A model generated the notes under the pieces. It saw only the letters and a program-made list of their open reading frames with translations. It made no database searches and had not been told where the DNA came from. A stretch of 64,000 nt of DNA, taken from the NCBI RefSeq assembly GCF_000025525.1, contig NC_013887.1, forward strand, positions 878,729-942,728, read 5' to 3'. Below, piece by piece: positions 1 through 64,000 of this stretch; within the stretch, counting starts at the first letter, position 1; every line of letters starts with the position of its first letter. Made by a program: the position numbers and the translations under genes. The stretch is from Methanocaldococcus sp. FS406-22. GTDB lineage: Archaea; AGJL01; Methanococci; Methanococcales; Methanocaldococcaceae.

Positions 1-486
1 CCAGGCACTTATGTCTGCCCTCTCCCAAAAAATCCAAAGAAATGGGCTGAAATGTTATATAAAGAGATAAAAAAAGAGCTTGGTGTTGATGTTGTTGTTA
101 TGGTTGCTGATACTGATGCCACTTATAAGGTTTTAAACTTTTATGTTACTGCTTTACCTTATGCAATTAATGGAATAATAAGTGGGATTGGTGTTTTTGG
201 CTTCATTCTTGGAAGATTGGCTGATGTTTTAAAGATTGGTGGATTTGCTGGATGCACTCCATTAGCAATAGCTGGAAACGAAGTTTATAAAAAATATTCG
301 ATAGGAGAGCTTGTTAGAATAGCTTTTATCTGTGATAGGGTGCATAAAACAATAAAAAACATTAACGAAGTTTTGGAGAAGTATAACAGCTATATCATAA
401 CTGAAGAGATTTTAGAGAAGTTGGAGCACACACCGGTAGTTGTTGTTAAGATTAAGGAAGAATATAAACCAGAATCTCAAAATTAA
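1..486 (+). CDS. CofE-like (F420-0:L-glutamate ligase family) protein, 3' part
   Basis: The open frame runs in from the left edge (first residues PGTYVCPLPKNPKKWAE), so the start lies outside the window. The visible 161 residues include VDVVVMVADTDATYK and GRLADVLKIGGFAGCTPLAIAG. They resemble the family of coenzyme F420-0:gamma-glutamyl ligase (CofE) and its uncharacterised archaeal paralogs. The usual CofE metal-site wording SDTFGRP is replaced by ADTDATYK, so this is more likely a CofE-like paralog of unknown substrate than CofE itself. No partner gene follows; the next 1 kb holds only decayed toxin-antitoxin genes. Family assignment is by eye. Confidence 0.6.
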   Translation, partial: PGTYVCPLPKNPKKWAEMLYKEIKKELGVDVVVMVADTDATYKVLNFYVTALPYAINGIISGIGVFGFILGRLADVLKIGGFAGCTPLAIAGNEVYKKYSIGELVRIAFICDRVHKTIKNINEVLEKYNSYIITEEILEKLEHTPVVVVKIKEEYKPESQN

Positions 487-533
487 CATTTTTAAAGTCA
501 AATATTTTGTAATCTTTAATGACTCTGCTATTA

Positions 534-612
534 TTAAGCAATTTTACCTCCTTCAGCATTTTCTACTCCTTTTAATTTTCTTCCCAATTCTTTAAGTTTC
601 TTATCATAACTT
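534..612 (-). pseudogene. C-terminal remnant of a PIN-domain-like toxin
   Basis: Read on the minus strand, a short frame gives SYDKKLKELGRKLKGVENA and ends in GGKIA and TAA at 534. The wording SYDKKLKELG looks like the C-terminal strand and helix of a PIN (VapC) ribonuclease. Nothing upstream continues the frame: an in-frame TGA lies just before it. It sits beside another broken VapC (673-1117), which fits a decayed toxin-antitoxin cluster. The fragment is short, so the assignment is tentative. Confidence 0.3.
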
Positions 613-672
613 AATCACTCAATATTAGTTTTTTGCAAAATATCTTAAAGTGAATAAGGAAGAAATAAGGCT

Positions 673-1117
673 CTAAAGAGCCTCAAATATCCTTTTATCT
701 AAAAACTCCTCTAATAATTCTTTTGTATTATAAACTTTAACTTTATTTTGCTTCTTTAAATCGTTATCATTACTCCAAATTGGGCAGTTCAGCTTTAAAG
801 CTAATGCTACATAGTGAGTGTCTTTCTCATCAATGTCTTTCATTATCTCATAAGCTTCTTTAATCTTATCTTCATAATATTTTGAAGGAACTACCTCAAC
901 AACTTCAAAAAATGCAACTTAATAGGTAATCATAAGACAACTTTTGTTTATAGTTGTTTCTCTTCTTCAATATGTATGGTTCATACTCCCTCTATTTCTT
1001 TTAAACCATCTTCTGGGAAAAATAGAGAGAATTCATTGCTAAATATAATCCTCCCAGTTAATGACTCATCTTTTTATTAATGCTGAAAATATAATATTGG
1101 CATCAATTACAATCCAT
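673..1117 (-). pseudogene. VapC-like PIN-domain toxin, frameshifted
   Basis: Joining three frames on the minus strand rebuilds a PIN-domain ribonuclease. It begins WIVIDANIIFSALIK (the first PIN aspartate), continues ESLTGRIIFSNEFSLFFPED, then PYILKKRNNYKQKLSYDYLL, and ends KDTHYVALALKLNCPIWSND, NDLKKQNKVKVYNTKELLEE and a TAG at 673. The Asp-Thr and SNDNDL segments are the usual C-terminal acidic site. At least three frame breaks (near 1070, 990 and 910) and a broken start just after the antitoxin stop make it a pseudogene. The antitoxin gene at 1107-1316 lies directly upstream and slightly overlaps it. A palindrome around the stop (AGGCTCTAAAGAGCCT, 668-683) may be a terminator relic. Confidence 0.75.
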
Positions 1118-1316
1118 ATTTTTTCTTTATCTCCTTCCATGCTTCCTCCCGTGCTTTTTCAAAATCTTTTAAATCCTCCTCTGTTAAATTTAACTCCTCT
1201 TTTGCCTTTTCGAATAACTCCCATTTTAATTGCTCTTCTTTAATAAGTTTTTGAATCTTTCTTTTAATAATCTCTACTGGAACATTTTCTGGAACATCTA
1301 TTGTTATAGTTAGCAT
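1107..1316 (-). CDS. VapB-like antitoxin, 69 aa
   Basis: This small acidic and basic protein starts MLTITIDVPENVPVEIIKRK and ends FEKAREEAWKEIKKKYGL. The N-terminal strand, helix and charged C-terminal tail match archaeal VapB-type antitoxins that pair with PIN toxins. The start is ATG at 1316, with GGTGAT four bases upstream. It is intact, but the toxin it should pair with (673-1117) is broken. It may now be a solitary antitoxin able to neutralise VapC toxins elsewhere, or simply not yet decayed. A degenerate second copy of its tail lies just upstream (1321-1440). Confidence 0.65.
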   Translation of the reverse strand: MLTITIDVPENVPVEIIKRKIQKLIKEEQLKWELFEKAKEELNLTEEDLKDFEKAREEAWKEIKKKYGL

Positions 1317-1320
1317 AATA

Positions 1321-1440
1321 TCACCATTTTTATTAAATCAAATTCTAATCTTTTCTTCTCCTCTTTCCATACCATCTCCCTAACTTTTCAAACTCTTCTA
1401 AATCTTCTTCTGTTAGATTTAACTCTTCTACATTAAATTT
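1321..1440 (-). pseudogene. Degenerate second VapB-like antitoxin
   Basis: On the minus strand the segment reads EELNLTEEDLEEFEK, then after a one-base shift VREMVWKEEKKRLEFDLIK. This parallels the intact neighbour's EELNLTEEDLKDFEKAREEAWKE almost word for word. It is therefore a tandem duplicate of the antitoxin tail that has lost its N-terminus and frame. Seen directly: the parallel wording and the frame break. Inferred: descent by tandem duplication. Confidence 0.6.
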
Positions 1441-1524
1441 TTAATAATATAGTGCCTTTTCAATATTTCCCACAATTATCAATTATTCTAACCTTAGTAT
1501 GTATATATAAAAATTATTTACTCT

Positions 1525-2493
1525 CTACCATCCAAGCAATGCAAATATAAATCCAATAACTCCAATTAGTGTTGCTACATAGGAGATAGGATATATCTGC
1601 TTAAATAAAAGCACTGGAGAGAATGCCCTAACAAATGTTGCAAATATAGGGAATATCAAAGCTACAGCAAAGTTTTCAACAATTGTTATAGGATTCTCTA
1701 TATCTGGAGCTATTCCTAAGTATAGGGTTGCAAATAAACTTCCCAAGGCTATTAATAAAAGCTCCTTACTTGCCAAATATAAAGCTCTGTATTTAGCCAT
1801 CAGCTCCATAGTTGCTCCTTCAATAACATCTGCCTTTGTGTGAGTTATTGAGAATGGATATTCTTTAATCATTATCACATAACCAATGAAATAACACACA
1901 GCTCCAAATATTCCAGCCAATGAGAATAAAAACGGCTCTCCAACAATATCTTTTAAAAATATGCTCTTCTTTTGGACAAATGGTAAAAATGTTGCTAAAT
2001 AAAATGGAAATGAACCAATAGTAATCATTTTAAAGCTCCTTACAGCCCCCAACTGCTCTAATGAGAGTTTTAAAGTTTTTATGTAGGAAGTTCCCTTACA
2101 TTCATCTATAAATGGCATTCTCCAGCCCATAATTGAACATGATAAAGAGCCTAATATAACATACATCATCTCCTCCAACTTCAGCAAACCAACGATACCA
2201 ATCTCGTTAGATAAAATATGGAAAGATGTCAATGATGTTATAGCCAACAATGCCCATAACACAGTTATAGATAACAAAGGCAACAAATTATATAACCTTG
2301 GCAAATTTGCATCTGGCATTTTTGTCTCTTTAAACAAAAACTTAAAAAATGCCCAAAATCCAGGAGATAGGATGCTCGGTCCTATTCTCTGCTGTATCCT
2401 TGCTTCAATCTTTCTCTGGATTCCTGGGATATAGGTAGAGATTGCAAAAGCCAATGCTGGAATGCCAATTATTGAAATAAGTTCATCAATCAT
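1525..2493 (-). CDS. ehbO: Energy-converting [NiFe] hydrogenase membrane subunit (EhbO-like, NuoH family)
   Basis: A 322-residue membrane protein of the NuoH/HycD family, which anchors the hydrogenase module and forms the ion-pumping channel. Many hydrophobic segments are visible. Family signatures are RIGPSILSPGFWAFFKFLFKE early (residues about 36-56) and the acidic cytoplasmic loop TKADVIEGATMELMAKY about residue 220. Known for the family: Eha and Ehb hydrogenases reduce ferredoxin with H2, driven by the ion gradient. The small subunit gene lies 250 bases upstream, so this is a piece of a scattered Ehb (or Eha) set; EhaJ is the alternative name. The first codons and ribosome site are duplicated upstream at 2711-2735 beyond a hairpin-rich element, an unusual rearrangement of its 5' end. 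Confidence 0.75.
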   Translation of the reverse strand: MIDELISIIGIPALAFAISTYIPGIQRKIEARIQQRIGPSILSPGFWAFFKFLFKETKMPDANLPRLYNLLPLLSITVLWALLAITSLTSFHILSNEIGIVGLLKLEEMMYVILGSLSCSIMGWRMPFIDECKGTSYIKTLKLSLEQLGAVRSFKMITIGSFPFYLATFLPFVQKKSIFLKDIVGEPFLFSLAGIFGAVCYFIGYVIMIKEYPFSITHTKADVIEGATMELMAKYRALYLASKELLLIALGSLFATLYLGIAPDIENPITIVENFAVALIFPIFATFVRAFSPVLLFKQIYPISYVATLIGVIGFIFALLGW

Positions 2494-2735
2494 AATCTAT
2501 CCCTCACTCAAGAAATTTTCTAAGAGGCATCACCGAGCGAAGCGAGGTGATGCATCATGGGTATCCGCAACCATAGGGCTTCGCCCTATTGGTATACCCA
2601 AATTTCCTAATTTACACCTCCGAGCGTAAGCGAGGAGGTGTTAGGTTTTGATGAACCTTTTACTAAAAGGTTCATACCAATAGGGCGATAGCCCTATGGA
2701 TTGAGATTAATTCATCAATCATAATCTATCCCTCA
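2482..2735. repeat. Multi-hairpin repeat element flanked by 25-bp direct repeats
   Basis: The perfect 25-base repeats at 2482-2506 and 2711-2735 carry the start of ehbO; with mismatches the match extends to about 36 bases. Between them is a 204-base GC-richer insert made of consecutive hairpins. These include GCATCACC/GGTGATGC around a GAGCGAAGCGA loop (about 2528-2555), ATAGGGC/GCCCTAT (about 2572-2587), ACACCTCC/GGAGGTGT around GAGCGTAAGCGA (about 2614-2641), and GAACCTTTT/AAAAGGTTC (about 2654-2675). The stretch about 2609-2657 recurs in reverse orientation at 55353-55396. No open frame is present. It looks like a non-autonomous mobile or REP-like element. Confidence 0.75.
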
Positions 2736-2742
2736 TTAAAAA

Positions 2743-3189
2743 TCATTTTCCTTCAACAACCTTGGATATTGCCTTAGCTATACCAGCAATAATATCCTCT
2801 GGTCTTGGAGCACAGCCCGGCACTTTAACATCAACTGGAATGATGTTTTCAACAGGTCCAGCTACAAAGTCTGAAGTGCCTAAATCCCCTCCAATGTTTT
2901 TATAAACTCCCCCCATTAATGCACAAGCTCCAACAGCAACAACAGCCTTAGGTTCAGGGATTTTTTCATAAATCTTTCTCAATGATTCAGCAACAACTTT
3001 AGTAACACAGCCGGTAACAACTAAAATATCTGCCTCCCTTGGATTAAAAGTTAAAAAAACATTATATTGCTCAGCATCATAAAATGGGGAGAATATGGCA
3101 TTAACAACCTCGATATCGCATGCGTTACAACCTCCAGTATAAACAAGCATGACATGAATGCACTTTTTCCTTGCGATTTTTTTTAGCAT
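2743..3189 (-). CDS. ehbM: Energy-converting [NiFe] hydrogenase small subunit (EhbM-like, NuoB family)
   Basis: A 148-residue protein of the NuoB/HycG family, the [4Fe-4S] small subunit that passes electrons from the NiFe large subunit. The cluster cysteines are visible in [30 protein letters not shown] and the C-terminal [10 protein letters not shown]. The length is normal for the Eha/Ehb type. It is transcribed toward ehbO, so it would have been the upstream gene of an operon with it; the hairpin element now separates them by 250 bases. The large subunit is not in the window. EhaN is the alternative assignment. Confidence 0.75.
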
Positions 3190-3252
3190 GTTGCCACCGA
3201 TAATTTATCATTATCATTAATGACAAATTGAGATAATCAAAATATAAATAGG

Positions 3253-4356
3253 TTATGGTTGTTTCCTTCCAACGGCTACATAGATGTTATTAGCCCCAAT
3301 TTTATCTCCGAATTTTGAAAAAATCTCAATACCTTGCTCTTTACAAAAATTCTCCACTTTCTTCCTACAAGCATCTTTTGTCTTCTCTCCAAATGATATA
3401 ACAACGATATTTCCATCTATTTCCTCAAAACCTAAGACTGGTTTTTTTATTTTTTTATAGAGTTCATCAAAGTCCTTTAAATGAGTAATAATCATCTTTG
3501 CATCTTCAATAAATGGAAAGTCCTTTAAATGCTTAGTTATAAATGATATATCCCTCTCTCTATCTTGCCCAAATTTCTTTAAATCTACCTTGTAGTAGTT
3601 AAGTTTTCCATCCTGATACTCTTTTATAACTGTCTTAGCTGTTCTAATTAAATCTACTTCTCCTCCTTTGGTTAAATAACCTCTCTTATTTCCAATCTTT
3701 TTTAACAACTCCTCATCAACTGTTTCATAATCAACTCCAAAATACTCCCTTAATATTGAGTTATCAAAGTTATCTATCCTACTCAAAATCTTTAAAGCTG
3801 GAGGTATTGGATTTTCTACCTTTTCCAATCTCAAAGCTCCACTTATAACCAAATCATCCTCATCTCTCATCTCCAAAACTCCAGGAGTGTCCATAAGTTT
3901 AATATTCTTAGTTAATCTAACCCATTGCTCTCCTTTAGTTAAACCAGCTACACTTCCAGTTAAAGCCTTTCTCTTCCCAGTTAATGCATTTATAATGGAG
4001 GATTTCCCAACGTTTGGATAACCAACAATGCCAACTTTTCCTTCTTTCTTTCCCATCTCTTTTAAAGATTGTTTTATCATCTCTCTTAAAATTTTTGTTC
4101 CTAATCTTCTTTTAGCAGATACAAATACGGTATTTTCTCCAAAAACTTCTTTCCATCTTTCTAAAATATCTTTTGGGACTAAATCAGCTTTGTTTAATAC
4201 ATAAATTACTTTCTTTCCTTTACTTTTAATTTTTTTCTCCAACTCTCTGTTTCTTGTCATCTCTGGGTCTCTCGCGTCTAAAACCAATAAGATGACATCA
4301 CATTCATCAATAATCTTATTAACTATTTTTTTAACTGGCACTTTCTTGTATCTCAT
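3253..4356 (-). CDS. Circularly permuted GTPase of the YlqF/NOG family
   Basis: The order of G motifs is permuted: NKADL (G4) near residue 55 and VSAKRR (G5) precede GYPNVGKSS (G1, about residue 115) and DTPG (G3). This is diagnostic of YlqF/RbgA/NOG GTPases, which act in large-subunit ribosome assembly. An archaeal C-terminal extension follows. The start is taken at ATG 4356 (MRYKKVPVKKI) because GAGGTGA lies just upstream; a longer frame to 4392 has no ribosome site. It corresponds to M. jannaschii MJ1464 by memory. Its divergent neighbour at 4522 shares a short AT-rich intergenic region. Confidence 0.85.
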   Translation of the reverse strand: MRYKKVPVKKIVNKIIDECDVILLVLDARDPEMTRNRELEKKIKSKGKKVIYVLNKADLVPKDILERWKEVFGENTVFVSAKRRLGTKILREMIKQSLKEMGKKEGKVGIVGYPNVGKSSIINALTGKRKALTGSVAGLTKGEQWVRLTKNIKLMDTPGVLEMRDEDDLVISGALRLEKVENPIPPALKILSRIDNFDNSILREYFGVDYETVDEELLKKIGNKRGYLTKGGEVDLIRTAKTVIKEYQDGKLNYYKVDLKKFGQDRERDISFITKHLKDFPFIEDAKMIITHLKDFDELYKKIKKPVLGFEEIDGNIVVISFGEKTKDACRKKVENFCKEQGIEIFSKFGDKIGANNIYVAVGRKQP

Positions 4357-4521
4357 AACTCTCACCTCAAAAAATGTTATCTTCCCTCTCATTTATATTT
4401 TTTATTAATAAATGTAACCAAATAAATTTATCAATTATAGAAAAGTATTTATAGAACTTCAAACACATCTAAAGATAGTTAATGAAATTTTCAATAAAAA
4501 ATATGAATAAAAGGTGATATT

Positions 4522-5223
4522 GTGGTTGTAGATGCAAAAGAAGTAGAGATGGTAAATACTTTAGTTTTTGAAACATTGGGAAATCCAGAGAAAGAGAGAG
4601 AATTTAAGTTAAAATCATTGAAAAGATGGGGATTTGATTTAATATTTGGTAAGATAGATGGGAAAGAAACGTACTTTACTGTTGAGTTGGATGAAAGAAA
4701 AGCTGGAGATAAGTTCTCAAAAGATGGAAAGGAATACGAGGTTATTGAAGTTCTCGAAGAATTACCAAAGAATACTGAGCTCTATGCTCATATAGAGATG
4801 GAGATGGGTAGGGCATATATAGTTTGCCAGTTAAGAGATGAAGATGGAAAAAATACAGAGGTTTTGAGAGTTCCAGCTGCTACATTGTTGTTAGCTTTCT
4901 TTAAAAAGAATAAATTAGGAAATTTAATAAAAGCAGTGAAAAATGTTGGAATTAGCTTAGAAATTTCTATGCAAAATGGTGTTGGAGGGAAACCACTATC
5001 TTATGATGAACTTCCAAATGTTGCGAGAAGGTTTATAAGAAGTGCGAGAAAGGTTGAGAAAGAAACTGGCTTTGGAAGGTTGTCATTTGCTTACTATGGA
5101 GAAACAAAGGATAAAATGCCAAGATATAGGTTTAGCTGGCTATTGCCAACCATTGCATTATTTGATTTAGATATAGCTAAGAAAGTAGAACAAACCTTGG
5201 GAATTTTAAAGGTTTCTGAATAA
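4522..5223 (+). CDS. Conserved methanogen protein, function unknown, 233 aa
   Basis: Starts with GTG at 4522 ([14 protein letters not shown]), preceded by AGGTGA. It has no membrane segment, no clear catalytic motif and an even distribution of charged residues. The middle part ([20 protein letters not shown]) is strand-rich, and the end has an aromatic run, [17 protein letters not shown]. It is followed after 48 bases by another small conserved gene in the same direction, so the two may be co-transcribed. I do not recognise a family and assign no function. Confidence 0.6.
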
Positions 5224-5271
5224 ATAATTATATTATTCTAAATTTAAAATAAAAATTTTTGAGGTGAGATG

Positions 5272-5520
5272 ATGATTTATGGTATTTTATTGAATATTCC
5301 TGAAAAACATGCTACAAAGTATGAGGATTTAATTAGGAGAATAATTGGAGAAGGGATAGCAAGGGGAGATATATTATCATTTACTGAGGCAAGATATAAA
5401 GGGGATGTTGCTTTTGTTATGCTTGCAAGGTCAAGAAGAGCGGCTGAAAAAGTTTATCAGCAACTTAAAGAGCATCCAATCTATGTTAAAGTTATAGAGA
5501 TTGAAGGGAAAGGAGATTAA
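5272..5520 (+). CDS. Small conserved archaeal protein, 82 aa
   Basis: The protein begins MIYGILLNIPEKHATKYEDL and has alternating strands and helices like a small ferredoxin-fold protein. GAGGTGA at 5261-5267 fits the second of two adjacent ATG codons (5272) better than the first. It follows the 233-residue gene at 4522 in the same direction. It contains the basic run MLARSRRAAEKV. No family recognised and no function assigned. Confidence 0.6.
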   Translation: MIYGILLNIPEKHATKYEDLIRRIIGEGIARGDILSFTEARYKGDVAFVMLARSRRAAEKVYQQLKEHPIYVKVIEIEGKGD

Positions 5521-5560
5521 TAGTAATAGATATATAGATATAGTAATAGATATATAGATG
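5521..5560. repeat. Two tandem 20-bp AT-rich repeats
   Basis: The unit TAGTAATAGATATATAGAT occurs twice head to tail directly after the stop codon at 5520; the last base of the units differs. It could be slippage or part of the 3' untranslated region. Confidence 0.7.
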
Positions 5561-5687
5561 AACATAAAACTTTAAATATAAGAATTGATACATTTGCTTA
5601 TCGGGATTTCCCCTATTATTTTTTATGTTTTATAAAATGGTGGAGGTATAGCATAATGGGAAAAATAATATAAAAGGGAGGGGGATT

Positions 5688-6287
5688 GTGGAACTATTTG
5701 ATTTTGATAGTATCTTTAATAGTGCTATATGTAATATGAAATATTTTATTAAAAAAGTTAAGAAATATGAAGAGATTAAAAAGCATGAAGATACCTTAAA
5801 AAAAGATTTATTAAAGGCAGTAGATGAATTTATTGAAAAATTTAGGAATAACCCATATATATGCAAAAATGGAAATAATCACAATACTTATAATACAAAT
5901 GCATGTAGGGAGATAGAAAATCGCATGAAAAACTGGGTAGAAAAGCTATTTGAATATAGTGACGATGAAGAAAAATTAAATGAATTTTTTAAAATTATAG
6001 CAAGAGATGCAATGAAATTTGTTGAATTGGACTTTGAGCCAGCGTATATACTATGTGCATTGGAGGAAATAAGAGAAACTGCAGAGGAGAAATTGAAAGA
6101 AGAACTACAAACTGAAGAATATCTAAAAGTTATGGAAGAGATTGATGATTTAATTGAAAGAATGTCTTTAGTGGCTACTGCTGTTTATATGGAGTTTGAA
6201 GACAGAGTTTTTGAAAGAATGGGTATAAACAAAAACTTAAAATATAACATTATTAAGTTAGGGCTAAAAAAGATGAATATTAATTAA
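5688..6287 (+). CDS. Helical protein of unknown function, 199 aa (possible sensor-type domain)
   Basis: Starts with GTG at 5688 behind a very strong GGGAGGGGG site. The sequence is almost all helix with many Glu and Lys. The second half (FEPAYILCALEEIRETAEEK ... VYMEFEDRVFERMGI) resembles the helical N-terminal sensory domains seen in globin-like and RsbR-like proteins, but this is only a visual impression. Residues about 57-80 carry an Asn-rich insertion (KNGNNHNTYNTN). It lies 155 bases before a V4R-domain gene in the same direction; V4R domains bind small hydrophobic or heme-like ligands, so a shared sensory role is conceivable. No firm family. Confidence 0.5.
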   Translation: MELFDFDSIFNSAICNMKYFIKKVKKYEEIKKHEDTLKKDLLKAVDEFIEKFRNNPYICKNGNNHNTYNTNACREIENRMKNWVEKLFEYSDDEEKLNEFFKIIARDAMKFVELDFEPAYILCALEEIRETAEEKLKEELQTEEYLKVMEEIDDLIERMSLVATAVYMEFEDRVFERMGINKNLKYNIIKLGLKKMNIN

Positions 6288-6442
6288 TTTGGTTATATAT
6301 TCATATAGTTATTTATTTTTATGTATTTTTATTTAAATAGTAGTGCTTGTTCGTGGCATACTATTAAATAATATAGCAATTAAATAACATTATATAATAG
6401 ATACCAAATATTCAGAAACTTAAAATTAAATCGGTGGATATT

Positions 6443-6910
6443 ATGGAAAAAATCTTCCCCAATATTTTAGAGGCAATAAAAAATGAAGAAATTATAAAGA
6501 AAAGTAAAAAAATACCCGTCCCATATTTTGGATTGTTGGCATTGGTGATATTTGAGAAGGTAAAAGAGCTCGGTTCAGAGATATCCCTATATGAAATAGG
6601 TGTAGAATTTGGAAAGATATTATCTCCAAAAAATATAGAAGAGTTGAAAAAAATATTTAAATTAATGAATTTTGGTGATTTAGAGATAGATAAAAATGAA
6701 ATACTTCTCAAAAATCCACCATACAAAATAAATCTCTCTAACCCTCCATATGGATGGATACATAAAGACGAACCAATCCATGATTTTATAGCGGGAATTT
6801 TAGCTGGATGCTTAGAAGAGATATATGAAAAGAAATTTATAGTTAAGGAGATAGAATGCGTTTGTCAGGGAAAGGATAAATGCGTGTTTGAAGTTATTGA
6901 AGTCAAGTAA
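6443..6910 (+). CDS. V4R (4-vinyl reductase) domain protein, 155 aa
   Basis: The C-terminal 60 residues carry the V4R pattern: HDFIAGILAGCLEEIYEKKF followed by EIECVCQGKDKCVFEVIE with the conserved cysteines. V4R domains are small-molecule binding modules found in methanogen regulators and in Bch-type proteins. The start is ATG 6443 (MEKIFPNILEAIK) with GGTGG just upstream; a GTG at 6434 lies inside the ribosome site and is less likely. A homologous V4R domain occurs in the interrupted gene at 38561-39747. The gene converges on adenine deaminase with an 18-base gap. Confidence 0.75.
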   Translation: MEKIFPNILEAIKNEEIIKKSKKIPVPYFGLLALVIFEKVKELGSEISLYEIGVEFGKILSPKNIEELKKIFKLMNFGDLEIDKNEILLKNPPYKINLSNPPYGWIHKDEPIHDFIAGILAGCLEEIYEKKFIVKEIECVCQGKDKCVFEVIEVK

Positions 6911-6928
6911 AGGATTTTACAACCTAAG

Positions 6929-8611
6929 TTATTTCGAAACTTCTACAAATAAATCAACTAATTGCATATCTTTAACCAAACCTTTGTCAGTTATTTTTAG
7001 CTCTGGAATTACTGGAAGGGAAAAGAAGCTCATGCTCAAAAATGGATTATCAAAAGAACTCCAACCTTCTATTCTTTTATACAAAGCGTTAATCTTCTCA
7101 AATACATATTTTCCATCATCCCCCATTATCCCCCCAACTGGTAAAGGAAGGCATTCAACAACCTCTCCATCTTTAACAGCCATAAATCCTCCACCAATAT
7201 CTTTTAATTTATTTACAGCCAAAGCTAAATCCTTTTCATCATTTCCTATGGCTATTACGTTATGAGAATCGTGGGCATAGGAAGATGCTAAAGCCCCTTC
7301 TTCTAAGAAGTTGTATATCAAACCTTTTCCAATATTTCCAGTGTTTTTATGCCTCTCTATAACGAATATTTTGTTTATAGCATTTTCATTCAATAATATT
7401 TTTACTTCTTCAACACTAAATATCAGCTCTTCAGTTATTAAAGAATCTTTTAATGGTTTTATCACTCTAACAAATCCATCTCTCTCCTTATAATCAATCC
7501 CTTTAATTAAAAAAGCTTCTCTATCTTTATATGAGTATCTTAAGGTGTTCATGAGTTTTTCAGGAATCTTTCTTTTTCTATTTTCATTTAGTTCATTTAA
7601 AACATCATCTAAAAATCTTCCTTTTATAACAATATCATAAACTTTAAAATTGTCTAAATCTTCAAAGATTACAAAACTTGCCTCATTTCCAGCTTTAATT
7701 CCTACATCAAATCCAAAATAATTTGCTGGATTTATTGTAACCATTTGAATAGCTTCAATTGGGGAAACATAGTTGGTGGCTTTCCTTAAAATATTTAGCA
7801 TATAGCCATCTAAGTCCCTAACACAGACATCATCACTAACTAACATTATATTTCTAAAATCTTTTATCTTTTTAGATATATTAAGCAAATAGATGTTTTT
7901 TGAGGCAGTTCCCTCCCTAATCATTAATTTTAGTCCTAATCTAAGTTTTTCTAATGCTTCATCTTCATCAACACTCTCATGGTCGCTCATTATTCCATGG
8001 GAGATATATTTGTTTAACATCCAACCTTTTAATTTTGGACAATGCCCATCTATTAATTTGTTGTATTTTTTAGCTACTTCTATTTTTCTTAAAACCTCTT
8101 CATCTTCATTTATCACTGCAGGATAATTCATAACCTCTCCTAAACCTAAGACATTATCTAAAAGGATGAGTTCTTCAATATTCTCTGCTGTAATCTCTGC
8201 CCCACTCGTCTCTAAGCTTGTAGCTGGCACACAAGAAGGGAGCATAACATAAACATCCAAAATTTTGGCATCACTCAACATAAACAAAATTCCATCTTTT
8301 CCAGAGATATTGGCTATTTCATGCGGGTCTATAACTACTTTTGTTACTCCACTTTTTAACACAAATTTCTCAAACTCTGAAGGTATTAAATGGGAAGATT
8401 CTATATGTATATGCCCATCTATGAATGTTGGAGACAAATATTTCCCTTTTAAGTCAATAACTTTAACATCTTCCTTTATTTTTTCAATTATCTTATCAAT
8501 TTCATCATTTAAATCTACGAATGATATTTTATCCTTTTCAACTGCAACATTCCCTTTAACAACTTCTCCAGTATATACATCAATAATCCTTGTATTTTTG
8601 AAGACAATCAT
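6929..8611 (-). CDS. ade: Adenine deaminase
   Basis: A 560-residue amidohydrolase that deaminates adenine to hypoxanthine in purine salvage. Metal-binding signatures are DGHIHIESSHLIPSEF near residue 65, VIDPHEIANISG near residue 95, and DGHCPKLKG and SDHES in the middle. The C-terminal domain has YAHDSHNVIAIGND and PLPVGGIMG, typical of Ade. The length matches the family and M. jannaschii MJ1459. Its ATG overlaps the stop of the upstream ACT-domain gene by four bases, so the two are translationally coupled. Confidence 0.93.
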   Translation of the reverse strand: MIVFKNTRIIDVYTGEVVKGNVAVEKDKISFVDLNDEIDKIIEKIKEDVKVIDLKGKYLSPTFIDGHIHIESSHLIPSEFEKFVLKSGVTKVVIDPHEIANISGKDGILFMLSDAKILDVYVMLPSCVPATSLETSGAEITAENIEELILLDNVLGLGEVMNYPAVINEDEEVLRKIEVAKKYNKLIDGHCPKLKGWMLNKYISHGIMSDHESVDEDEALEKLRLGLKLMIREGTASKNIYLLNISKKIKDFRNIMLVSDDVCVRDLDGYMLNILRKATNYVSPIEAIQMVTINPANYFGFDVGIKAGNEASFVIFEDLDNFKVYDIVIKGRFLDDVLNELNENRKRKIPEKLMNTLRYSYKDREAFLIKGIDYKERDGFVRVIKPLKDSLITEELIFSVEEVKILLNENAINKIFVIERHKNTGNIGKGLIYNFLEEGALASSYAHDSHNVIAIGNDEKDLALAVNKLKDIGGGFMAVKDGEVVECLPLPVGGIMGDDGKYVFEKINALYKRIEGWSSFDNPFLSMSFFSLPVIPELKITDKGLVKDMQLVDLFVEVSK

Positions 8612-9264
8612 AAAACTCTCCCTTTAACCTTATTTATGTCAAATTTTGCTGTTTCAGCAATAGCCATAACTGCCAAAACTCCTGCCTGCAATGGGTCTCC
8701 AACAACTAAATCAGCTACTTTTGGAACAGAGCCAAACATCTTTAAGCTTATTACTGGAATGCCTGTTTTTTCCTTTAACTCTTTAACTGCTTCAGTAATT
8801 TTCCCTCCCATTAAAGAGCCAGCCAAAACTAAAATCCCCACTCGTGGGAGAGTAGCTACTGCCTTAACTGCCTCATATAAGTTGTCTTCACCAACTATTG
8901 GGAGAGTATCGACACTAATTCTCTCCCCTCTGATATTATGCCTATCTGCCTCACTTATTGCTCCTCTCGCAACTTCAGCAACTTGGGCTCCACCACCAAT
9001 AATAATAACTCTCTTACCATAAATCTTTTTTAATGAGCTGTGAATTTCAAAGCTCTTTATATGCTCACAGCTTTCCATTCTTCTCTTTAGTTCATCTATA
9101 TCTTTAATTCCTTCAACTTCCATATAAATAAAGCCAGTTTCTCCATCATTTTTAATAAATTGCTGAGTATAAGTTATATTTCCTCCTAGTTCAGAAAGAA
9201 TTCCCGTAAGTTTGTGTAAAACTCCAACTTTGTTTTCTGCCTCTATACTTATCCCAATCTCCAT
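8608..9264 (-). CDS. ACT-domain protein (DUF5612-like), 218 aa
   Basis: Residues 1-75 form an ACT domain (ISIEAENKVGVLHKLTGILS, GGNITYTQQF), a small-ligand regulatory module. The rest is a Rossmann-like domain with VIIIGGGAQVAEVARGAI and a region ending VVGDPLQAGVLAVMAIAETA. This two-domain arrangement is common in methanogens but not functionally characterised. It is the first gene of a two-gene unit with adenine deaminase, so a link to purine or amino-acid regulation is possible but not shown. Confidence 0.75.
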   Translation of the reverse strand: MEIGISIEAENKVGVLHKLTGILSELGGNITYTQQFIKNDGETGFIYMEVEGIKDIDELKRRMESCEHIKSFEIHSSLKKIYGKRVIIIGGGAQVAEVARGAISEADRHNIRGERISVDTLPIVGEDNLYEAVKAVATLPRVGILVLAGSLMGGKITEAVKELKEKTGIPVISLKMFGSVPKVADLVVGDPLQAGVLAVMAIAETAKFDINKVKGRVL

Positions 9265-9331
9265 GCTCTCACATTAATTTTTATTATTACAAAATTTGAG
9301 TATATATAAATAAGATAAAGATGTCAAATAA

Positions 9332-9667
9332 CTAAAAATCAGTTAAATTATCTAAATCGTCAGTATCATCAAAAGCATCTGCCGTTTCAGTAATATCCTC
9401 TCCTTCTTTCATATCTTTTCTATTGTCCTCGTCCTCTATCACATCTTCTATAGCATCAGCTATTAATTCTCCAGCTATAACGCCTCCAGCAACAGCTGCG
9501 GCAGTACCCAATAGGTTGTTATCTCTTTCGACTATAACTGTTCTATTAACGGTTTCATTTACAGTTTCTTTCCTTCTACCAAATATCAAATATCCCAACA
9601 TCAATCCAAAACCAACTAAAATAAATGCTAATCCAAAAAATAAAATTAATAAGGTTAATGGTGTCAT
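9332..9667 (-). CDS. Small membrane-anchored acidic protein, 111 aa
   Basis: One N-terminal membrane helix (LTLLILFFGLAFILVGFGLM) is followed by a basic stop-transfer stretch (FGRRKE). Then come a Gly/Ala-rich segment (GTAAAVAGGVIAGELIADAI) and a tail rich in Asp and Glu. The ATG at 9667 is chosen because GTGAT precedes it; an earlier in-frame GTG at 9676 is possible. It sits between hisD and the ACT gene on the same strand. Likely a membrane-anchored protein with a soluble acidic tail; no family recognised. Confidence 0.6.
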   Translation of the reverse strand: MTPLTLLILFFGLAFILVGFGLMLGYLIFGRRKETVNETVNRTVIVERDNNLLGTAAAVAGGVIAGELIADAIEDVIEDEDNRKDMKEGEDITETADAFDDTDDLDNLTDF

Positions 9668-9685
9668 AACCATCACACAAAAATT

Positions 9686-10963
9686 TTATTTTAATCTTCT
9701 CTTAACAGCTTCAGCATGTCCATACAATCCTTCAGCTTCAGCTAAGGTGATAACAATATCAGCTATATTTTTTAAACTCTCTTTATCCAATTTTTGATAA
9801 GTTATTTTCTTTAAAAATGTCTCTACATTTAAACCAGAACTCATTCTTGCAAATTGTGAAGTTGGCAAAACATGGTTTGTTCCTGATGCGTAATCTCCAA
9901 CAGGAACTGGGCTATATTCTCCTAAAAATACACTTCCAGCATGTTTAATTTTATTTAAAACTTCTTCTGGATTTTTGGTTAATATTTCCAAATGTTCTGG
10001 GGCGTATTTATTTGAAAATTCAATACACTCTTCTAAATCACCAATTAATATGGCAGAGTTTTCTAAGGCTTTTAAAATAATCTCTTTTCTTTCAGCTTTT
10101 TCTATCTCATCAAATATTTTATTTTTAATTTCCTCTGCTTTCTTTTCAGATGTTGTTGTTATTATGCAAGAGGCATTAGGGTCGTGTTCAGCTTGAGCAA
10201 TAAAATCTAAGGCAACAAATTCTGAATCTGCAGTTTCATCAGCAATAATTAAAACCTCTGAAGGACCTGCTAAGAAATCTATGGCAACTTCTCCATAAAC
10301 CATTTTTTTGGCTGTTGTTACATATATATTTCCAGGCCCTACAATAATATCAACCTTTGGAATTGTTTCTGTTCCATAAGCTAAAGCTCCTATTGCCTGA
10401 ACTCCTCCAACTTTATAAATAGCTGAAACTCCAACAATATCTCCTGCTATCAATGTAGCTGGATTACCTTTCCCTTCTTTTGTTGGTGGGGAGGTGATAT
10501 ATATCTCTTCACATCCAGCTACTTTTGCAGGGATTGTTGTCATTAAAACTGTGGATGGATAGAAAGCCCTTCCTCCAGGAACATAGCATCCAACTTTTTC
10601 TATTGCTCTAACAACCTGTCCTAAAACTATACCATTATTTTTAACCTCTAAATCTTTAATTTGTTCCATTTGCTTTTTGTGGAAGAAGTATATGTTATCC
10701 TTAGCCTTCTCTATAGCCTCAACAACCTTATAATCTACTGAATTATAAGCCTCTTCTATTTCCTCTTCTGAAACTCTAAAATCTTCTATTTCTACACCAT
10801 CAAACTTTTTTGTGTAATATTTTAATGCTTCATCCCCTTTTTCTTTAACGTCTTTCAAAATCTCCATCACTGTTGGTAATATTTCCTCAAAGTTAGCTTT
10901 ATTCCTATTAATTATTTTTTCCTCCTCTTCTTTTGTTAATTCCTTAATTTTTTTGATTATCAT
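9686..10963 (-). CDS. hisD: Histidinol dehydrogenase
   Basis: Catalyses the last two oxidations of histidine synthesis, L-histidinol to L-histidine with NAD. Family signatures are GQVVRAIEKVGCYVPGGRA, the NAD-binding VGPGNIYVTTAKKMVYG, DFLAGPSEVLIIADE, the metal and catalytic region AQAEHDPNA, and NKYAPEHLEI. The start is ATG 10963 (MIIKKIKELTKEEE), with GGTGG upstream; the frame opens 12 bases earlier. The 425-residue length is normal (MJ1456 by memory). Divergent from the gene at 11052 with an 88-base promoter region. Confidence 0.95.
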   Translation of the reverse strand: MIIKKIKELTKEEEEKIINRNKANFEEILPTVMEILKDVKEKGDEALKYYTKKFDGVEIEDFRVSEEEIEEAYNSVDYKVVEAIEKAKDNIYFFHKKQMEQIKDLEVKNNGIVLGQVVRAIEKVGCYVPGGRAFYPSTVLMTTIPAKVAGCEEIYITSPPTKEGKGNPATLIAGDIVGVSAIYKVGGVQAIGALAYGTETIPKVDIIVGPGNIYVTTAKKMVYGEVAIDFLAGPSEVLIIADETADSEFVALDFIAQAEHDPNASCIITTTSEKKAEEIKNKIFDEIEKAERKEIILKALENSAILIGDLEECIEFSNKYAPEHLEILTKNPEEVLNKIKHAGSVFLGEYSPVPVGDYASGTNHVLPTSQFARMSSGLNVETFLKKITYQKLDKESLKNIADIVITLAEAEGLYGHAEAVKRRLK

Positions 10964-11004
10964 CTTTGCCACCATAAATTTTTGATTGACAAACTTTATA
11001 TATA

Positions 11005-11013
11005 GTTAGTGCT
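11005..11013 (+). promoter_or_regulatory. TATA-box promoter for the 11052 gene
   Basis: AAACTTTATATATAGTTAGTGC (core TTTATATAT near 10994-11004 and downstream) lies about 45 bases before the ATG at 11052, in the intergenic region shared with hisD. The position fits an archaeal TATA box with transcription starting about 25 bases downstream. The exact coordinates are approximate. Confidence 0.4.
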
Positions 11014-11051
11014 TATATTATTTACTATTAAGAAAAATTTAGGGTGAGAAA

Positions 11052-11969
11052 ATGATATTGTTTGAGTGGGGGACTTATAATGCTTTATCAACATTAAAGC
11101 AGGCAGCATTATTGGGGACAAGAATTACTGAAATTCCACCAGCAGTGTTATCAAGAAGATTGCCATCTGGATACTATGAAAGCTACAAAAAATTAGGTGG
11201 GGAATATTTCACCTCAATCTTAGCTCACGGTCCATATTACAGCTTAACGTCAGAGAAAGGATTAAAAGGACATCTCTCAGCCATAGAAAAAGCTACATTA
11301 TGTGGGGCTGAGATATACAACTACCACCTTGGAAAAAGAGTGGGAGATGATTTGAACTACCACTTGGATGTTTTAAAAAAGTTCAGTGAAGTTAATAATG
11401 ACATAATTTACTCTCCAGAACCAGCCACAAACATTGGTGAGTTTGGAACATTAGATGAGCTTGAAGAACTTGTAAAGGCAGCTAAAGAGGAAGATATAAA
11501 AATCATTCCATCATTACAGTTAGAAAACATATTCTTAAATGAATTGGGTGTTTATGAGAAGGATGATTTAGATGAAGCAGCTGAAAAGGCAGATGTTGAT
11601 TGGTGGCTAAAGATTTTCAGAAGAATGGATAAAATATCAGATTATATAATGCACTTCAGGTTTTCACAGGTTATAGGGTTAAAATATGGAAGAAGATTCT
11701 ATAAGAAGAGAGTTCCTTTAGGTAAAGGTTATCCACCAGTTGAACCATTAACTGAAGCTTTAGCTACATACTTAGTAGATAATGCTACAAGAGGGGGCTT
11801 TAAGAAAGTTCTATTTGTCTATACTGGGTTACCAGAAGTTAAGTATAGAGATTTAATTGACTTATATGCAATGATTATGAAGAAATCCATTGATAAGTTA
11901 ATGAGCAAGGAGAGCCAGGTTGAATATGGTGATTTCTACAAATTTATGAGTTCAGAAGAGGAAGAATAA
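11052..11969 (+). CDS. TIM-barrel (AP endonuclease/sugar isomerase-like) protein, 305 aa
   Basis: The protein begins MILFEWGTYNALSTLKQAAL. It has the strand-ending residues of a xylose-isomerase-like barrel: ILAHGPYYSL, GAEIYNYHLGKR, IIYSPEPATN, IIPSLQLENI and YIMHFRFSQ. The His, Glu and Asp residues at strand ends suggest a metal site, as in endonuclease IV or sugar-phosphate isomerases. The ATG at 11052 is preceded by GGGTGAG. It ends in an acidic EEEE tail. It is a well-conserved methanogen gene with unknown substrate (MJ1455 by memory). Confidence 0.65.
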   Translation: MILFEWGTYNALSTLKQAALLGTRITEIPPAVLSRRLPSGYYESYKKLGGEYFTSILAHGPYYSLTSEKGLKGHLSAIEKATLCGAEIYNYHLGKRVGDDLNYHLDVLKKFSEVNNDIIYSPEPATNIGEFGTLDELEELVKAAKEEDIKIIPSLQLENIFLNELGVYEKDDLDEAAEKADVDWWLKIFRRMDKISDYIMHFRFSQVIGLKYGRRFYKKRVPLGKGYPPVEPLTEALATYLVDNATRGGFKKVLFVYTGLPEVKYRDLIDLYAMIMKKSIDKLMSKESQVEYGDFYKFMSSEEEE

Positions 11970-12071
11970 TTTTCTTTTTTTCTATTTTTATATTTTTAAA
12001 AATTAATTACACTAAACTTAAAATATTATTTCGCATTCTATTTTTAAATAAAACAGAATAAGGTAGAGAAT

Positions 12072-12734
12072 ATGATATGTCTACCAGTAGTTGAAGATAG
12101 TGTAGAAAAAGCAATAAAAACAGCTGAAAAGTATTTAGAAATAGCAGATATTGTTGAATTTAGGATAGATATGCTTAAAGAAGTTAGTGAAGAAGATATA
12201 AAGAAATTTGCTAAATATCCTTGCATAATAACCGTTAGACCAGATTGGGAAGGTGGTTATTGGAAAGGAAATAATGAGGAAAGATTAAACTTAATAAAAA
12301 AGGCAATTGAATATAATGCTAAGTATGTTGATATTGAGTTAAGAGAAGAGAAAAATAAAGAAATTGTAAAATTTAGAGATGAAATTGGTTCAAAAACAAA
12401 AATTATAATCTCTTATCATGATTTTGAAAAAACTCCGTCAAAGGAAAAATTGGTAGATGTTGTTGAAAAAGCTCTTAGCATTGGAGATATAGCAAAATTT
12501 GCAACAATGGCAAATAGTAAAGAAGATGTCCTCAATATTTTAGAAGTGATAAATAAATATCCTGGAAAGATTATAGGCATTGGAATGGGGGAGAAAGGGA
12601 AACTAACAAGAATCTTGGGGGTTTATTTTGGCTCAATATTAACCTTTGCTTCTTACAAAGGGAAAAGCTCTGCCCCTGGGCAAGTTGATGTTGACACACT
12701 AAAAGAGATTTGGAAGTTAATGAAATTAGAGTAA
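12072..12734 (+). CDS. aroD: 3-dehydroquinate dehydratase, type I
   Basis: A 220-residue type I dehydroquinase that makes 3-dehydroshikimate in the aromatic amino acid pathway. The visible signatures are [35 protein letters not shown] (the catalytic His of the family), [10 protein letters not shown] with the Schiff-base Lys in IAKFA, and the C-terminal [12 protein letters not shown]. Length and motifs are normal. The gene ends nine bases inside the convergent DUF447 gene. Confidence 0.93.
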
Positions 12735-13304
12735 ATTTAAATTTCTTAGCATGGTTTCAGCCAATTGTTTATGCTCTCTACCACCAACTTTTTTAATTAT
12801 TGAGAAATATTTCTTCATTTCTTTTTCCATCTCTTTTTTGTCTTCTTCATCAATTTTTATGTTTTTGTTAGCTAATCTTGAATAAATAACTGCCATCTCA
12901 ACCAATAATCCGTCTGCTCTATTGTATGGCTTTGGAACTTTATCTAAATATATTCTTTTTATCTCTTCTCCCTCTACAATCATCAATCTGTTTTTTCCAA
13001 ATTTATCTTCCTTATCAATAAACTCCCTTTTAACAACTTTATAAAATATAGTATAATAGGAGTTTTTTAAATAGGGGATATCATTGTAGTAGAGATATTC
13101 ATCATTATCATCTAAAACTGCCTTTGCTATTTCAATTGGTGGAACTACATTAACCGAAAAATAATCTTCAGTTGAAAGATTTTCATAGGTATGAGAGCCA
13201 GAAAAAAGATGCATGATAACTTTTTTATCTTTAAAATAAACACCAATTGGGGCTTTATTGTCTTTGTTATCTTTCCTTGTTGCTACAACTACTTCATTTA
13301 TCAT
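12726..13304 (-). CDS. DUF447 family protein (FMN-binding split-barrel fold)
   Basis: A 192-residue protein starting [20 protein letters not shown]. The sequence [26 protein letters not shown] followed by FSVNVVPP is the flavin-reductase-like split barrel of DUF447, widespread in methanogens and of unknown reaction. The C-terminal part ([19 protein letters not shown]) is helical. ATG at 13304 is preceded by GGGAT. Its 3' end overlaps the 3' end of aroD by nine bases. It forms the left border of the defence-like island. Confidence 0.75.
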
Positions 13305-13378
13305 AATTATCCCAATTTAATGTTTAGTAATATTGCTTATAAAACACTAACCCATCTTAGAAATACTTAAAAGTAAAA

Positions 13379-13386
13379 TTTATATA
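13379..13386 (+). promoter_or_regulatory. TATA-box promoter of the BREX-like operon
   Basis: AAAATTTATATATTCC, with the TATA core TTTATATA, lies about 63 bases before the ATG at 13449. Upstream A residues could form the BRE. This is the only clear TATA match in front of the five genes, which are otherwise joined by overlaps or very short gaps, so one promoter probably serves all. Confidence 0.55.
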
Positions 13387-13448
13387 TTCCCCTTTTTTTG
13401 TATTATAAAAATGCTATATTTTAGGTCACTGATGTGGGGGTAAAGCTT

Positions 13449-13988
13449 ATGGATAACACATATAAATATTTAGATAGTGAATATTTAAAAAAACTTCTTG
13501 AGGTAGTTTCTAAGAATCATTATCAGATGCTATTAATTTCAGAACCTGAGAATCTTGATCTTAATCCTAAATCTAAAAAATTAAAGGAAGAAATAATAGA
13601 CTGGATAACAAAAAATGGTGGAAAATATTATGACATCTCACAAATTGTTGTAGAATTGCTTGAAGAAGATATATCTTCAGTAGAAATTGGGCTGAAACTT
13701 AATGATATAATTTATGACATTATATCAAAAAATAGTGGTATTCCTGAACCAATAATATTTGATAATGTTGGATTACTGTTTTCAAAAGATTTTGGGGGAT
13801 TAGAGCCAATAAGAACATTTAAATACCACTCAAGAACTCATCCAATAGTTTTATTTGTCCCATTAAAATTAAATAAACTTAGACAAACTGCAACATTCGG
13901 AAATCCTGGAGATGAGGATTATAGAAGCGACATAGATATCTCAGAAATTATATGTGTAGAGTTAAAGGAGATGATGGCCGATGGTTAA
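13449..13988 (+). CDS. BREX-like small protein (BrxF- or BrxB-like), first gene of defence operon
   Basis: A 179-residue protein starting MDNTYKYLDSEYLKKLLEVV; GTGGGGG upstream fits this ATG, though GTG 13434 is possible. The N-terminal half reads like an AAA-type sensor protein (NHYQMLLISEPENLDL) without a Walker A loop. The C-terminal half (HPIVLFVPLKLNKLRQTATF, then GNPGDEDYRSDIDISEIICV) recalls the end of BrxB/BrxF proteins of BREX systems. Its position directly before the large ATPase, with an 8-base overlap, matches brxF-brxC order in type 3 BREX. Similarity is weak by eye; placement in the operon is the stronger argument. Confidence 0.5.
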   Translation: MDNTYKYLDSEYLKKLLEVVSKNHYQMLLISEPENLDLNPKSKKLKEEIIDWITKNGGKYYDISQIVVELLEEDISSVEIGLKLNDIIYDIISKNSGIPEPIIFDNVGLLFSKDFGGLEPIRTFKYHSRTHPIVLFVPLKLNKLRQTATFGNPGDEDYRSDIDISEIICVELKEMMADG

Positions 13989-16900
13989 GGTAAAAGAACT
14001 TTTTAATTTTCAGGAGATTCGTCCAGTCATACAAGTAGTAAAAGATGATCCAAAAGAGCTTGTTTCAACCTTTGTAGTTTCAGATAAAATGAAGAAAGAT
14101 ATTGAGCTTATAGTTCAGAACTTAAATGATATCCAACATCGTTCAATCTTTATAATTGGTGATTATGGTACTGGAAAGTCACATTTCTTGGGTTTTATTG
14201 TAAATATAGCAGGAGATAAATCTCTAATTGATTATATACAAGATGAAGATCTTAAAAAATACTTAAAAGAAAACTTAGAAAAAGATTTCATTATTGTTGT
14301 ATATGAGTTAAATCCAATTAGACAGCCATTTGGACTCATTTTTTATCTTATAATGCAAATGTACCTTGAGAAAAATTACGGAATAAAAATTAACGTCCCA
14401 AAAACAGAGGAAGAATTTAATAGCATTTTAGACCATAAGCAATACATAATCGACAATATAATTAAACCTGTAAAAGAAAAATTTCCTGATAGAGGGATTA
14501 TAGTCGCATTTGATGAGTTATCCGACTTTCTTAGACAGAAACATAGGGAGGACGTTAATCAAGATATGCAGTTTATAAGGATACTTGGAGAATTATCTGA
14601 AAAAGAAGATATAATATTCATTTTTTCAATGCAAGAAAATATCTTTAGAAGCCCTCTTTATGTTGACCAAGCAGATGCCGTAAGTAGAGTTTACCAAAGA
14701 TACCATATAATCGAAATTACTAAAGAGGACGTTGAGAAAGTCCTTGCACAAAGGATAGTTCCAAAAACTCCAGCCCAAATTGCAAAGCTTAGAGAACTTT
14801 TATCACAGTATAAAAAATATTATGAGGATTTTGAAGGAAAAGAAGATGAATTTATCGAACTCTATCCAATTCATCCGTCCGTTTTACATGCATTTAGGCA
14901 ATTACCTTACTTCCAAAAAAGAGGAATTTTAAAATTTGCGATGGACAAAATAAAGGAAATACTTGATAAAGAATTCCCAGCTTTTGTAACAATGGATTCA
15001 ATATTTGATGAAATTTATAATAACCCTACAATATCAAATACTGAAGAAGTAAGGGAAGTTTTAGATGTTGTTGAAAGATTGCTATACAAGATACAATCCA
15101 TTCCTGCTCTTAGAAAAGATAGGGATATTGCAGAGCGTATAATTAAATCTCTTGCAGTATATAAGTTGATGAAACCTGAGGAAAAACCAACTCCCTACCA
15201 AATTGCTTATGATTTAATGGTTCTTCCAAGATTAGAATCAATAGAGATAAATGACTATATACTCGGTATTATAAAAAGAATTAGAAGAGAAACTGCTGGA
15301 CAATTTTTAGGTTATGATGAAAAGGAAAAGAAATTCTATATAGATTTGGAAAGAAAGATTGACTACGATGAAATAATAAACAGAAAGATTTCTATACAGA
15401 GTAATGATGACCGCGAATCTTACCTTTTTGAATTTTTGAGGGAGAGTTTAGAACTCTCCAGAGATGACGTAAAATTAGAAAGGCCAAGTATAAAGATTTT
15501 TAGAACTACAGCATTCTGGGAAAGTAGAAAGGGATTCCGTAATGGATTTATAATATTTGAAGGTAAAAATCTTAAAAATTCCGCTAAAGAATATAAAAAT
15601 TTCTTAGGAAATGATTTTGCAGTAGTGGTTGTTTCTCCATATAAGTCAGAATCGATTTTTGAACCATCTGATGCTACCATATTAATTAAGCTAAAAATTA
15701 AGGAATCTGAAGAAAATCTAAAGAGATATTCAGCAATTAAAGCCCTTATTGGAGATAGACAGTATGTTAATGTTATGAAAGATAAATTAGCTACAGTAAA
15801 AAGAAAATTGGTAGATGAATTAACAAATGATATGCTAAATTCTGTAATTAACTATAATGGAAAAAATATTGTTGTTGGAGACTTAGTTGGTGAAGAAGTT
15901 GGAGATATCTACACTATTATTGAAAAGATAAAATCAAAATTGTTGGAAGATTACTTTAGTAGAGAGTATAGTGAGTATCCAAAATTCTCAATAAAAATAA
16001 CTCCAGAAAATATTGAAGATGTTGTGAAAAGAGTATTGGAGGATATTTTAGCATCTCCAGACCCTGAAAATTATAGGAAAGATACCATTAAAATACTCTC
16101 AGACTTGGGATTATATAGCCAAGGCAAATTGAAAATAACTGATAACCCATACATATCAAAAATACAAGATTTATTGAGTGGAAAAACAAAGGATTTCAAG
16201 TCAATCCTTGAAAAAATGTCTCAAAAACCTTATGGAATACAAAAAGAGATTTCCTACATTTTTGTTAGTGTTCTACTCATAAATGATGAGATTGAATTAA
16301 AGAAATCAACAAAAGATCGTATAGGGCCATTAGAGATACGTGAGCTTTTAAAGAAAAAAGGTTTATCAGCATTTGATATTGTTAAATATATAGAACCTGT
16401 TTCAGAATTCCCAGTTAATGACCTTCAAAAGATATTTGATGCTTTAGAATTAGATTCAACAAAAATTAGAATAAAAAATCAGAGATTAGATGCATTAAAG
16501 GACTACAAATTCAGAGTAAGTGAATTAGAAGATGTAATTAAAAAACTTAATGACTTACAATCCAAGATTGATAAAATAAAAAATTTAGGATTTACAGTTT
16601 CTGAGGATAAAATACAATCATTATTGAACATTGCAAACAATAAAGAGTTATTGAATAAATTAAAAGAAGTTAATTCACTACATGATTTCAATAAGATACA
16701 CAAAATATCTCCTGAATTAATTAAAGAATGGAGAGAAAGCATAGAAATCTTAGGAAGATTAACGAACGACCTTGAGAAGATAATCCCACTACTTGAGTAT
16801 GCAAAATCTGCAAAAGACATTATAGATGCATGTGAGGATATATTCTCAGAAATTTATGTCAAAAAGTTGAATGAGCTATACGAAGAGGTAGTTAAAATTA

Positions 16901-17613
16901 TTGAAAGTGATAAATTACTTGATATTCAACATAGGTTGCCTATTCCAGGAAAACTTGAAGAATTTAAGAGACTATATATCGAGGCTTATGCTGAAGCACA
17001 TAAAAGGTACTTTGAAAAAGAAGAGTGGAAAGAACTTAACAAACTTCTGAATTCTGAAACTTTAAAAGAACTTAAGATACTCTCACAAGTGAGGTGCATA
17101 AATGGTTCTATAGTAGAACAAATTGAAAATGAAATTTATGAACTTCTTAAGAAAAGATGTAATATCACTAATCCAGAACAACACTTAACATATATGCCAG
17201 TATGTTATTGCGGATTCCCAAGAGATTCTCCTATAGGTATTGATTTATCACAAAAAGTTCAAGAATTAAGTAAAAAAATTGATGAATTAAGAGATGAATG
17301 GGAGAGAGTAATTATTGAGGAGATTAAAAAAGTTCAAGATAAAATAGAGTTCTTAAAACCAAATGAAAAAGATGCTATTGAAGATATTATTGCTCAAAAC
17401 TCACTTGGAGAGGTTGATAGAGAGTTAGTAAGTATTATAAATAAACTATTTGAGGACTTCCAAGTTGTTGAAATTAGACTTGAAGAATTTTATGAATGGT
17501 TAGGGGAGGGAGGATACCTATTAACTCCAGAGGAACTAAAAGAAAAATTTGAAGAATTTATTAAAATAAAAGTTCCTAAGGGAGAAAATGTTAGGGTAAA
17601 AATTGTAAAATGA
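13981..17613 (+). CDS. brxC: BrxC/PglY-like P-loop ATPase, 1210 aa
   Basis: A very large ATPase. Walker A is GDYGTGKSHFLG near residue 60; Walker B is IIVAFDELSDFLRQK near residue 175; a sensor-like IIFIFSMQENIF follows. The region PIHPSVLHAFRQLPYFQKRG is typical of BrxC/PglY (DUF6079-type) proteins. The middle and C-terminal thirds are helical and coiled-coil rich (residues about 830-1000). Near residue 1075 a CYCGFP segment may help form a metal site. Known for the family: BrxC is a core, indispensable ATPase of BREX phage-exclusion systems. The ATG overlaps the previous gene by eight bases, and the methyltransferase gene follows 10 bases after its stop. Confidence 0.75.
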   Translation: MVKVKELFNFQEIRPVIQVVKDDPKELVSTFVVSDKMKKDIELIVQNLNDIQHRSIFIIGDYGTGKSHFLGFIVNIAGDKSLIDYIQDEDLKKYLKENLEKDFIIVVYELNPIRQPFGLIFYLIMQMYLEKNYGIKINVPKTEEEFNSILDHKQYIIDNIIKPVKEKFPDRGIIVAFDELSDFLRQKHREDVNQDMQFIRILGELSEKEDIIFIFSMQENIFRSPLYVDQADAVSRVYQRYHIIEITKEDVEKVLAQRIVPKTPAQIAKLRELLSQYKKYYEDFEGKEDEFIELYPIHPSVLHAFRQLPYFQKRGILKFAMDKIKEILDKEFPAFVTMDSIFDEIYNNPTISNTEEVREVLDVVERLLYKIQSIPALRKDRDIAERIIKSLAVYKLMKPEEKPTPYQIAYDLMVLPRLESIEINDYILGIIKRIRRETAGQFLGYDEKEKKFYIDLERKIDYDEIINRKISIQSNDDRESYLFEFLRESLELSRDDVKLERPSIKIFRTTAFWESRKGFRNGFIIFEGKNLKNSAKEYKNFLGNDFAVVVVSPYKSESIFEPSDATILIKLKIKESEENLKRYSAIKALIGDRQYVNVMKDKLATVKRKLVDELTNDMLNSVINYNGKNIVVGDLVGEEVGDIYTIIEKIKSKLLEDYFSREYSEYPKFSIKITPENIEDVVKRVLEDILASPDPENYRKDTIKILSDLGLYSQGKLKITDNPYISKIQDLLSGKTKDFKSILEKMSQKPYGIQKEISYIFVSVLLINDEIELKKSTKDRIGPLEIRELLKKKGLSAFDIVKYIEPVSEFPVNDLQKIFDALELDSTKIRIKNQRLDALKDYKFRVSELEDVIKKLNDLQSKIDKIKNLGFTVSEDKIQSLLNIANNKELLNKLKEVNSLHDFNKIHKISPELIKEWRESIEILGRLTNDLEKIIPLLEYAKSAKDIIDACEDIFSEIYVKKLNELYEEVVKIIESDKLLDIQHRLPIPGKLEEFKRLYIEAYAEAHKRYFEKEEWKELNKLLNSETLKELKILSQVRCINGSIVEQIENEIYELLKKRCNITNPEQHLTYMPVCYCGFPRDSPIGIDLSQKVQELSKKIDELRDEWERVIIEEIKKVQDKIEFLKPNEKDAIEDIIAQNSLGEVDRELVSIINKLFEDFQVVEIRLEEFYEWLGEGGYLLTPEELKEKFEEFIKIKVPKGENVRVKIVK

Positions 17614-17623
17614 GGTGTTTATA

Positions 17624-20095
17624 ATGGAAGACAATATTATTAAAGACATTGAAAAAGTTAAAAACATTGAGGGGTTTCCATTAGGAGATATTGAAGATAT
17701 CGTTGAGATATCAAACCCCCCAGAATTTACTCTTTACCCTAACCCTTACATTGAAGACTTTATAAAAGAGTTTGGAAAGTCTTATGATGCAGAAAATGAT
17801 GATTACCAAAAAACTCCTTATGTTTCAGATGTAAGTGAGGGGAAGAACGACCCAATTTATAATGCACATACTTATCATACAAAAGTTCCATATAAAGCAA
17901 TAATGAAGTTTATAAAGCATTATACTGAGCCTGGAGACATAGTTTTTGATGGATTTTGTGGTAGTGGGATGACTGGTGTTGCGGCATTGATGACTGGAAG
18001 ACATGCAATCTTAAATGACCTCTCTCCAGTTGCAACATTTATAGCATATAATTTCACGCATCCTGTAAATCCTAAGGAATTTAAAAAAATGGCAGAGCAA
18101 ATTTTAAAAGAAGTTGAAGAAGAATGTGGATGGATGTATAAGACAAAACATGATGATGGTAGGGAGGGAGTAATAAATTATGTTGTTTGGAGTGATGTTT
18201 TTAGATGTCCAAATTGTGGTGCAGAGTTGGTATTTTGGGATATTGCAGTAGATTTTGAAAAAAATAAAGTGAAAAAAGAATTTATCTGTCCAAGTTGTGA
18301 AATTAAATTGGATAAGAGGAAACTTGAAAGAGTTTTTGTGAAAAAGTATGATTCTGCTCTTGGAAAAGAAATAGAACAAGCAAAACAAGTGCCAGTTTTA
18401 ATAAATTATAAGGTTAGAGAAGGTAAAAAATGGAAAACTTATGAAAAAACCCCAGATGATGAAGATTTGAAGTTAATTGAAGAAATTGAAAAAAGAAATA
18501 TTCCATACTGGTATCCAACATATAGAATGCCAGAAGGATATAATACTGAACAACCTAAAAAATCGCACGGAGTAACTCACGTTCATCATTTTTACACAAA
18601 AAGAAATTTATGGTGTTTAGCATCATTTTATGATAAAATCAGAAAGATTGAGGATAAAAATTTAAAATATGCGTTGATATTTTGGTTTACTTCAGCATTA
18701 CTTAGGACTACCAAAATGTATAGGTGGAATCCTAAAAGACCAACAGGTTTTTTATCTGGAACATTATACATTCCTTCCATAGGTTATGAATTTAATATAA
18801 TATATATGATGAATTATAGAATAGACCGACTGTGTAAGTATTTGAATAGTTATCCAAAAATAAATAATAAAATATACATAACAACACAATCCTCAACAGA
18901 TTTAAGGAATATTCCAGACAATTCCATAGATTACATTTTTGTTGATCCACCATTCGGAGATAACCTAATGTACTCTGAATTAAACTTTATCTGGGAATCA
19001 TGGCTGAGAGTTTTTACAAATAATAAACCAGAGGCAATAATAAATGAAACACAAAATAAAGATGTTTATGAGTATAAGGAACTTATGTATCAATGTTTTA
19101 AAGAAATGTATAGAATATTAAAGCCAAATAGATGGATAACTATTGAATTCCATAATTCAAAAGCAAAAGTATGGAACGCAATCCAAGAAGCTTTATCTAA
19201 AGCAGGATTTATTATTGCAATGGTATCTACATTGGATAAAAAACAAAAAACATTCAAACAAATAACTGGAACTACATCAGTTGCTACAGATTTGATTATA
19301 AATGCTTACAAACCAAAAAAAGAATTTGAAGAAAGATTCTTAAAATCTAAAGGTAAAGGATTTGAAAAAGAATTTGTAGAAGAGCATTTACAACATTTAC
19401 CATTAGAACCAAATATAGAAAGAACTGATAAAGTCCTTTATTCAAGAATGTTAGCATATTATGTGCAACATGGTTATGAAATTACCATGGATTCAGAAGA
19501 ATTTTATGAAATGTTAAAAGAAAACTTCATAAATATAGATGGTTATTGGTATACTATTGAGCAGGCAGATAAATTAAGAAAAGAGCAGGAAAATAAATTG
19601 GGAGAATTATTAGCCAAAAAGAAACAATTAACATTATTCATTACAAATGAAGAAGATGCTCTTCTTTGGTTATGGAATTTCTTAAAAGAGCCAAAAACTT
19701 ACAGTGAAATTTATACAAACTATACAAAGTTCTTAGGAAACACTGAGGAAGACATTCCAGAATTGGAAGAACTTCTAAGACAAAACTTTATAGAGGAAAA
19801 TGGAAAGTGGAGGAGACCTACCGAAGAAGAGAAAAAATCTCTCGAAAAGAAAAAGAGAGACAAACTACTTAGAGAATTTAACAAATTACTTGAAGATATT
19901 AAAGCAGGAAAGATTAAAGCTAAAATTAAAAATGTCAAAAAGAGTGTTATTGTCGAAGGATTTAAAGAATTATACAAGAAAAAGTGTTATGAAGACATTA
20001 TTTTGGTAGCTGAGAAATTACCAACAAAACTTGTTGAAGAAGATGAAGATATTTCAATGTTTGTAGATATAGCATACTCAAAATTAGAGGACTGA
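17624..20095 (+). CDS. DNA methyltransferase of BREX-like system (PglX/PglXI type) with internal zinc ribbon
   Basis: An 823-residue methyltransferase. The AdoMet-binding motif is VFDGFCGSGMTGVAALMTGR near residue 108 and the catalytic motif IV is FVDPPFGDNLMYSEL near residue 440, so the AdoMet motif comes first. Between them are two CxxC pairs, FRCPNCGAEL and FICPSCEIKL, forming a zinc ribbon that probably belongs to the target-recognition part. The layout recalls COG1743/DUF1156-type methylases, used as PglXI in type 3 BREX. The start is ATG 17624 (MEDNIIKDIEKV) behind GAGGTG. In BREX the methylase marks host DNA. DPPF rather than NPPY leaves open whether adenine N6 or cytosine N4 is methylated. 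Confidence 0.8.
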   Translation: MEDNIIKDIEKVKNIEGFPLGDIEDIVEISNPPEFTLYPNPYIEDFIKEFGKSYDAENDDYQKTPYVSDVSEGKNDPIYNAHTYHTKVPYKAIMKFIKHYTEPGDIVFDGFCGSGMTGVAALMTGRHAILNDLSPVATFIAYNFTHPVNPKEFKKMAEQILKEVEEECGWMYKTKHDDGREGVINYVVWSDVFRCPNCGAELVFWDIAVDFEKNKVKKEFICPSCEIKLDKRKLERVFVKKYDSALGKEIEQAKQVPVLINYKVREGKKWKTYEKTPDDEDLKLIEEIEKRNIPYWYPTYRMPEGYNTEQPKKSHGVTHVHHFYTKRNLWCLASFYDKIRKIEDKNLKYALIFWFTSALLRTTKMYRWNPKRPTGFLSGTLYIPSIGYEFNIIYMMNYRIDRLCKYLNSYPKINNKIYITTQSSTDLRNIPDNSIDYIFVDPPFGDNLMYSELNFIWESWLRVFTNNKPEAIINETQNKDVYEYKELMYQCFKEMYRILKPNRWITIEFHNSKAKVWNAIQEALSKAGFIIAMVSTLDKKQKTFKQITGTTSVATDLIINAYKPKKEFEERFLKSKGKGFEKEFVEEHLQHLPLEPNIERTDKVLYSRMLAYYVQHGYEITMDSEEFYEMLKENFINIDGYWYTIEQADKLRKEQENKLGELLAKKKQLTLFITNEEDALLWLWNFLKEPKTYSEIYTNYTKFLGNTEEDIPELEELLRQNFIEENGKWRRPTEEEKKSLEKKKRDKLLREFNKLLEDIKAGKIKAKIKNVKKSVIVEGFKELYKKKCYEDIILVAEKLPTKLVEEDEDISMFVDIAYSKLED

Positions 20096-20099
20096 AAAT

Positions 20100-21455
20100 A
20101 TGAGGCTATATTTATGGGTTAAGGATAGGTTAGACCCTGGAAGACCAAATTTAATCCTTGACCCTGATTTTTCTGTATCTTATGATATAATTGATAAACT
20201 AAAAAATGAAGGATACATTATTGAAGATCTTAGAGACAAACCAATACAACAACAAAAAAAGAGGATTATTGAAATTTATTCCAAACATTCTAAATTTAGT
20301 GGAATAATATTAATCTCAAGTGTCAAAGAATCAAAAATCTATTCAATAATCAAAAATTCTGGAAGAATAAACACACTATCTAATTTCCCTACATCCACAA
20401 AAATAAACTTAAATGAAATTCATTCCTATATTGATAAAATTTCTTCAGACATAAATTCAGTATTTAGATGGATTAAGTTAGCAAAAACTATAGGAAATTT
20501 AAAATACCAAGCTAAAGATATTGAAAGTCGTAAATCTATAAACCTCTTTTTAGAAAGAGTTGTAGATCCTAAATTCTTTGATTTTGTTTTTAATTCATAT
20601 AACAAACTTTTTACTTACGGTTCAAAATTTTTAACTATAAATAAAGCTATAGATTACATAATCTCATTAGTGAAAAATAATAGTACAGAAAAAGTGCTTT
20701 TGGTTGTAATTGATTGTATGGCATGGGATGATTATTTTTCCATAAAAGACTTCTTTGAAAAAACATGTGATAGAGCCATTTTTGCCATGATTCCTACACT
20801 AACGTTTTATTCCCGTATATCACTTTGTTCTGGATTAATTCCAAGAAATTTTGACAATTTAACAATTAATGATGAAAAAAAGTTATTTTATCAGAAAATC
20901 AGTAATGAACTTGGAAAAGAATTAGGAATTTACATAAAGAACAATATAGAAGAGTTAAAAAATGCAATTTCTCAAGATAATCACAAAATGATATGTTTTA
21001 TATATAGCAAATTTGATGAAGTTATACATTCAGAAGATGTAAACAAAAACCATGCCTATCATAAACTCCAAGAACTCTTTAAAAGAGACCTATATGACAT
21101 TATAAAAACTGCTAAAGATTTGGGATGGAGAGTATTCATAACTTCTGACCATGGGAATATTGAAACGTTTGAAAAAGGATTCCATCTTCCTAAATATTTA
21201 GATTATGAAGGTAAACGATGTGGACGTGTGGATGATTTAAATCTAATAGATGAAAGCATTAAAAATCAACTTATAATAGTGGAAGGAAAAAAATTCAGAC
21301 ATTTAAATAACAATGATATTTTTATTTTCCCTAAAAAAAGAATACCCCTCTCAAAAGAGTCATATTCTATTACACATGGTGGTATTACAATAGAAGAGCT
21401 GATTATTCCATTTGTAGAGGTTTTAGAGGTGAAGAAAATTGTTAATAGGTCTTGA
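20100..21455 (+). CDS. pglZ: PglZ-domain protein (alkaline-phosphatase fold), 451 aa
   Basis: The PglZ metal-site motifs are all visible: LLVVIDCMAWDDYFS near residue 203, MIPTLTFYSRISLCSG near 233, FITSDHGNIETF near 348, and SITHGGITIEELIIPFVEV at the C-terminus (about 425). PglZ is the signature protein of BREX and Pgl systems and is essential for exclusion. At 451 residues it is shorter than the roughly 650-900 usual for BREX PglZ; the N-terminal portion before the metal site is about 200 residues. It starts five bases after the methyltransferase stop and overlaps the last gene by 17 bases. Confidence 0.85.
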   Translation: MRLYLWVKDRLDPGRPNLILDPDFSVSYDIIDKLKNEGYIIEDLRDKPIQQQKKRIIEIYSKHSKFSGIILISSVKESKIYSIIKNSGRINTLSNFPTSTKINLNEIHSYIDKISSDINSVFRWIKLAKTIGNLKYQAKDIESRKSINLFLERVVDPKFFDFVFNSYNKLFTYGSKFLTINKAIDYIISLVKNNSTEKVLLVVIDCMAWDDYFSIKDFFEKTCDRAIFAMIPTLTFYSRISLCSGLIPRNFDNLTINDEKKLFYQKISNELGKELGIYIKNNIEELKNAISQDNHKMICFIYSKFDEVIHSEDVNKNHAYHKLQELFKRDLYDIIKTAKDLGWRVFITSDHGNIETFEKGFHLPKYLDYEGKRCGRVDDLNLIDESIKNQLIIVEGKKFRHLNNNDIFIFPKKRIPLSKESYSITHGGITIEELIIPFVEVLEVKKIVNRS

Positions 21456-22170
21456 AATGCCAATAAAAGCTCGATGGGTGTATGACTTATTGAACATATT
21501 AGAACCTGGAGATAAAAATGATGAAATAAATAGAAAAATAGATCAAATACTTTTTGAAATTGCTGGAAAAGAAAGTAGAAGAAAAATTAAAACAATATTA
21601 CTTAGATATTTTGTTGAGACTAAAAAAATTGATGCAAGGACAATTGAAGTTCAAAGTTCTCCATTACTATACTATTCAAAAAATTATGATTTCCAAATCA
21701 TGAAACCTCTATATTTAGAAGTTTTATTAATAAGAAGTAACTCAATTAGAATCATATTAAACTCAATACTAAAAAAATATGAAAATATAAACTTCAAACG
21801 AAAGGATGTTATGGAGATTGTTAGCACAAAATTTGGACAAAGAAGATCAACAGAAAAATTTGTGGATAATTTTCTTAAAGTCATGGTTGAATTTGATATA
21901 TTTTCAAAAATTGATACTGGCGTATATGCAATAAAACCAAAAATTAAACTAAATGAAAAACAAAAGGTATTATTTATACTGTTATATTCATACTATACAA
22001 AAACATCTACAATTGAATTACAAACATTTGATTTAATACAAGAATTTAATGTATTTGATTTAGATTTTGATGAAATCTTACAAAAATATAATGGAAAATT
22101 ATGGCAGTTAAGTTATAGAGCAGGCGGATATTTAGTATATATCACGCAAAAATTTGATATTATTATATAA
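21439..22170 (+). CDS. BrxA-like (DUF1819-type) protein, last gene of defence operon
   Basis: A 243-residue protein. GAGGTGA at 21426-21432 places the start at TTG 21439, inside pglZ; ATG 21457 is the alternative. The central LYLEVLLIRSNSIRIILNSI, followed by RSTEKFVDNFLKVMVEFDIF, is a winged-helix-like pattern. The end, FDEILQKYNGKLWQLSYRAG, recalls the tail of BrxA, a DNA-binding BREX protein. In type 3 BREX brxA follows pglZ, as here. Detection by eye is weak; gene order supports it. Confidence 0.5.
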   Translation: MLIGLEMPIKARWVYDLLNILEPGDKNDEINRKIDQILFEIAGKESRRKIKTILLRYFVETKKIDARTIEVQSSPLLYYSKNYDFQIMKPLYLEVLLIRSNSIRIILNSILKKYENINFKRKDVMEIVSTKFGQRRSTEKFVDNFLKVMVEFDIFSKIDTGVYAIKPKIKLNEKQKVLFILLYSYYTKTSTIELQTFDLIQEFNVFDLDFDEILQKYNGKLWQLSYRAGGYLVYITQKFDIII

Positions 22171-22226
22171 AGCAAAATTTAAGGTATTGGCTATAAAGTC
22201 GATTTTTATAAAGTTTACAAAGATAT

Positions 22227-22385
22227 TTAATCATATTCTTCCTCCCTCAGTTCTTTTAAGTATGTTGAAGACTCTTTTCCTAAAGGGATTAAATCTTTAT
22301 ATTTTCCAACCATTTTCTTAGAACATCTTTTTTTTATCTTAATTGTATCCATTAAATGGGTTAGTTCTTTAATATTTACTATCAT
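22227..22385 (-). CDS. Orphan VapB-like antitoxin, 52 aa
   Basis: Minus strand: MIVNIKELTHLMDTIKIKKR ... STYLKELREEEYD, stop at 22227. The N-terminal strand-helix and the C-terminal tail STYLKELREEEYD resemble archaeal VapB antitoxins, whose tails often read like S-T-x-x-L-R-E-L-R-E-E. The GGTGAAAG just before the ATG is a good ribosome site, inside the 3' end of the upstream methyltransferase gene. No PIN-domain gene lies beside it. It is four bases downstream of the 22390 gene on the same strand, so it is likely co-transcribed, and it borders the BREX-like operon. Confidence 0.6.
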   Translation of the reverse strand: MIVNIKELTHLMDTIKIKKRCSKKMVGKYKDLIPLGKESSTYLKELREEEYD

Positions 22386-22389
22386 TCTT

Positions 22390-23169
22390 TCACCACGTTT
22401 TTACTTTTATACTCTCTAAATCTCCTCCTCTTCTGTATGATAAGTTTATTTTAACATTTCCTTTATCTACCTTTTTATTTAATGGAATTACCAATGGAGG
22501 GTTTAACATTGGTGTTTGTCCTGCTACATGTTTGTCATCTAATATTGTGTATGTCCTTAGCTTTATTCCTAAGTTTTCACAACTTTTTTCAAGCTCTAAC
22601 TCTATATTATAGCTTACTTCAATAGGATTTATCTTATAGAAATTAACTTCCTCATAAATAACCTCTTCAGAAACTTCCTCTGATTTAATATCTTCATCAT
22701 AATAGATATGGTTCATTTTTGCCTCTACAAGTTGTATAGTTGATATTGCTTTAGCTGGAATAATTTTAGCATCTTCTTTTAAAAAATCTCTCTCTATTAT
22801 TGAATTCATAACCTTAACTTGCGGTTCAGTAATTAAAGCAGTGTCTAAAAGCTCGGCTATAATTACATCAGCTTTCTCTTTAAAGTTGTAAGTTGAGGCA
22901 TCTCCCTCAATAATTTCAATATTACTGAATCCATTAACTTTTATGTTTTCCTTTGCGTAATCATAGGTGAATGGGTCTAACTCAATAGCATAAACTTTTT
23001 TTGCTTTCTTTGCAGCAATCATTGCTAAAATTCCACTGCCCGTTCCTAAATCAAAGACAACATCATCTTTATCTACAACTCTCTCTATAGCGTTTTTAAA
23101 GATTGCTAATCTTTCATAATCTGTTAGTAAAGAGTAATGCCATTGTGGGACTTTTAATTTTACTTTCAT
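22390..23169 (-). CDS. Class I SAM-dependent methyltransferase (PRMT-like), 259 aa
   Basis: The AdoMet motif is DDVVFDLGTGSGILAMIAAK, followed by the acidic strand VYAIELDPFTYDYAKENI and IEIIEGDAS. The double-E region VIIAELLDTALITE is like protein arginine methyltransferases and their archaeal relatives. The C-terminal beta-rich half fits a PRMT-like barrel. The start is ATG 23169 (MKVKLKVPQWHYS), behind GGAGATGA; ATG 23175 is also in frame. Substrate unknown. It corresponds to MJ1452 by memory and marks the right border of the island. Confidence 0.75.
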   Translation of the reverse strand: MKVKLKVPQWHYSLLTDYERLAIFKNAIERVVDKDDVVFDLGTGSGILAMIAAKKAKKVYAIELDPFTYDYAKENIKVNGFSNIEIIEGDASTYNFKEKADVIIAELLDTALITEPQVKVMNSIIERDFLKEDAKIIPAKAISTIQLVEAKMNHIYYDEDIKSEEVSEEVIYEEVNFYKINPIEVSYNIELELEKSCENLGIKLRTYTILDDKHVAGQTPMLNPPLVIPLNKKVDKGNVKINLSYRRGGDLESIKVKTW

Positions 23170-23561
23170 GTTCATCTCCTTCAGGTTTTATGTATTCAAT
23201 TTAAACTTTAATGTTAATTTTACCTCTACGAAAGTTATATATTAATATAAATAAAAAATTTAATAGATTGAAGAGTGCGTAACCTATATACACTAATTTT
23301 CCATATTTTTCAAAAATAAAAAAATATATATAGAAGGTATGCTAACAATATTATTACGTGGGGGCATTAGAATGTCTATTTTTAATTTGAATGTTCAATA
23401 TTAGAGATATTTTATATAATGATGGGGGAGGGGTTTTACGTCCTGACATTCATATAACATTTTACAGATATGATTTAAAGAACAAAGAGTAATAATTTTT
23501 AGTATAAGCATCAATATTTCATTTAAAATGTTATTTTGTGGAAATCCTATATATTTGGCAT
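23170..23561. other. 390-bp intergenic region without a convincing gene
   Basis: A TATA-like AAAAATATATATAG at about 23322-23335 is followed by GTGGGGG and an ATG at 23371 that opens only nine codons. A GC-rich spot GATGGGGGAGGGG lies at 23419-23433. Several short frames exist on both strands but none has a ribosome site and length together. The plus-strand promoter with a nine-codon frame could be the remains of a lost gene. Confidence 0.4.
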
Positions 23562-25016
23562 TTAATCCCTTATCATTCCCCTTTCTTTTTGCCATTTCCT
23601 TCTTAGACCTAATATACATCCTCCGCCCCTAACACCTCCAATAGGCACTTGCGGGGTTCCTAAACAGTTCATACACCTTGCCATAACTGAAGCTCCTAAG
23701 GCTAATCCATCTTCAACAAACACAACATTCTCCTCAACCTTATCCCAAATCTCCAAGGTTTTGAGCTTTTCAATAATCAACTCCGGCTTTTTTCCAGTAA
23801 TTCCTGCTCTTCCAGTAATTCCAATAGCCGATTTTTCATTGATTAATCCTTTTTTATAAGCTAACTCCACCAATCTTCTAACGACTTCACTCATAACATA
23901 ATCCAAACAACACATTAACGTTGGAATATCACTTTTTTCAACTAACTCTCTTCCCAACTCTTCCAATTTTACCAAATCACTACCATTTTTACCAACATCG
24001 CATCCAATTAAGGTAGTCCCTGCCTTTTCAGCAGATTTTGGATCTACTGGAACAGTTCCGAATCTATCAACATCCTTTGGAACCTCCTTAATTATAATAT
24101 ACTTATGCATCTCTTCAGCATACTCCTTAGCCAACTCTTCCTTTGGCTTTCCTTTTATATTTGCTAAATCTAAAGCTGCTCCTGTTTTTTCATCTATTTT
24201 TCCAGAACCTCTTGCAATTGCATCAGCTATAGCACCAGCTAAACCGCATAAATTACCAATAACCTTTGCATAGGGTAGAGTGTCATTTGTAATCCTACCA
24301 GCTAATGTAGTTCCAAAGTCAATACTCATACATGGGTTTCTGAAATCTACATCTGTCCATTTGCTCCCCACTTTAATTCCAGCAGTAACAAGCTCCCCTT
24401 CCATTTCGTTGGCAACAACCTCCTTTCCTGTAGGAGGGAGAACTCCAGTAACTGCCCCATCAAAGATAATCTTATCTAAGAAGGAGTATTTATCAAATGG
24501 TTTTGGTATTTGCTCTTTGGTCATTGCTGGTGTCATCTTTGCTGGAGGAACGCCAGCTTTCATACATCCTTGAGCTAAGGCAATAATCATCTCTCCAACC
24601 TCTTCTGGAGAAGCAAAACCAGCAGTAACTCCAGTACTTCTAACAACAAAGTGTAAGTCATCAACAGTTAGCCCAGCTTTCTTTAAGCTTTCCAACAAAA
24701 CCTCCTTGACCATATCTGCTACAGCATCTCTTGTTAGTTGAACTCCCCATAATGTCTCTCCAAAGACCTCCTCTCCTTTTTTTGGAGGTCTAACATCTCT
24801 CGTCATTTTCACATATTTGCTAACAATGTATGTTTTACCGGTATCCATATTTGTCGCTGTTATAATGGATTTTGTTGTTGTATTTCCCAACTCAACTGAT
24901 GCAACTATATAGTAAGGATTTCTCTTAAGCTCAATCAAATCAACACTCTGAGATTTTGCATACGCAATTTTTGGCTTCTTTTTAAATATACCAGAGATGA
25001 TATCAAAGACTCCCAT
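23562..25016 (-). CDS. Methanogenesis marker protein 14 (DUF2114)
   Basis: A 484-residue protein found in nearly all methanogens, thought to have an ASKHA (actin/hexokinase-like) fold. Signatures are YIVASVELGNTTTKSIITAT near residue 35, VKMTRDVRPPKKGEEVFGET, CMSIDFGTTLAGRITND, TLIGCDVGKNGSDL and the glycine-rich C-terminus VPIGGVRGGGCILG. The two DFGTT/ELGNTT phosphate-binding loops support an ATP-binding fold. Its specific task is not known. Upstream on the same strand, 54 bases away, is an FAD oxidoreductase gene, then Fae-Hps and PyrK, probably one transcription unit. Confidence 0.88.
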   Translation of the reverse strand: MGVFDIISGIFKKKPKIAYAKSQSVDLIELKRNPYYIVASVELGNTTTKSIITATNMDTGKTYIVSKYVKMTRDVRPPKKGEEVFGETLWGVQLTRDAVADMVKEVLLESLKKAGLTVDDLHFVVRSTGVTAGFASPEEVGEMIIALAQGCMKAGVPPAKMTPAMTKEQIPKPFDKYSFLDKIIFDGAVTGVLPPTGKEVVANEMEGELVTAGIKVGSKWTDVDFRNPCMSIDFGTTLAGRITNDTLPYAKVIGNLCGLAGAIADAIARGSGKIDEKTGAALDLANIKGKPKEELAKEYAEEMHKYIIIKEVPKDVDRFGTVPVDPKSAEKAGTTLIGCDVGKNGSDLVKLEELGRELVEKSDIPTLMCCLDYVMSEVVRRLVELAYKKGLINEKSAIGITGRAGITGKKPELIIEKLKTLEIWDKVEENVVFVEDGLALGASVMARCMNCLGTPQVPIGGVRGGGCILGLRRKWQKERGMIRD

Positions 25017-25070
25017 ACTATCCCCACCCTAAAATAAATTGCAATAATATTTATCTCTGTTAATTGTAGT

Positions 25071-26186
25071 TTATAAAACCTCCCTCACAAATTTCTTAGC
25101 TAATGCTATAATTGAAACTATTGGCGGAACTCCTAACGCCTCTTTAAATATAGAGGCATCGCACACATAAAGCCCCTCTTTAACCTCAAACTCTTTAACT
25201 ACCAAACTTAAACTTCCTCCTGGATGAGAACCTCTTGGTATGGTAGTGTATATATCATCAACACCCAACTTGTATAAATACTTTGATGCCTTGGCTATAC
25301 CCCTTGCAAGGGTTTTAAAATCTTCCTTGGTTATTTCCTTTTTAACATCGTTATCTAAAACTACCCCATTATTTTCATCTTTAATCTTTATCATAATCCC
25401 TACAATATCTTTCTCTCTCACATCCTTATAATCCTTTTTTATCTCATCAAATAGGAGTTTTGAGTAATGAGTAGCTAAAATAAAGTTTTTATACCTCTTA
25501 TAAACAAGCATTGATATGTCTTTGTTTAAATAGCTATCTTCTAAAATTCCACCAACAGTTACAAATGTATCTATGAAAAGATTTTTCCCAATGTTTTCAT
25601 CGTCAATTAGCTTTTTTAAGATTCTTGGGCTATTTATTCCACCAGCAGAGATTATAAGATTTTTAGCTTTAATCTTTCTGCCTTTATCATCTAAGATTTC
25701 ATAATAGCTGTTATAGTTTATTGCTTTTATGTTAAATTCAGTAATTATATCTGCTTTTGACTGTTTTAGATAATTTAAAGGTGTCCATTTTGCCTTGCAT
25801 AGCTTTCTTGCACACTCTCCACACTTATCACATTTGTTAAAGTCTATGAATTTCTCCATCTTTTTAAACCCTAATTCAATAAAAGCTTTATCAATATCAT
25901 TTAAGAAATCATCTTCTGGGACTTTGATGTTTAACTCCTCCCAAATTTCTTTATAAATATCTTTATCTATTTTGTAGCCTTTAATTTCTGTTTTTATGGC
26001 ATTTCCTAAGGAATAAACCTCACTCCCTCCTAATCCATAGACATAATTTATCTCTACATGCTTCCCTTCTGAGGCATAAGTTGGTTTTTTCCCTTTTTCT
26101 ATCACTGCTATTTTATATTTATCCCCTAACTCCTTAGCTAAGGTAGAGCCAGCAACTCCAGAGCCGATAATGGCAAAATCGTACAT
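25071..26186 (-). CDS. GMC-like FAD-dependent oxidoreductase, 371 aa
   Basis: The N-terminus MYDFAIIGSGVAGSTLAKEL is an FAD-binding Rossmann fold. A ferredoxin-like cysteine cluster CDKCGECARKLCKAKW lies about residues 115-130. The C-terminus has THYS, SHPGGSLSLVVK and DASIFKEALGVPPIVSIIAL, typical of glucose-methanol-choline oxidoreductases. The cysteine cluster suggests electron exchange with an iron-sulphur partner rather than oxygen. The start is ATG 26186 behind GTGAT; a GTG three codons upstream is less likely. Gene order places it between Fae-Hps and marker 14. Substrate unknown. Confidence 0.7.
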   Translation of the reverse strand: MYDFAIIGSGVAGSTLAKELGDKYKIAVIEKGKKPTYASEGKHVEINYVYGLGGSEVYSLGNAIKTEIKGYKIDKDIYKEIWEELNIKVPEDDFLNDIDKAFIELGFKKMEKFIDFNKCDKCGECARKLCKAKWTPLNYLKQSKADIITEFNIKAINYNSYYEILDDKGRKIKAKNLIISAGGINSPRILKKLIDDENIGKNLFIDTFVTVGGILEDSYLNKDISMLVYKRYKNFILATHYSKLLFDEIKKDYKDVREKDIVGIMIKIKDENNGVVLDNDVKKEITKEDFKTLARGIAKASKYLYKLGVDDIYTTIPRGSHPGGSLSLVVKEFEVKEGLYVCDASIFKEALGVPPIVSIIALAKKFVREVL

Positions 26187-26208
26187 ATCTATCACTAAAA
26201 ATTAAGTT

Positions 26209-27348
26209 TTAAATGTCAATATCCTCATCCTCATCAAAATACAGCCTATATGTGTCTATATCATAGCCCATCTTATTTATAAACATTCTAATTACTCTTC
26301 CCGGGTCTCTTGATTTTGTAATCGCCCTACCAACAATCAATATTTGATATTCTTTTAATAACTCCTCAACATTCTCTACTCCAACTCCTCCAGCAATTGC
26401 TAATAGGCAGTTTCCTTTAAACTTCCATTCTTTTTTAACTCCAAATGTTTCTTCATCAATCCCTCTATGCAAGATAACAACATCTGGCTTTAATTTTAAA
26501 GAGTCATACAATTTTTGAGGTTCAGAGACATTCATCATATCTAAGTAGCTAATTAAACCACATTTTTGACACTCATGGATTGCTTTGATTATTGTTGATT
26601 TTGGTGCCACTCCACTTATCGCTACCGCGTTAGCTGTGGTTTCAAATGCCAATCTAACCTCAACCCTTCCAGTATCTAATGTTTTTAAATCAGCAACTAT
26701 AAATCCATCAAAATACTCCCTCATTACCTCAATAACCTCTAAGCCAAATTTTTTAATCAATGGAGTTCCAGCCTCTAAGATAATGTGGTCACTCTTTGGG
26801 ATTGTTTGTAATAAAAACTCCAAATTCTCCATAGTTGGAACATCCAAAGCAATTTGTAGATATGGCGGATATTCTAATCTAACATCTCTAAATCCAACCA
26901 ATGGATGCAAAGCTCTGTATTTTTCCTTCTTTACTTTTTCTTTTGAAGGATATTCATTTAAAGCCCTGTTTATAGCCAACCTTGTTGAAGCATAGAAGTA
27001 TTGGAAGAGTTTTCTTTTATTTAAATTTGTTATTGGAACTTCTGGAACATTGACAGAAACGACGACCTTTAAATCTTCATCTAAATCTAAATCAGCAACT
27101 GCCTTAGCAACCGCATATTGAATAACCCCTTGAAATAGCTCATCTTGTATATCGCTCTCTATATTATGCCTTGGAACAACCAAGGTTAAAGGCTTAACTA
27201 TTAAATTAGGTCTTAAGTTTGCAAAAACGCAGTTACCTCTCGTTAATGCATTAGTGAAAACTTCATCAATCCCTTTATCCTTCCCTAATGCAACATTGAC
27301 TATTGCTTTAATCTCATTTCCCAAAACTGCTTCTCCAAATTTTATCAT
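26209..27348 (-). CDS. fae-hps: Fused formaldehyde-activating enzyme / 3-hexulose-6-phosphate synthase
   Basis: The 379 residues split into an N-terminal Fae domain (about 1-160: FGEAVLGNEIKAIVNVALG and NALTRGNCVFANLRPN) and a C-terminal Hps barrel (PYLQIALDVPTMENLEFLLQ, DGFIVADLKTLDTG, LLAIAGGVGVENVEEL). The fusion is typical of methanogens. It makes and breaks hexulose-6-phosphate, supplying ribulose-5-phosphate for nucleotide synthesis in organisms lacking the oxidative pentose pathway, and hands the released formaldehyde to tetrahydromethanopterin. It sits 23 bases after pyrK, consistent with a shared pyrimidine/pentose role (MJ1447 by memory). Confidence 0.93.
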   Translation of the reverse strand: MIKFGEAVLGNEIKAIVNVALGKDKGIDEVFTNALTRGNCVFANLRPNLIVKPLTLVVPRHNIESDIQDELFQGVIQYAVAKAVADLDLDEDLKVVVSVNVPEVPITNLNKRKLFQYFYASTRLAINRALNEYPSKEKVKKEKYRALHPLVGFRDVRLEYPPYLQIALDVPTMENLEFLLQTIPKSDHIILEAGTPLIKKFGLEVIEVMREYFDGFIVADLKTLDTGRVEVRLAFETTANAVAISGVAPKSTIIKAIHECQKCGLISYLDMMNVSEPQKLYDSLKLKPDVVILHRGIDEETFGVKKEWKFKGNCLLAIAGGVGVENVEELLKEYQILIVGRAITKSRDPGRVIRMFINKMGYDIDTYRLYFDEDEDIDI

Positions 27349-27371
27349 ACTAATCCCTTGAGCTATTTTAT

Positions 27372-28145
27372 TTAAAATTTAACAATCTTACCACTCGCGT
27401 CCCTTTTATACTTACCAAATTCTTTAATAAATTTCAACTTATCTCCCCAAAATACCGGGCCGTCTTTACAAACGCAAAGCCCCTCATCATCTACACAGCA
27501 TTGCCCACAGATGCCGATACCACACTTCATATATCTCTCCAGTGAGACTTGAACTGGAATATTATATTCGTTAGCAATATCAACAACCTTCTTCATCATT
27601 ATCTCTGGCCCACAAGTTATAATTAAATCAAATCTCTCATCTTTGAGGACTTCTTTCATTTTTTCAGTTGTAAAACCTTTAAATCCAAAACTACCATCGT
27701 CAGTGCAAATCTCTAATCTCCCTGCTTTTTCGAATCTATCTAAAAATAATAACTCTTCTTTAGTTCTCGCCCCCAATATGGTTGTTATTTCAATTCCCTG
27801 CTTTGAAAATTCTTCAACTGCAGTAACAATTGGAGCAGCTCCAATACCTCCAGCAACAGCCAAGATTTTATCCCCTATTGGTTCAAAATATGTTCCATAG
27901 GGCCCTCTAACTCCTATTATATCCCCTTCTTTTAATTCATGCATTTTTTTGGTAAATTCTCCAACTCTTGCAACGCTAAAACTATTTTTGGAAGAAAATC
28001 CAAATGGTTTCTCGTCAACTCCTGGAATCCAAAGCATTGCAAACTGACCTGGCTTAAAATCAAACTCTTTATCTATAACAAATGTTTTTACTGTGGGACT
28101 TTCCTCTATTATTTCTTTTATTCTGCAAATAATTGGTTTTTCCAT
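27372..28145 (-). CDS. pyrK: Dihydroorotate dehydrogenase electron-transfer subunit
   Basis: A 257-residue FAD and [2Fe-2S] flavoprotein of the PyrK family. The FAD-binding FKPGQFAMLWIPG, the NAD-type GGIGAAPIVTAVEEF, and the iron-sulphur cysteines CGIGICGQCCVDDEGLCVC are all present. It connects dihydroorotate dehydrogenase PyrD with its electron acceptor. PyrD is not in the window. The ATG at 28145 follows GGTGAT. A 20-bp perfect palindrome overlaps its probable TATA box (28172-28191), suggesting regulation. Confidence 0.88.
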   Translation of the reverse strand: MEKPIICRIKEIIEESPTVKTFVIDKEFDFKPGQFAMLWIPGVDEKPFGFSSKNSFSVARVGEFTKKMHELKEGDIIGVRGPYGTYFEPIGDKILAVAGGIGAAPIVTAVEEFSKQGIEITTILGARTKEELLFLDRFEKAGRLEICTDDGSFGFKGFTTEKMKEVLKDERFDLIITCGPEIMMKKVVDIANEYNIPVQVSLERYMKCGIGICGQCCVDDEGLCVCKDGPVFWGDKLKFIKEFGKYKRDASGKIVKF

Positions 28146-28171
28146 GATATCACCACATAAGGTTATAACAA

Positions 28172-28191
28172 AAAAACCATATATGGTTTTT
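28172..28191. promoter_or_regulatory. 20-bp perfect palindrome over the pyrK promoter
   Basis: AAAAACCATATATGGTTTTT is its own reverse complement. It lies 27-46 bases upstream of the pyrK ATG, and its centre, ATATA, is in the right place for a TATA box reading left. A dimeric repressor bound here would cover the TATA box. The regulator is unknown. Confidence 0.5.
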
Positions 28192-28416
28192 GTAAAAATG
28201 TTTTGGGATAAATGATTATAGTTGTTTTCGAATTTTATTGGAATCTATTTATATGCCCCAAATTTTTAAATGGTTGTATTTGTTTTAAATTTTAAAATAA
28301 GTTGTAATCTTTCTTTAATGCAAACAACTATATATTAGTCAATGTAATGTATATATTGAAGATTTTTATTTTTTTATCTACATCTCAAAAATACATTGTT
28401 TGATAATGGTGATGAC

Positions 28417-29187
28417 ATGGATATTATAACTTTAACAACTGACTTCGGAACTAATGAGGGATATGTTGGAGCAATGAAAGGTAGAATTCTAGACATTTTA
28501 AAAAAGTACGGTAAAGATGCAAAAATAGTTGATATCTCCCATGAAATAAAGCCATTCAATATATATCACGGTGCCTATGTTTTATTAACAGCTATCCCAT
28601 ACTTTCCACCATCAGTTCATGTTGCAGTTATAGACCCAACAGTTGGGAGTGAGAGGAAATCTATTGTTATTGAAACAAAAAATGGACATTATTTAGTTGG
28701 GCCTGATAATGGGCTATTTACATATGTAGTTGAGAAGTTAGGGATAAAGAGGATTATTAAAATTGATGAAAACAAATATCTTCCATCTTCAACATTTCAT
28801 GGAAGGGATGTTTATGCTGTCGTAGGGGCTGAGATTTTAGTTAATAACGGCTATGATGGAGAGGAGCTGGATGAAGATGAAATAGTTAAGATAGACGAAA
28901 CAAAAAAAAGAGTTATACATATAGACAGATTTGGAAATATAATAACAAACATAAAAAAAGAAGACGTTACATTTAAATATTATGATACCATAATGATAAA
29001 GATAAGACATAAGAATGATATTGAAAAGATTATAAAATGCAAGTTTGTTAAGTCCTATTTTGAGGAAAAGAACAACTTTATATGTTTAATAAACAGTGAG
29101 GGTTTTTTGGAAATCTCTAAGTTTATGGATAATGCTTCAAAATTGTTGAATGTTGATTATTTGGATGAGATTGAGATTATACATTAA
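28417..29187 (+). CDS. SAM hydroxide adenosyltransferase (DUF62 / SAM hydrolase) family
   Basis: A 256-residue member of the fluorinase/SAM hydroxide adenosyltransferase family, which splits S-adenosylmethionine to adenosine and methionine with water. Signatures are MDIITLTTDFGTNEGYVGAM at the N-terminus, VAVIDPTVGSERK, YLVGPDNGLFTYV and STFHGRDVYAVVGAEI. The start is ATG 28417 because GGTGATG precedes it. The biological purpose of the reaction in archaea is unresolved. It corresponds to MJ1651 by memory. Confidence 0.88.
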   Translation: MDIITLTTDFGTNEGYVGAMKGRILDILKKYGKDAKIVDISHEIKPFNIYHGAYVLLTAIPYFPPSVHVAVIDPTVGSERKSIVIETKNGHYLVGPDNGLFTYVVEKLGIKRIIKIDENKYLPSSTFHGRDVYAVVGAEILVNNGYDGEELDEDEIVKIDETKKRVIHIDRFGNIITNIKKEDVTFKYYDTIMIKIRHKNDIEKIIKCKFVKSYFEEKNNFICLINSEGFLEISKFMDNASKLLNVDYLDEIEIIH

Positions 29188-29249
29188 AAATTATTTTTAC
29201 ATTTTTATGAGAATTTACGAAAAATTTACAAATAATTTTTGGTGATAGT

Positions 29250-30359
29250 ATGAAGATTAGAGGAATTTGCTACAGATGTGGGGCTGAAGATGAGCTTATA
29301 GACGGACTCTGCCCTATTTGCTATGCTCAAGAGCATCCATTAATTGAAGTTCCAGATAGAGTTGAGATAGAAGTTTGCCACATGTGTGGCTCTTACAAAA
29401 GAAAGATATGGCAAACTCCTAAAAGTGAAGAAGCATTTGAGATATTAAATGAAATTGCCTATTATGCTACAAAAGATGCTATTAAAAAGAAGAGTGTTAT
29501 GGTAGATGTTGAGATTTATCCAGAAGTTACACAACTTCCAGGAGGAAAGAGGAGTAAGCTAATTATTCCAGTGCATATTGTAGCTAAGGGAAGATTACCA
29601 GGAGAAAAGGAAGATAGAGTTTATGAGAAAGATATAGAGGTTCATTTAAGGATGGTTCAGTGTCCAAGATGTTCAAGATTTATGTCTAACTACTATGAGG
29701 CAACCTTACAAGTTAGGGCTATGAATAGGTATTTAACTGAGGAGGAGAGAGAAGAGTTGGATAATTTTGTTAGAGAGGAGCTTGCTAAAAGACTAAAAAA
29801 GGATAGAATGGCATTTATAGCAAAATTCATTCCACAAAAAGAGGGATTGGATTATCAGCTTGGTTCAGTTGGGGCTGCAAGAAATGTAGCTCAAAAAATT
29901 AAAGAAAGATATGGAGGAAAGATTACAGAGACAGCAACATTGGTTGGAGTTGATAGAGACAGTGGAAAAGAGCTCTATAGAGTTACAGTCTCTGTAAGAA
30001 TTCCTGAATATAAAGTTGGAGATGTTGTGGAGTATAATGATAAATACTACTTAGTTACTGCGATAACTGAGGATAAGGTTTATATGAGGTCTATTGATTA
30101 TAGAAGGGAAAAAATTGGATTAGCTTGGCATATAGCAGAGAAGGAAACAAAAATGGCAAAAAAGAAGGATGAGTTAGATACTGGAACGGTTATAGCAACT
30201 ACACCAAACATTATGGTTATGGATGACAGGAGCTATGAGGTTTATGAGTTTGACAACATTGGGGATATTGAAGTTAAAGAGGGAGATAAAGTTAAGATAT
30301 TTAAAAAAGAGGGAGTATCTTATTTGGTAAATAAAGTAGAAAATGAGACCAAACAATGA
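29250..30359 (+). CDS. NMD3-family protein
   Basis: A 369-residue archaeal relative of eukaryotic NMD3, the 60S export adaptor. The zinc-binding cysteines are visible as [20 protein letters not shown] (residues 5-25), [12 protein letters not shown] (about 47) and [20 protein letters not shown] (about 138). The later KOW-like beta domain ([19 protein letters not shown]) is also typical. In archaea it probably acts in large ribosomal subunit maturation. The start is ATG 29250 behind GGTGAT. Its stop overlaps the next gene by four bases (ATGA), so the two are coupled. Confidence 0.9.
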
Positions 30360-31525
30360 CTTTGGTGATAAAATTGATTAAATTGGAAATAGATAAGAGG
30401 GCTTACAATTCAATAAAAAATTTTTCGAGGTTGGTTTATACAAAAGCTATAAAAAACAGAGAAGATTTACCAAAAAAAGAGGAAATTGTTACTCTAACAT
30501 ATAATGGAAAATTTGTTGCTAAAGCTCTCTATAATCCTAAATCAGTAATTCTAAAGATTTTAACTACAGAAGATGAAAATATTGATTATGATTTCTTCTA
30601 TAAAAGGATATCTAATGCCAAAATTTACAGAGAAGAGATTTTAGGCTATAAAGATACTTACAGATGGATTTACGCTGAAGGGGATGACTTGCCAACAATA
30701 ATATTTGATAAATACAACGAGCTCGGAGCTATGCAGTTGATGTCAAAGCTCATTGAAAAGGAGTATTTAAAAGATATAGTTAGTATTTTATTTGAGTTGT
30801 CTGACTTAGAAACAATATATGTTAAAAGAGGAAAGAAAGGAGAAAAAATTAAAGATAAAATCTTTGGAGACAAAAATAAATTTGAAACAATTATTCGAGA
30901 AGGAGATGCCAAATTTAAAGTAAATGTTAAAGGGCATAAAACTGGATTTTTCTTAGACCAGAGAGAGAATAGATTGGAAATTGAGAGGTTTGTAAAAGAG
31001 GGAGATAAAGTTTTAGATATCTGCTGTTACACTGGAGGATTTTCTGTTCATTGTGCTATAAAAGGGGCTGAAGTTGTAGGAGTCGATTTATCTAAAAAAG
31101 CTTTAGAAACTGCTGAAGAAAATATGAAGCTAAATAATATTCCCAAGGATAAATATGAGTTTATAGAAGGGAATGCATTTGAAGTTATGAAAGAGATGAT
31201 TGAAGATGGGGAAAAGTTTGATGTTGTTATCTTAGACCCTCCTGCCTTTACACAAACTGAAGAGGATGTAAAAAATGCTTTAAGAGCTTATGCCTCTCTA
31301 AATTACTTAGGGATAAAATTGGCCAAGAGAATATTTGTTACATGCTCATGTTCTCATCATGTAGATAAGGAGATGTTTAAAAAAACCGTTATATCTTCTG
31401 CCTTTAGAGCAAAAAAAGAGCTAATTATGATTGATTATAGAGGACAAGCTCCCGACCATCCAATATCAATAGCCAATAAAAATCTTGAGTATTTAAAATG
31501 CATATTCTTTTATGTTAAAAACTAA
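30356..31525 (+). CDS. Class I SAM-dependent RNA methyltransferase (RlmI/PH1915-like)
   Basis: The N-terminal PUA-like domain (about 1-75) is followed by the motif [20 protein letters not shown], the AdoMet loop [29 protein letters not shown] (motif IV) and [10 protein letters not shown] (motif VI). The cysteines in PPAF/CSCS context suggest an m5C methyltransferase as in RlmI. Its probable substrate is 23S rRNA. ATG 30356 overlaps the NMD3 stop; a TTG at 30374 behind TTGGTGAT is an alternative start. Coupling with NMD3 agrees with a role in ribosome biogenesis. Confidence 0.85.
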
Positions 31526-31529
31526 TTTT

Positions 31530-31760
31530 TTATAGATATTTAGCAAACTCATCAAAATCTATTTTAGCAAGTTTTAAAATTCCTTTTAAAGTTCCAATTT
31601 TTAGACTTTTATGCATTGGAACAACAGTTCCAACTTTTCCATTAGGAGTTTCTTTCGATAACCTAACATGGCTACCTTTTCTTCCAGTTATTTTAAATCC
31701 AAATTTGTTACATAAAATTTTGACAACTTCTTCCCCAGAGACATTTCTATACTTTGGCAA
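31530..31760 (-). CDS. hicA: HicA-like toxin (YcfA family)
   Basis: A 76-residue mRNA interferase-like protein: GEEVVKILCNKFGFKITGRK then GSHVRLSKE, containing the catalytic His of HicA, and VPMHKSLKIGTLKGILKLA. The start is TTG 31760, preceded by GGGGG; the longer frame to 31787 lacks a ribosome site. It overlaps the stop of the HicB-like gene by 14 bases. In HicAB systems HicA cleaves mRNA and is neutralised by HicB. Confidence 0.8.
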   Translation of the reverse strand: MPKYRNVSGEEVVKILCNKFGFKITGRKGSHVRLSKETPNGKVGTVVPMHKSLKIGTLKGILKLAKIDFDEFAKYL

Positions 31761-31968
31761 TATTATCCCCCTTAGTAGAAACCTCAAATGTCGCTAAAAT
31801 CATTTCTTTTTTATCTTCTATTGGAAATTCCTCTAAATATAGTTCAGTAGCTTCTTTTAAGTTTTTTAGTGCTTCTTCTATTGTCTTTCCTTGGCTAACT
31901 GTCCCAACTTCTGGACATTCTGCAATATACATGTCATCTTCCTTATAGATTATTGCAGTTAAAATCAT
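31747..31968 (-). CDS. hicB: HicB-like antitoxin
   Basis: A 73-residue protein with the HicB pattern: MILTAIIYKEDDMYIAECPE then VGTVSQGKTIEEALKNLKEA and TELYLEEFPIE. Its fold is a partial RNase H-like domain. The usual C-terminal DNA-binding helix is absent, as in many short archaeal HicB proteins. ATG 31968 is used because GGTGAT lies just upstream. It precedes hicA with a 14-base overlap, the order antitoxin then toxin. Confidence 0.8.
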   Translation of the reverse strand: MILTAIIYKEDDMYIAECPEVGTVSQGKTIEEALKNLKEATELYLEEFPIEDKKEMILATFEVSTKGDNIAKV

Positions 31969-31993
31969 GCATATCACCATATATAATCAGAAT

Positions 31994-32686
31994 TTAAATC
32001 TTCTTAGCATAGTCCATCATGCCTTTAAACATCTTCAACCCATCATCTGAACCAAGAATCTTTTCACTTGCTCTCTCTGGATGTGGCATTAATAAAACGC
32101 AGTTTTGATTTTCATTACAAACTCCAGCTATATTGTCAATAGAACCGTTTGGATTTGCCTCCTCTGTTATCTCTCCAGTCTCATCACAATATTTAAATAC
32201 AATCATATTATGTTTATACATATAATCCAACGTCTCATCATCAGCATAAAATCTTCCCTCAGCATGGGCAATAGGTATTTTTAAGACATCTCCTTTTTTA
32301 TAATATTGGGTAAAAGGTGTTTTGTTATTCTCAACCCTAATATAAACCCATTTGCAGATAAATTTTGCATTTAAGTTATTTGTTAATGTTCCCTTTGAAA
32401 ATCCTGCCTCTAAACCAATTTGAGCTCCATTACATATCCCTAAAACTGGTTTTCCCTCTTCAACCATCTTTTTTAGACCTTTAATTATTGGTGTTCTTGC
32501 ACTTATAGCCCCAGCTCTCAAGTAATCCCCATAAGAGAATCCTCCAGGAATAACAGCTCCTTTATAGGCATCTAAATTTTCCTGAGTAAAGAAAACAAGC
32601 TCCGGCTCTCCACCAGCTAATTTAACTGCATGGCACACATCCAAATCACAGTTAGTCCCTAAGAACTTCGCCACTGCTATTTTCAT
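31994..32686 (-). CDS. purQ: Phosphoribosylformylglycinamidine synthase subunit I (glutaminase)
   Basis: A 230-residue class I glutamine amidotransferase feeding ammonia to PurL in purine synthesis. The nucleophile loop PVLGICNGAQIGLEAGF, GGFSYGDYLRAGAISA near residue 48, and the C-terminal catalytic LLMPHPERASEKILG are present. The start is ATG 32686 (MKIAVAKFLGTNCDLDVC), behind AAGGGGAT. The histone gene lies directly upstream with a 14-base gap, on the same strand. Confidence 0.93.
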   Translation of the reverse strand: MKIAVAKFLGTNCDLDVCHAVKLAGGEPELVFFTQENLDAYKGAVIPGGFSYGDYLRAGAISARTPIIKGLKKMVEEGKPVLGICNGAQIGLEAGFSKGTLTNNLNAKFICKWVYIRVENNKTPFTQYYKKGDVLKIPIAHAEGRFYADDETLDYMYKHNMIVFKYCDETGEITEEANPNGSIDNIAGVCNENQNCVLLMPHPERASEKILGSDDGLKMFKGMMDYAKKI

Positions 32687-32700
32687 ATTAATCCCCTTAA

Positions 32701-32994
32701 TCATTCTAATTCAGATGTTATTACATTCAACATCTCTTTAATTAATATTGGCATTTTATCAGTTCTTTCACTAAGTTCCATAATTCTTCTCTTCAATCTT
32801 TCATCATCACACTGCTTAATATCCCTTGCTTTGATAGTTTTTCTTCCTTCTTTTCTTGCATTTTGTTCAGCTACTTCAGTTGTTATTTTTATAATTTCTT
32901 CGAGCATATTACAGAGTTCATCAACAGCCTCAGCAGAGATATTGAAGTTTGTATACTGCTTCATAATCCTCTTTACTGTAGCTTTTGGTAGCAT
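32701..32994 (-). CDS. Archaeal histone with C-terminal extension (MJ1647-type)
   Basis: The 97-residue protein has a histone fold at residues 1-65 (MLPKATVKRIMKQYTNFNIS, then AEQNARKEGRKTIKARDIKQ) and a C-terminal helix of about 30 residues (LKRRIMELSERTDKMPILIK). Canonical archaeal histones stop near residue 67. This layout matches the M. jannaschii protein MJ1647, which is known to bridge DNA rather than wrap it by using its C-terminal module to tetramerise. The GGAGGT upstream fits ATG 32994. It is the first gene before purQ. Confidence 0.88.
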   Translation of the reverse strand: MLPKATVKRIMKQYTNFNISAEAVDELCNMLEEIIKITTEVAEQNARKEGRKTIKARDIKQCDDERLKRRIMELSERTDKMPILIKEMLNVITSELE

Positions 32995-33056
32995 AAATAT
33001 ATACCTCCAAAAATTTTTAGGATAAAAAAATAAAAATTTAAGAAAATATTTAATTT

Positions 33057-33680
33057 TTATTTTTCCTCTACATTTACAACTCCCACTCTAATTAGTGGAA
33101 TTAAAGGAACTCCTTCAATTTCATCCAAGCCACTTTTATCTATTAATACAACTACCAATTTTGGACTGCAGATTTCTTTTAACTGCTTTATACACTCTTT
33201 TAATGTGCTTCCACTTGTTACAACATCATCTATGATAACAGCCCTCTTGTAATTTACAGCAGAAAAGTTTTGTGATATAGAGCCAGTTATCTTTTTCCCT
33301 TCTTCAGATATATGTTTCTTTGGTATGTAGATAGTTAAATCCTTCCCTAACTCAGATGCAACCAAAGTAGCTATTGGAACACCACTTGTAGAAACTCCAA
33401 CAACTGTATCAAACTCTATATTCCTGCTCTTTAAAATATCAACGATTATTGAGCTAATGCATCTCAACCTATTAGCTGAGCTACCAATATTTTTCCAATC
33501 TATGAATATATCTACATTTTCAAGTTTTATGGCTTTTTCCTCCTCTTTTAACAATTTTTCAGCATTTAAAACCAAATATCTCGCCGTCTCCATTGATACA
33601 TTTAGTTCTTCAGCAATCTCTCCAATTGTAAGGCCATTATTCTTTAGCTCTATAACCTTTTTTAGTAATTCTCTATTCAT
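33057..33680 (-). CDS. GfcR-like regulator: HTH plus orotate phosphoribosyltransferase-like domain
   Basis: Residues 1-50 form a helix-turn-helix (NNGLTIGEIAEELNVSMETA), and the rest is a PRTase domain with the PRPP loop RAVIIDDVVTSGSTLKECIK. In haloarchaea the homologue GfcR is a transcription regulator rather than an enzyme. PurR/Xpt-like regulation of purine genes is plausible here because purQ and histone genes are immediate neighbours on the same strand. It is 207 residues long, which is normal (MJ1646 by memory). Confidence 0.85.
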   Translation of the reverse strand: MNRELLKKVIELKNNGLTIGEIAEELNVSMETARYLVLNAEKLLKEEEKAIKLENVDIFIDWKNIGSSANRLRCISSIIVDILKSRNIEFDTVVGVSTSGVPIATLVASELGKDLTIYIPKKHISEEGKKITGSISQNFSAVNYKRAVIIDDVVTSGSTLKECIKQLKEICSPKLVVVLIDKSGLDEIEGVPLIPLIRVGVVNVEEK

Positions 33681-33724
33681 AATCTCCCTCTAAGTAAGTG
33701 TTAATATTATCGCACTTATACTAT

Positions 33725-34456
33725 TTATAACATCCCCAAATACTTATGCATTTGTATTGTTAGCATAACATTATCTTTTAAATACTCTCCACACGCTTCC
33801 ATAATTTCAAACAATTTTTTTTGAGAAGGGGATTTTATATTTCCATGAGGTGTTACTGGTTGAATGCATAAAGTTATATTTCCTATCTCACTCAAATCCT
33901 TTGCTATTATTTTTACATCATCTACCTTTGTCTCTTCCATTATAACAACCTTTGCATAAACATCAGAATTCAAATTATACAGCTTTTTTATTGTTTTTAG
34001 TTCATTTTTATAGAGCTTTTTGTAGTCATCATCTTTTATATACTCAAAATGCTCTTTCAGCTTTATGTCAATGGATGCAATATCAAAATAAAACACTTTC
34101 TCTGGAAACATTCCATTGCTCTCTAAAAAAGTTCTATATCCTTTATCTTTTAAAATATCTGAGATTTCTTTTATTTGTTTATGATATAATAATGGCTCCC
34201 CTCCTGTAAAAGATACTGCAAATAAATCTGGTGTTTTTAGCTTATCTATGGCATTTATTATATCTTCAATATCAATCTTTTGTAAGGTCTCAAATTCTCC
34301 ACTACCGGGGGTTTTTTCCACTCTGTTAAAATATCCTTTGCTCTCTTCATCGCAATAAACGCAATTTAATGGACAGCCGGCAAATCTTACAAATATAAAC
34401 CTTCTTCCAATATACTTCCCTTCTCCCATTATTGAGCTAAAAATTTCTCTTATCAT
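33725..34456 (-). CDS. queE: 7-carboxy-7-deazaguanine synthase (radical SAM)
   Basis: Makes the deazapurine precursor used for archaeosine in tRNA. The radical SAM cluster is FAGCPLNCVYCDEES (Cys-x3-Cys-x2-Cys), preceded by IFSSIMGEGKYIGRRFIFVR, typical of QueE. VSFTGGEPLLYHKQ is the GGE motif that contacts SAM. The 243-residue length is in range. An insert between the cluster and the GGE motif (GYFNRVEKTPGSGEFETLQK) is seen in archaeal members. MJ1645 by memory. Confidence 0.88.
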   Translation of the reverse strand: MIREIFSSIMGEGKYIGRRFIFVRFAGCPLNCVYCDEESKGYFNRVEKTPGSGEFETLQKIDIEDIINAIDKLKTPDLFAVSFTGGEPLLYHKQIKEISDILKDKGYRTFLESNGMFPEKVFYFDIASIDIKLKEHFEYIKDDDYKKLYKNELKTIKKLYNLNSDVYAKVVIMEETKVDDVKIIAKDLSEIGNITLCIQPVTPHGNIKSPSQKKLFEIMEACGEYLKDNVMLTIQMHKYLGML

Positions 34457-34471
34457 TCTCCCACATATATT

Positions 34472-34993
34472 TTATTCTTTTTTTAAATCATCAGGTAAAG
34501 AGAAATATGCAACAATTTCTAAAATCTGAGCAACAATTATTACTATAATTCCAACAATCACTATTAAAAGTATTGTTCCAATAAAATACAGCAATCCAGA
34601 AATTCTAAATGAATCAACGCCAGTATAGGATGAAACCTTCTCGTAACTTTTCTTTATAAAGTAACCTCCCATAACTGAGAGGATATAAAATAAAATAACA
34701 CCAATTAAAAAAGAAGATATTGAGGTTAATCCATAATCTAATGGAGCGAATGTAAGGGATACAAAGGAAATTCCTATTGCAAAAATTGCAATTACTACTG
34801 CTATTATCCATAAAATAACCCCATATAGATATTTTCTAAACACTTCATCATCATTAAAAATCTTTGAAATTTTATTTAGTGCCAATAATATCAAAACATA
34901 TCCTGCAATAGCCAAAATCCCTCCAACTGCATAAGAAACTAAGTTCAATATAGCTCCAATGCCTCCCAAATATTTAGCTTCTTTTAACTCCAT
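34472..34993 (-). CDS. DUF996 membrane protein
   Basis: A 173-residue protein with at least four hydrophobic segments, including GILAIAGYVLILLALNKISK, LYGVILWIIAVVIAIFAIGI, FLIGVILFYILSVMGGYFIK and the C-terminal FIGTILLIVIVGIIVIIVAQ. The N-terminal LKEAKYLGGIGAIL matches DUF996 proteins. ATG 34993 is preceded by AGGTGGG. Function unknown. It lies between SMC and queE on the same strand. Confidence 0.75.
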   Translation of the reverse strand: MELKEAKYLGGIGAILNLVSYAVGGILAIAGYVLILLALNKISKIFNDDEVFRKYLYGVILWIIAVVIAIFAIGISFVSLTFAPLDYGLTSISSFLIGVILFYILSVMGGYFIKKSYEKVSSYTGVDSFRISGLLYFIGTILLIVIVGIIVIIVAQILEIVAYFSLPDDLKKE

Positions 34994-35021
34994 TTTACCC
35001 ACCTAAAAATAAATACTAAGA

Positions 35022-38000
35022 TTATAATCTTATCCCTACAACTCTACTCAATCCATTTTCCATATAAACACCATAAACAACATCTGCCTTACTAACCATC
35101 TGCTCTCTATGGCTTATAACTATAAATTGGCTGTCCTTAGAGGCATTTTTAATCATATCAGCAATTAGAGAGACATTTTTTACATCCAATGCGGCATCAA
35201 CTTCATCCAATACATAGAACGGAGAAGGATTTAGCCTTTGAATAGCAAACAAAAATGCTAAGGCAGTTAATGACTTCTCCCCTCCACTCATCGCATCTAA
35301 GCTTAAAAGCTTTTTGCCCCTTGGAGATGCATCTATTAAAATCCCTCCTTCAAAAGGATTTTTTTCATTTTCTAAGCTTAATTTTCCAATTCCTCCAATC
35401 TCCTTATAAACCTCTTCAAAGTTCTTAGCTACCTTGTTAAATACTTCCATAAAGACCTCTTTCTTTTTATTTTCAAGCTCTTCCATTAATTGGAGGTATT
35501 TTTTCTCATCTCTTTCATATTCTTCTCTTTTTTCTATCAACTCTTTGTATCTTTCAGCAACATAGTTATAGTCTTCAATAGCCCTCATATTGACAGGCTC
35601 TAAGCTTTTTATTTCACTTTCAAGCTCTCCTATATATATCTCAAGTTCTTCAATGTCTTTTTTCTCAAGCTCCTCACTTATATCAACCTTTTCACATAGA
35701 TAGAGTTTTCTCTCCTCTTCCTCTAACTTACTCTCATACTTTGCCTTTTCAACCATAAGTTCATTTATTTTATTTTCAATGTCTCTAACTTTTCTTAATA
35801 TCTCTTTTCTCTCTCTTTCTAAGTTTTCTATTTCTTTCTCAAGCTCTTCTTTTTTTGTGGTGAGTTCTTTTAGATTTTTAGCTAATTCTTCATACCTCTT
35901 TTTCTTCTCTTCCAATATGGATAGATTTTTTTCAATACTCTCTTTATAGAATGATATATTCTTCTCCAATATGGCTTTTTTATTTATTAGCTCAGAAACC
36001 TTCTTATTCAGCTCTTCAATCTTTGGAATCAATATTTCTTTAACTAAAGTAAGTCCTTTATCAATCTCATTCTTTAATTTGGCTTTCTCTTTCTCTAAGA
36101 TTTTTAATTCATCCTCAATCTCATTCATTCTCTTTAAATTCTCATCGCTTTCATACTCCTTCAACTCATTGATTATCTTCTCTCTTCTTTCAATCAGCTC
36201 ATTTATTCTGCCTTCAATCTCATTAATCTTATTTAGAATCTCTTCTTTTTTAAGGTTTAACTCCTCTAACTCTTCTAAAATCTCCTTATTTTTCAACTCC
36301 AACTCTTTTATCTTTATGGTATTCTTTTCAGCTATCTCCCTCTTTCTCATTTCGTTCTTTTTAATTATCTCCAAGGTATTTTCAATTTCCATTTTTTTGG
36401 CTGAACTTCTCTTTATTATCTCATTCAATCTCTCAATCTCATCCTTTATATTTCTCAACTCACTCTCAATAGCTATAATTTCATCAGCTATTTTATTTAG
36501 CTTGCTTAAATCAATATCAACCTTTATCTTTGCCTTACTTTTAAAAGTTCCTCCAATCATAGCTCCACTCGGCTCTATAACATCCCCATCTAATGTTACA
36601 AATCTCACCTTTCTGTATTTTTTGGCTAATTCCTTAGCTATATCTATATTTTTAACAACTACCGTGTTTCCAAACACATACTCAAAAACTCTTCTATATT
36701 TCTCATCAAACTCCACTAAATCAATGGCTCTACCAATAACTCCATCCTCATCTAAATACTCCGCCTCTCTGCCCTCAATCCTATCCAATGGTAGAAAAGT
36801 AGCTCTCCCTAATCTCCTCTCTTTTAGATACTTTATAGCTCTAACTGCATCCTCCATTCTCTTAACAACTATATGGTTTAGCCTATTCCCAGCCGCTACT
36901 TCAATGGCTGTTTTGTATTCGATCTTTGTCTTTCCCAAATTCCCAACAATATCAATAACTCCCGGTAAGTTTGCATTTAATATCTCTCTAATTGCCCTAT
37001 CCATAGATAGCTCTTCCATCTCCTTCAAAGCCTTAATTCTTGCGTTCTCCTTAACATATTCAGCATGAAGTTCATCCAATTTAGCTTGCAGTTCTTTCTT
37101 TTTTTCTTCAAGCTCTTTAATTCTTCTCTTTGAAAACTCAATCTCAACGTTTAAATTTTCAAGCTCTAAATATAATGGTTTAGTATCAACATCTTCAACA
37201 GATTCGAGTTCTTCCTTTAACTTTTTAATCATCTCATTGTTTTTCTCAATCTCAAAATTCTTCCTGTTTATTAAATTCTCTAAGTCGTTTAGTTCTTTTT
37301 TTAGTTTATAGAGTTCATTTTGATTTTTGGCTATCTCATCAGCTATCTCCATTTCAGATTTTTTTAAGTGTTTGATTATACTCTCACTTTCAGCAATTGC
37401 CTCCTTTAACCTCTCTTTTTCATAGTTGAGATTCTTGATTTTATCCTCAATTTCTTTAATTTTCTGCTCTTTCTCAATGATGCTGTCCCTATTTTCAATA
37501 ATCTTTTTCTGAGTTTCTTCAATCTCTTTCTTTTTATTTTCAATCTCATTTTCAACTTTATTTAACTCATTTATTGAGTTATTCAGAACCTTTTTATCGT
37601 TCTCAATTTCAACCTCAAGCTCTTTAATTGATTTATGAAGCTCTAAAACCTCTTCATTGCCTTTTTCATTGAGTTCATTTATAATGTTGTTCAATCTGAG
37701 CTTTAAATTCTCTATCTCTGCATCAATTTCTTTAACTTTTCCTAAAAATTCATCTTTAAGTTCTTCCAAGTTTTTAATGTCATTTTGGATATTTTCTAAA
37801 AGAATATTCAGATAGCTAACCTTTTTTAATATTAGAGCATATTTTGCTGCTTTCAGCTCATCATTTAATTTAATATATCTTTCAGCGTCTTCTTTCTCTT
37901 TTTTGAGCTTTTTTAAGTTGTTTTCAACTTCACTAATTCTTATGTCAATCATTTCAATTAACTCTCTTGCCTTCTTTAATTCTTCCTCTGCCTTTTTTTT

Positions 38001-38531
38001 CTTTTCATCAAATTCAGCTATTCCACTGATTTCATCAATAATCTTTCTCCTCTCAATGGGTGAGATGTTGATAATCTTTAACAAATCCCCTTGTGAAATA
38101 ACATTATCTCCTAAAAGCCCCAATCTCCTAAATAAATCAATAACCTCATGCTTAGCCATCTTTTTTCTTTTTTCTTTTCCATTTTCCTCCCAAATTAAGT
38201 AATAATCTGTTTCTCCACTACTCTTTATCCTTCTTAAAATCCCCACTCTATCTGCATTAACATTAAAGGCATTATTTTCATTTGAGAAATATAGGCAGAC
38301 CTCAGCAAAATCTGCTCTCTTTCCGTTGTGATAGGTAATTAATCCGCTGAATCTATTTGCTCTCAACTTTTTAGCAGAGGTTTTTCCAAGCACAAATAGT
38401 ATGGCATCAACTATGTTAGATTTTCCACTACCATTCGGCCCTACAATAGCTGTAAATCCCTTTGGAATATCTAAAGATAGTTTTTTAAATGATTTGAAGT
38501 TTTTAAGCTCTATCTTCTCCAAAGTAACCAT
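35022..38531 (-). CDS. smc: SMC chromosome segregation ATPase
   Basis: A 1169-residue SMC with all parts in order. The N-terminal Walker A is FTAIVGPNGSGKSNIVDAIL. Coiled coil follows from about residue 170 to 500. The hinge is about 510-650, with LPGVIDIVGNLGKTKIEYKT and GAMIGGTF. A second coiled coil runs to about 1000, then the C-terminal signature DAMSGGEKSLTALAFLFAIQ and Walker B PSPFYVLDEVDAALDVKNVS. It compacts and helps segregate the chromosome with kleisin partners. The ATG at 38531 is used, with GGTGGTTGTG upstream. MJ1643 by memory. Confidence 0.95.
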   Translation of the reverse strand: MVTLEKIELKNFKSFKKLSLDIPKGFTAIVGPNGSGKSNIVDAILFVLGKTSAKKLRANRFSGLITYHNGKRADFAEVCLYFSNENNAFNVNADRVGILRRIKSSGETDYYLIWEENGKEKRKKMAKHEVIDLFRRLGLLGDNVISQGDLLKIINISPIERRKIIDEISGIAEFDEKKKKAEEELKKARELIEMIDIRISEVENNLKKLKKEKEDAERYIKLNDELKAAKYALILKKVSYLNILLENIQNDIKNLEELKDEFLGKVKEIDAEIENLKLRLNNIINELNEKGNEEVLELHKSIKELEVEIENDKKVLNNSINELNKVENEIENKKKEIEETQKKIIENRDSIIEKEQKIKEIEDKIKNLNYEKERLKEAIAESESIIKHLKKSEMEIADEIAKNQNELYKLKKELNDLENLINRKNFEIEKNNEMIKKLKEELESVEDVDTKPLYLELENLNVEIEFSKRRIKELEEKKKELQAKLDELHAEYVKENARIKALKEMEELSMDRAIREILNANLPGVIDIVGNLGKTKIEYKTAIEVAAGNRLNHIVVKRMEDAVRAIKYLKERRLGRATFLPLDRIEGREAEYLDEDGVIGRAIDLVEFDEKYRRVFEYVFGNTVVVKNIDIAKELAKKYRKVRFVTLDGDVIEPSGAMIGGTFKSKAKIKVDIDLSKLNKIADEIIAIESELRNIKDEIERLNEIIKRSSAKKMEIENTLEIIKKNEMRKREIAEKNTIKIKELELKNKEILEELEELNLKKEEILNKINEIEGRINELIERREKIINELKEYESDENLKRMNEIEDELKILEKEKAKLKNEIDKGLTLVKEILIPKIEELNKKVSELINKKAILEKNISFYKESIEKNLSILEEKKKRYEELAKNLKELTTKKEELEKEIENLERERKEILRKVRDIENKINELMVEKAKYESKLEEEERKLYLCEKVDISEELEKKDIEELEIYIGELESEIKSLEPVNMRAIEDYNYVAERYKELIEKREEYERDEKKYLQLMEELENKKKEVFMEVFNKVAKNFEEVYKEIGGIGKLSLENEKNPFEGGILIDASPRGKKLLSLDAMSGGEKSLTALAFLFAIQRLNPSPFYVLDEVDAALDVKNVSLIADMIKNASKDSQFIVISHREQMVSKADVVYGVYMENGLSRVVGIRL

Positions 38532-38943
38532 CACAACCACCAGATGATGTAAAACAATTTTTACTTTTTATCATCATCCAATTTAACTTCAAATTGGCAA
38601 AATTTATTTCCTAATCCCCAGCAATGAGTTTCTATTACATAGGCCTTTTTATTAAATACATTTTCTATATAGCCCGCTAAAAATCCTGCTTCAAAATGAC
38701 ATAATGGCTTTCCAACATCTGGTAGTCCAGAGCAACTTATGCAATCATAAATCCTAATTTTTATAGGATTTTTACTAATCATCTCAATTCTTCCAAGCTT
38801 GTATTTCTCATAAAATTTACATAACTCCTCAAAATTATTGAATTTTAAATTTTTGGCAAGTTCTTTACCATTAATTGTCGCTAAGAAAGCACCGCCCTTT
38901 AGGGCGGTGATGAATTAGGGGAGGTGGGTGGGACAAGCGTAAT

Positions 38944-38953
38944 TTTTATATAT
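38944..38953 (+). promoter_or_regulatory. TATA box of the element RNA
   Basis: GTAATTTTTATATATTCG at about 38939-38955 is a good archaeal TATA box inside the element. The predicted start, about 25 bases downstream (near 38974), coincides with the first strand of the closing stem of the RNA. Confidence 0.5.
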
Positions 38954-38973
38954 TCGAAGTTAGAATCTAACGA

Positions 38974-39175
38974 TTGTCCCCAGTCCACGTTATTATGGGT
39001 GGGATTCAGGCGAAATCAAAGATTTCGCTACCTGAAGCAGAAACTTCAGTCTCGAAAATCCCACCGCTGGGGACGTTAAGTTGGGAAAAGGTAGTCCCGA
39101 ACCCCGAAAGGGGTAGGGATAGTGGGCTTGGCAACCCATGGAGGGTGAGGGTTTTAAACCCTCTGCTCTCCTAAA
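38974..39175 (+). ncRNA. Structured GC-rich RNA of unknown family
   Basis: In an otherwise AT-rich genome this stretch is GC rich and folds well by eye. GTCCCCAG (38976-38983) pairs with CTGGGGAC (39067-39074). GGTGGGATT (38998-39006) pairs with AATCCCACC (39057-39065). Inside are two hairpins, GCGAAATC/GATTTCGC (39010-39028) and CTGAAG/CTTCAG (39032-39049). A 3' domain has ACCCC-GAAA-GGGGT (39101-39114, a GNRA tetraloop), TGGG/CCCA (39123-39138), and GAGGGTTT/AAACCCTC (39147-39163). A plus-strand open frame here has no ribosome site and is an accident. It could be a relic of a TnpB-associated omega-RNA, or an independent small RNA. Confidence 0.65.
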
Positions 39176-39956
39176 GAAACTCCGCCCTTTAGGGCGGAGA
39201 GTATGTCATCAAAATAATACATCAGTGTTTCGTTGTCAATATCTATATATTTTCTCAAATTCATGAATCTTAAAATTCTAAAGATAGAGACATCTACATC
39301 TCTTCCAAATTCTCTCCTTTCCACATTTGAAAAAATCAAATCAACAGGAAATTCTAAAACATTTTCAGATATGATGTTACAATAATCTTTTATATCTTCA
39401 GCTAAATCATCAGCTATTTTTAAAATATCGTTTAAATTTGCTTTTAAATCTGATATAATCATTAATATAACATCTCCAATGTTGATAATAATGATATTCC
39501 TATACCTTCCCCTAATTATAACTTCCTTTGGTGCAATATCTTCGCCCTTAGATAATACCTGCTCCATACATCCATGTATAGCAGACAAAATATCTAAAAA
39601 TTCATCATCAACATATCTTGGTAGCTGTTTTACAATAATCTCCCCATCTTTTTTTATAATGGCAGAGCCAATAATTCCAGGAGTTTTGTTTAGCTCATTT
39701 AATATTTCTTCTAATTTATTCATTGCCATTTTATTTATATCACTCATTCTATCACTCAAAGTTTTCTCATACTGACTGATTGTTGGTATTATAGACTTTC
39801 ACAGTTTGTATATTAATTTAGAACTTTGATGTTAAAGACATTAAATATTCATTTAAAAACCTGCGAAAGTCCTAATTTATTTAACCAAATTAGTTATGTT
39901 GTGGAATCTTCTATATAAAATTAATTTAGACTTACGATAAATCAGTTATTATTTGT

Positions 39957-41060
39957 TTATAGATACTCATCTAGAGTCCTTTGTGTATCTAAATTCTTTA
40001 TTTCATTTGGTTCTATTTTAGAAGGTTTGTTGTTTAACGCCTCTCTAATACCATCTCTAATTACCCATACGCCTAAGGGAACATCATAATCTTTTTCAAC
40101 AGTTCTTTTAACTATAACTGTTGCCTGCCTTTTCATCTTATCTAATTTCTCTAAAACTGCCAATCTTGCTGCATAGTAAGCTCCACCAGTATTTTCAGCA
40201 TATCTCTTCCTCTCTTTAATTTCAGAATCAAAGACAGTTACATCTCTGCCACTTTTATTCCAAATACACCCTGCTTTATAAGTCTCTATCAATTTAAAGC
40301 TCCAAGGCTTTGGTAGGAAGTAGATTTCAAACCTATTGCCCAAATAGTAATTTTCAAATTTTAACGGCTCATCTAAGACTTTATAGTTTTTAATCTTTTT
40401 GATATATTCTTTCCCAATGATATCATCAACTGCAGTTATTGCCCATCTTGTTGGAATCAGCTTTTTTTCTTTTCCTAAAATTCCACAAGAAAACAACTTT
40501 GATGCATAAATTTCATCAAATCTTTTGTAGATTTTTAAAACCCCCTCAACTGAGTAATCTTCGGCTACTCTATCAACAATCTGCGGAATTTTTGGATTGT
40601 CATAATTTAATTTCTTTAGCTCACCAATGGGACCTATAGGAGGAGTTTCACTAAAAAATGGCAATATTATTTTTGGTTTATTGTAAAATTCAACTTCAGA
40701 ATCTACAGGCTTTATGCTCATGGCTATTTCTTGTAGTTTTTCAACTAATGGAGTTATTTTATAGGCATTTACTTTAATTCTTGGAGAAAATAGGTTTAAT
40801 CTAATTTTTAATATCTCCTCCTTTTTAAGTCCATATAAATGCTCAGCATCTTCAAAGTTACCAACTAACGGAGATATAAAAATATTCGGATAATTTGCTC
40901 TTCCAACTAAAAAAGATGTAGAACTTCCAAATACTTCAGTTCTAACATCTGGTAGATATTTTAAAATTTCCTTAAATTTGGATTTATAAATGTTATGTAA
41001 AAGAGGACATGGCTGTTTTCCACAGTATCCCTTACCTTTGCATTTAATGCATAGATGCAT
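39957..41060 (-). CDS. nreA: NreA-type DNA repair protein
   Basis: The 367-residue protein begins MHLCIKCKGKGYCGKQPCPL with cysteines that form a zinc site, and contains FGSSTSFLVGRANYPNIFIS and AGCIWNKSGRDVTVFDSEIK. The C-terminal QRTLDEYL is a PCNA-interacting (PIP-box) motif. Nre proteins of archaea act in DNA repair together with PCNA. ATG 41060 is used because GAGTGGT precedes it. It lies downstream of the two tRNA genes on the same strand (MJ0398 by memory). Confidence 0.88.
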   Translation of the reverse strand: MHLCIKCKGKGYCGKQPCPLLHNIYKSKFKEILKYLPDVRTEVFGSSTSFLVGRANYPNIFISPLVGNFEDAEHLYGLKKEEILKIRLNLFSPRIKVNAYKITPLVEKLQEIAMSIKPVDSEVEFYNKPKIILPFFSETPPIGPIGELKKLNYDNPKIPQIVDRVAEDYSVEGVLKIYKRFDEIYASKLFSCGILGKEKKLIPTRWAITAVDDIIGKEYIKKIKNYKVLDEPLKFENYYLGNRFEIYFLPKPWSFKLIETYKAGCIWNKSGRDVTVFDSEIKERKRYAENTGGAYYAARLAVLEKLDKMKRQATVIVKRTVEKDYDVPLGVWVIRDGIREALNNKPSKIEPNEIKNLDTQRTLDEYL

Positions 41061-41122
41061 AGAACCACTCAAAATAATTAATTAATCTAAATTAACAAAT
41101 ATAAAGTGTTATAAGACAATAA

Positions 41123-41197
41123 TGCTCCGGCCGGGATTTGAACCCGGGTCGCGGGCTCGAAAGGCCCGCATGATTGGCCGGACTACACCACCGGAGC
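41123..41197 (-). tRNA. tRNA-Glu (anticodon UUC)
   Basis: The minus strand starts GCTCCGG and ends CCGGAGCA: a perfect 7-bp acceptor stem with discriminator A. The anticodon loop is CUUUCGA, closed by a GCGGGC/GCCCGC stem, giving anticodon UUC. The T loop is GGGTTCAAATCCC. The D arm is normal. CCA is not encoded. It is 75 bases long and shares a transcript with the tRNA-Arg gene 22 bases upstream. Confidence 0.96.
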
Positions 41198-41219
41198 AAT
41201 TAATAAAAATAGAAAAAAT

Positions 41220-41297
41220 TGGCGGACCCGAGGGGATTTGAACCCCCGACCCCCGGCTTAGAAGGCCGGTGCCCTATCCAGGCTAGGCTACGGGTCC
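41220..41297 (-). tRNA. tRNA-Arg (anticodon UCU), CCA encoded
   Basis: The minus strand starts GGACCCG and ends CGGGTCCG followed by CCA. The 7-bp acceptor stem is complete. The anticodon loop is CUUCUAA within CCGGC/GCCGG, giving UCU. The T arm is GGGGGTTCAAATCCCC. Its 3' CCA is encoded (41220-41222), unlike the neighbouring tRNA-Glu. Confidence 0.95.
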
Positions 41298-41340
41298 TCT
41301 TCATCTCAGCTTGTAAGCACTCTCTACAATGAACTTTCTC

Positions 41341-41356
41341 CTATATATACTTTTCG
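41341..41356 (-). promoter_or_regulatory. Promoter of the tRNA-Arg/tRNA-Glu unit
   Basis: On the minus strand CGAAAAGTATATATAG gives a BRE-like CGAAAA followed by a TATA box about 45-60 bases before the first tRNA base (41297). The strong match suits a stable RNA promoter. Confidence 0.65.
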
Positions 41357-41578
41357 TTTCATAACTTATAACAAATTTTTGCGGGAACAATGTTGTGGAT
41401 AATATTCTATCCTACTATTCTATTGAAATCCTTAGATTAGTATGGTTAATTATAAATATAGGTTTGTGGCAAAATTAATAATTGCATTTTTATTGTTTTT
41501 ATAATCCTAACACTAATTGTGATAATTAATCTTTATCCTTTTTTATTAAATTTAACTAAACTTAGAGGTGAATATCCC

Positions 41579-42142
41579 ATGTATAAAATTTTAGAGATTG
41601 CTGATGTCGTCAAAGTCCCACCAGAAGAATTTGGTAAGGATTTAAAAGAAACTGTAAAAAAAATTCTCATGGAAAAATATGAGGGGAGATTAGATAAGGA
41701 TATTGGATTTATTTTATCCATTGTAGATGTAAAAGATATTGGAAATGGAAAGGTTGTGCATGGGGACGGTTCAGCATATCATCCAGTTGTATTTGAAACC
41801 CTCGTCTATATGCCAGAGATGTATGAACTTATTGAGGGAGAGGTTGTCGATGTTGTTGAATTTGGAAGCTTCGTAAGGTTAGGGCCTTTAGATGGATTAA
41901 TCCACGTCTCACAGATTATGGATGACTATGTCTCTTACGACCCTAAAAGAGAGGCAATTATTGGGAAAGAAACTGGAAAGGTTTTGGAAATTGGAGATTA
42001 TGTTAGGGCAAGGATTGTTGCTATTAGTTTGAAAGCAGAGAGAAAGAGGGGAAGTAAGATAGCTTTAACTATGAGACAGCCATACTTAGGAAAGTTGGAG
42101 TGGATTGAGGAGGAAAAAGCTAAAAAAGAACAGAAAGATTAA
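41579..42142 (+). CDS. rpoE1: RNA polymerase subunit E' (Rpo7)
   Basis: A 187-residue Rpb7 homologue that forms the stalk of archaeal RNA polymerase with RpoF. The N-terminal tip domain is [20 protein letters not shown]. The OB-fold S1 domain is [20 protein letters not shown] and [12 protein letters not shown]. The start is ATG 41579 because GAGGTGA lies upstream; the longer frame back to 41519 has no ribosome site. The C-terminal tail is lysine rich. It heads an operon with spt4, the dephospho-CoA kinase and S24e/S27ae. Confidence 0.95.
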
Positions 42143-42151
42143 GGTGAGCTT

Positions 42152-42331
42152 ATGAGAGCATGTTTAAAGTGCAAATACCTAACAAATGATGAAACATGCC
42201 CAATATGCCACTCTCCAACAAGTGAAAACTGGATTGGGCTTTTAATAGTTATAAATCCAGAGAAATCAGAGATTGCTAAAAAGGCAGGGATTGATATTAA
42301 GGGAAAGTATGCGTTAAGTGTGAAGGAGTAG
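42152..42331 (+). CDS. spt4: Transcription elongation factor Spt4 (RpoE'')
   Basis: A 59-residue protein, too short for many gene finders. It has a zinc ribbon [20 protein letters not shown] and the segment [20 protein letters not shown], both diagnostic of archaeal Spt4. It binds Spt5 to clamp RNA polymerase during elongation. ATG 42152 follows AAGGTGAG nine bases after the rpoE' stop. The next gene starts 10 bases after its TAG. Confidence 0.95.
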
Positions 42332-42341
42332 AGGAATTAAT

Positions 42342-42818
42342 ATGCTGATGCTTCCAGAAGAGTTGAGGGAAAAATTAAAAAAACCCTTTGGAAAAGTATA
42401 TAAAACACTACCAGATATAGATGGAGATATCGTAACCGTTGGAGACATTGTAACAAAAACTGTCATCGAAAATAATATAATTCCAAAACTATCCATTTTT
42501 GACTTAAAAACCAAAAGAAATATTCCAGTTGAAATAAACCATATATTTAAAAAAATTATTAAGGTAAAAAACCCTGCTGGATGTATATCTGATGAGGCAA
42601 TAGAAAGTATTAAATATCTATCTACAATAAATGATAAAGACATCGCCCTACTGGTTGATGGTGAAGAAGATTTGCTTGCTTTAATTGTTATCAAATACTT
42701 TCCTATCGGAACCTATGTTCTATACGGTCAGCCAGATGAAGGAATCGTTGTATTAAAAATAGATGAAAAACTAAAACAAGAAATTAATGAAATTCTAAAA
42801 CAATTCAAAAAAATTTAA
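42342..42818 (+). CDS. GTP-dependent dephospho-CoA kinase (DUF359)
   Basis: A 158-residue protein with the DUF359 hallmarks: [34 protein letters not shown], the [10 protein letters not shown] loop, [14 protein letters not shown] and [13 protein letters not shown]. Members of this family phosphorylate dephospho-CoA with GTP in the last step of archaeal CoA synthesis. It sits in the rpoE'-spt4-S24e-S27ae operon, with 10-11 base gaps. Confidence 0.9.
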
Positions 42819-42829
42819 GAGGGGATAAT

Positions 42830-43135
42830 ATGGAAATAAAAATACTATCAGAAAGATATAACCCATTATTGAAGAGAAAAGAATACAGATTCATTGTAGA
42901 CCACGATGGAGCTACACCAACCTTCAAAGATGTTAAGTTAAAGCTCGCAGCAATATTAAATGCAAATAAAGATTTATTAATTGTTGAAAGAATTGTTGAA
43001 GAGGCAGGAATGCAGAGAGCAAGAGGTTATGCTAAGTTGTATGACAACGAGGAGATGTTGAAATTAGTTGAGAGAGAACACATCTTAAGAAAAAATAAAA
43101 TAGAAGAAGAAACAGCTGCTGAGGAGGGAGAATAA
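42830..43135 (+). CDS. rps24e: Ribosomal protein S24e
   Basis: A 101-residue protein with ERYNPLLKRKEYRFIVDHDG, TPTFKDVKLKLAAILNANKD and QRARGYAKLYDNEE, as expected for S24e. Its stop overlaps the S27ae start codon (TAATG). Small subunit component in archaea and eukaryotes. Confidence 0.95.
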   Translation: MEIKILSERYNPLLKRKEYRFIVDHDGATPTFKDVKLKLAAILNANKDLLIVERIVEEAGMQRARGYAKLYDNEEMLKLVEREHILRKNKIEEETAAEEGE

Positions 43136-43317
43136 TGACAAAGGGTAAAAAAACAGCAAAATACAAATACTACAAAATTGAAGGAGATAAAGTTATTAGA
43201 TTGAAGAAAACCTGCCCAAGATGTGGGCCTGGAGTTTTCATGGCTGAGCACTTAAATAGATACTCATGTGGAAAATGCGGTTACATGGAATGGAAACAGC
43301 CACAAAAGAAAGAGTAA
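43135..43317 (+). CDS. rps27ae: Ribosomal protein S27ae
   Basis: A 60-residue zinc ribbon protein: KKTCPRCGPGVFMAEHLNRY followed by SCGKCGYMEWK. It starts by overlapping S24e and ends one base before the convergent S2P gene stop. In archaea it lacks the ubiquitin fusion of eukaryotes. Confidence 0.95.
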   Translation: MTKGKKTAKYKYYKIEGDKVIRLKKTCPRCGPGVFMAEHLNRYSCGKCGYMEWKQPQKKE

Positions 43318-44337
43318 TTAATGCTCTAACTCCTCTTTTAATTCCAATATACTCATAGCCCTCAAGATGTCTGTTTTTGATATTATTCCTTTTAACTCAT
43401 CATTTTCTACAACAAATACTCTATCAGTATGAGCCAATTTTCTTAAAATGTCATTTATGTCAGTGTTTTCACTAACAATAACTGGTTTTTCCATATAATC
43501 TCTTACAGTTCCCTCTTTTTTGTGTATATTGCTTATTCCAATACAGCCAATTAACTTTCCATTTTCAACCACTGGGTAGCCAAAGTATTTATGTTTAAGC
43601 ATAAAATCCAAAAACTCCTCTATGCTCATGTCTGGACTTACACTTACAGGATTTGGTGTCATAATGTCCTTTGCCTTAATGTTTTTAAATATTGTTTCAA
43701 CTTCTACCACTCTACTCTCCTGTTCAGCTCCAAAATAAACAAACAAGCTAACCAAGATTAATATAATGTTCATAGACAAAAGTCCAAATAAGAGCATTAT
43801 TAAAGCTAAGCTCTTTCCAATATTTGCTGCTATCTTTGTTGATTTCAAATAACCATATTTTTTTGATAAAATAGCCCTTAATATTCTCCCTCCATCCATA
43901 GGGAAAGCTGGGATTAAATTAAAGCTCCCAAGCATTAAGTTTAGCATACTTAGAGTGTATAACAGAGGATATCCATTTATATTGATGTCGAAAAATTGAG
44001 AGACAATTAACAAAGCTATTCCAATGATAAAGCTAACTAAAGGTCCTGCCAATCCTATTCTTAACTCTCCCTCTTTTGGGATTTTATCCATCATTGCTAC
44101 TCCACCAATCGGTAACAGCAGAATTTTTTCTATTTTTACCCCATATTTTTTGGCTACATAGCTATGCCCTAATTCATGCAAAACAACAGACACAAATAGC
44201 AAAATAAAGAGAACTGCCCAAAATATGCTGTTATTCATAATAGACAATCCAATTACTACTATCAAAAATAAAATGAAAGTTATATGCAACTCTATTGGAA
44301 TTCCCATGATTTTAAATAGTCTTATTGAGTAATTCAT
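43318..44337 (-). CDS. Site-2 protease family intramembrane metalloprotease with CBS domains
   Basis: A 339-residue protein. The membrane part (about 1-220) has the zinc motif VVLHELGHSYVAKKYG and the second motif LIPAFPMDGGRILRAILSKK. Two CBS domains follow (about 225-335: IMTPNPVSVSPDMSIEEFLD, then DILRKLAHTDRVFVVENDEL). This is the layout of M. jannaschii MJ0392, whose membrane domain was the first S2P structure solved. It cleaves within membranes; CBS domains probably sense adenine nucleotides. The natural substrate is unknown. Confidence 0.93.
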   Translation of the reverse strand: MNYSIRLFKIMGIPIELHITFILFLIVVIGLSIMNNSIFWAVLFILLFVSVVLHELGHSYVAKKYGVKIEKILLLPIGGVAMMDKIPKEGELRIGLAGPLVSFIIGIALLIVSQFFDININGYPLLYTLSMLNLMLGSFNLIPAFPMDGGRILRAILSKKYGYLKSTKIAANIGKSLALIMLLFGLLSMNIILILVSLFVYFGAEQESRVVEVETIFKNIKAKDIMTPNPVSVSPDMSIEEFLDFMLKHKYFGYPVVENGKLIGCIGISNIHKKEGTVRDYMEKPVIVSENTDINDILRKLAHTDRVFVVENDELKGIISKTDILRAMSILELKEELEH

Positions 44338-44434
44338 AATCCCCTCCCCCTATTTTATTTCAAATTACATATTTTATAATCTCATACTATATATTACTAT
44401 TTCATGGACATAATTTATGATTAAGGTGAAATAT

Positions 44435-44977
44435 ATGATTCCAGATGAAGAATTTATAAGAAGAGAAGGAGTTCCAATAACAAAAGAAGAAATTAGAGCT
44501 GTAAGCATCGGAAAACTAAACCTAAATAAAGATGATGTTGTTGTTGATGTTGGTTGTGGTAGTGGAGGGATGACCGTTGAGATAGCAAGGAGATGCAAGT
44601 TTGTTTATGCTATAGATTATTTAGAAGACGCCATTGAAGTTACTAAACAAAATTTAGCCAAATTTAACATTAAAAACTGTCAGATTATAAAAGGGAGGGC
44701 TGAAGATATTTTAGATAAATTAGAGTTTAACAAAGCTTTTATAGGAGGAACAAAAAACATTAGAAAGATAATCGAAATTTTAGATAAAAAGAAAATAAAT
44801 CATATTGTTGCCAATACAATTGTTTTAGAAAATGCGGTTAAAATAATAAATGAATTTGAAAGTAGAGGTTACAATGTTGATGCCGTTAATATCACCGTTT
44901 CTTATGCTAAAAAAATCCCTTCTGGGCACATGTTTTTAGCAAAGAATCCAATAACCATAATAAAAGCTGTTAGGTAG
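44435..44977 (+). CDS. cbiT: Cobalt-precorrin-6B C15-methyltransferase (decarboxylating)
   Basis: A 180-residue SAM methyltransferase of cobamide synthesis. GVPITKEEIRAVSIGKLNL and VVDVGCGSGGMTVEIARRCK are CbiT signatures, followed by IIKGRAEDIL and IGGTKNIRKIIEI. ATG 44435 is preceded by AAGGTGAAAT; the frame opens six codons earlier. Cobamides are needed for the methyl-transfer step of methanogenesis. The next gene lies six bases downstream. Confidence 0.92.
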   Translation: MIPDEEFIRREGVPITKEEIRAVSIGKLNLNKDDVVVDVGCGSGGMTVEIARRCKFVYAIDYLEDAIEVTKQNLAKFNIKNCQIIKGRAEDILDKLEFNKAFIGGTKNIRKIIEILDKKKINHIVANTIVLENAVKIINEFESRGYNVDAVNITVSYAKKIPSGHMFLAKNPITIIKAVR

Positions 44978-44983
44978 ATAGAC

Positions 44984-45373
44984 ATGGACGAAAAAATAGT
45001 TCTCTCAATTCAGAATCCAGAAGGTGTTTTAATCTCCTATGTTGATGTTTATTTAGGAGATAAGAATGTTTCATTGGAAGTTTTATCTAAGGACACTGCA
45101 AAGATAAATCTACCGTTTGACAGGGATGAAGGAGAGGGAGAGATAATAGTTAAAATTAGATATAAAACCCTACCAAACCACAAAAATAATTATAAAAAAG
45201 AAGTTAAAAGGCAAGAATACAAAAATTTAACCCCTAATTTTAATAAAATCACTAAAAAAACTAACGATAGAGAAAACAACGATATTATTGTAGCTGATTC
45301 TAAACCAGTTCCATTAGATGAGCTTAAAAAAGAAGAGAAAAAGAGAAAATTGAATGATATAATAATCGTCTAA
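44984..45373 (+). CDS. Conserved protein of unknown function, 129 aa
   Basis: The protein starts MDEKIVLSIQNPEGVLISYV. The first 70 residues look like a small beta domain; the remainder is a basic, low-complexity tail with many Lys and Asn. It lies six bases after cbiT and may be co-transcribed. It ends one base before the convergent TyrRS stop. No family recognised (MJ0390 by memory). Confidence 0.6.
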   Translation: MDEKIVLSIQNPEGVLISYVDVYLGDKNVSLEVLSKDTAKINLPFDRDEGEGEIIVKIRYKTLPNHKNNYKKEVKRQEYKNLTPNFNKITKKTNDRENNDIIVADSKPVPLDELKKEEKKRKLNDIIIV

Positions 45374-46294
45374 TTATAGCCTCTTCCTAATTGGCTCTAA
45401 AATCTTTATAAGCTCTTCAGCAACGGCATTTTTTAAATCCATTGGGTGAAGTTCTTTATTTTTAAATAATGTCTCTAACTCTTCATAGCTATTAACAACT
45501 AAATCTCCCCCGTACTTCTCTGGTCTGTTTATAGTTAAAGGATATTCAAGGAAATATTTAGCTATCTCCATGATTGGGTTGCCTTCAACAACTCCAGCGG
45601 GGCAGTAGGCTTTTTTTATCTTGGCTTTAATCTCTTCTGGAGAATCATCAACAGCTATAAAATTCCCCTTTGAAGAACTCATCTTTCCTTCTCCATCTAA
45701 ACCAGTTAATACTGGGTTGTGGATGCAAACAACCTTTTTTGGTAGCAACTCTCTCGCTAACATGTGTATCTTTCTCTGCTCCATTCCCCCAACCGCAACA
45801 TCAACACCCAAATAGTGGATGTCATTAACCTGCATTATTGGATATATAACTTCAGCAACCTTTGGGTTTTCATCCTCTCTTGCTATAAGTTCCATACTCC
45901 TTCTCGCTCTCTTTAAGGTAGTTTTTAAAGCTAATTTATAAACATTTAGTGTATAATCCTTATCAAGCTGAAATTCACTTCCATATACATATTTTGCCTT
46001 TAATCCCATAGCTTCAAAGACTCTTTTATTGTATTCTCCTATTTTTCTAATCTCATCCAACTCTCCTTTCTGGTTTAAATATGCATGTAAATCAGCTAAC
46101 AATATAATAATATCAAATCCAGCATTTTGTAAGTCAATCATCTTTTTTATTTGGAGATAATGCCCTAAATGGATTTTACCGCTTGGCTCAAAACCTATGT
46201 AAGCAGATTTTTCATCCTTTGTTAAGACTTCTTTTAATTCCTCCTCGCTGATAATTTCAGATGTGTTTCTCTTTATCATTTCAAATTCATCCAT
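45374..46294 (-). CDS. tyrS: Tyrosyl-tRNA synthetase
   Basis: A 306-residue archaeal TyrRS. Class I signatures are [20 protein letters not shown] (HIGH variant HLGH) and [14 protein letters not shown] (KMSKS). The tyrosine-site residues in the Rossmann fold, [20 protein letters not shown] and [10 protein letters not shown], are intact. The short form without a long C-terminal S4-like domain is normal in archaea and matches M. jannaschii TyrRS in length. Confidence 0.96.
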
Positions 46295-46385
46295 TAAGCA
46301 TCACCATCCATTATTATGCAAAAGTTTATTATATAGAGAGACATAATTTATAAATTTACCTTTTAATCTTATTTTTGGTGATACT

Positions 46386-47009
46386 ATGAGAAAGATTATT
46401 TCATCAAAAGTGAGTTGTGATGAAGAACTTTTGGAACTCTGTGAGAGGTTGTCAAGATTAAACATTGACTGCACGATAGAATCAAAAGGAAATCATGTAA
46501 AGATATATGTATTTGGTTACGATAAGGATGTTTTAAATGAAAACTATAGAACAGTAATGAACTTAATGGATAAAGTTAGAAAGAAATATTCAGCCGATAG
46601 AGAGGGGTTATATGAATACTCATTATCAGAACTTAAATACCCAGTTAATAAAAACTTAGTTATAGATGCACTAAAAACTTTAGGATATAGAGTCATATAC
46701 TTAGAAGATGAAAACGCTATAAAAACAAACGTAGATATTAATAAATTCAATGAAATATTAAAAGAACTTCATGAATTGTATCAAGAGCTTAGATTTTCAA
46801 ATCTTGGTTCAAAGCCTGTTAAAAACTTGGTAGTTCTAGTTTCATACATTACCAAAAAACCAATTGATGATGTTATTGAAGAGGCTTTAGAAAAAGGATT
46901 CTTTAGAGAAGAAGAAGGAAGAATTGTATTAAACAAAGATATAAACTTAGCTAAAAAAGCTTTATTGGAGGGAGAAAATGGAGATAAAGATACTGGAGAG
47001 GAAAGATAA
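46386..47009 (+). CDS. Conserved archaeal protein upstream of rpoL, 207 aa (DUF2067-like)
   Basis: The protein starts MRKIISSKVSCDEELLELCE and contains HVKIYVFGYDKDVL and MDKVRKKYSADREGLYEYSL. Strand-helix repeats suggest an RNA-binding fold like that of archaeal DUF2067 proteins. Its 3' end overlaps the start of rpoL by 32 bases, so translation is coupled. It has no catalytic motif (MJ0388 by memory). Association with an RNA polymerase subunit suggests a role in gene expression, but this is inferred only from context. Confidence 0.6.
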   Translation: MRKIISSKVSCDEELLELCERLSRLNIDCTIESKGNHVKIYVFGYDKDVLNENYRTVMNLMDKVRKKYSADREGLYEYSLSELKYPVNKNLVIDALKTLGYRVIYLEDENAIKTNVDINKFNEILKELHELYQELRFSNLGSKPVKNLVVLVSYITKKPIDDVIEEALEKGFFREEEGRIVLNKDINLAKKALLEGENGDKDTGEER

Positions 47010-47277
47010 TCTGGTTGAGATTGAGCTAATTAATGAAGACCACTCATTGCCAAACTTATTGAAAGATATTTTATTAACAAAAGAAGGAGTAAAGATGGCT
47101 TCCTATTCAATTGACCATCCATTATTGCATCCAGAAACTGGAAGATACATCTCAAACCCAAAAATAACCATAATCACTGAAGAAGGCACAGACCCCATAG
47201 AAGTTTTAAAAGAGGGATTAAGAGATATTATTAAAATGTGTGACACCTTATTAGACGAATTGAAAGAGAAAAAATAA
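46978..47277 (+). CDS. rpoL: RNA polymerase subunit L (Rpo11)
   Basis: A 99-residue Rpb11 homologue: NLVEIELINEDHSLPNLLKD and MASYSIDHPLLHPETGRYIS are diagnostic. With RpoD it forms the assembly platform of RNA polymerase. The GGAGGGAG site within the previous gene places the ATG at 46978. Confidence 0.95.
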   Translation: MEIKILERKDNLVEIELINEDHSLPNLLKDILLTKEGVKMASYSIDHPLLHPETGRYISNPKITIITEEGTDPIEVLKEGLRDIIKMCDTLLDELKEKK

Positions 47278-47648
47278 TCAGATATTATCTCGCTGAATAA
47301 GTTTATAATTATGAGTAATTCCATTAAATCTTTTATTATCTTATTTAGAGGATTTAAATTTAATTTCTAAGGGTCTGTAAGTTTGATTATTTTAAATATT
47401 TATGTCTGTTAAATTATTTAGATTTTTAAAATTTGAGATTAGATATTTAGCTAAATAAAATTTCTCCAACTAATAAGTTAAATTTTCAAATTTAGAAAGA
47501 TAAAAATGCTCTATTTTATTGATGATAGAAAAGCTTATATAGTGTTGGATTTATAAATAAAGGATGTTATTTACCCTTAGAAAAATACACCACCAAAAAT
47601 TATAAATATTAGAAAAGTGATAAAAAATAGATTGTGAATGATTGCCCT
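47278..47648 (+). promoter_or_regulatory. CRISPR leader region
   Basis: About 370 AT-rich bases without a gene, directly on the upstream side of the first repeat. A TATA-like AGCTTATATAG (core 47534-47541) lies about 108 bases before the first repeat and could drive the array. The leader is assigned to this side because repeats end in ATGGAAAC (the usual 5' handle of crRNA) and the repeats at the opposite end are degenerate. Confidence 0.6.
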
Positions 47649-47948
47649 GTTAAAATAAGACCTCTTGGAGGATGGAAACAAATTTGATGCAATAAAAGGA
47701 AAAGAAGAACATATTGTTAAAATAAGACCTCTTGGAGGATGGAAACCACTTTTAAGAAAATAAGCATCTTTAGCTCTGCAAGTTAAAATAAGACCTCTTG
47801 GAGGATGGAAACGCTGGTCAAGGACGATTCTTTTCTCTCTGTCGTCCATACCGTTAAAATCAGACCTCTTGGAGGATGGAAACTTTTGTATTATAGTTTT
47901 TATACTAACATGTTGGACAATTCTAGTTAAAATCAGACCTCTTAGAGG
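47649..47948 (+). CRISPR. Small CRISPR array: four repeats, a degenerate fifth, four spacers
   Basis: The 31-base repeat starts GTTAAAATAAGACC and ends GGATGGAAAC. Copies are at 47649-47679, 47716-47746, 47782-47812 and 47853-47883; the fourth reads ATCAGA instead of ATAAGA. A fifth, truncated and changed after AGACCTCTTAGAGG, is at 47926-47948. Spacers are 47680-47715 (36), 47747-47781 (35), 47813-47852 (40) and 47884-47925 (42). The ending ATGGAAAC suggests type I-A/B or III use and transcription in the plus direction. No cas genes are in the window, so the array depends on Cas proteins encoded elsewhere or is inactive. Confidence 0.96.
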
Positions 47949-48403
47949 TTTTATTCTCTTTTAAGGATTAAACCAAAAGTAAAAGAGCTATTTTTATTCT
48001 TAAACTCAGTAATACTTACGTATTCAAATATATAACAAACTATTTAAGTTAGTAATACTGAAAGAGAAAAAATCTCGAGAAAATTTTTCAATCAGTATTA
48101 AAAAGTAATAAAAAATTCTAATTCTAAAAAAGATTTAGTATAAAAATAAACTGCAATCAATCTTTTATTAAAATTCAGACCTCTTGGAAAATTAAAGCAT
48201 AATTTTTTATTATTCATTTATAATATTTAAATATAAAAATTAAACTCTATAAGAAATATCTAAATAGAAATTTGCAGAGATGAACTCTTTAAAGGGAAAT
48301 TAACATCTTTAAGCTCTTAAATATCTTAGTTAAATATACAAGATACGAAAGTTCTATATAGCCAAAACAACAAAATTAAAATTGAATAAAAAATGGTGAT
48401 ATC
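47949..48403 (+). other. 455-bp AT-rich region with a stray degenerate CRISPR repeat
   Basis: No gene is visible. At 48167-48198 the sequence ATTAAAATTCAGACC continues with TCTTGGAAAATTAAAG, clearly derived from the CRISPR repeat but with a base inserted and the 3' half altered. It lies 219 bases beyond the array, so the array was once longer. A TATA-like TTCTATATAG near 48352 may serve the gene at 48404. Confidence 0.6.
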
Positions 48404-49687
48404 ATGGAAATTATTTTTAGAGGAGCGGCGTTAGAAGTTGGAAGGAGCTGTATAGAAATAAAAACTGATAAAAGCAAAATACTATTAGACTGTGGGGTTA
48501 AATTAGGAAAAGAAATAGAATATCCCATATTGGACAATTCTATAAGGGATGTTGATAAAGTTTTTATTTCCCATGCTCATTTAGACCACTCAGGAGCTTT
48601 ACCCATATTGTTTCATAGAAGGATAGATGTTCCAGTAATTACAACAGAGCTATCAAAAAAATTAATTAAAATCTTATTAAAAGATATGGTGAGAATTGCT
48701 GAAACAGAAAATAAAAAAATTCCCTATAACAACCATGATGTAAAAGAGGCAATGAGGCACACCATTCCATTAAATTACAACGATAAAAAATATTATAAAG
48801 ATTTTTCCTATGAGTTCTTTAGTGCTGGGCATATTCCAGGAAGTGCATCAATCTTATTAAAATACCCAAATAAAACTGTCTTATACACTGGAGATATAAA
48901 GCTTAGAGACACAAGATTAACTAAAGGGGCTGATTTAAGTTATACAAGAGATGATATTGATGTCTTAATTATAGAATCAACTTACGGAAACAGCATACAC
49001 CCAGATAGAAAAGCTGTAGAGCTGAGTTTTATAGAAAAGATAAGAGAAATTTTATTTAGGGGAGGGGTTGCTTTAATTCCAGTATTTGCTGTTGATAGGG
49101 CTCAAGAGATATTATTAATATTAAATGACTACAACATAGATGCCCCTATTTATTTAGATGGAATGGCTGTAGAAGTTACAAGATTAATGCTCAACTATAA
49201 AAATATGCTAAATGAAGCAACACACTTAGAAAAAGCTCTAAAAAATGTTAAAATAATTGAGAAATCAGAAGATAGGGTTAAAGCTATAGAAGATTTATCA
49301 AAAAATGGAGGAGTTGTTGTAACAACTGCAGGAATGTTAGATGGGGGGCCCATACTCTACTATCTAAAATTGTTTATGCACAATCCAAAAAACGCTCTGT
49401 TATTAACTGGCTACCAAGTTAGAGATTCTAATGGTAGGCATTTGATTGAGACTGGGAAGATATTTATTGGGAAAGATGAGATTAAGCCGAACTTAGAAGT
49501 TTGTATGTATAACTTCTCATGCCATGCTGGGATGGATGAACTACATGAGATAATTAAAAAAGTTAATCCAGAGTTATTAATTATACAGCATGGAGAGGAG
49601 GTTCAGGCAACAATTTTAAGAAATTGGGCATTAGAACATGGATTTGATGCAATAACTCCAAAATTAGGAGAAAAGATAAGAATATAG
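48404..49687 (+). CDS. Beta-CASP metallo-beta-lactamase ribonuclease (aCPSF2-like)
   Basis: The 427-residue protein has the metallo-beta-lactamase motif VFISHAHLDHSGALPILFHR near residue 55, followed by SAGHIPGSASILLKY and YTGDIKLRDTRLT. The beta-CASP domain has IESTYGNSIHPDRK, TTAGMLDGGPILYYL and VQATILRNWALEHGF; FSCHAGMDEL provides the final histidine. There are no N-terminal KH domains, so it is the short aCPSF2-type rather than aCPSF1. It is an RNA-processing or decay nuclease (MJ0047 by memory). Confidence 0.9.
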   Translation: MEIIFRGAALEVGRSCIEIKTDKSKILLDCGVKLGKEIEYPILDNSIRDVDKVFISHAHLDHSGALPILFHRRIDVPVITTELSKKLIKILLKDMVRIAETENKKIPYNNHDVKEAMRHTIPLNYNDKKYYKDFSYEFFSAGHIPGSASILLKYPNKTVLYTGDIKLRDTRLTKGADLSYTRDDIDVLIIESTYGNSIHPDRKAVELSFIEKIREILFRGGVALIPVFAVDRAQEILLILNDYNIDAPIYLDGMAVEVTRLMLNYKNMLNEATHLEKALKNVKIIEKSEDRVKAIEDLSKNGGVVVTTAGMLDGGPILYYLKLFMHNPKNALLLTGYQVRDSNGRHLIETGKIFIGKDEIKPNLEVCMYNFSCHAGMDELHEIIKKVNPELLIIQHGEEVQATILRNWALEHGFDAITPKLGEKIRI

Positions 49688-49698
49688 AGAGGAAAGAC

Positions 49699-50484
49699 AT
49701 GTTAGGACTAAAGATTGAAGATGCTATAAAATATAACGAAAAATTAAAAAAATATGTTTATAAGAAAGGGGATAAGCTTAGAATTGACTTTAAAAATAAG
49801 GATGCTTTAATAGAGTATAACAAAACAGTTTTAAAGGTTTTATTTGATTTGGATATAGAATTCCATGAAAATGGGCTAATACCTACACCAATAAACAGAT
49901 ATCTCTTTATAAAATCCACTTTTGAAACTTTAAAAAAGCTCGGTATAGAAAAACCAACTGTTTTAGAGATTGGAACTGGACACTCTGCCATAATCTCCTT
50001 ATTAATAAAAAAATTTTATGATGCTGAGGTTTATGCCACTGAGGTTGATGAAGAATTTATAGATTTTGCTAAAAAGAACGTAGAAAGGAATAAATTAAAT
50101 ATAAAGATTATAAATTCTAAGGGGAAGGTTATTGAAGGAATTAAAGAAATTAAAGGAAAGAAATTTGATTTAATCATCTCTTACCCTCCCTTTTATTCAA
50201 AAAATTCTGTTGCAAGTGGAAGAAAATTTGGAGGGGCTTTAGCTAAGGAAATTGAGCTGATAGGTGGAGGGAAATTTGGAGAGGAGTTTTCATTCAAAAT
50301 AATTGAAGAGGGAATTAACTTTTTAAATAAAAAAGGAGTTATTGCTTTAATGATGCCAAAGAAACCAGAAGAGAGGAGAGAACTGATAATCAAAAAAATG
50401 AAAGAGGTTGGGTTAAGTGTTGAGGTTGATGAAATTAGAACTGGAAATAGGTTGAGATATATTATTAAAGGAATAAAAAGGTGA
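49699..50484 (+). CDS. RlmF/METTL16-like N6-adenine methyltransferase
   Basis: A 261-residue protein. LIPTPINRYLFIKSTFETLK and TVLEIGTGHSAIISLLIKKF (AdoMet motif I) are followed by YATEVDEEFIDFAKKNVERN. The catalytic motif reads LIISYPPFYSKNSVASGRKF, an SYPPF variant of the NPPF seen in METTL16/RlmF enzymes that methylate RNA adenine. Tyr in place of the usual Asn or Asp is worth noting, because Asn normally contacts the base. It starts 12 bases after the beta-CASP gene. Confidence 0.75.
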   Translation: MLGLKIEDAIKYNEKLKKYVYKKGDKLRIDFKNKDALIEYNKTVLKVLFDLDIEFHENGLIPTPINRYLFIKSTFETLKKLGIEKPTVLEIGTGHSAIISLLIKKFYDAEVYATEVDEEFIDFAKKNVERNKLNIKIINSKGKVIEGIKEIKGKKFDLIISYPPFYSKNSVASGRKFGGALAKEIELIGGGKFGEEFSFKIIEEGINFLNKKGVIALMMPKKPEERRELIIKKMKEVGLSVEVDEIRTGNRLRYIIKGIKR

Positions 50485-50489
50485 GATAT

Positions 50490-51146
50490 TTGAATTTAAA
50501 AGATACTGTCTTACTTGGAAGGAATTTTAATGAATATGTGAGGATGTTTAATTTAAATGAGGATATTTTAAATAATAAAATATTAGATGTTGCTTCTGGA
50601 GTTAGTTCTTTTTGTGCAGAGGGTAATGCAAAGGGTTATGATATTACAGCCTCAGATAAAATTTACAATCTAAAACCAGAAGAAATTGAGGAGAAATGTA
50701 AAAAAGATTTAGAGCTTATGGAGATGCATTTGAAAGAAAAATTTAAAGATAATTTCAACTGGAATGAATTTAAGACAATTGAAGAATGGAAGAAAACAAG
50801 AGAAAGAACATATAAGACATTTATTGAGGATTATAAAATAAATAGGAAAAGATATGTTTACACAATTTACCCAAAAACAAATTTTAAAGATGATGAATTT
50901 GCTATTTCTCTCGTAGGGCATTTTTTGTTATTGTATGATAATATTTTCGATTATAAGTTCCATAAAGAGACAATTGATGAACTTTTAAGGATTTCAGAAG
51001 AGATAAGGATATTTCCAATCTTAAATTTAAAAGGTGAAAAGTCAATATTTTTAGATAAGATAATGAATGAATATAATGCAAAAATTGAAAAAACAAAATA
51101 TGAGTTTATGAAAGGAGGAAATAAAGTGTTAATAATAAAAAGATAG
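50490..51146 (+). CDS. SAM-methyltransferase-like protein, 218 aa
   Basis: The protein reads LNLKDTVLLGRNFNEYVRMF and ILDVASGVSSFCAEGNAKGY (AdoMet-binding motif I) then DITASDKIYNL. The catalytic region is not recognisable. TTG at 50490 is chosen because GGTGAG lies immediately upstream; GTG 50481, overlapping the previous stop, is the other option. It sits between the N6-adenine methyltransferase-like gene and isopentenyl phosphate kinase. Probably a methyltransferase of unknown substrate. Confidence 0.6.
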   Translation: MNLKDTVLLGRNFNEYVRMFNLNEDILNNKILDVASGVSSFCAEGNAKGYDITASDKIYNLKPEEIEEKCKKDLELMEMHLKEKFKDNFNWNEFKTIEEWKKTRERTYKTFIEDYKINRKRYVYTIYPKTNFKDDEFAISLVGHFLLLYDNIFDYKFHKETIDELLRISEEIRIFPILNLKGEKSIFLDKIMNEYNAKIEKTKYEFMKGGNKVLIIKR

Positions 51147-51154
51147 GTGGAAAT

Positions 51155-51937
51155 ATGCTAACTATTTTAAAATTAGGAGGAAGTATTTTATCAGATAAAA
51201 ATATGCCTTTTTCAGTAAAATGGGACAATTTAGAGAGAATAGCGATGGAGATAAAAAATGCCTTAGATTATTATAAAAACCAAAATAAAGATATAAAATT
51301 AATACTTGTCCATGGTGGTGGAGCTTTTGGGCATCCTGTAGCTAAAAAATACTTAAAAGTTGAAAATGGTAAAAAAGTGTTTATAAATATGGAAAAGGGA
51401 TTTTGGGATATACAGAAAGCTATGAGGAGATTTAACAACATAGTTATAGACACTTTACAGAGCTATGACATACCAGCTATCTCTATACAACCATCTTCAT
51501 TTGTTGTTTTTGGAGATAAGCTAATTTTTGACACCTCTGCTATAAAAGAGATGCTTAAAAGAGATTTAATTCCAGTAGTTCATGGTGATATAGTAGTTGA
51601 TGACAACATGGGCTATAAAATAATTTCTGGAGATGATATAGTTCCATACTTAGCTAATGAATTAAAAGCTGATTTAATACTCTATGCTACAGATGTTGAT
51701 GGTGTTTTAATTAACAATAAGCCAATAAAAAGGATAGATGAGAAAAATATCGATGAAATATTAAATTATCTGAGTGGCTCTAACAGCATAGATGTTACTG
51801 GTGGAATGAGGTATAAGATAGAGATAATTAGAAAAAATAAGTGTAGGAGTTTTGTATTTAACGGAAATAAAGTAGGAAATGTTTATAAAGCTTTATTGGG
51901 AGAAGTTGAAGGGACAGAGATTGATTTCTCAGAATAA
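51155..51937 (+). CDS. ipk: Isopentenyl phosphate kinase
   Basis: A 260-residue amino-acid-kinase-fold enzyme that phosphorylates isopentenyl phosphate to the diphosphate in the archaeal mevalonate pathway. ILKLGGSILSDKNMPFSVKW, LILVHGGGAFGHPVAKKY (with the substrate-binding His), PVVHGDIVVDDNMGYKIISG and DATDV-type LYATDVDGVLINN are present. DVTGGMRYKIEI is the nucleotide-site Gly loop. Supplies isoprenoid lipid precursors for the membrane. MJ0044 by memory. Confidence 0.93.
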   Translation: MLTILKLGGSILSDKNMPFSVKWDNLERIAMEIKNALDYYKNQNKDIKLILVHGGGAFGHPVAKKYLKVENGKKVFINMEKGFWDIQKAMRRFNNIVIDTLQSYDIPAISIQPSSFVVFGDKLIFDTSAIKEMLKRDLIPVVHGDIVVDDNMGYKIISGDDIVPYLANELKADLILYATDVDGVLINNKPIKRIDEKNIDEILNYLSGSNSIDVTGGMRYKIEIIRKNKCRSFVFNGNKVGNVYKALLGEVEGTEIDFSE

Positions 51938-51942
51938 TTAAA

Positions 51943-53124
51943 TTACTGTTTTAACCACCTATCTAAAGTTATCTCTTCCCTATACCACTCTACTTTTTGT
52001 GGTTTAAATGAAATCTTTCCATACTCCCCTCCACCACCTGGATAGATATATATTTTTCCTCTTCTAAACAGATTAATGGTTTCTGCCACTTTTGGATGAA
52101 TCTTAGCTAATTCCTCAATATCTGCGTTTATTAAAACCTCAATTTCATTCCCATATTTTTTAATAAACTCTTCCCATAAGCTTTGAACAGCCTTTGTAAA
52201 TATCCCTTTGCCTATAGTTAAGCTAATCATCTCAGCTAATGGAATCAGCTTATAATATGGAGGTCTAAATTCTGGATGCTCTATCTTCCCATCACTCAGC
52301 TCTTCAACTCTACTTAAAACTCCCTTTTTTATGCTTCCTCCACACTTTGGACATTTCCAATTATATTTCTTAGCATCTTCCAACTTAAACCTTGTATGGC
52401 ATTTTGAACAGGCGGTTAAATGATATTTTCCCAATTTTGGGTCTAATCCATAATTAGCCACTATTTTATTATGTTTTATTGCTTTTTTGATTTGTTCAAA
52501 GTTATCCTCAACTCCTCCAATATAATCAACCTCTATCTGGTTAAATTCTCTTCCCAATCTATGAGGATGATATGAATGGGCATCAGAATTTGATAAAAAT
52601 GGTAAATCTCTCAACTCTGGAATCATATCCGCCATATCAGTATCTGCCGATAAACCGAGTTCTACAAAGTCAGGTTTTTTGTTATAGCAGTCGTATATTG
52701 AATCAAATGACTTATATATTGAAGTCCATGGAGTAAAGGCGTGGGCAGGCCCTATTAAGCCATCAACATCTCTAACAATTTCTAAAAGCTCAGCTCCACC
52801 AATAGATACTCTCGGCCTTCCCTCTTTATCAATATCCTTAGAGTATTTTTTTAAAACCTCTCTAAGCTCTTCAACCTTACTTATTGAAGGCAATAAAATA
52901 AGATGATGAACTCGATTCTTATCTTCAATTTCAGTAGTTAAAATTAGTTCTCTATCTTTATATTGCTTTATCTCTTCCAAATAATCTGGATGTGTGCAAT
53001 CGCCAGTCCCAATGATATTTAATCCCTTTAATTTTCCATACTTTAAAATATTCTCTACATTCATATCCTTAGAAGTCCCACCAGAAAATCTTGAGTGTAT
53101 ATGCAAATCCACATTTGCTATCAT
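51943..53124 (-). CDS. Endonuclease Q (PHP domain, zinc ribbon)
   Basis: The 393-residue protein begins with a PHP metallophosphoesterase domain: ANVDLHIHSRFSGGTSKDMN, IGTGDCTHPDYLEEIK, VELGLSADTDMAD and SDAHSYHPHRLGREF. A zinc ribbon CSKCHTRFKLEDAKKYNWKC then CPKCGGS lies about residues 235-265, and a helical C-terminal domain follows with GGGGEYGKISF. This is the layout of archaeal EndoQ, which nicks DNA 5' to deaminated bases. That function suits a hyperthermophile exposed to base deamination. It converges on ipk. Confidence 0.82.
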   Translation of the reverse strand: MIANVDLHIHSRFSGGTSKDMNVENILKYGKLKGLNIIGTGDCTHPDYLEEIKQYKDRELILTTEIEDKNRVHHLILLPSISKVEELREVLKKYSKDIDKEGRPRVSIGGAELLEIVRDVDGLIGPAHAFTPWTSIYKSFDSIYDCYNKKPDFVELGLSADTDMADMIPELRDLPFLSNSDAHSYHPHRLGREFNQIEVDYIGGVEDNFEQIKKAIKHNKIVANYGLDPKLGKYHLTACSKCHTRFKLEDAKKYNWKCPKCGGSIKKGVLSRVEELSDGKIEHPEFRPPYYKLIPLAEMISLTIGKGIFTKAVQSLWEEFIKKYGNEIEVLINADIEELAKIHPKVAETINLFRRGKIYIYPGGGGEYGKISFKPQKVEWYREEITLDRWLKQ

Positions 53125-53203
53125 TTATATCACCAAAAATTTATAAAAATCTAATAAACCAATTATAAAATTAATCTATTTAAACACTGAATGGGGAGAA
53201 AAC

Positions 53204-54529
53204 ATGGAGATTATAAACTATGAAATATTAAAAAAATATCCTCTCTGCGATAGGTGCTTTGGAAGATTGTACGCTAAGTTATTACATACAACAAACACTG
53301 AAAGAGGTAAGGCATTAAAGTTATATAAAGCTTTGGAACTTGAGGCAAAGATAAAAAAAGCTAAGGAAAAAGGAATAAATTATGAGGAGGAGTTGGAATT
53401 ATTAAAAGCTTTGGCAAGGAGTGGAGTTGATGAAATAAGATTGGAAGATATAGAGGTAGAAAAAGAAAACTGCCCATGGTGTAAAGGCATTTTTAACAAA
53501 CAAAAAATGGAAAAGTTGTTAAATAAGGCGATTGAACTTTTAAAAGAATATGATTTTGATACATTTTTAATTGGAACTCATATCCCAAAAGAGATTAAAG
53601 AGCTTGAAAAAGAGATTGAAACAGAATTTATGGAGAGTATAAAACAGGAATTTGGGAGAGAATTTGGGAAGATGTTAGCTGTTAGGTTGGACAAAGCCCC
53701 AAATAAAGAATATCCAGATATAGTTGTTCATATAAATCCATACACTGAAGAAATCTATCTACAGATAAATCCATTATTTATTAAAGGAAGATATAGAAAA
53801 TTAGTTAGAGGTATTCCACAAACAAGATGGCCTTGCAGAAAGTGTAGAGGAAAAGGTTGTGAGCTATGCAACTACACAGGCAAAAAATATCCAATATCTG
53901 TTGAAGAAATCATTGCTAAACCGTTCTTAGAAGCTACAAAAGGAGTAGATGCAAAATTTCATGGGGCTGGAAGGGAAGATATAGACGTTAGAATGCTTGG
54001 AGATGGAAGGCCATTTGTTTTAGAGATTAAAGAGCCAAAGATAAGAAAAATTGATTTAAATAAAATTGCTGAAGAAGTTAATAAAGATGGTAGGGTAGAG
54101 GTTTTAAACTTAGAGTTTGGTGTTAGAAAGGATAAAGTTATATTTAAAAACACCCCACATAGAAAAACATATAGAGCCTTAGTTGAATGCTCTGATAAAA
54201 TTACTGATGAAGAACTAAAACTCCTTGAAAAAGAGCTTGAAAATAGAACTATCTATCAAAAAACACCAAAAAGGGTTTTACATAGAAGAGCTGATTTAGA
54301 GAGAATCCGTAAGGTATATAAAGTTAAAACCAGTAAAGTAGATGACAATCATTTTGAGATGATTATATATTGTGATGGTGGATTATATATAAAAGAGCTA
54401 ATCAGTGGAGATGATGGGAGAACAAACCCATCTGTCTCATCTATATTAAACAAAAACTGTATATGTAAGGAATTGGACGTTTTAAAAATACACGATAATG
54501 AAGGTGAGAATTATGGTTCAAATGAGTGA
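53204..54529 (+). CDS. pus10: tRNA pseudouridine synthase Pus10
   Basis: The 441-residue protein has an N-terminal CxxC pair ([20 protein letters not shown] with NCPWCKG), a second zinc cluster in [20 protein letters not shown], and the catalytic aspartate in [32 protein letters not shown] is also typical of the C-terminal domain. Pus10 makes pseudouridine 54 and 55 in archaeal tRNA. The gene overlaps the following L21e gene by 17 bases. Confidence 0.93.
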
Positions 54530-54809
54530 AGGATTTAGAAGAAAAACAAGAAAGAAGTTATCAAAACACCCAAGAGAAAGAGGACTCTACCCAATAACAA
54601 GAGCTTTGAGAGAGTATAAAGAAGGAGAGTATGTGCATATAGTTATAGATCCATCAGTCCATAAGGGAATGCCACATCCAAGATTCCACGGAAGAACAGG
54701 AGTTGTTGTTGGTAAGCAGGGAAGAGCATTTATCGTTAAAGTAAGAGATGGAGGAAAATACAAACAAATCATTGCTTATCCACAACACTTAAGACCTGCT
54801 ACAGCTTAA
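54513..54809 (+). CDS. rpl21e: Ribosomal protein L21e
   Basis: A 98-residue protein: [63 protein letters not shown] 54513 follows GGTGAG inside the pus10 coding end; the frame opens five codons earlier. Large-subunit protein of archaea and eukaryotes. Confidence 0.95.
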
Positions 54810-54922
54810 ATTTTTTAATTTCTTGAAATGCTTTAATTATTTTTCCATATAATTCAATTTTGAATGTAACTTTAATGACAAATATAATTTTATTTTTACT
54901 GCATTAAGTTAAGAGGGAGAGA

Positions 54923-55246
54923 ATGATAGGCAAAAAAATCCTTGGAGAGAAATATATAACAGTATCAGAAGCTGCAGATATTATGTATCAGAGAGCTCAA
55001 ATTGGAGAATTATCTTATGAACAGGGATGTGCTTTGGATTATTTACAAAAGTTTGCCAAGTTAGATAAAGAAGAGGCGAAAAAATTAGTTGAAGAATTGA
55101 TATCTTTAGGAGTAGATGAAAAAACAGCAGTTAAAATAGCTGATATTCTACCTGAAGATTTGGATGATTTAAGAGCAATCTATTACAAAAGAGAATTGCC
55201 TGAAAATGCTGAGGAAATCTTAGAAGTCGTTAGGAAATATATCTAA
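54923..55246 (+). CDS. rpoF: RNA polymerase subunit F (Rpo4)
   Basis: A 107-residue Rpb4 homologue: LGEKYITVSEAADIMYQRAQ, GCALDYLQKFAKLDKEEAKK and VKIADILPEDLDDLRAIYYK. It pairs with RpoE' (41579) to form the polymerase stalk. A hairpin-rich repeat element lies between it and the next gene. Confidence 0.93.
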   Translation: MIGKKILGEKYITVSEAADIMYQRAQIGELSYEQGCALDYLQKFAKLDKEEAKKLVEELISLGVDEKTAVKIADILPEDLDDLRAIYYKRELPENAEEILEVVRKYI

Positions 55247-55265
55247 TTTTTTATTGCTCATTTAA

Positions 55266-55441
55266 ATTTGTAGATTTAAATGAAACTTTTAGAAAAAGTT
55301 GAACAAATCCTATGGATTTGTAGCTGGAAAGTTTCACTCTCCATTTCATCAAAAATCTAACACCTCCTCGCTAACGCTCGAAGGTGTAAATTAAGCTGTA
55401 TAGGTTTTATTATTCCAATATATTTGTAGATTTAAATGAAA
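55266..55441. repeat. Second multi-hairpin repeat element flanked by 20-bp direct repeats
   Basis: ATTTGTAGATTTAAATGAAA occurs perfectly at 55266-55285 and 55422-55441, the second copy ending just before the ribosome site of the 55453 gene. The 136-base insert has an AAATCCTATGGATTT palindrome near 55305-55319, TGGAAAGT/ACTCTCCA (about 55325-55343) and ACACCTCC...GGTGT with a GCTAACGCTCG loop (about 55359-55387). The segment 55353-55396 is the reverse complement of about 2609-2657 with few changes. No coding capacity. Confidence 0.75.
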
Positions 55442-55452
55442 GGTGAAATTTT

Positions 55453-56106
55453 ATGGTTAGAGGGCAATATAAAAAAGGAAATGATGAAGGAATGAGATTT
55501 CCTAAAAAAAATAAGCCACAAAAATTTGAAAACTATGCATGGGTCTTAGATTATTTACCTTACGGTTATCCTGACAAACCCGATGAACCAGTAGTTCAAG
55601 GACTTGGAGAATATCAGTTTTTATTAATGGAGATGATTCCAAAACCAAATGTAGATATTGAATTAGGAGAAAGAGTTTATATTGGAAAGGGAAAGAGAGA
55701 TAAGATTGACCATGTTAGAAGAATGATTAAATACGAAAACTTAACACCAACAGCAAAATCTGAGCTTCTATATGTTATAATGGAAGCCGTTAAAATGCAG
55801 GAAGATAGATTTGTAAGATTCTTTAATGAATGCCCACCAATAACTACACGATTACATACTTTAGAATTACTTCCAGAAATTAAAAAGAAGTATATGTGGA
55901 AGATTATTGAAGAGAGAGAAACAAAAAAATTTGAAAGCTTTAAAGATTTTGAAGAGAGAGTTGGAAAAAACCCTGTAAGGATTATAGCTAAAAGAATTGA
56001 AAAAGAGCTTTCAGATGATAAAAAAGATAAATACTACCTATTTGTAAAATGGAAAAAAGGGATTATATTGAATGAAGATAATATGACTTTCTACCTAAAA
56101 GAATAA
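55453..56106 (+). CDS. DUF655 (COG1491) predicted RNA-binding protein
   Basis: The 217-residue protein has ENYAWVLDYLPYGYPDKPDE, ERVYIGKGKRDKIDHVRRMI and TTRLHTLELLPEIKKKYMWK, then FEERVGKNPVRIIAKRIEKE. This is the COG1491 family, an OB-like domain followed by a helix-hairpin-helix region, predicted to bind nucleic acid. It usually follows rpoF in methanogens, as here, though the two are now parted by the hairpin element. ATG 55453 follows GGTGA. Confidence 0.82.
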   Translation: MVRGQYKKGNDEGMRFPKKNKPQKFENYAWVLDYLPYGYPDKPDEPVVQGLGEYQFLLMEMIPKPNVDIELGERVYIGKGKRDKIDHVRRMIKYENLTPTAKSELLYVIMEAVKMQEDRFVRFFNECPPITTRLHTLELLPEIKKKYMWKIIEERETKKFESFKDFEERVGKNPVRIIAKRIEKELSDDKKDKYYLFVKWKKGIILNEDNMTFYLKE

Positions 56107-56114
56107 AGCTTGGA

Positions 56115-56831
56115 TTAGAGGTGAGTTTTAGCAAACTCTCTTAAATCCCTAAGAGTTCCAAAATTCAGCAAACCAATATCAGTTATTGCTATAACTTCTG
56201 AATCTAAATAATCCTTTTTTATAATTTTGGATGATGCTGAATTGTTAATCAAATCATTTCCCGGAGATAAAGGGTTGAAAGCAGGTAAAACAATATATTT
56301 TTTGTTTAATAAATAAGCTGGAAATTTCATAATTGCTCCAACTTCATCTCTAAGTTTTATTGATGGATGCTCATGCCCCAAAATCCAAAACTTATCTTTT
56401 AATAAATCTTTATCAATATTTAGCTCTTTATCTCCATGGAAAATTAAATAATCATTAATTTCAAAATAATCAAAAATTTCATAGCCAGTTGATGAAATAA
56501 AAGTGTCATGATTACCTTTAATTAAAATAATATTAACATAATCATTCATAAAATCAATGAACTCTTTTAAAAACTTAATTTCTCTTGGATAAGGCTTGAA
56601 GTTATGCTTTACATCCCCATTAATTATTAGATTGTTAATTTTATATTTTTCAATTATATTTAAAGCTTTTTTTATAACCTCATCTTTTTGCAGTAATGGA
56701 AAATTAGCCCCACCTTCACCAAAAAAGACATCAAATCCAATATGTGTGTCAGCTATTATAGCATAATCCTTATAAATTAAACATCTATCAATCGTTATAT
56801 AAAAATCTTTAATTTTGATTTTCTCCTCCAT
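56115..56831 (-). CDS. Metallophosphoesterase (SbcD/MJ0037-like)
   Basis: A 238-residue calcineurin-like phosphoesterase. The metal ligands are visible in [44 protein letters not shown] and [15 protein letters not shown]. Related archaeal proteins are often nucleases or DNA-repair-associated phosphatases; the substrate is unknown. It converges on the DUF655 gene with an eight-base gap. Confidence 0.85.
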
Positions 56832-56895
56832 AAAATCACTTATTAACTTTTAGTTAATTTAAATTTTGAAAATAGAAAGAAAAAGAGAAGAAGCT

Positions 56896-57357
56896 TTATG
56901 CCTGCTCGACCAACAATCTTGCTGTTTCTGGTGTGTATCTCCAATCTGCTGGTAAAACTCCTCTTGACTTGTAGTATTTAACTAATCTTCTAATCTTTGA
57001 TTCAATTAACTGCAAACCTCTCTTTGAGTGCAAGTCTTTTGGGTGCTGTTCTAAGTGTTTTCTTAAGTTAACAGCTCTTCTCATTAAGTTTAATAAATCT
57101 TCTGGAACTTTTGGATATAAACCGTGTTCTTTCATTATCTTACTGATTTTTTTACCAGTAATTAATTTAACATCTGGAATTCCGTAGGTGTCTCTTAATA
57201 TCAAACCAATCTGTGCTGACTGATAACCTTTCTTAGCTAACTCTACTACTAACTGCTCTACTTGCTCCGGTGTGTATTGGACCCATTCAGGAACTTCCTT
57301 CCTGACGGGTCTCTTTGAACCGGAGCGACCTCTTTTTCTTGCGTGCATTCTTGCCAT
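56896..57357 (-). CDS. rpsO: Ribosomal protein S15 (S13e family)
   Basis: The 153-residue protein: [40 protein letters not shown], and the S15 signature [23 protein letters not shown] 57357 fits the GGGTGAT site; the frame opens nine codons earlier. Small-subunit protein. Divergent from sufC. Confidence 0.95.
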
Positions 57358-57537
57358 TTTATCACCCGATGGTCGCCAGTCCAAAGAGACCAGGACTTTT
57401 GGTTTTTAATTTTTTTATTGATTTTATTATTTTTTATTCTTTGGGAATGGTAATCTTTTTATTGCATAAGCTATTAAAATATATCCGCTTTTAATGAACA
57501 TTCACAAAAGACCTATTTATAATTTTTGGTGAGTATC

Positions 57538-58281
57538 ATGTTATTAAAGGTAGAGGATTTGCATGTTTATAGAGGGAACAGAGAGATTTTAAAGGGCGTA
57601 AATTTAGATATAAAGGAAAATGAGATTCATGCTATTATAGGACCGAATGGAGCAGGAAAATCAACGTTAGCTTACACAATAATGGGAATTTCAGGCTATA
57701 ACCCAACTAAAGGAAGAATTATATTCAAAGGCGTTGATATAGCAGATAAAAGCATTACTGAGAGAGCGAGAATGGGGATGACTTTAGCTTGGCAGGAACC
57801 AGCAAGATTTGAGGGTATTAAAGTGAGAAATTATTTAATGCTTGGAATGAATGAAAAATATAAGAAAGACAGAAAAACTGCAGAAGAAAAAATTAGAGAA
57901 GCATTAAAATTGGTTAATTTAGACCCAGATAAGTATTTAGATAGATATGTTGATGAAACATTGAGTGGAGGAGAGAGAAAGAGGGTAGAGTTGGCATCAA
58001 TTATATGTATAGAGCCAGATTTGGCTATCTTGGACGAGCCAGATAGTGGGATAGATATTGTGTCATTTGATGAAATTAAGAGAGTTTTTGACTACTTAAA
58101 AGAAAAAGGATGCTCTTTATTGGTTATCACCCATAGAGAAGAATTGGCTGAACATGCTGATAGAGTCTCTTTAATTTGTGCTGGAGAGATTATAAAGAGT
58201 GGAGATCCAAAAGAAGTTGGAGAGTTTTATAAAAAAGAGTGTGGAAAATGCTACAAAAAAGTTCCAGAAGAAAAAGAATAA
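57538..58281 (+). CDS. sufC: SufC-type ABC ATPase
   Basis: The 247-residue ATPase has Walker A AIIGPNGAGKSTLAYTIMGI, the ABC signature TLSGGERKRVELASIICI and Walker B DLAILDEPDSGIDIVS. MTLAWQEPARFEGIKV is typical of SufC. It energises Fe-S cluster assembly with SufB/D. ATG 57538 follows GGTGAG. Its partner SufB/D begins 18 bases downstream. Confidence 0.92.
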   Translation: MLLKVEDLHVYRGNREILKGVNLDIKENEIHAIIGPNGAGKSTLAYTIMGISGYNPTKGRIIFKGVDIADKSITERARMGMTLAWQEPARFEGIKVRNYLMLGMNEKYKKDRKTAEEKIREALKLVNLDPDKYLDRYVDETLSGGERKRVELASIICIEPDLAILDEPDSGIDIVSFDEIKRVFDYLKEKGCSLLVITHREELAEHADRVSLICAGEIIKSGDPKEVGEFYKKECGKCYKKVPEEKE

Positions 58282-58299
58282 AAATCCCAGAGGGGGAAA

Positions 58300-59250
58300 A
58301 TGAGTATCAAAGAGGAGTTAATGAAGATAATTGAAGCAATTAAATACACCTCTGAAAAACCTGAGGAAATTGTTCATGGTAAAGGGCCAAGAATAATCGT
58401 CAAAGAAAGCAAAATTATAGATGTTCAAGGAGATGAAGGGATAATATTAGAAGGTAGAGAAGAAGATGGAAAGATAAAAGCAAAAATTATTGTTAAGAAG
58501 GGACATAAATTTAAATACCCAATCCACATGTGCTTTGGAATCACTGAAGAAAATATATCTCAAATCATAGATGTTGAGATTATCTTAGAGGAGGATAGCT
58601 CTATCTCATTGATGTCTCACTGCTCATTTCCAAAAGGTAGGGGAATTAAGCATATAATGAACGGTATCATAAAGATTGGCAAGAATGCAAAATTCTCTTA
58701 TAATGAATTCCACTATCATGGGATGGATGGGGATATTTTAGTTAAACCAACTGTAAAGGTTGAAATTGAAGAGGGAGGCATTTATATCTCAAACTTCACA
58801 TTAACTAAGGGGAGGATAGGAACTTTAGACATAGAGCAAGAGATTATTGCCAAAAAAGATGCAATAATTGACATAACCACAAGAACCTATGCAATAAAAG
58901 AGGATGTTGTTAAGGTTAATGAAGTTGTTAAGCTAAATGGAGAAAATGCAAAATGCATTATAAAGAGTAGAGGAGCGGCGATGGATAACTCCAAAATAAG
59001 CTTAAAACTAAAGATTGAAGGAAATGCACCATACAGCAAAGGACATATTGACTGTGCTGAAATAGTTAAAGGACAGGCAGAGGTTGAGTCAATCCCAATA
59101 GTTGTTGTTAGAGATGATAGAGCAAGAATAACCCATGAGGCAGCAATAGGAAGCGTTGATAAAAAGCAGTTAGAGACATTGATGGCTAAGGGATTAGATG
59201 AAGATGAGGCAACTGAAATAATAGTTAAAGGAATGATAGGTGATTTATAA
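58300..59250 (+). CDS. SufB/SufD-family Fe-S assembly scaffold
   Basis: A 316-residue beta-helix protein of the SufBD family: ISLMSHCSFPKGRGIKHIMN, KFSYNEFHYHGMDGDILVKP, and the C-terminal RITHEAAIGSVDKKQLETLM, followed by ARG-type EDEATEIIVKGMIGDL. It is shorter than bacterial SufB (about 480), as usual in methanogens that have only SufC and one SufBD. It forms the scaffold complex with SufC for making clusters, which this organism needs in quantity for hydrogenases. Confidence 0.92.
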   Translation: MSIKEELMKIIEAIKYTSEKPEEIVHGKGPRIIVKESKIIDVQGDEGIILEGREEDGKIKAKIIVKKGHKFKYPIHMCFGITEENISQIIDVEIILEEDSSISLMSHCSFPKGRGIKHIMNGIIKIGKNAKFSYNEFHYHGMDGDILVKPTVKVEIEEGGIYISNFTLTKGRIGTLDIEQEIIAKKDAIIDITTRTYAIKEDVVKVNEVVKLNGENAKCIIKSRGAAMDNSKISLKLKIEGNAPYSKGHIDCAEIVKGQAEVESIPIVVVRDDRARITHEAAIGSVDKKQLETLMAKGLDEDEATEIIVKGMIGDL

Positions 59251-59259
59251 AAATTTTTT

Positions 59260-59317
59260 GGCGATGATGACAATTTCGCTAGCTGATTTTTGTGATGACT
59301 ACTCCCGCAGCTGAGCC
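59260..59317 (+). ncRNA. C/D box sRNA with two guides
   Basis: A 58-base RNA between the convergent genes sufB/D and tfrA. Box C is GATGATGA (59263-59270), box D' is CTGA (59283-59286), box C' is GTGATGA (59292-59298), box D is CTGA (59311-59314), and the ends GGC/GCC pair. The D' guide is CAATTTCGCTAG (59271-59282) and the D guide is CTACTCCCGCAG (59299-59310). Both are 12 bases, the standard archaeal spacing. The D' guide is complementary to UAGCGAAAUU and the D guide to GCGGGAGUA, both of which (from memory) lie close together in domain IV of 23S rRNA. By the five-nucleotide rule the methylated bases would be the C of UAGCG and the third base (G) of GCGGGAG. Confidence 0.9.
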
Positions 59318-59324
59318 AAACTTT

Positions 59325-60947
59325 TTAAAGATTTTTTATCCATTCATCAACATCATAGTCCAACTTCTCAAACCACATCTTTTTGCCTTTTATAATTATG
59401 TTTCCTCTCCATTCTTCCTTTGTTTCTGGGAAATCTTCCCTATAATGAGCTCCTCTGCTCTCCTCCCTATATAAGGCAGATTTTGTAACTAACTTAGCAA
59501 CAACAACCATGTTTTTTAACTCAAAGTATTTCTGCAAATCAATAATTCCATTAATTTTGACATCGTTTAAGTTTTTCTCAATATCATCAATTTTTTCTAA
59601 AGCTTTTTTTAATCCTTCCTCGTTTCTAATAATGGATACATAATCCCACATAGTCTTTTTTAAACCCTCAATTAAGTTATAGATATTTAAATCCCCTTCT
59701 AAGCTTTTTATCTCTTCCAGTATTTTGGCAATATCTTCTTCCACATCAATATTATCAAACTCATTATTTTCAACAAATTCCTTAGCTGATTTTCCAGCAA
59801 TTGAGCCAAAGACCTGAGTATCTGCTAAGGCATTGCCTCCCAATCTATTAGCCCCATGAACTCCTCCTGTAACCTCTCCACATGCAAATAATCCAGCTAT
59901 GTTGGTTTCACACCTCTCATTAATCCTTAAACCACCCATAAAGTGATGAGCAGTTGGAGAAACAATCATCGGCTCTTTTCTAATATCAACCCCTACTCTC
60001 AAAAATTGCTTTAACATTGTTTCTAACCTTTTCTCAATAACTTCATCTGGCAGATGGGAGACGTCTAAATAAACCCCTCCATTAACTCCTCTTCCCTCTT
60101 GAATCTCTCTATAAATAGCTCTTGCAACAACATCTCTTGTTGATAATTCCATTCTTTCCTTATCATATCTTGCCATAAATCTTTCTTTATTTTTGTTATA
60201 TAAAATTCCTCCTTCTCCTCTAACCGCCTCTGTAACCAAAATTCCTGTTCCTACCATTCCTGTTGGATGGAATTGAACCATCTCCATGTCTATAAGCTCA
60301 ACTCCTTCATTATAAGCTATAGCAAAACCATCTCCAGTCTTTTGTATTGGATTTGATGTTATAGGATAGAGTTGCCCAGCTCCTCCAGTTGCCAATATAG
60401 TTGCCTTAGCAAATATTGGGAATATCTCTCCAGTCTTTAAATCTAAAAATATTGCTCCATAGCATCTGTTATCTTTAACAATCAACTTTATTGCCATAAC
60501 TTCTTCTAAAATCTTAATCCTTTCAAATTTTGAGATATATTCCATTAAACCTCTCATTATCTCGTGTCCTGTTCTATCTCCACAGTAGCAAGTTCTATTA
60601 AATGATTGCCCACCAAATGGTCTTTGAGCTATAAATCCCTCCTTATCCCTATCAAACAAAGCCCCAAACTTTTCTAAGTTTAAAAGTTCTTTTGGAGAGT
60701 TTTTAACTAAAATCTCCACTAATTTTGGATTATTTATAAATCCTCCACCTTTCACTGTATCATAAAAATGCTTTTTAAAGCTATCATTTGGGTTAAAAAC
60801 AGCGTTATATCCACCTTCAGCCATAACTGTGCATCCACTTTTTCCAAATAATCCTTTAACGGCTATTATAACATTCTTATCTCTGCATTCTATTGCTGCC
60901 CTTGCAGCGGCTCCTCCTCCACCTATAATTAGAATATTAGTTTTCAT
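59325..60947 (-). CDS. tfrA: Thiol:fumarate reductase subunit A (flavoprotein)
   Basis: A 540-residue fumarate reductase/succinate dehydrogenase flavoprotein. The FAD-binding MKTNILIIGGGGAAARAAIE, the active-site TVMAEGGYNAVFNPND, RPFGGQSFNRTCYCGDRTGH, and LATGGAGQLYPITSNP are present; the C-terminal ESRGAHYREDFPE is diagnostic. In methanogens TfrAB reduces fumarate with coenzyme M and B thiols for biosynthesis. ATG 60947 follows GGTGAT. TfrB is not in the window. It lies downstream of frhB on the same strand (MJ0033 by memory). Confidence 0.9.
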   Translation of the reverse strand: MKTNILIIGGGGAAARAAIECRDKNVIIAVKGLFGKSGCTVMAEGGYNAVFNPNDSFKKHFYDTVKGGGFINNPKLVEILVKNSPKELLNLEKFGALFDRDKEGFIAQRPFGGQSFNRTCYCGDRTGHEIMRGLMEYISKFERIKILEEVMAIKLIVKDNRCYGAIFLDLKTGEIFPIFAKATILATGGAGQLYPITSNPIQKTGDGFAIAYNEGVELIDMEMVQFHPTGMVGTGILVTEAVRGEGGILYNKNKERFMARYDKERMELSTRDVVARAIYREIQEGRGVNGGVYLDVSHLPDEVIEKRLETMLKQFLRVGVDIRKEPMIVSPTAHHFMGGLRINERCETNIAGLFACGEVTGGVHGANRLGGNALADTQVFGSIAGKSAKEFVENNEFDNIDVEEDIAKILEEIKSLEGDLNIYNLIEGLKKTMWDYVSIIRNEEGLKKALEKIDDIEKNLNDVKINGIIDLQKYFELKNMVVVAKLVTKSALYREESRGAHYREDFPETKEEWRGNIIIKGKKMWFEKLDYDVDEWIKNL

Positions 60948-61113
60948 TTTTATCACCAAAAAATAGGATACTCTCTTTAATATTTAAAACTTATAAATCA
61001 AAAAAATATTTTCTAATTGATTATTGAATTGATTATTGATTATTGATTAAAATAGTTCAATAAAAAAGCCATAAAATAAAAAGAAAAATAGTATTATTTA
61101 GCATTTAGTGTTT

Positions 61114-61962
61114 TTAGTAAGGCACTGGTAGTCCGAGCTCTTTCCTATGCTCAATTTCCTTCATGTTCTTCTCTTTTTTCTGTAATGCTAATTTTTCAAC
61201 TAATCCTAGTCCTGGTTTAACTTCTTCTATCGGTTTAACTTCTAAGTAACCATCTTCAACCATTTTGTTGAATATTTCCTCTCCCTTAGCAGTTCTTATA
61301 AACACTGTACTCCATCCGTCTGGGCTTCCAACTGAACCTGTTGAAATATCTGCCAACTCTGCTGTATAATCTGTACAAACGTGGCAGGCTATTTGCTCGT
61401 AAGGGTGGGTTTCTTTTAATTTAATTGCTTTTGTCTCTCCCCATCTTGTATAAACCCAGAACTTACCCTTTCCAATATCCATCTTAACAACATCTTCCAT
61501 TTTAACTCCGCAGTGTTCTTCAACAATTAACTTTAAACCATTATATGGGAAGTTCTCCATACAGAAAATTCCAATAATCAAAGCAATCTTGTCTGGGACA
61601 TGCCTAAATCCAACTGGATATTTCATCAATTTTCTAACAGCCCTAACTTGGCATGGTGTTCCAACAACTCCAATCTTTTCACAGCCGTATTCTCTAACAG
61701 CACTCTTTAATACTGAAATATTAGGGCAGACAGTATATTTTGTTCCTGCAGCCTCTAAAACCTCCTCTGGTGTTGTAGCAACTTTTGGAACTGCTTTAAA
61801 CTCCCCAGCATTATCTGCAACGATAACTCCATCTAATAAGTTGTTTTCTAAACCATAAATAAAAGCTGTTGAAACAATTCCCCCATCTTGTGCTTTCTTT
61901 AAAACTTCTTTTAATGTACTTCTTGCTGAAACTACTTTTTTATAAGCTCCAAAAGGATTCAT
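61114..61962 (-). CDS. frhB: Coenzyme F420-reducing hydrogenase beta subunit
   Basis: A 282-residue F420-binding flavoprotein. [20 protein letters not shown] and [20 protein letters not shown] (FAD site) are typical, as are [16 protein letters not shown] and the cysteines in [20 protein letters not shown] that bind a cluster. It carries electrons from FrhG to F420. The start is ATG 61962 behind GGGGTGG. The operon order on the minus strand is frhA-frhD-frhG-frhB. Confidence 0.95.
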
Positions 61963-61997
61963 CCTATTCCACCCCAAAAAAATTATTATTTTATTAT

Positions 61998-62681
61998 TTA
62001 TTCAATCTTCTCAATTAACTCTGGGAATCTAATTCTTGGACACTGGACAGAACAAGCTCCACATTTTATACAAAGTTCTTTTATTATGTTTGGCCTCCCA
62101 TCCAACATCTCTATAGCCCTCGTTGGGCAAGCAGCAGCACAAGTCCCACAACCCATACAGAGGGATTTATTAACAACCTTATAGATAACATCACATCCAC
62201 ATGCTTCACTTCCTTTCTCTGCCAATTCAGCATAAGGTTGTAGATATTCCATATCTCCGTTTAATGCAGCGGTTATTACTCCAACAATTGCCTCTGGAGA
62301 AGGTGGGCAACCAGGAATTGCTAAATCCACTTTAATAACTTCAGTTAATGGGGAGAACGAGCTATGAACAGGTTTAGATAGCTGATTTCCTTTACAGTAT
62401 CTTGTAACTCCACCAGTTGCCGCACAAGCTCCTAAAGCAACAACAATCTTAGCCTTTTTTCTAACCTCTTGAGCTACTTCCAATGAATGGTGGTCATCTA
62501 AACATACACTACCTTCAACTAAGGCAATATCACATTCTGGAATTTCTCTTGCATCAGCCAATGTTTGGCAATAAACTAACTCAATTGAGTTTAAGACATC
62601 TAAAAGCTTTTCATATGTATCTGCTAAAGAAACTAAACAACCACAACAGCTACATAACTGAACGTGGGCAACTTTAACCAC
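61998..62681 (-). CDS. frhG: Coenzyme F420-reducing hydrogenase gamma subunit
   Basis: A 227-residue small subunit with three [4Fe-4S] clusters. The proximal cluster is bound by [32 protein letters not shown] and [11 protein letters not shown]. Two ferredoxin-type clusters lie at the C-terminus, [20 protein letters not shown] and [19 protein letters not shown] 62681 is chosen behind GAGGTGAT; GTG 62690 is possible. It overlaps frhD. Confidence 0.95.
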
Positions 62682-62682
62682 T

Positions 62683-63234
62683 TTAATCACCTCTTAACTC
62701 TCTAAGAATTATATCCACTGCTTTATCAACTGCCTTTTCAACCTCTTCACTTAAGCCGATATAAACATCCGGCTCTGAGATGTATTTAGCTTGGCAGCCA
62801 ACAACTTTAACCTCTATATTGTATTTTTCAGCAACTTCTCTCAATAAAGGAGCTAAAGGCCAGTCATGGGAATCTAATCTATGATATTTTGGATTTGGAA
62901 GCTCATCTTTTTTAATTATCTTTATTTCTCCTGGATTTAATCCCCAATCAATCACATCAACAACAATTATCTTTTTTGTTTTAGAGTTTTCATCTATTAA
63001 TGTTAAAACCTGCTGAGGGGCTCCAGCTCCGGCATCAACCAACGCAATTTTTCGCTTTTCTTCATCAGTTAAGATTTTATCTAATTTTTCAATGACATGA
63101 ACGCTAAAGCCATCATCAGCGAATAGTATATTTCCACAGGCTAAGACCATTATCTCTTTTTTTAAATATGAGGGAGTGAAATCAAACAATTCATTATCTT
63201 GGCTTTCTATCTCTGCCTTCATGGTTTCATTCAT
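62683..63234 (-). CDS. frhD: Hydrogenase maturation protease FrhD
   Basis: A 183-residue peptidase of the HyaD/HycI family: [20 protein letters not shown] with the nickel-binding Asp, [16 protein letters not shown], and [15 protein letters not shown]. It removes the C-terminal tail of FrhA after nickel insertion. About 30 residues precede the usual N-terminus, so the true start could be a later codon than 63234. It lies between frhA and frhG, with the SECIS element of frhA just upstream. Confidence 0.92.
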
Positions 63235-63277
63235 TTTAAGTTTTTTAAGATTTTAATTTTAAATCTCAATAGAAGAC

Positions 63278-63311
63278 GCCTCTCGGGTCCCTTTCGGGTT
63301 CCCCTCGAGGC
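63278..63311 (-). promoter_or_regulatory. Archaeal SECIS element of frhA
   Basis: The minus-strand hairpin, directly after the frhA stop codon, reads GCCTCGAGGGGAACCCG then AAAGGGACCCGAGAGGC. The lower stem GCCTC/GAGGC, the internal loop GAA opposite a single A, the CCC/GGG stem and the GAAA loop fit the archaeal SECIS consensus. Archaeal SECIS elements sit in the 3' untranslated region, as here, and direct selenocysteine insertion at UGA. Confidence 0.9.
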
Positions 63312-64000
63312 TTATAACATTTTTCTAACTTCTATAACCTCTTTTGTCTCCTCATCTTTAACTATAACGTGGGTAGCACATGAAGCTCATATGTCATAAG
63401 CTCTCATTATAACTTCAGCATACTGCTGTGGATAGCCTTCAATCGCCTTCTCAACAATTGGGAAGTTCCATGTTGATGCCGCTATAATTCTATAGCTCTT
63501 AATTCTTCCATCCTTTCCAACTTCAGCCATGTGAGTGTTTGTAGCCCTTGGTGCTTCATGAACGCCTATACCAACTCCATCTTTATATTCTGGCTCAACT
63601 CTTGTCTTTCCATTTAAGTTTAGCTCATCTAAAATCTCTAAAGCCCTATAAACAGCCCCAAGGTTTTCTTGAGCCCTTGCTATGTTGATGTCTAAAGCAC
63701 TTCCCCCCTCTCTAAAGTTTCCAAATTTAACCATTCTTGCCCTTGGTCCTCCTTCAGCAGGAACTCCCGCATATAAAGGAATTTGAATTGTTGTTGTTTG
63801 CTTTGCCTCTTCATCTTCGTAGTATCTTTGAGCTGGAATTTCAGTTACATCATTCCAATTTATTGCATATCTATCTCCATAGGTTGTATGTGTAGCTATG
63901 TATGGATATTCATGAGCCCCTAAGTCAGGAATGCCTATCTCTTCCAAGTATCTCTCAATTAGCTCAGTGTATTTTTCATACAACTCATAAGCATCTTTTT
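63312..64000 (-). CDS. frhA: Coenzyme F420-reducing hydrogenase alpha subunit, selenoprotein, 3' part
   Basis: The NiFe large subunit, cut by the right edge. PLGVWV-like bulk is not visible, but KSYRIIAASTWNFPIVEKAI and ARAQENLGAVYRALEILDEL are FrhA-like. The frame stops at a TGA (63387-63389) in the context RAYDI-UGA-ASCATH, exactly the position of the first nickel-binding cysteine in the C-terminal Cys-x2-Cys-x2-His motif. After the TGA the frame continues with ASCATHVIVKDEETKEVIEV to TAA at 63312-63314. TGA is therefore read as selenocysteine. The tail after CATH is expected to be cut off by FrhD. This matches the selenoprotein FruA/FrhA of Methanocaldococcus. Confidence 0.93.

Follow-up and report, generated by a model that had tools for sequence, protein, structure and literature searches.

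We analysed a window of 64,000 nucleotides from Methanocaldococcus sp. FS406-22 (NC_013887.1, positions 878,729 to 942,728 of the forward strand). Five intact open reading frames lie on its plus strand from 13434 to 22170, forming a tight array in the order brxF, brxC, pglXI, pglZ and brxA. The features of the locus are as follows.

12726 to 13304, minus strand: left flanking gene, DUF447 (Pfam DUF447_N and DUF447_C)
13316 to 22401, no strand: inserted segment with the BREX operon, from BLASTN of the window against the empty-site loci L110, L111, L113, L114 and L115
13379 to 13387, plus strand: TATA-like sequence TTTATATAT, 5' of brxF, read directly from the sequence
13434 to 13988, plus strand: brxF, GTG start with an alternative ATG at 13449; inactive P-loop (iSTAND-like) partner
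13981 to 17613, plus strand: brxC, 1210 aa; AAA+ ATPase of the DUF6079 family
17615 to 20095, plus strand: pglXI, GTG start with an alternative ATG at 17624; predicted adenine DNA methyltransferase of type 3 BREX
20100 to 21455, plus strand: pglZ, short form of 451 aa; catalytic core intact, no middle segment
21457 to 22170, plus strand: brxA, ATG start; small DNA-binding protein (PADLOC BrxA)
22390 to 23175, minus strand: right flanking gene, PrmA/TRM5-like methyltransferase (Pfam PrmA 60 bits, TRM5-TYW2 52 bits)

The brxF gene overlaps brxC by 8 bases and the remaining genes follow at gaps of 1, 4 and 1 bases. This agrees with the preliminary description, which had five genes running head to tail with overlaps or gaps of at most 10 bases, except that the methylase gene and pglZ are separated by four bases and not by the five given there. 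The sequence TTTATATAT upstream of brxF is a possible archaeal promoter. For pglXI the ATG at 17624 has a better ribosome-binding sequence than the GTG at 17615, and for brxA a TTG start at 21439 is less likely. Inspection of the open reading frames found no brxL within the operon. Inside the insertion, a 52-codon open reading frame without a Pfam match lies between brxA and the right flanking gene (22227 to 22385, minus strand). A literature search found no description of BREX in Methanocaldococcus.

Profile searches of the five proteins, proposed in the preliminary description as its check, gave matches far beyond chance for all five BREX families. The PADLOC and Pfam assignments bear out the gene order of type 3 BREX minus the helicase gene brxHII, and the protein motifs quoted earlier are all present in the translations. 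BrxC was matched by PADLOC at 5.7e-169 and by Pfam DUF6079 at 626 bits, and contains both Walker motifs (Walker A GDYGTGKS at residue 60, Walker B IVAFDE at residue 174). PglXI was matched at 3.5e-304. Its FCGSG (motif I, residue 114), two CxxC pairs (198 and 225) and DPPF (444) are spaced as in its relatives, and by these motifs and their spacing it carries the insert target-recognition domain and four-cysteine finger that type 3 BREX requires. BrxA was matched at 9.3e-23 across residues 2-222. The first gene, earlier called BrxF- or BrxB-like, is BrxF (PADLOC 5.9e-11) and not BrxB. Residues N106 and R129 of BrxF are conserved in the family alignment. Its AlphaFold2 model has a pLDDT of 88, and a fold search with this model returned weak AAA+ matches only (best E 1.9e-3). 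In other loci (L017, L018, L019, L021, L023, L024 and L026; Bacteroidota, Spirochaetales, Calditrichia and others) we observed brxF fused to the N-terminus of brxC, giving a protein of about 1400 aa.

PglZ was matched by PADLOC at 6.5e-34 and by NCBIfam BREX_PglZ_3 at 2.3e-48, the latter at 165 bits, under the curated cut-off of 250. BrxF likewise reached 40.8 bits with NCBIfam BREX_3_BrxF, for which the cut-off is 50, and on account of these scores we regard both proteins as divergent. When aligned to a profile made from related loci, PglZ matched strongly at positions 275-639 and weakly at positions 13-85 (PglZ residues 10-80), and the middle segment was absent. In type 1 PglZ, helix-turn-helix-like units separate the N-terminal domain from the helical linker (PMC12839542), and the missing segment appears to correspond to these units. 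It is also missing from the PglZ of many helicase-bearing type 3 systems.

The metal ligands of PglZ (D205, T235, D306, H310, D350, H351 and H426) were invariant in an alignment of 17 sequences. The AlphaFold2 model of PglZ matched the response regulator PorX (7pvk, 8tef) at about 1e-17 and the PglZ of the Acinetobacter BrxC-BrxB/PglZ complex (9zn5) at 2.6e-10; the first 100 residues were poorly modelled (pLDDT below 50) and no fold is claimed there. PorX has the same PglZ-type metal-dependent phosphodiesterase core, but unlike PglZ it contains a receiver domain, and its role is in type 9 secretion and not in defence. PglZ acts as a nuclease and has a part in defence, and in type 1 BREX its nuclease activity is dispensable for methylation (PMC12205998). 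The PglZ of one other locus (L068:11086-12573) has no SDHG metal-ligand segment, which is present in its sister L039, and is possibly inactive.

Type definitions were taken from the survey of Rakesh and Krishnan (2026, PMC12839542). Of the features that define type 3 there, the operon has a DUF6079 BrxC, a PglXI, a PglZ with an intact metal core, BrxF encoded beside brxC, and BrxA; BrxHII is absent from both operon and genome. The window shares with type 3 BREX as described there the order brxF, brxC, pglXI, pglZ and brxA, the DUF6079 BrxC, a PglXI with insert and four-cysteine finger and a PglZ without the C-terminal domain, and differs from it in lacking brxHII and the middle segment of PglZ. 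Since the survey reports BrxHII in 702 taxa, or 77% of type 3 systems, we file the operon as a type 3 variant despite the missing helicase. Systems of this kind without BrxHII are thus already counted in the survey, which, in the parts consulted, does not treat them as a separate form. A BREX-related (BR) system centred on DUF499 was rejected: PF04465 had no match in the whole genome and the ATPase is of the DUF6079 family.

No helicase gene was found between pglXI and pglZ or elsewhere in the locus. We then searched the genome (1.77 Mb in 2 contigs, 99.87% complete) for BrxHII. The best match to the BrxHII profile reached 45 bits, on a protein of 366 residues, as compared to 638-675 bits for true BrxHII references from Methanobrevibacter, Halanaerobium, Methanoflexus and Spirochaetales, and no member of the BrxHII family was found. 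A general SNF2 profile gave one match in the whole genome, below the cut-off. The genome does encode generic helicases, including matches of 366, 793 and 814 aa, none of them near the operon. The earlier suggestion of a helicase encoded elsewhere is not supported for brxHII, as genome-wide searches yield generic helicase motifs only.

The preliminary description also had the operon standing alone between conserved neighbours, and this was confirmed. The site was compared with 13 further genomes from the genus. In eight of them (G001, G004, G005, G006, G008, G009, G011 and G012) the flanking genes are directly adjacent and in the same direction, with matched segments 1-14 bases apart. They are apart or on different contigs in G003, G007 and G013, and neither was found in G010. 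DNA alignment placed the bounds of the insertion at 13316 and 22401, and both flanks match the empty sites up to these points. The operon runs on the strand opposite to the flanking genes, the last codons of the right flanking gene are altered by the insertion, and no target-site duplication was seen at its edges.

The same insertion is present in G002, shrunk by a single deletion of about 7.3 kb that runs from brxC into brxA and spans a 10-base near-repeat (9 of 10 bases identical). The scar that results (L005; G002:C1, around 957013-957666) joins the end of brxF and the start of brxC to the tail of brxA. Beyond G002, PglZ and BrxC were found in no further genome of the genus. Between the window and G002, dN/dS was 0.049 for the surviving part of brxC (dS 0.38) and 0.20 for the brxF part (dS 0.26), and brxC was thus under strong purifying selection. 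The flanking genes have dS values of 0.73 and 0.87, and nucleotide identity is mostly 90-95% inside the insertion and 79-89% outside. The operon seems younger in the two lineages than their split, which is likely explained by lateral exchange. The operon is dispensable, since most of it has disappeared from the sole relative that carries it.

A genome scan with the BrxC alignment gave 80 loci, to which later sampling added more. The helicase-less layout is not unique to the window. The Enterococcus faecium plasmid pP47-180 (NZ_CP091103.1) has these five genes in identical order with a short PglZ (487 aa) and no helicase, and NCBI annotates its brxF and BREX-3 pglZ; its BrxC is only 25% identical to that of the window and branches within the main BrxC clade to which the window does not belong. 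Five Bacteroidota loci without helicase (L024, L025, L026, L028 and L081) contain BrxC, PglXI, a short PglZ and BrxA and belong to the window's main BrxC clade, but unlike in the window brxF is fused to brxC. The five-gene set without helicase also occurs in L039 and L068 (brxF called in neither) and in L140 (Clostridia). L082 and L091 lack the helicase too, but in them other genes intervene. In L024, L028, L068 and L082 the sequence of the locus stops within 2 kb of brxA. Genome-wide searches of the helicase-less carriers other than L140 gave no BrxHII match with a score comparable to that of true BrxHII. These hosts also argue against the earlier idea of a variant adapted to hyperthermophilic archaea: the form is found in Bacteroidota, in Clostridia and on a plasmid of Enterococcus, and at least one thermophile, Thermovorax (L030), retains the helicase.

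In the BrxC tree of 59 loci, helicase presence changes seven times, and all seven changes are forced by well-supported branches. Since both main clades contain helicases, repeated loss is the simplest reading. A single helicase-less ancestor of the window and the Bacteroidota loci was rejected (AU p 4.5e-6), a result to be read with caution, as the window row has a long branch. In L081 and L026, a pair of Bacteroidota loci without helicase, dN/dS was 0.038 for BrxF-BrxC, 0.035 for BrxA, 0.18 for PglZ and 0.28 for PglXI, and all genes of the pair are under purifying selection. The two loci are 92% identical in BrxC, 90% in BrxA, 86% in PglZ and just 48% in PglXI. Divergence is greatest in the PglXI insert, the part expected to recognise the target site, and suggests an exchange of methylation specificity.

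The middle segment of PglZ is missing from 10 of 12 helicase-less loci and from 14 of 47 helicase-bearing ones (Fisher p 0.002). The link between helicase loss and short PglZ was not significant in an independent-pairs test (1.7 of 7 pairs in the same direction, 0.3 in the opposite), and for this reason we treat it as a hypothesis. Added sampling found many helicase-bearing loci with a short PglZ. In three losses (L140, L039/L068 and the Bacteroidota) the helicase-bearing sisters already lack the segment, a pattern that would fit loss of the PglZ segment before loss of the helicase. We tentatively propose, as a possibility well short of an even chance, that type 3 BREX can operate on its five proteins alone, with BrxC remodelling the DNA; the PglZ segment would be lost first, the helicase would then become dispensable, and the form would recur.

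We consider it likely that the window holds a horizontally acquired type 3 BREX variant which is probably functional and would carry out methylation, nicking and defence without a dedicated helicase. By analogy with type 1 systems, BrxC, BrxF, PglXI and PglZ would assemble into a DNA-scanning complex driven by the ATPase of BrxC. PglXI would mark host DNA with N6-methyladenine. The complex would recognise unmarked viral DNA, which the metal-dependent core of PglZ would nick or degrade so that it could not replicate, and BrxA would assist DNA binding. In every type 1 system tested, BrxB, BrxC, PglX and PglZ are enough for methylation. Methylation can do without BrxL, and the need for BrxL in restriction varies (PMC13326643). 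This literature on BrxL, together with that on PglZ, and the selection seen in the L081/L026 pair are two indirect lines which suggest that the system may work without a helicase.

Three other explanations were weighed. The operon could be an orphan methylation module that kept methylation, lost restriction along with the helicase and is on its way to decay. The decay of the same operon in G002 by deletion would fit this, as would the smaller set of parts that type 1 methylation needs compared to restriction (PMC13326643). However, every metal ligand of PglZ is kept even though type 1 methylation does not need the nuclease (PMC12205998), pglZ is under selection in the helicase-less Bacteroidota (dN/dS 0.18) and all five reading frames are intact, and we judge this reading unlikely. 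It is less likely still that an unrelated host helicase stands in for BrxHII. BrxHII is published as the supplier of DNA unwinding (PMC12839542), and the generic helicases of 366, 793 and 814 aa would be available for the task, but none is near the operon or BrxHII-like (best 45 bits against 638-675). Since the E. faecium plasmid version likewise has no BrxHII-like helicase, a fixed partner would have to exist in very different hosts. Finally, a faulty assembly or a recent deletion could have removed the helicase gene from the junction of pglXI and pglZ, exactly where brxHII lies in most type 3 loci. This is very improbable given that pglXI ends and pglZ begins cleanly at a distance of four bases, that a 99.87% complete genome of two contigs has BrxHII nowhere in it, and that unrelated species show junctions of this kind as well.

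We therefore return to a type 3 variant that probably works with five proteins. Helicase-free type 3 systems whose other subunits are kept under selection bear on the role of the BREX helicase, or of BrxL, and point to the minimal working set. Such natural systems offer a direct test of whether restriction needs the helicase, and the thermophile version may suit structural work.

Further arrangements were observed among the sampled loci. In four Bacillota loci (L035, L045, L061 and L070) brxHII lies after brxA instead of between pglXI and pglZ. The type 3 BREX of Methanoflexus has a KAP-family NTPase gene between brxC and pglXI (L131:7483-9465) and, before brxHII, a gene for a 939-aa protein without a Pfam match (L131:13460-16279). 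Immediately 3' of the helicase-less BREX operon of L081 is a gene encoding a Piwi-domain, Argonaute-like protein (L081:18355-20409).
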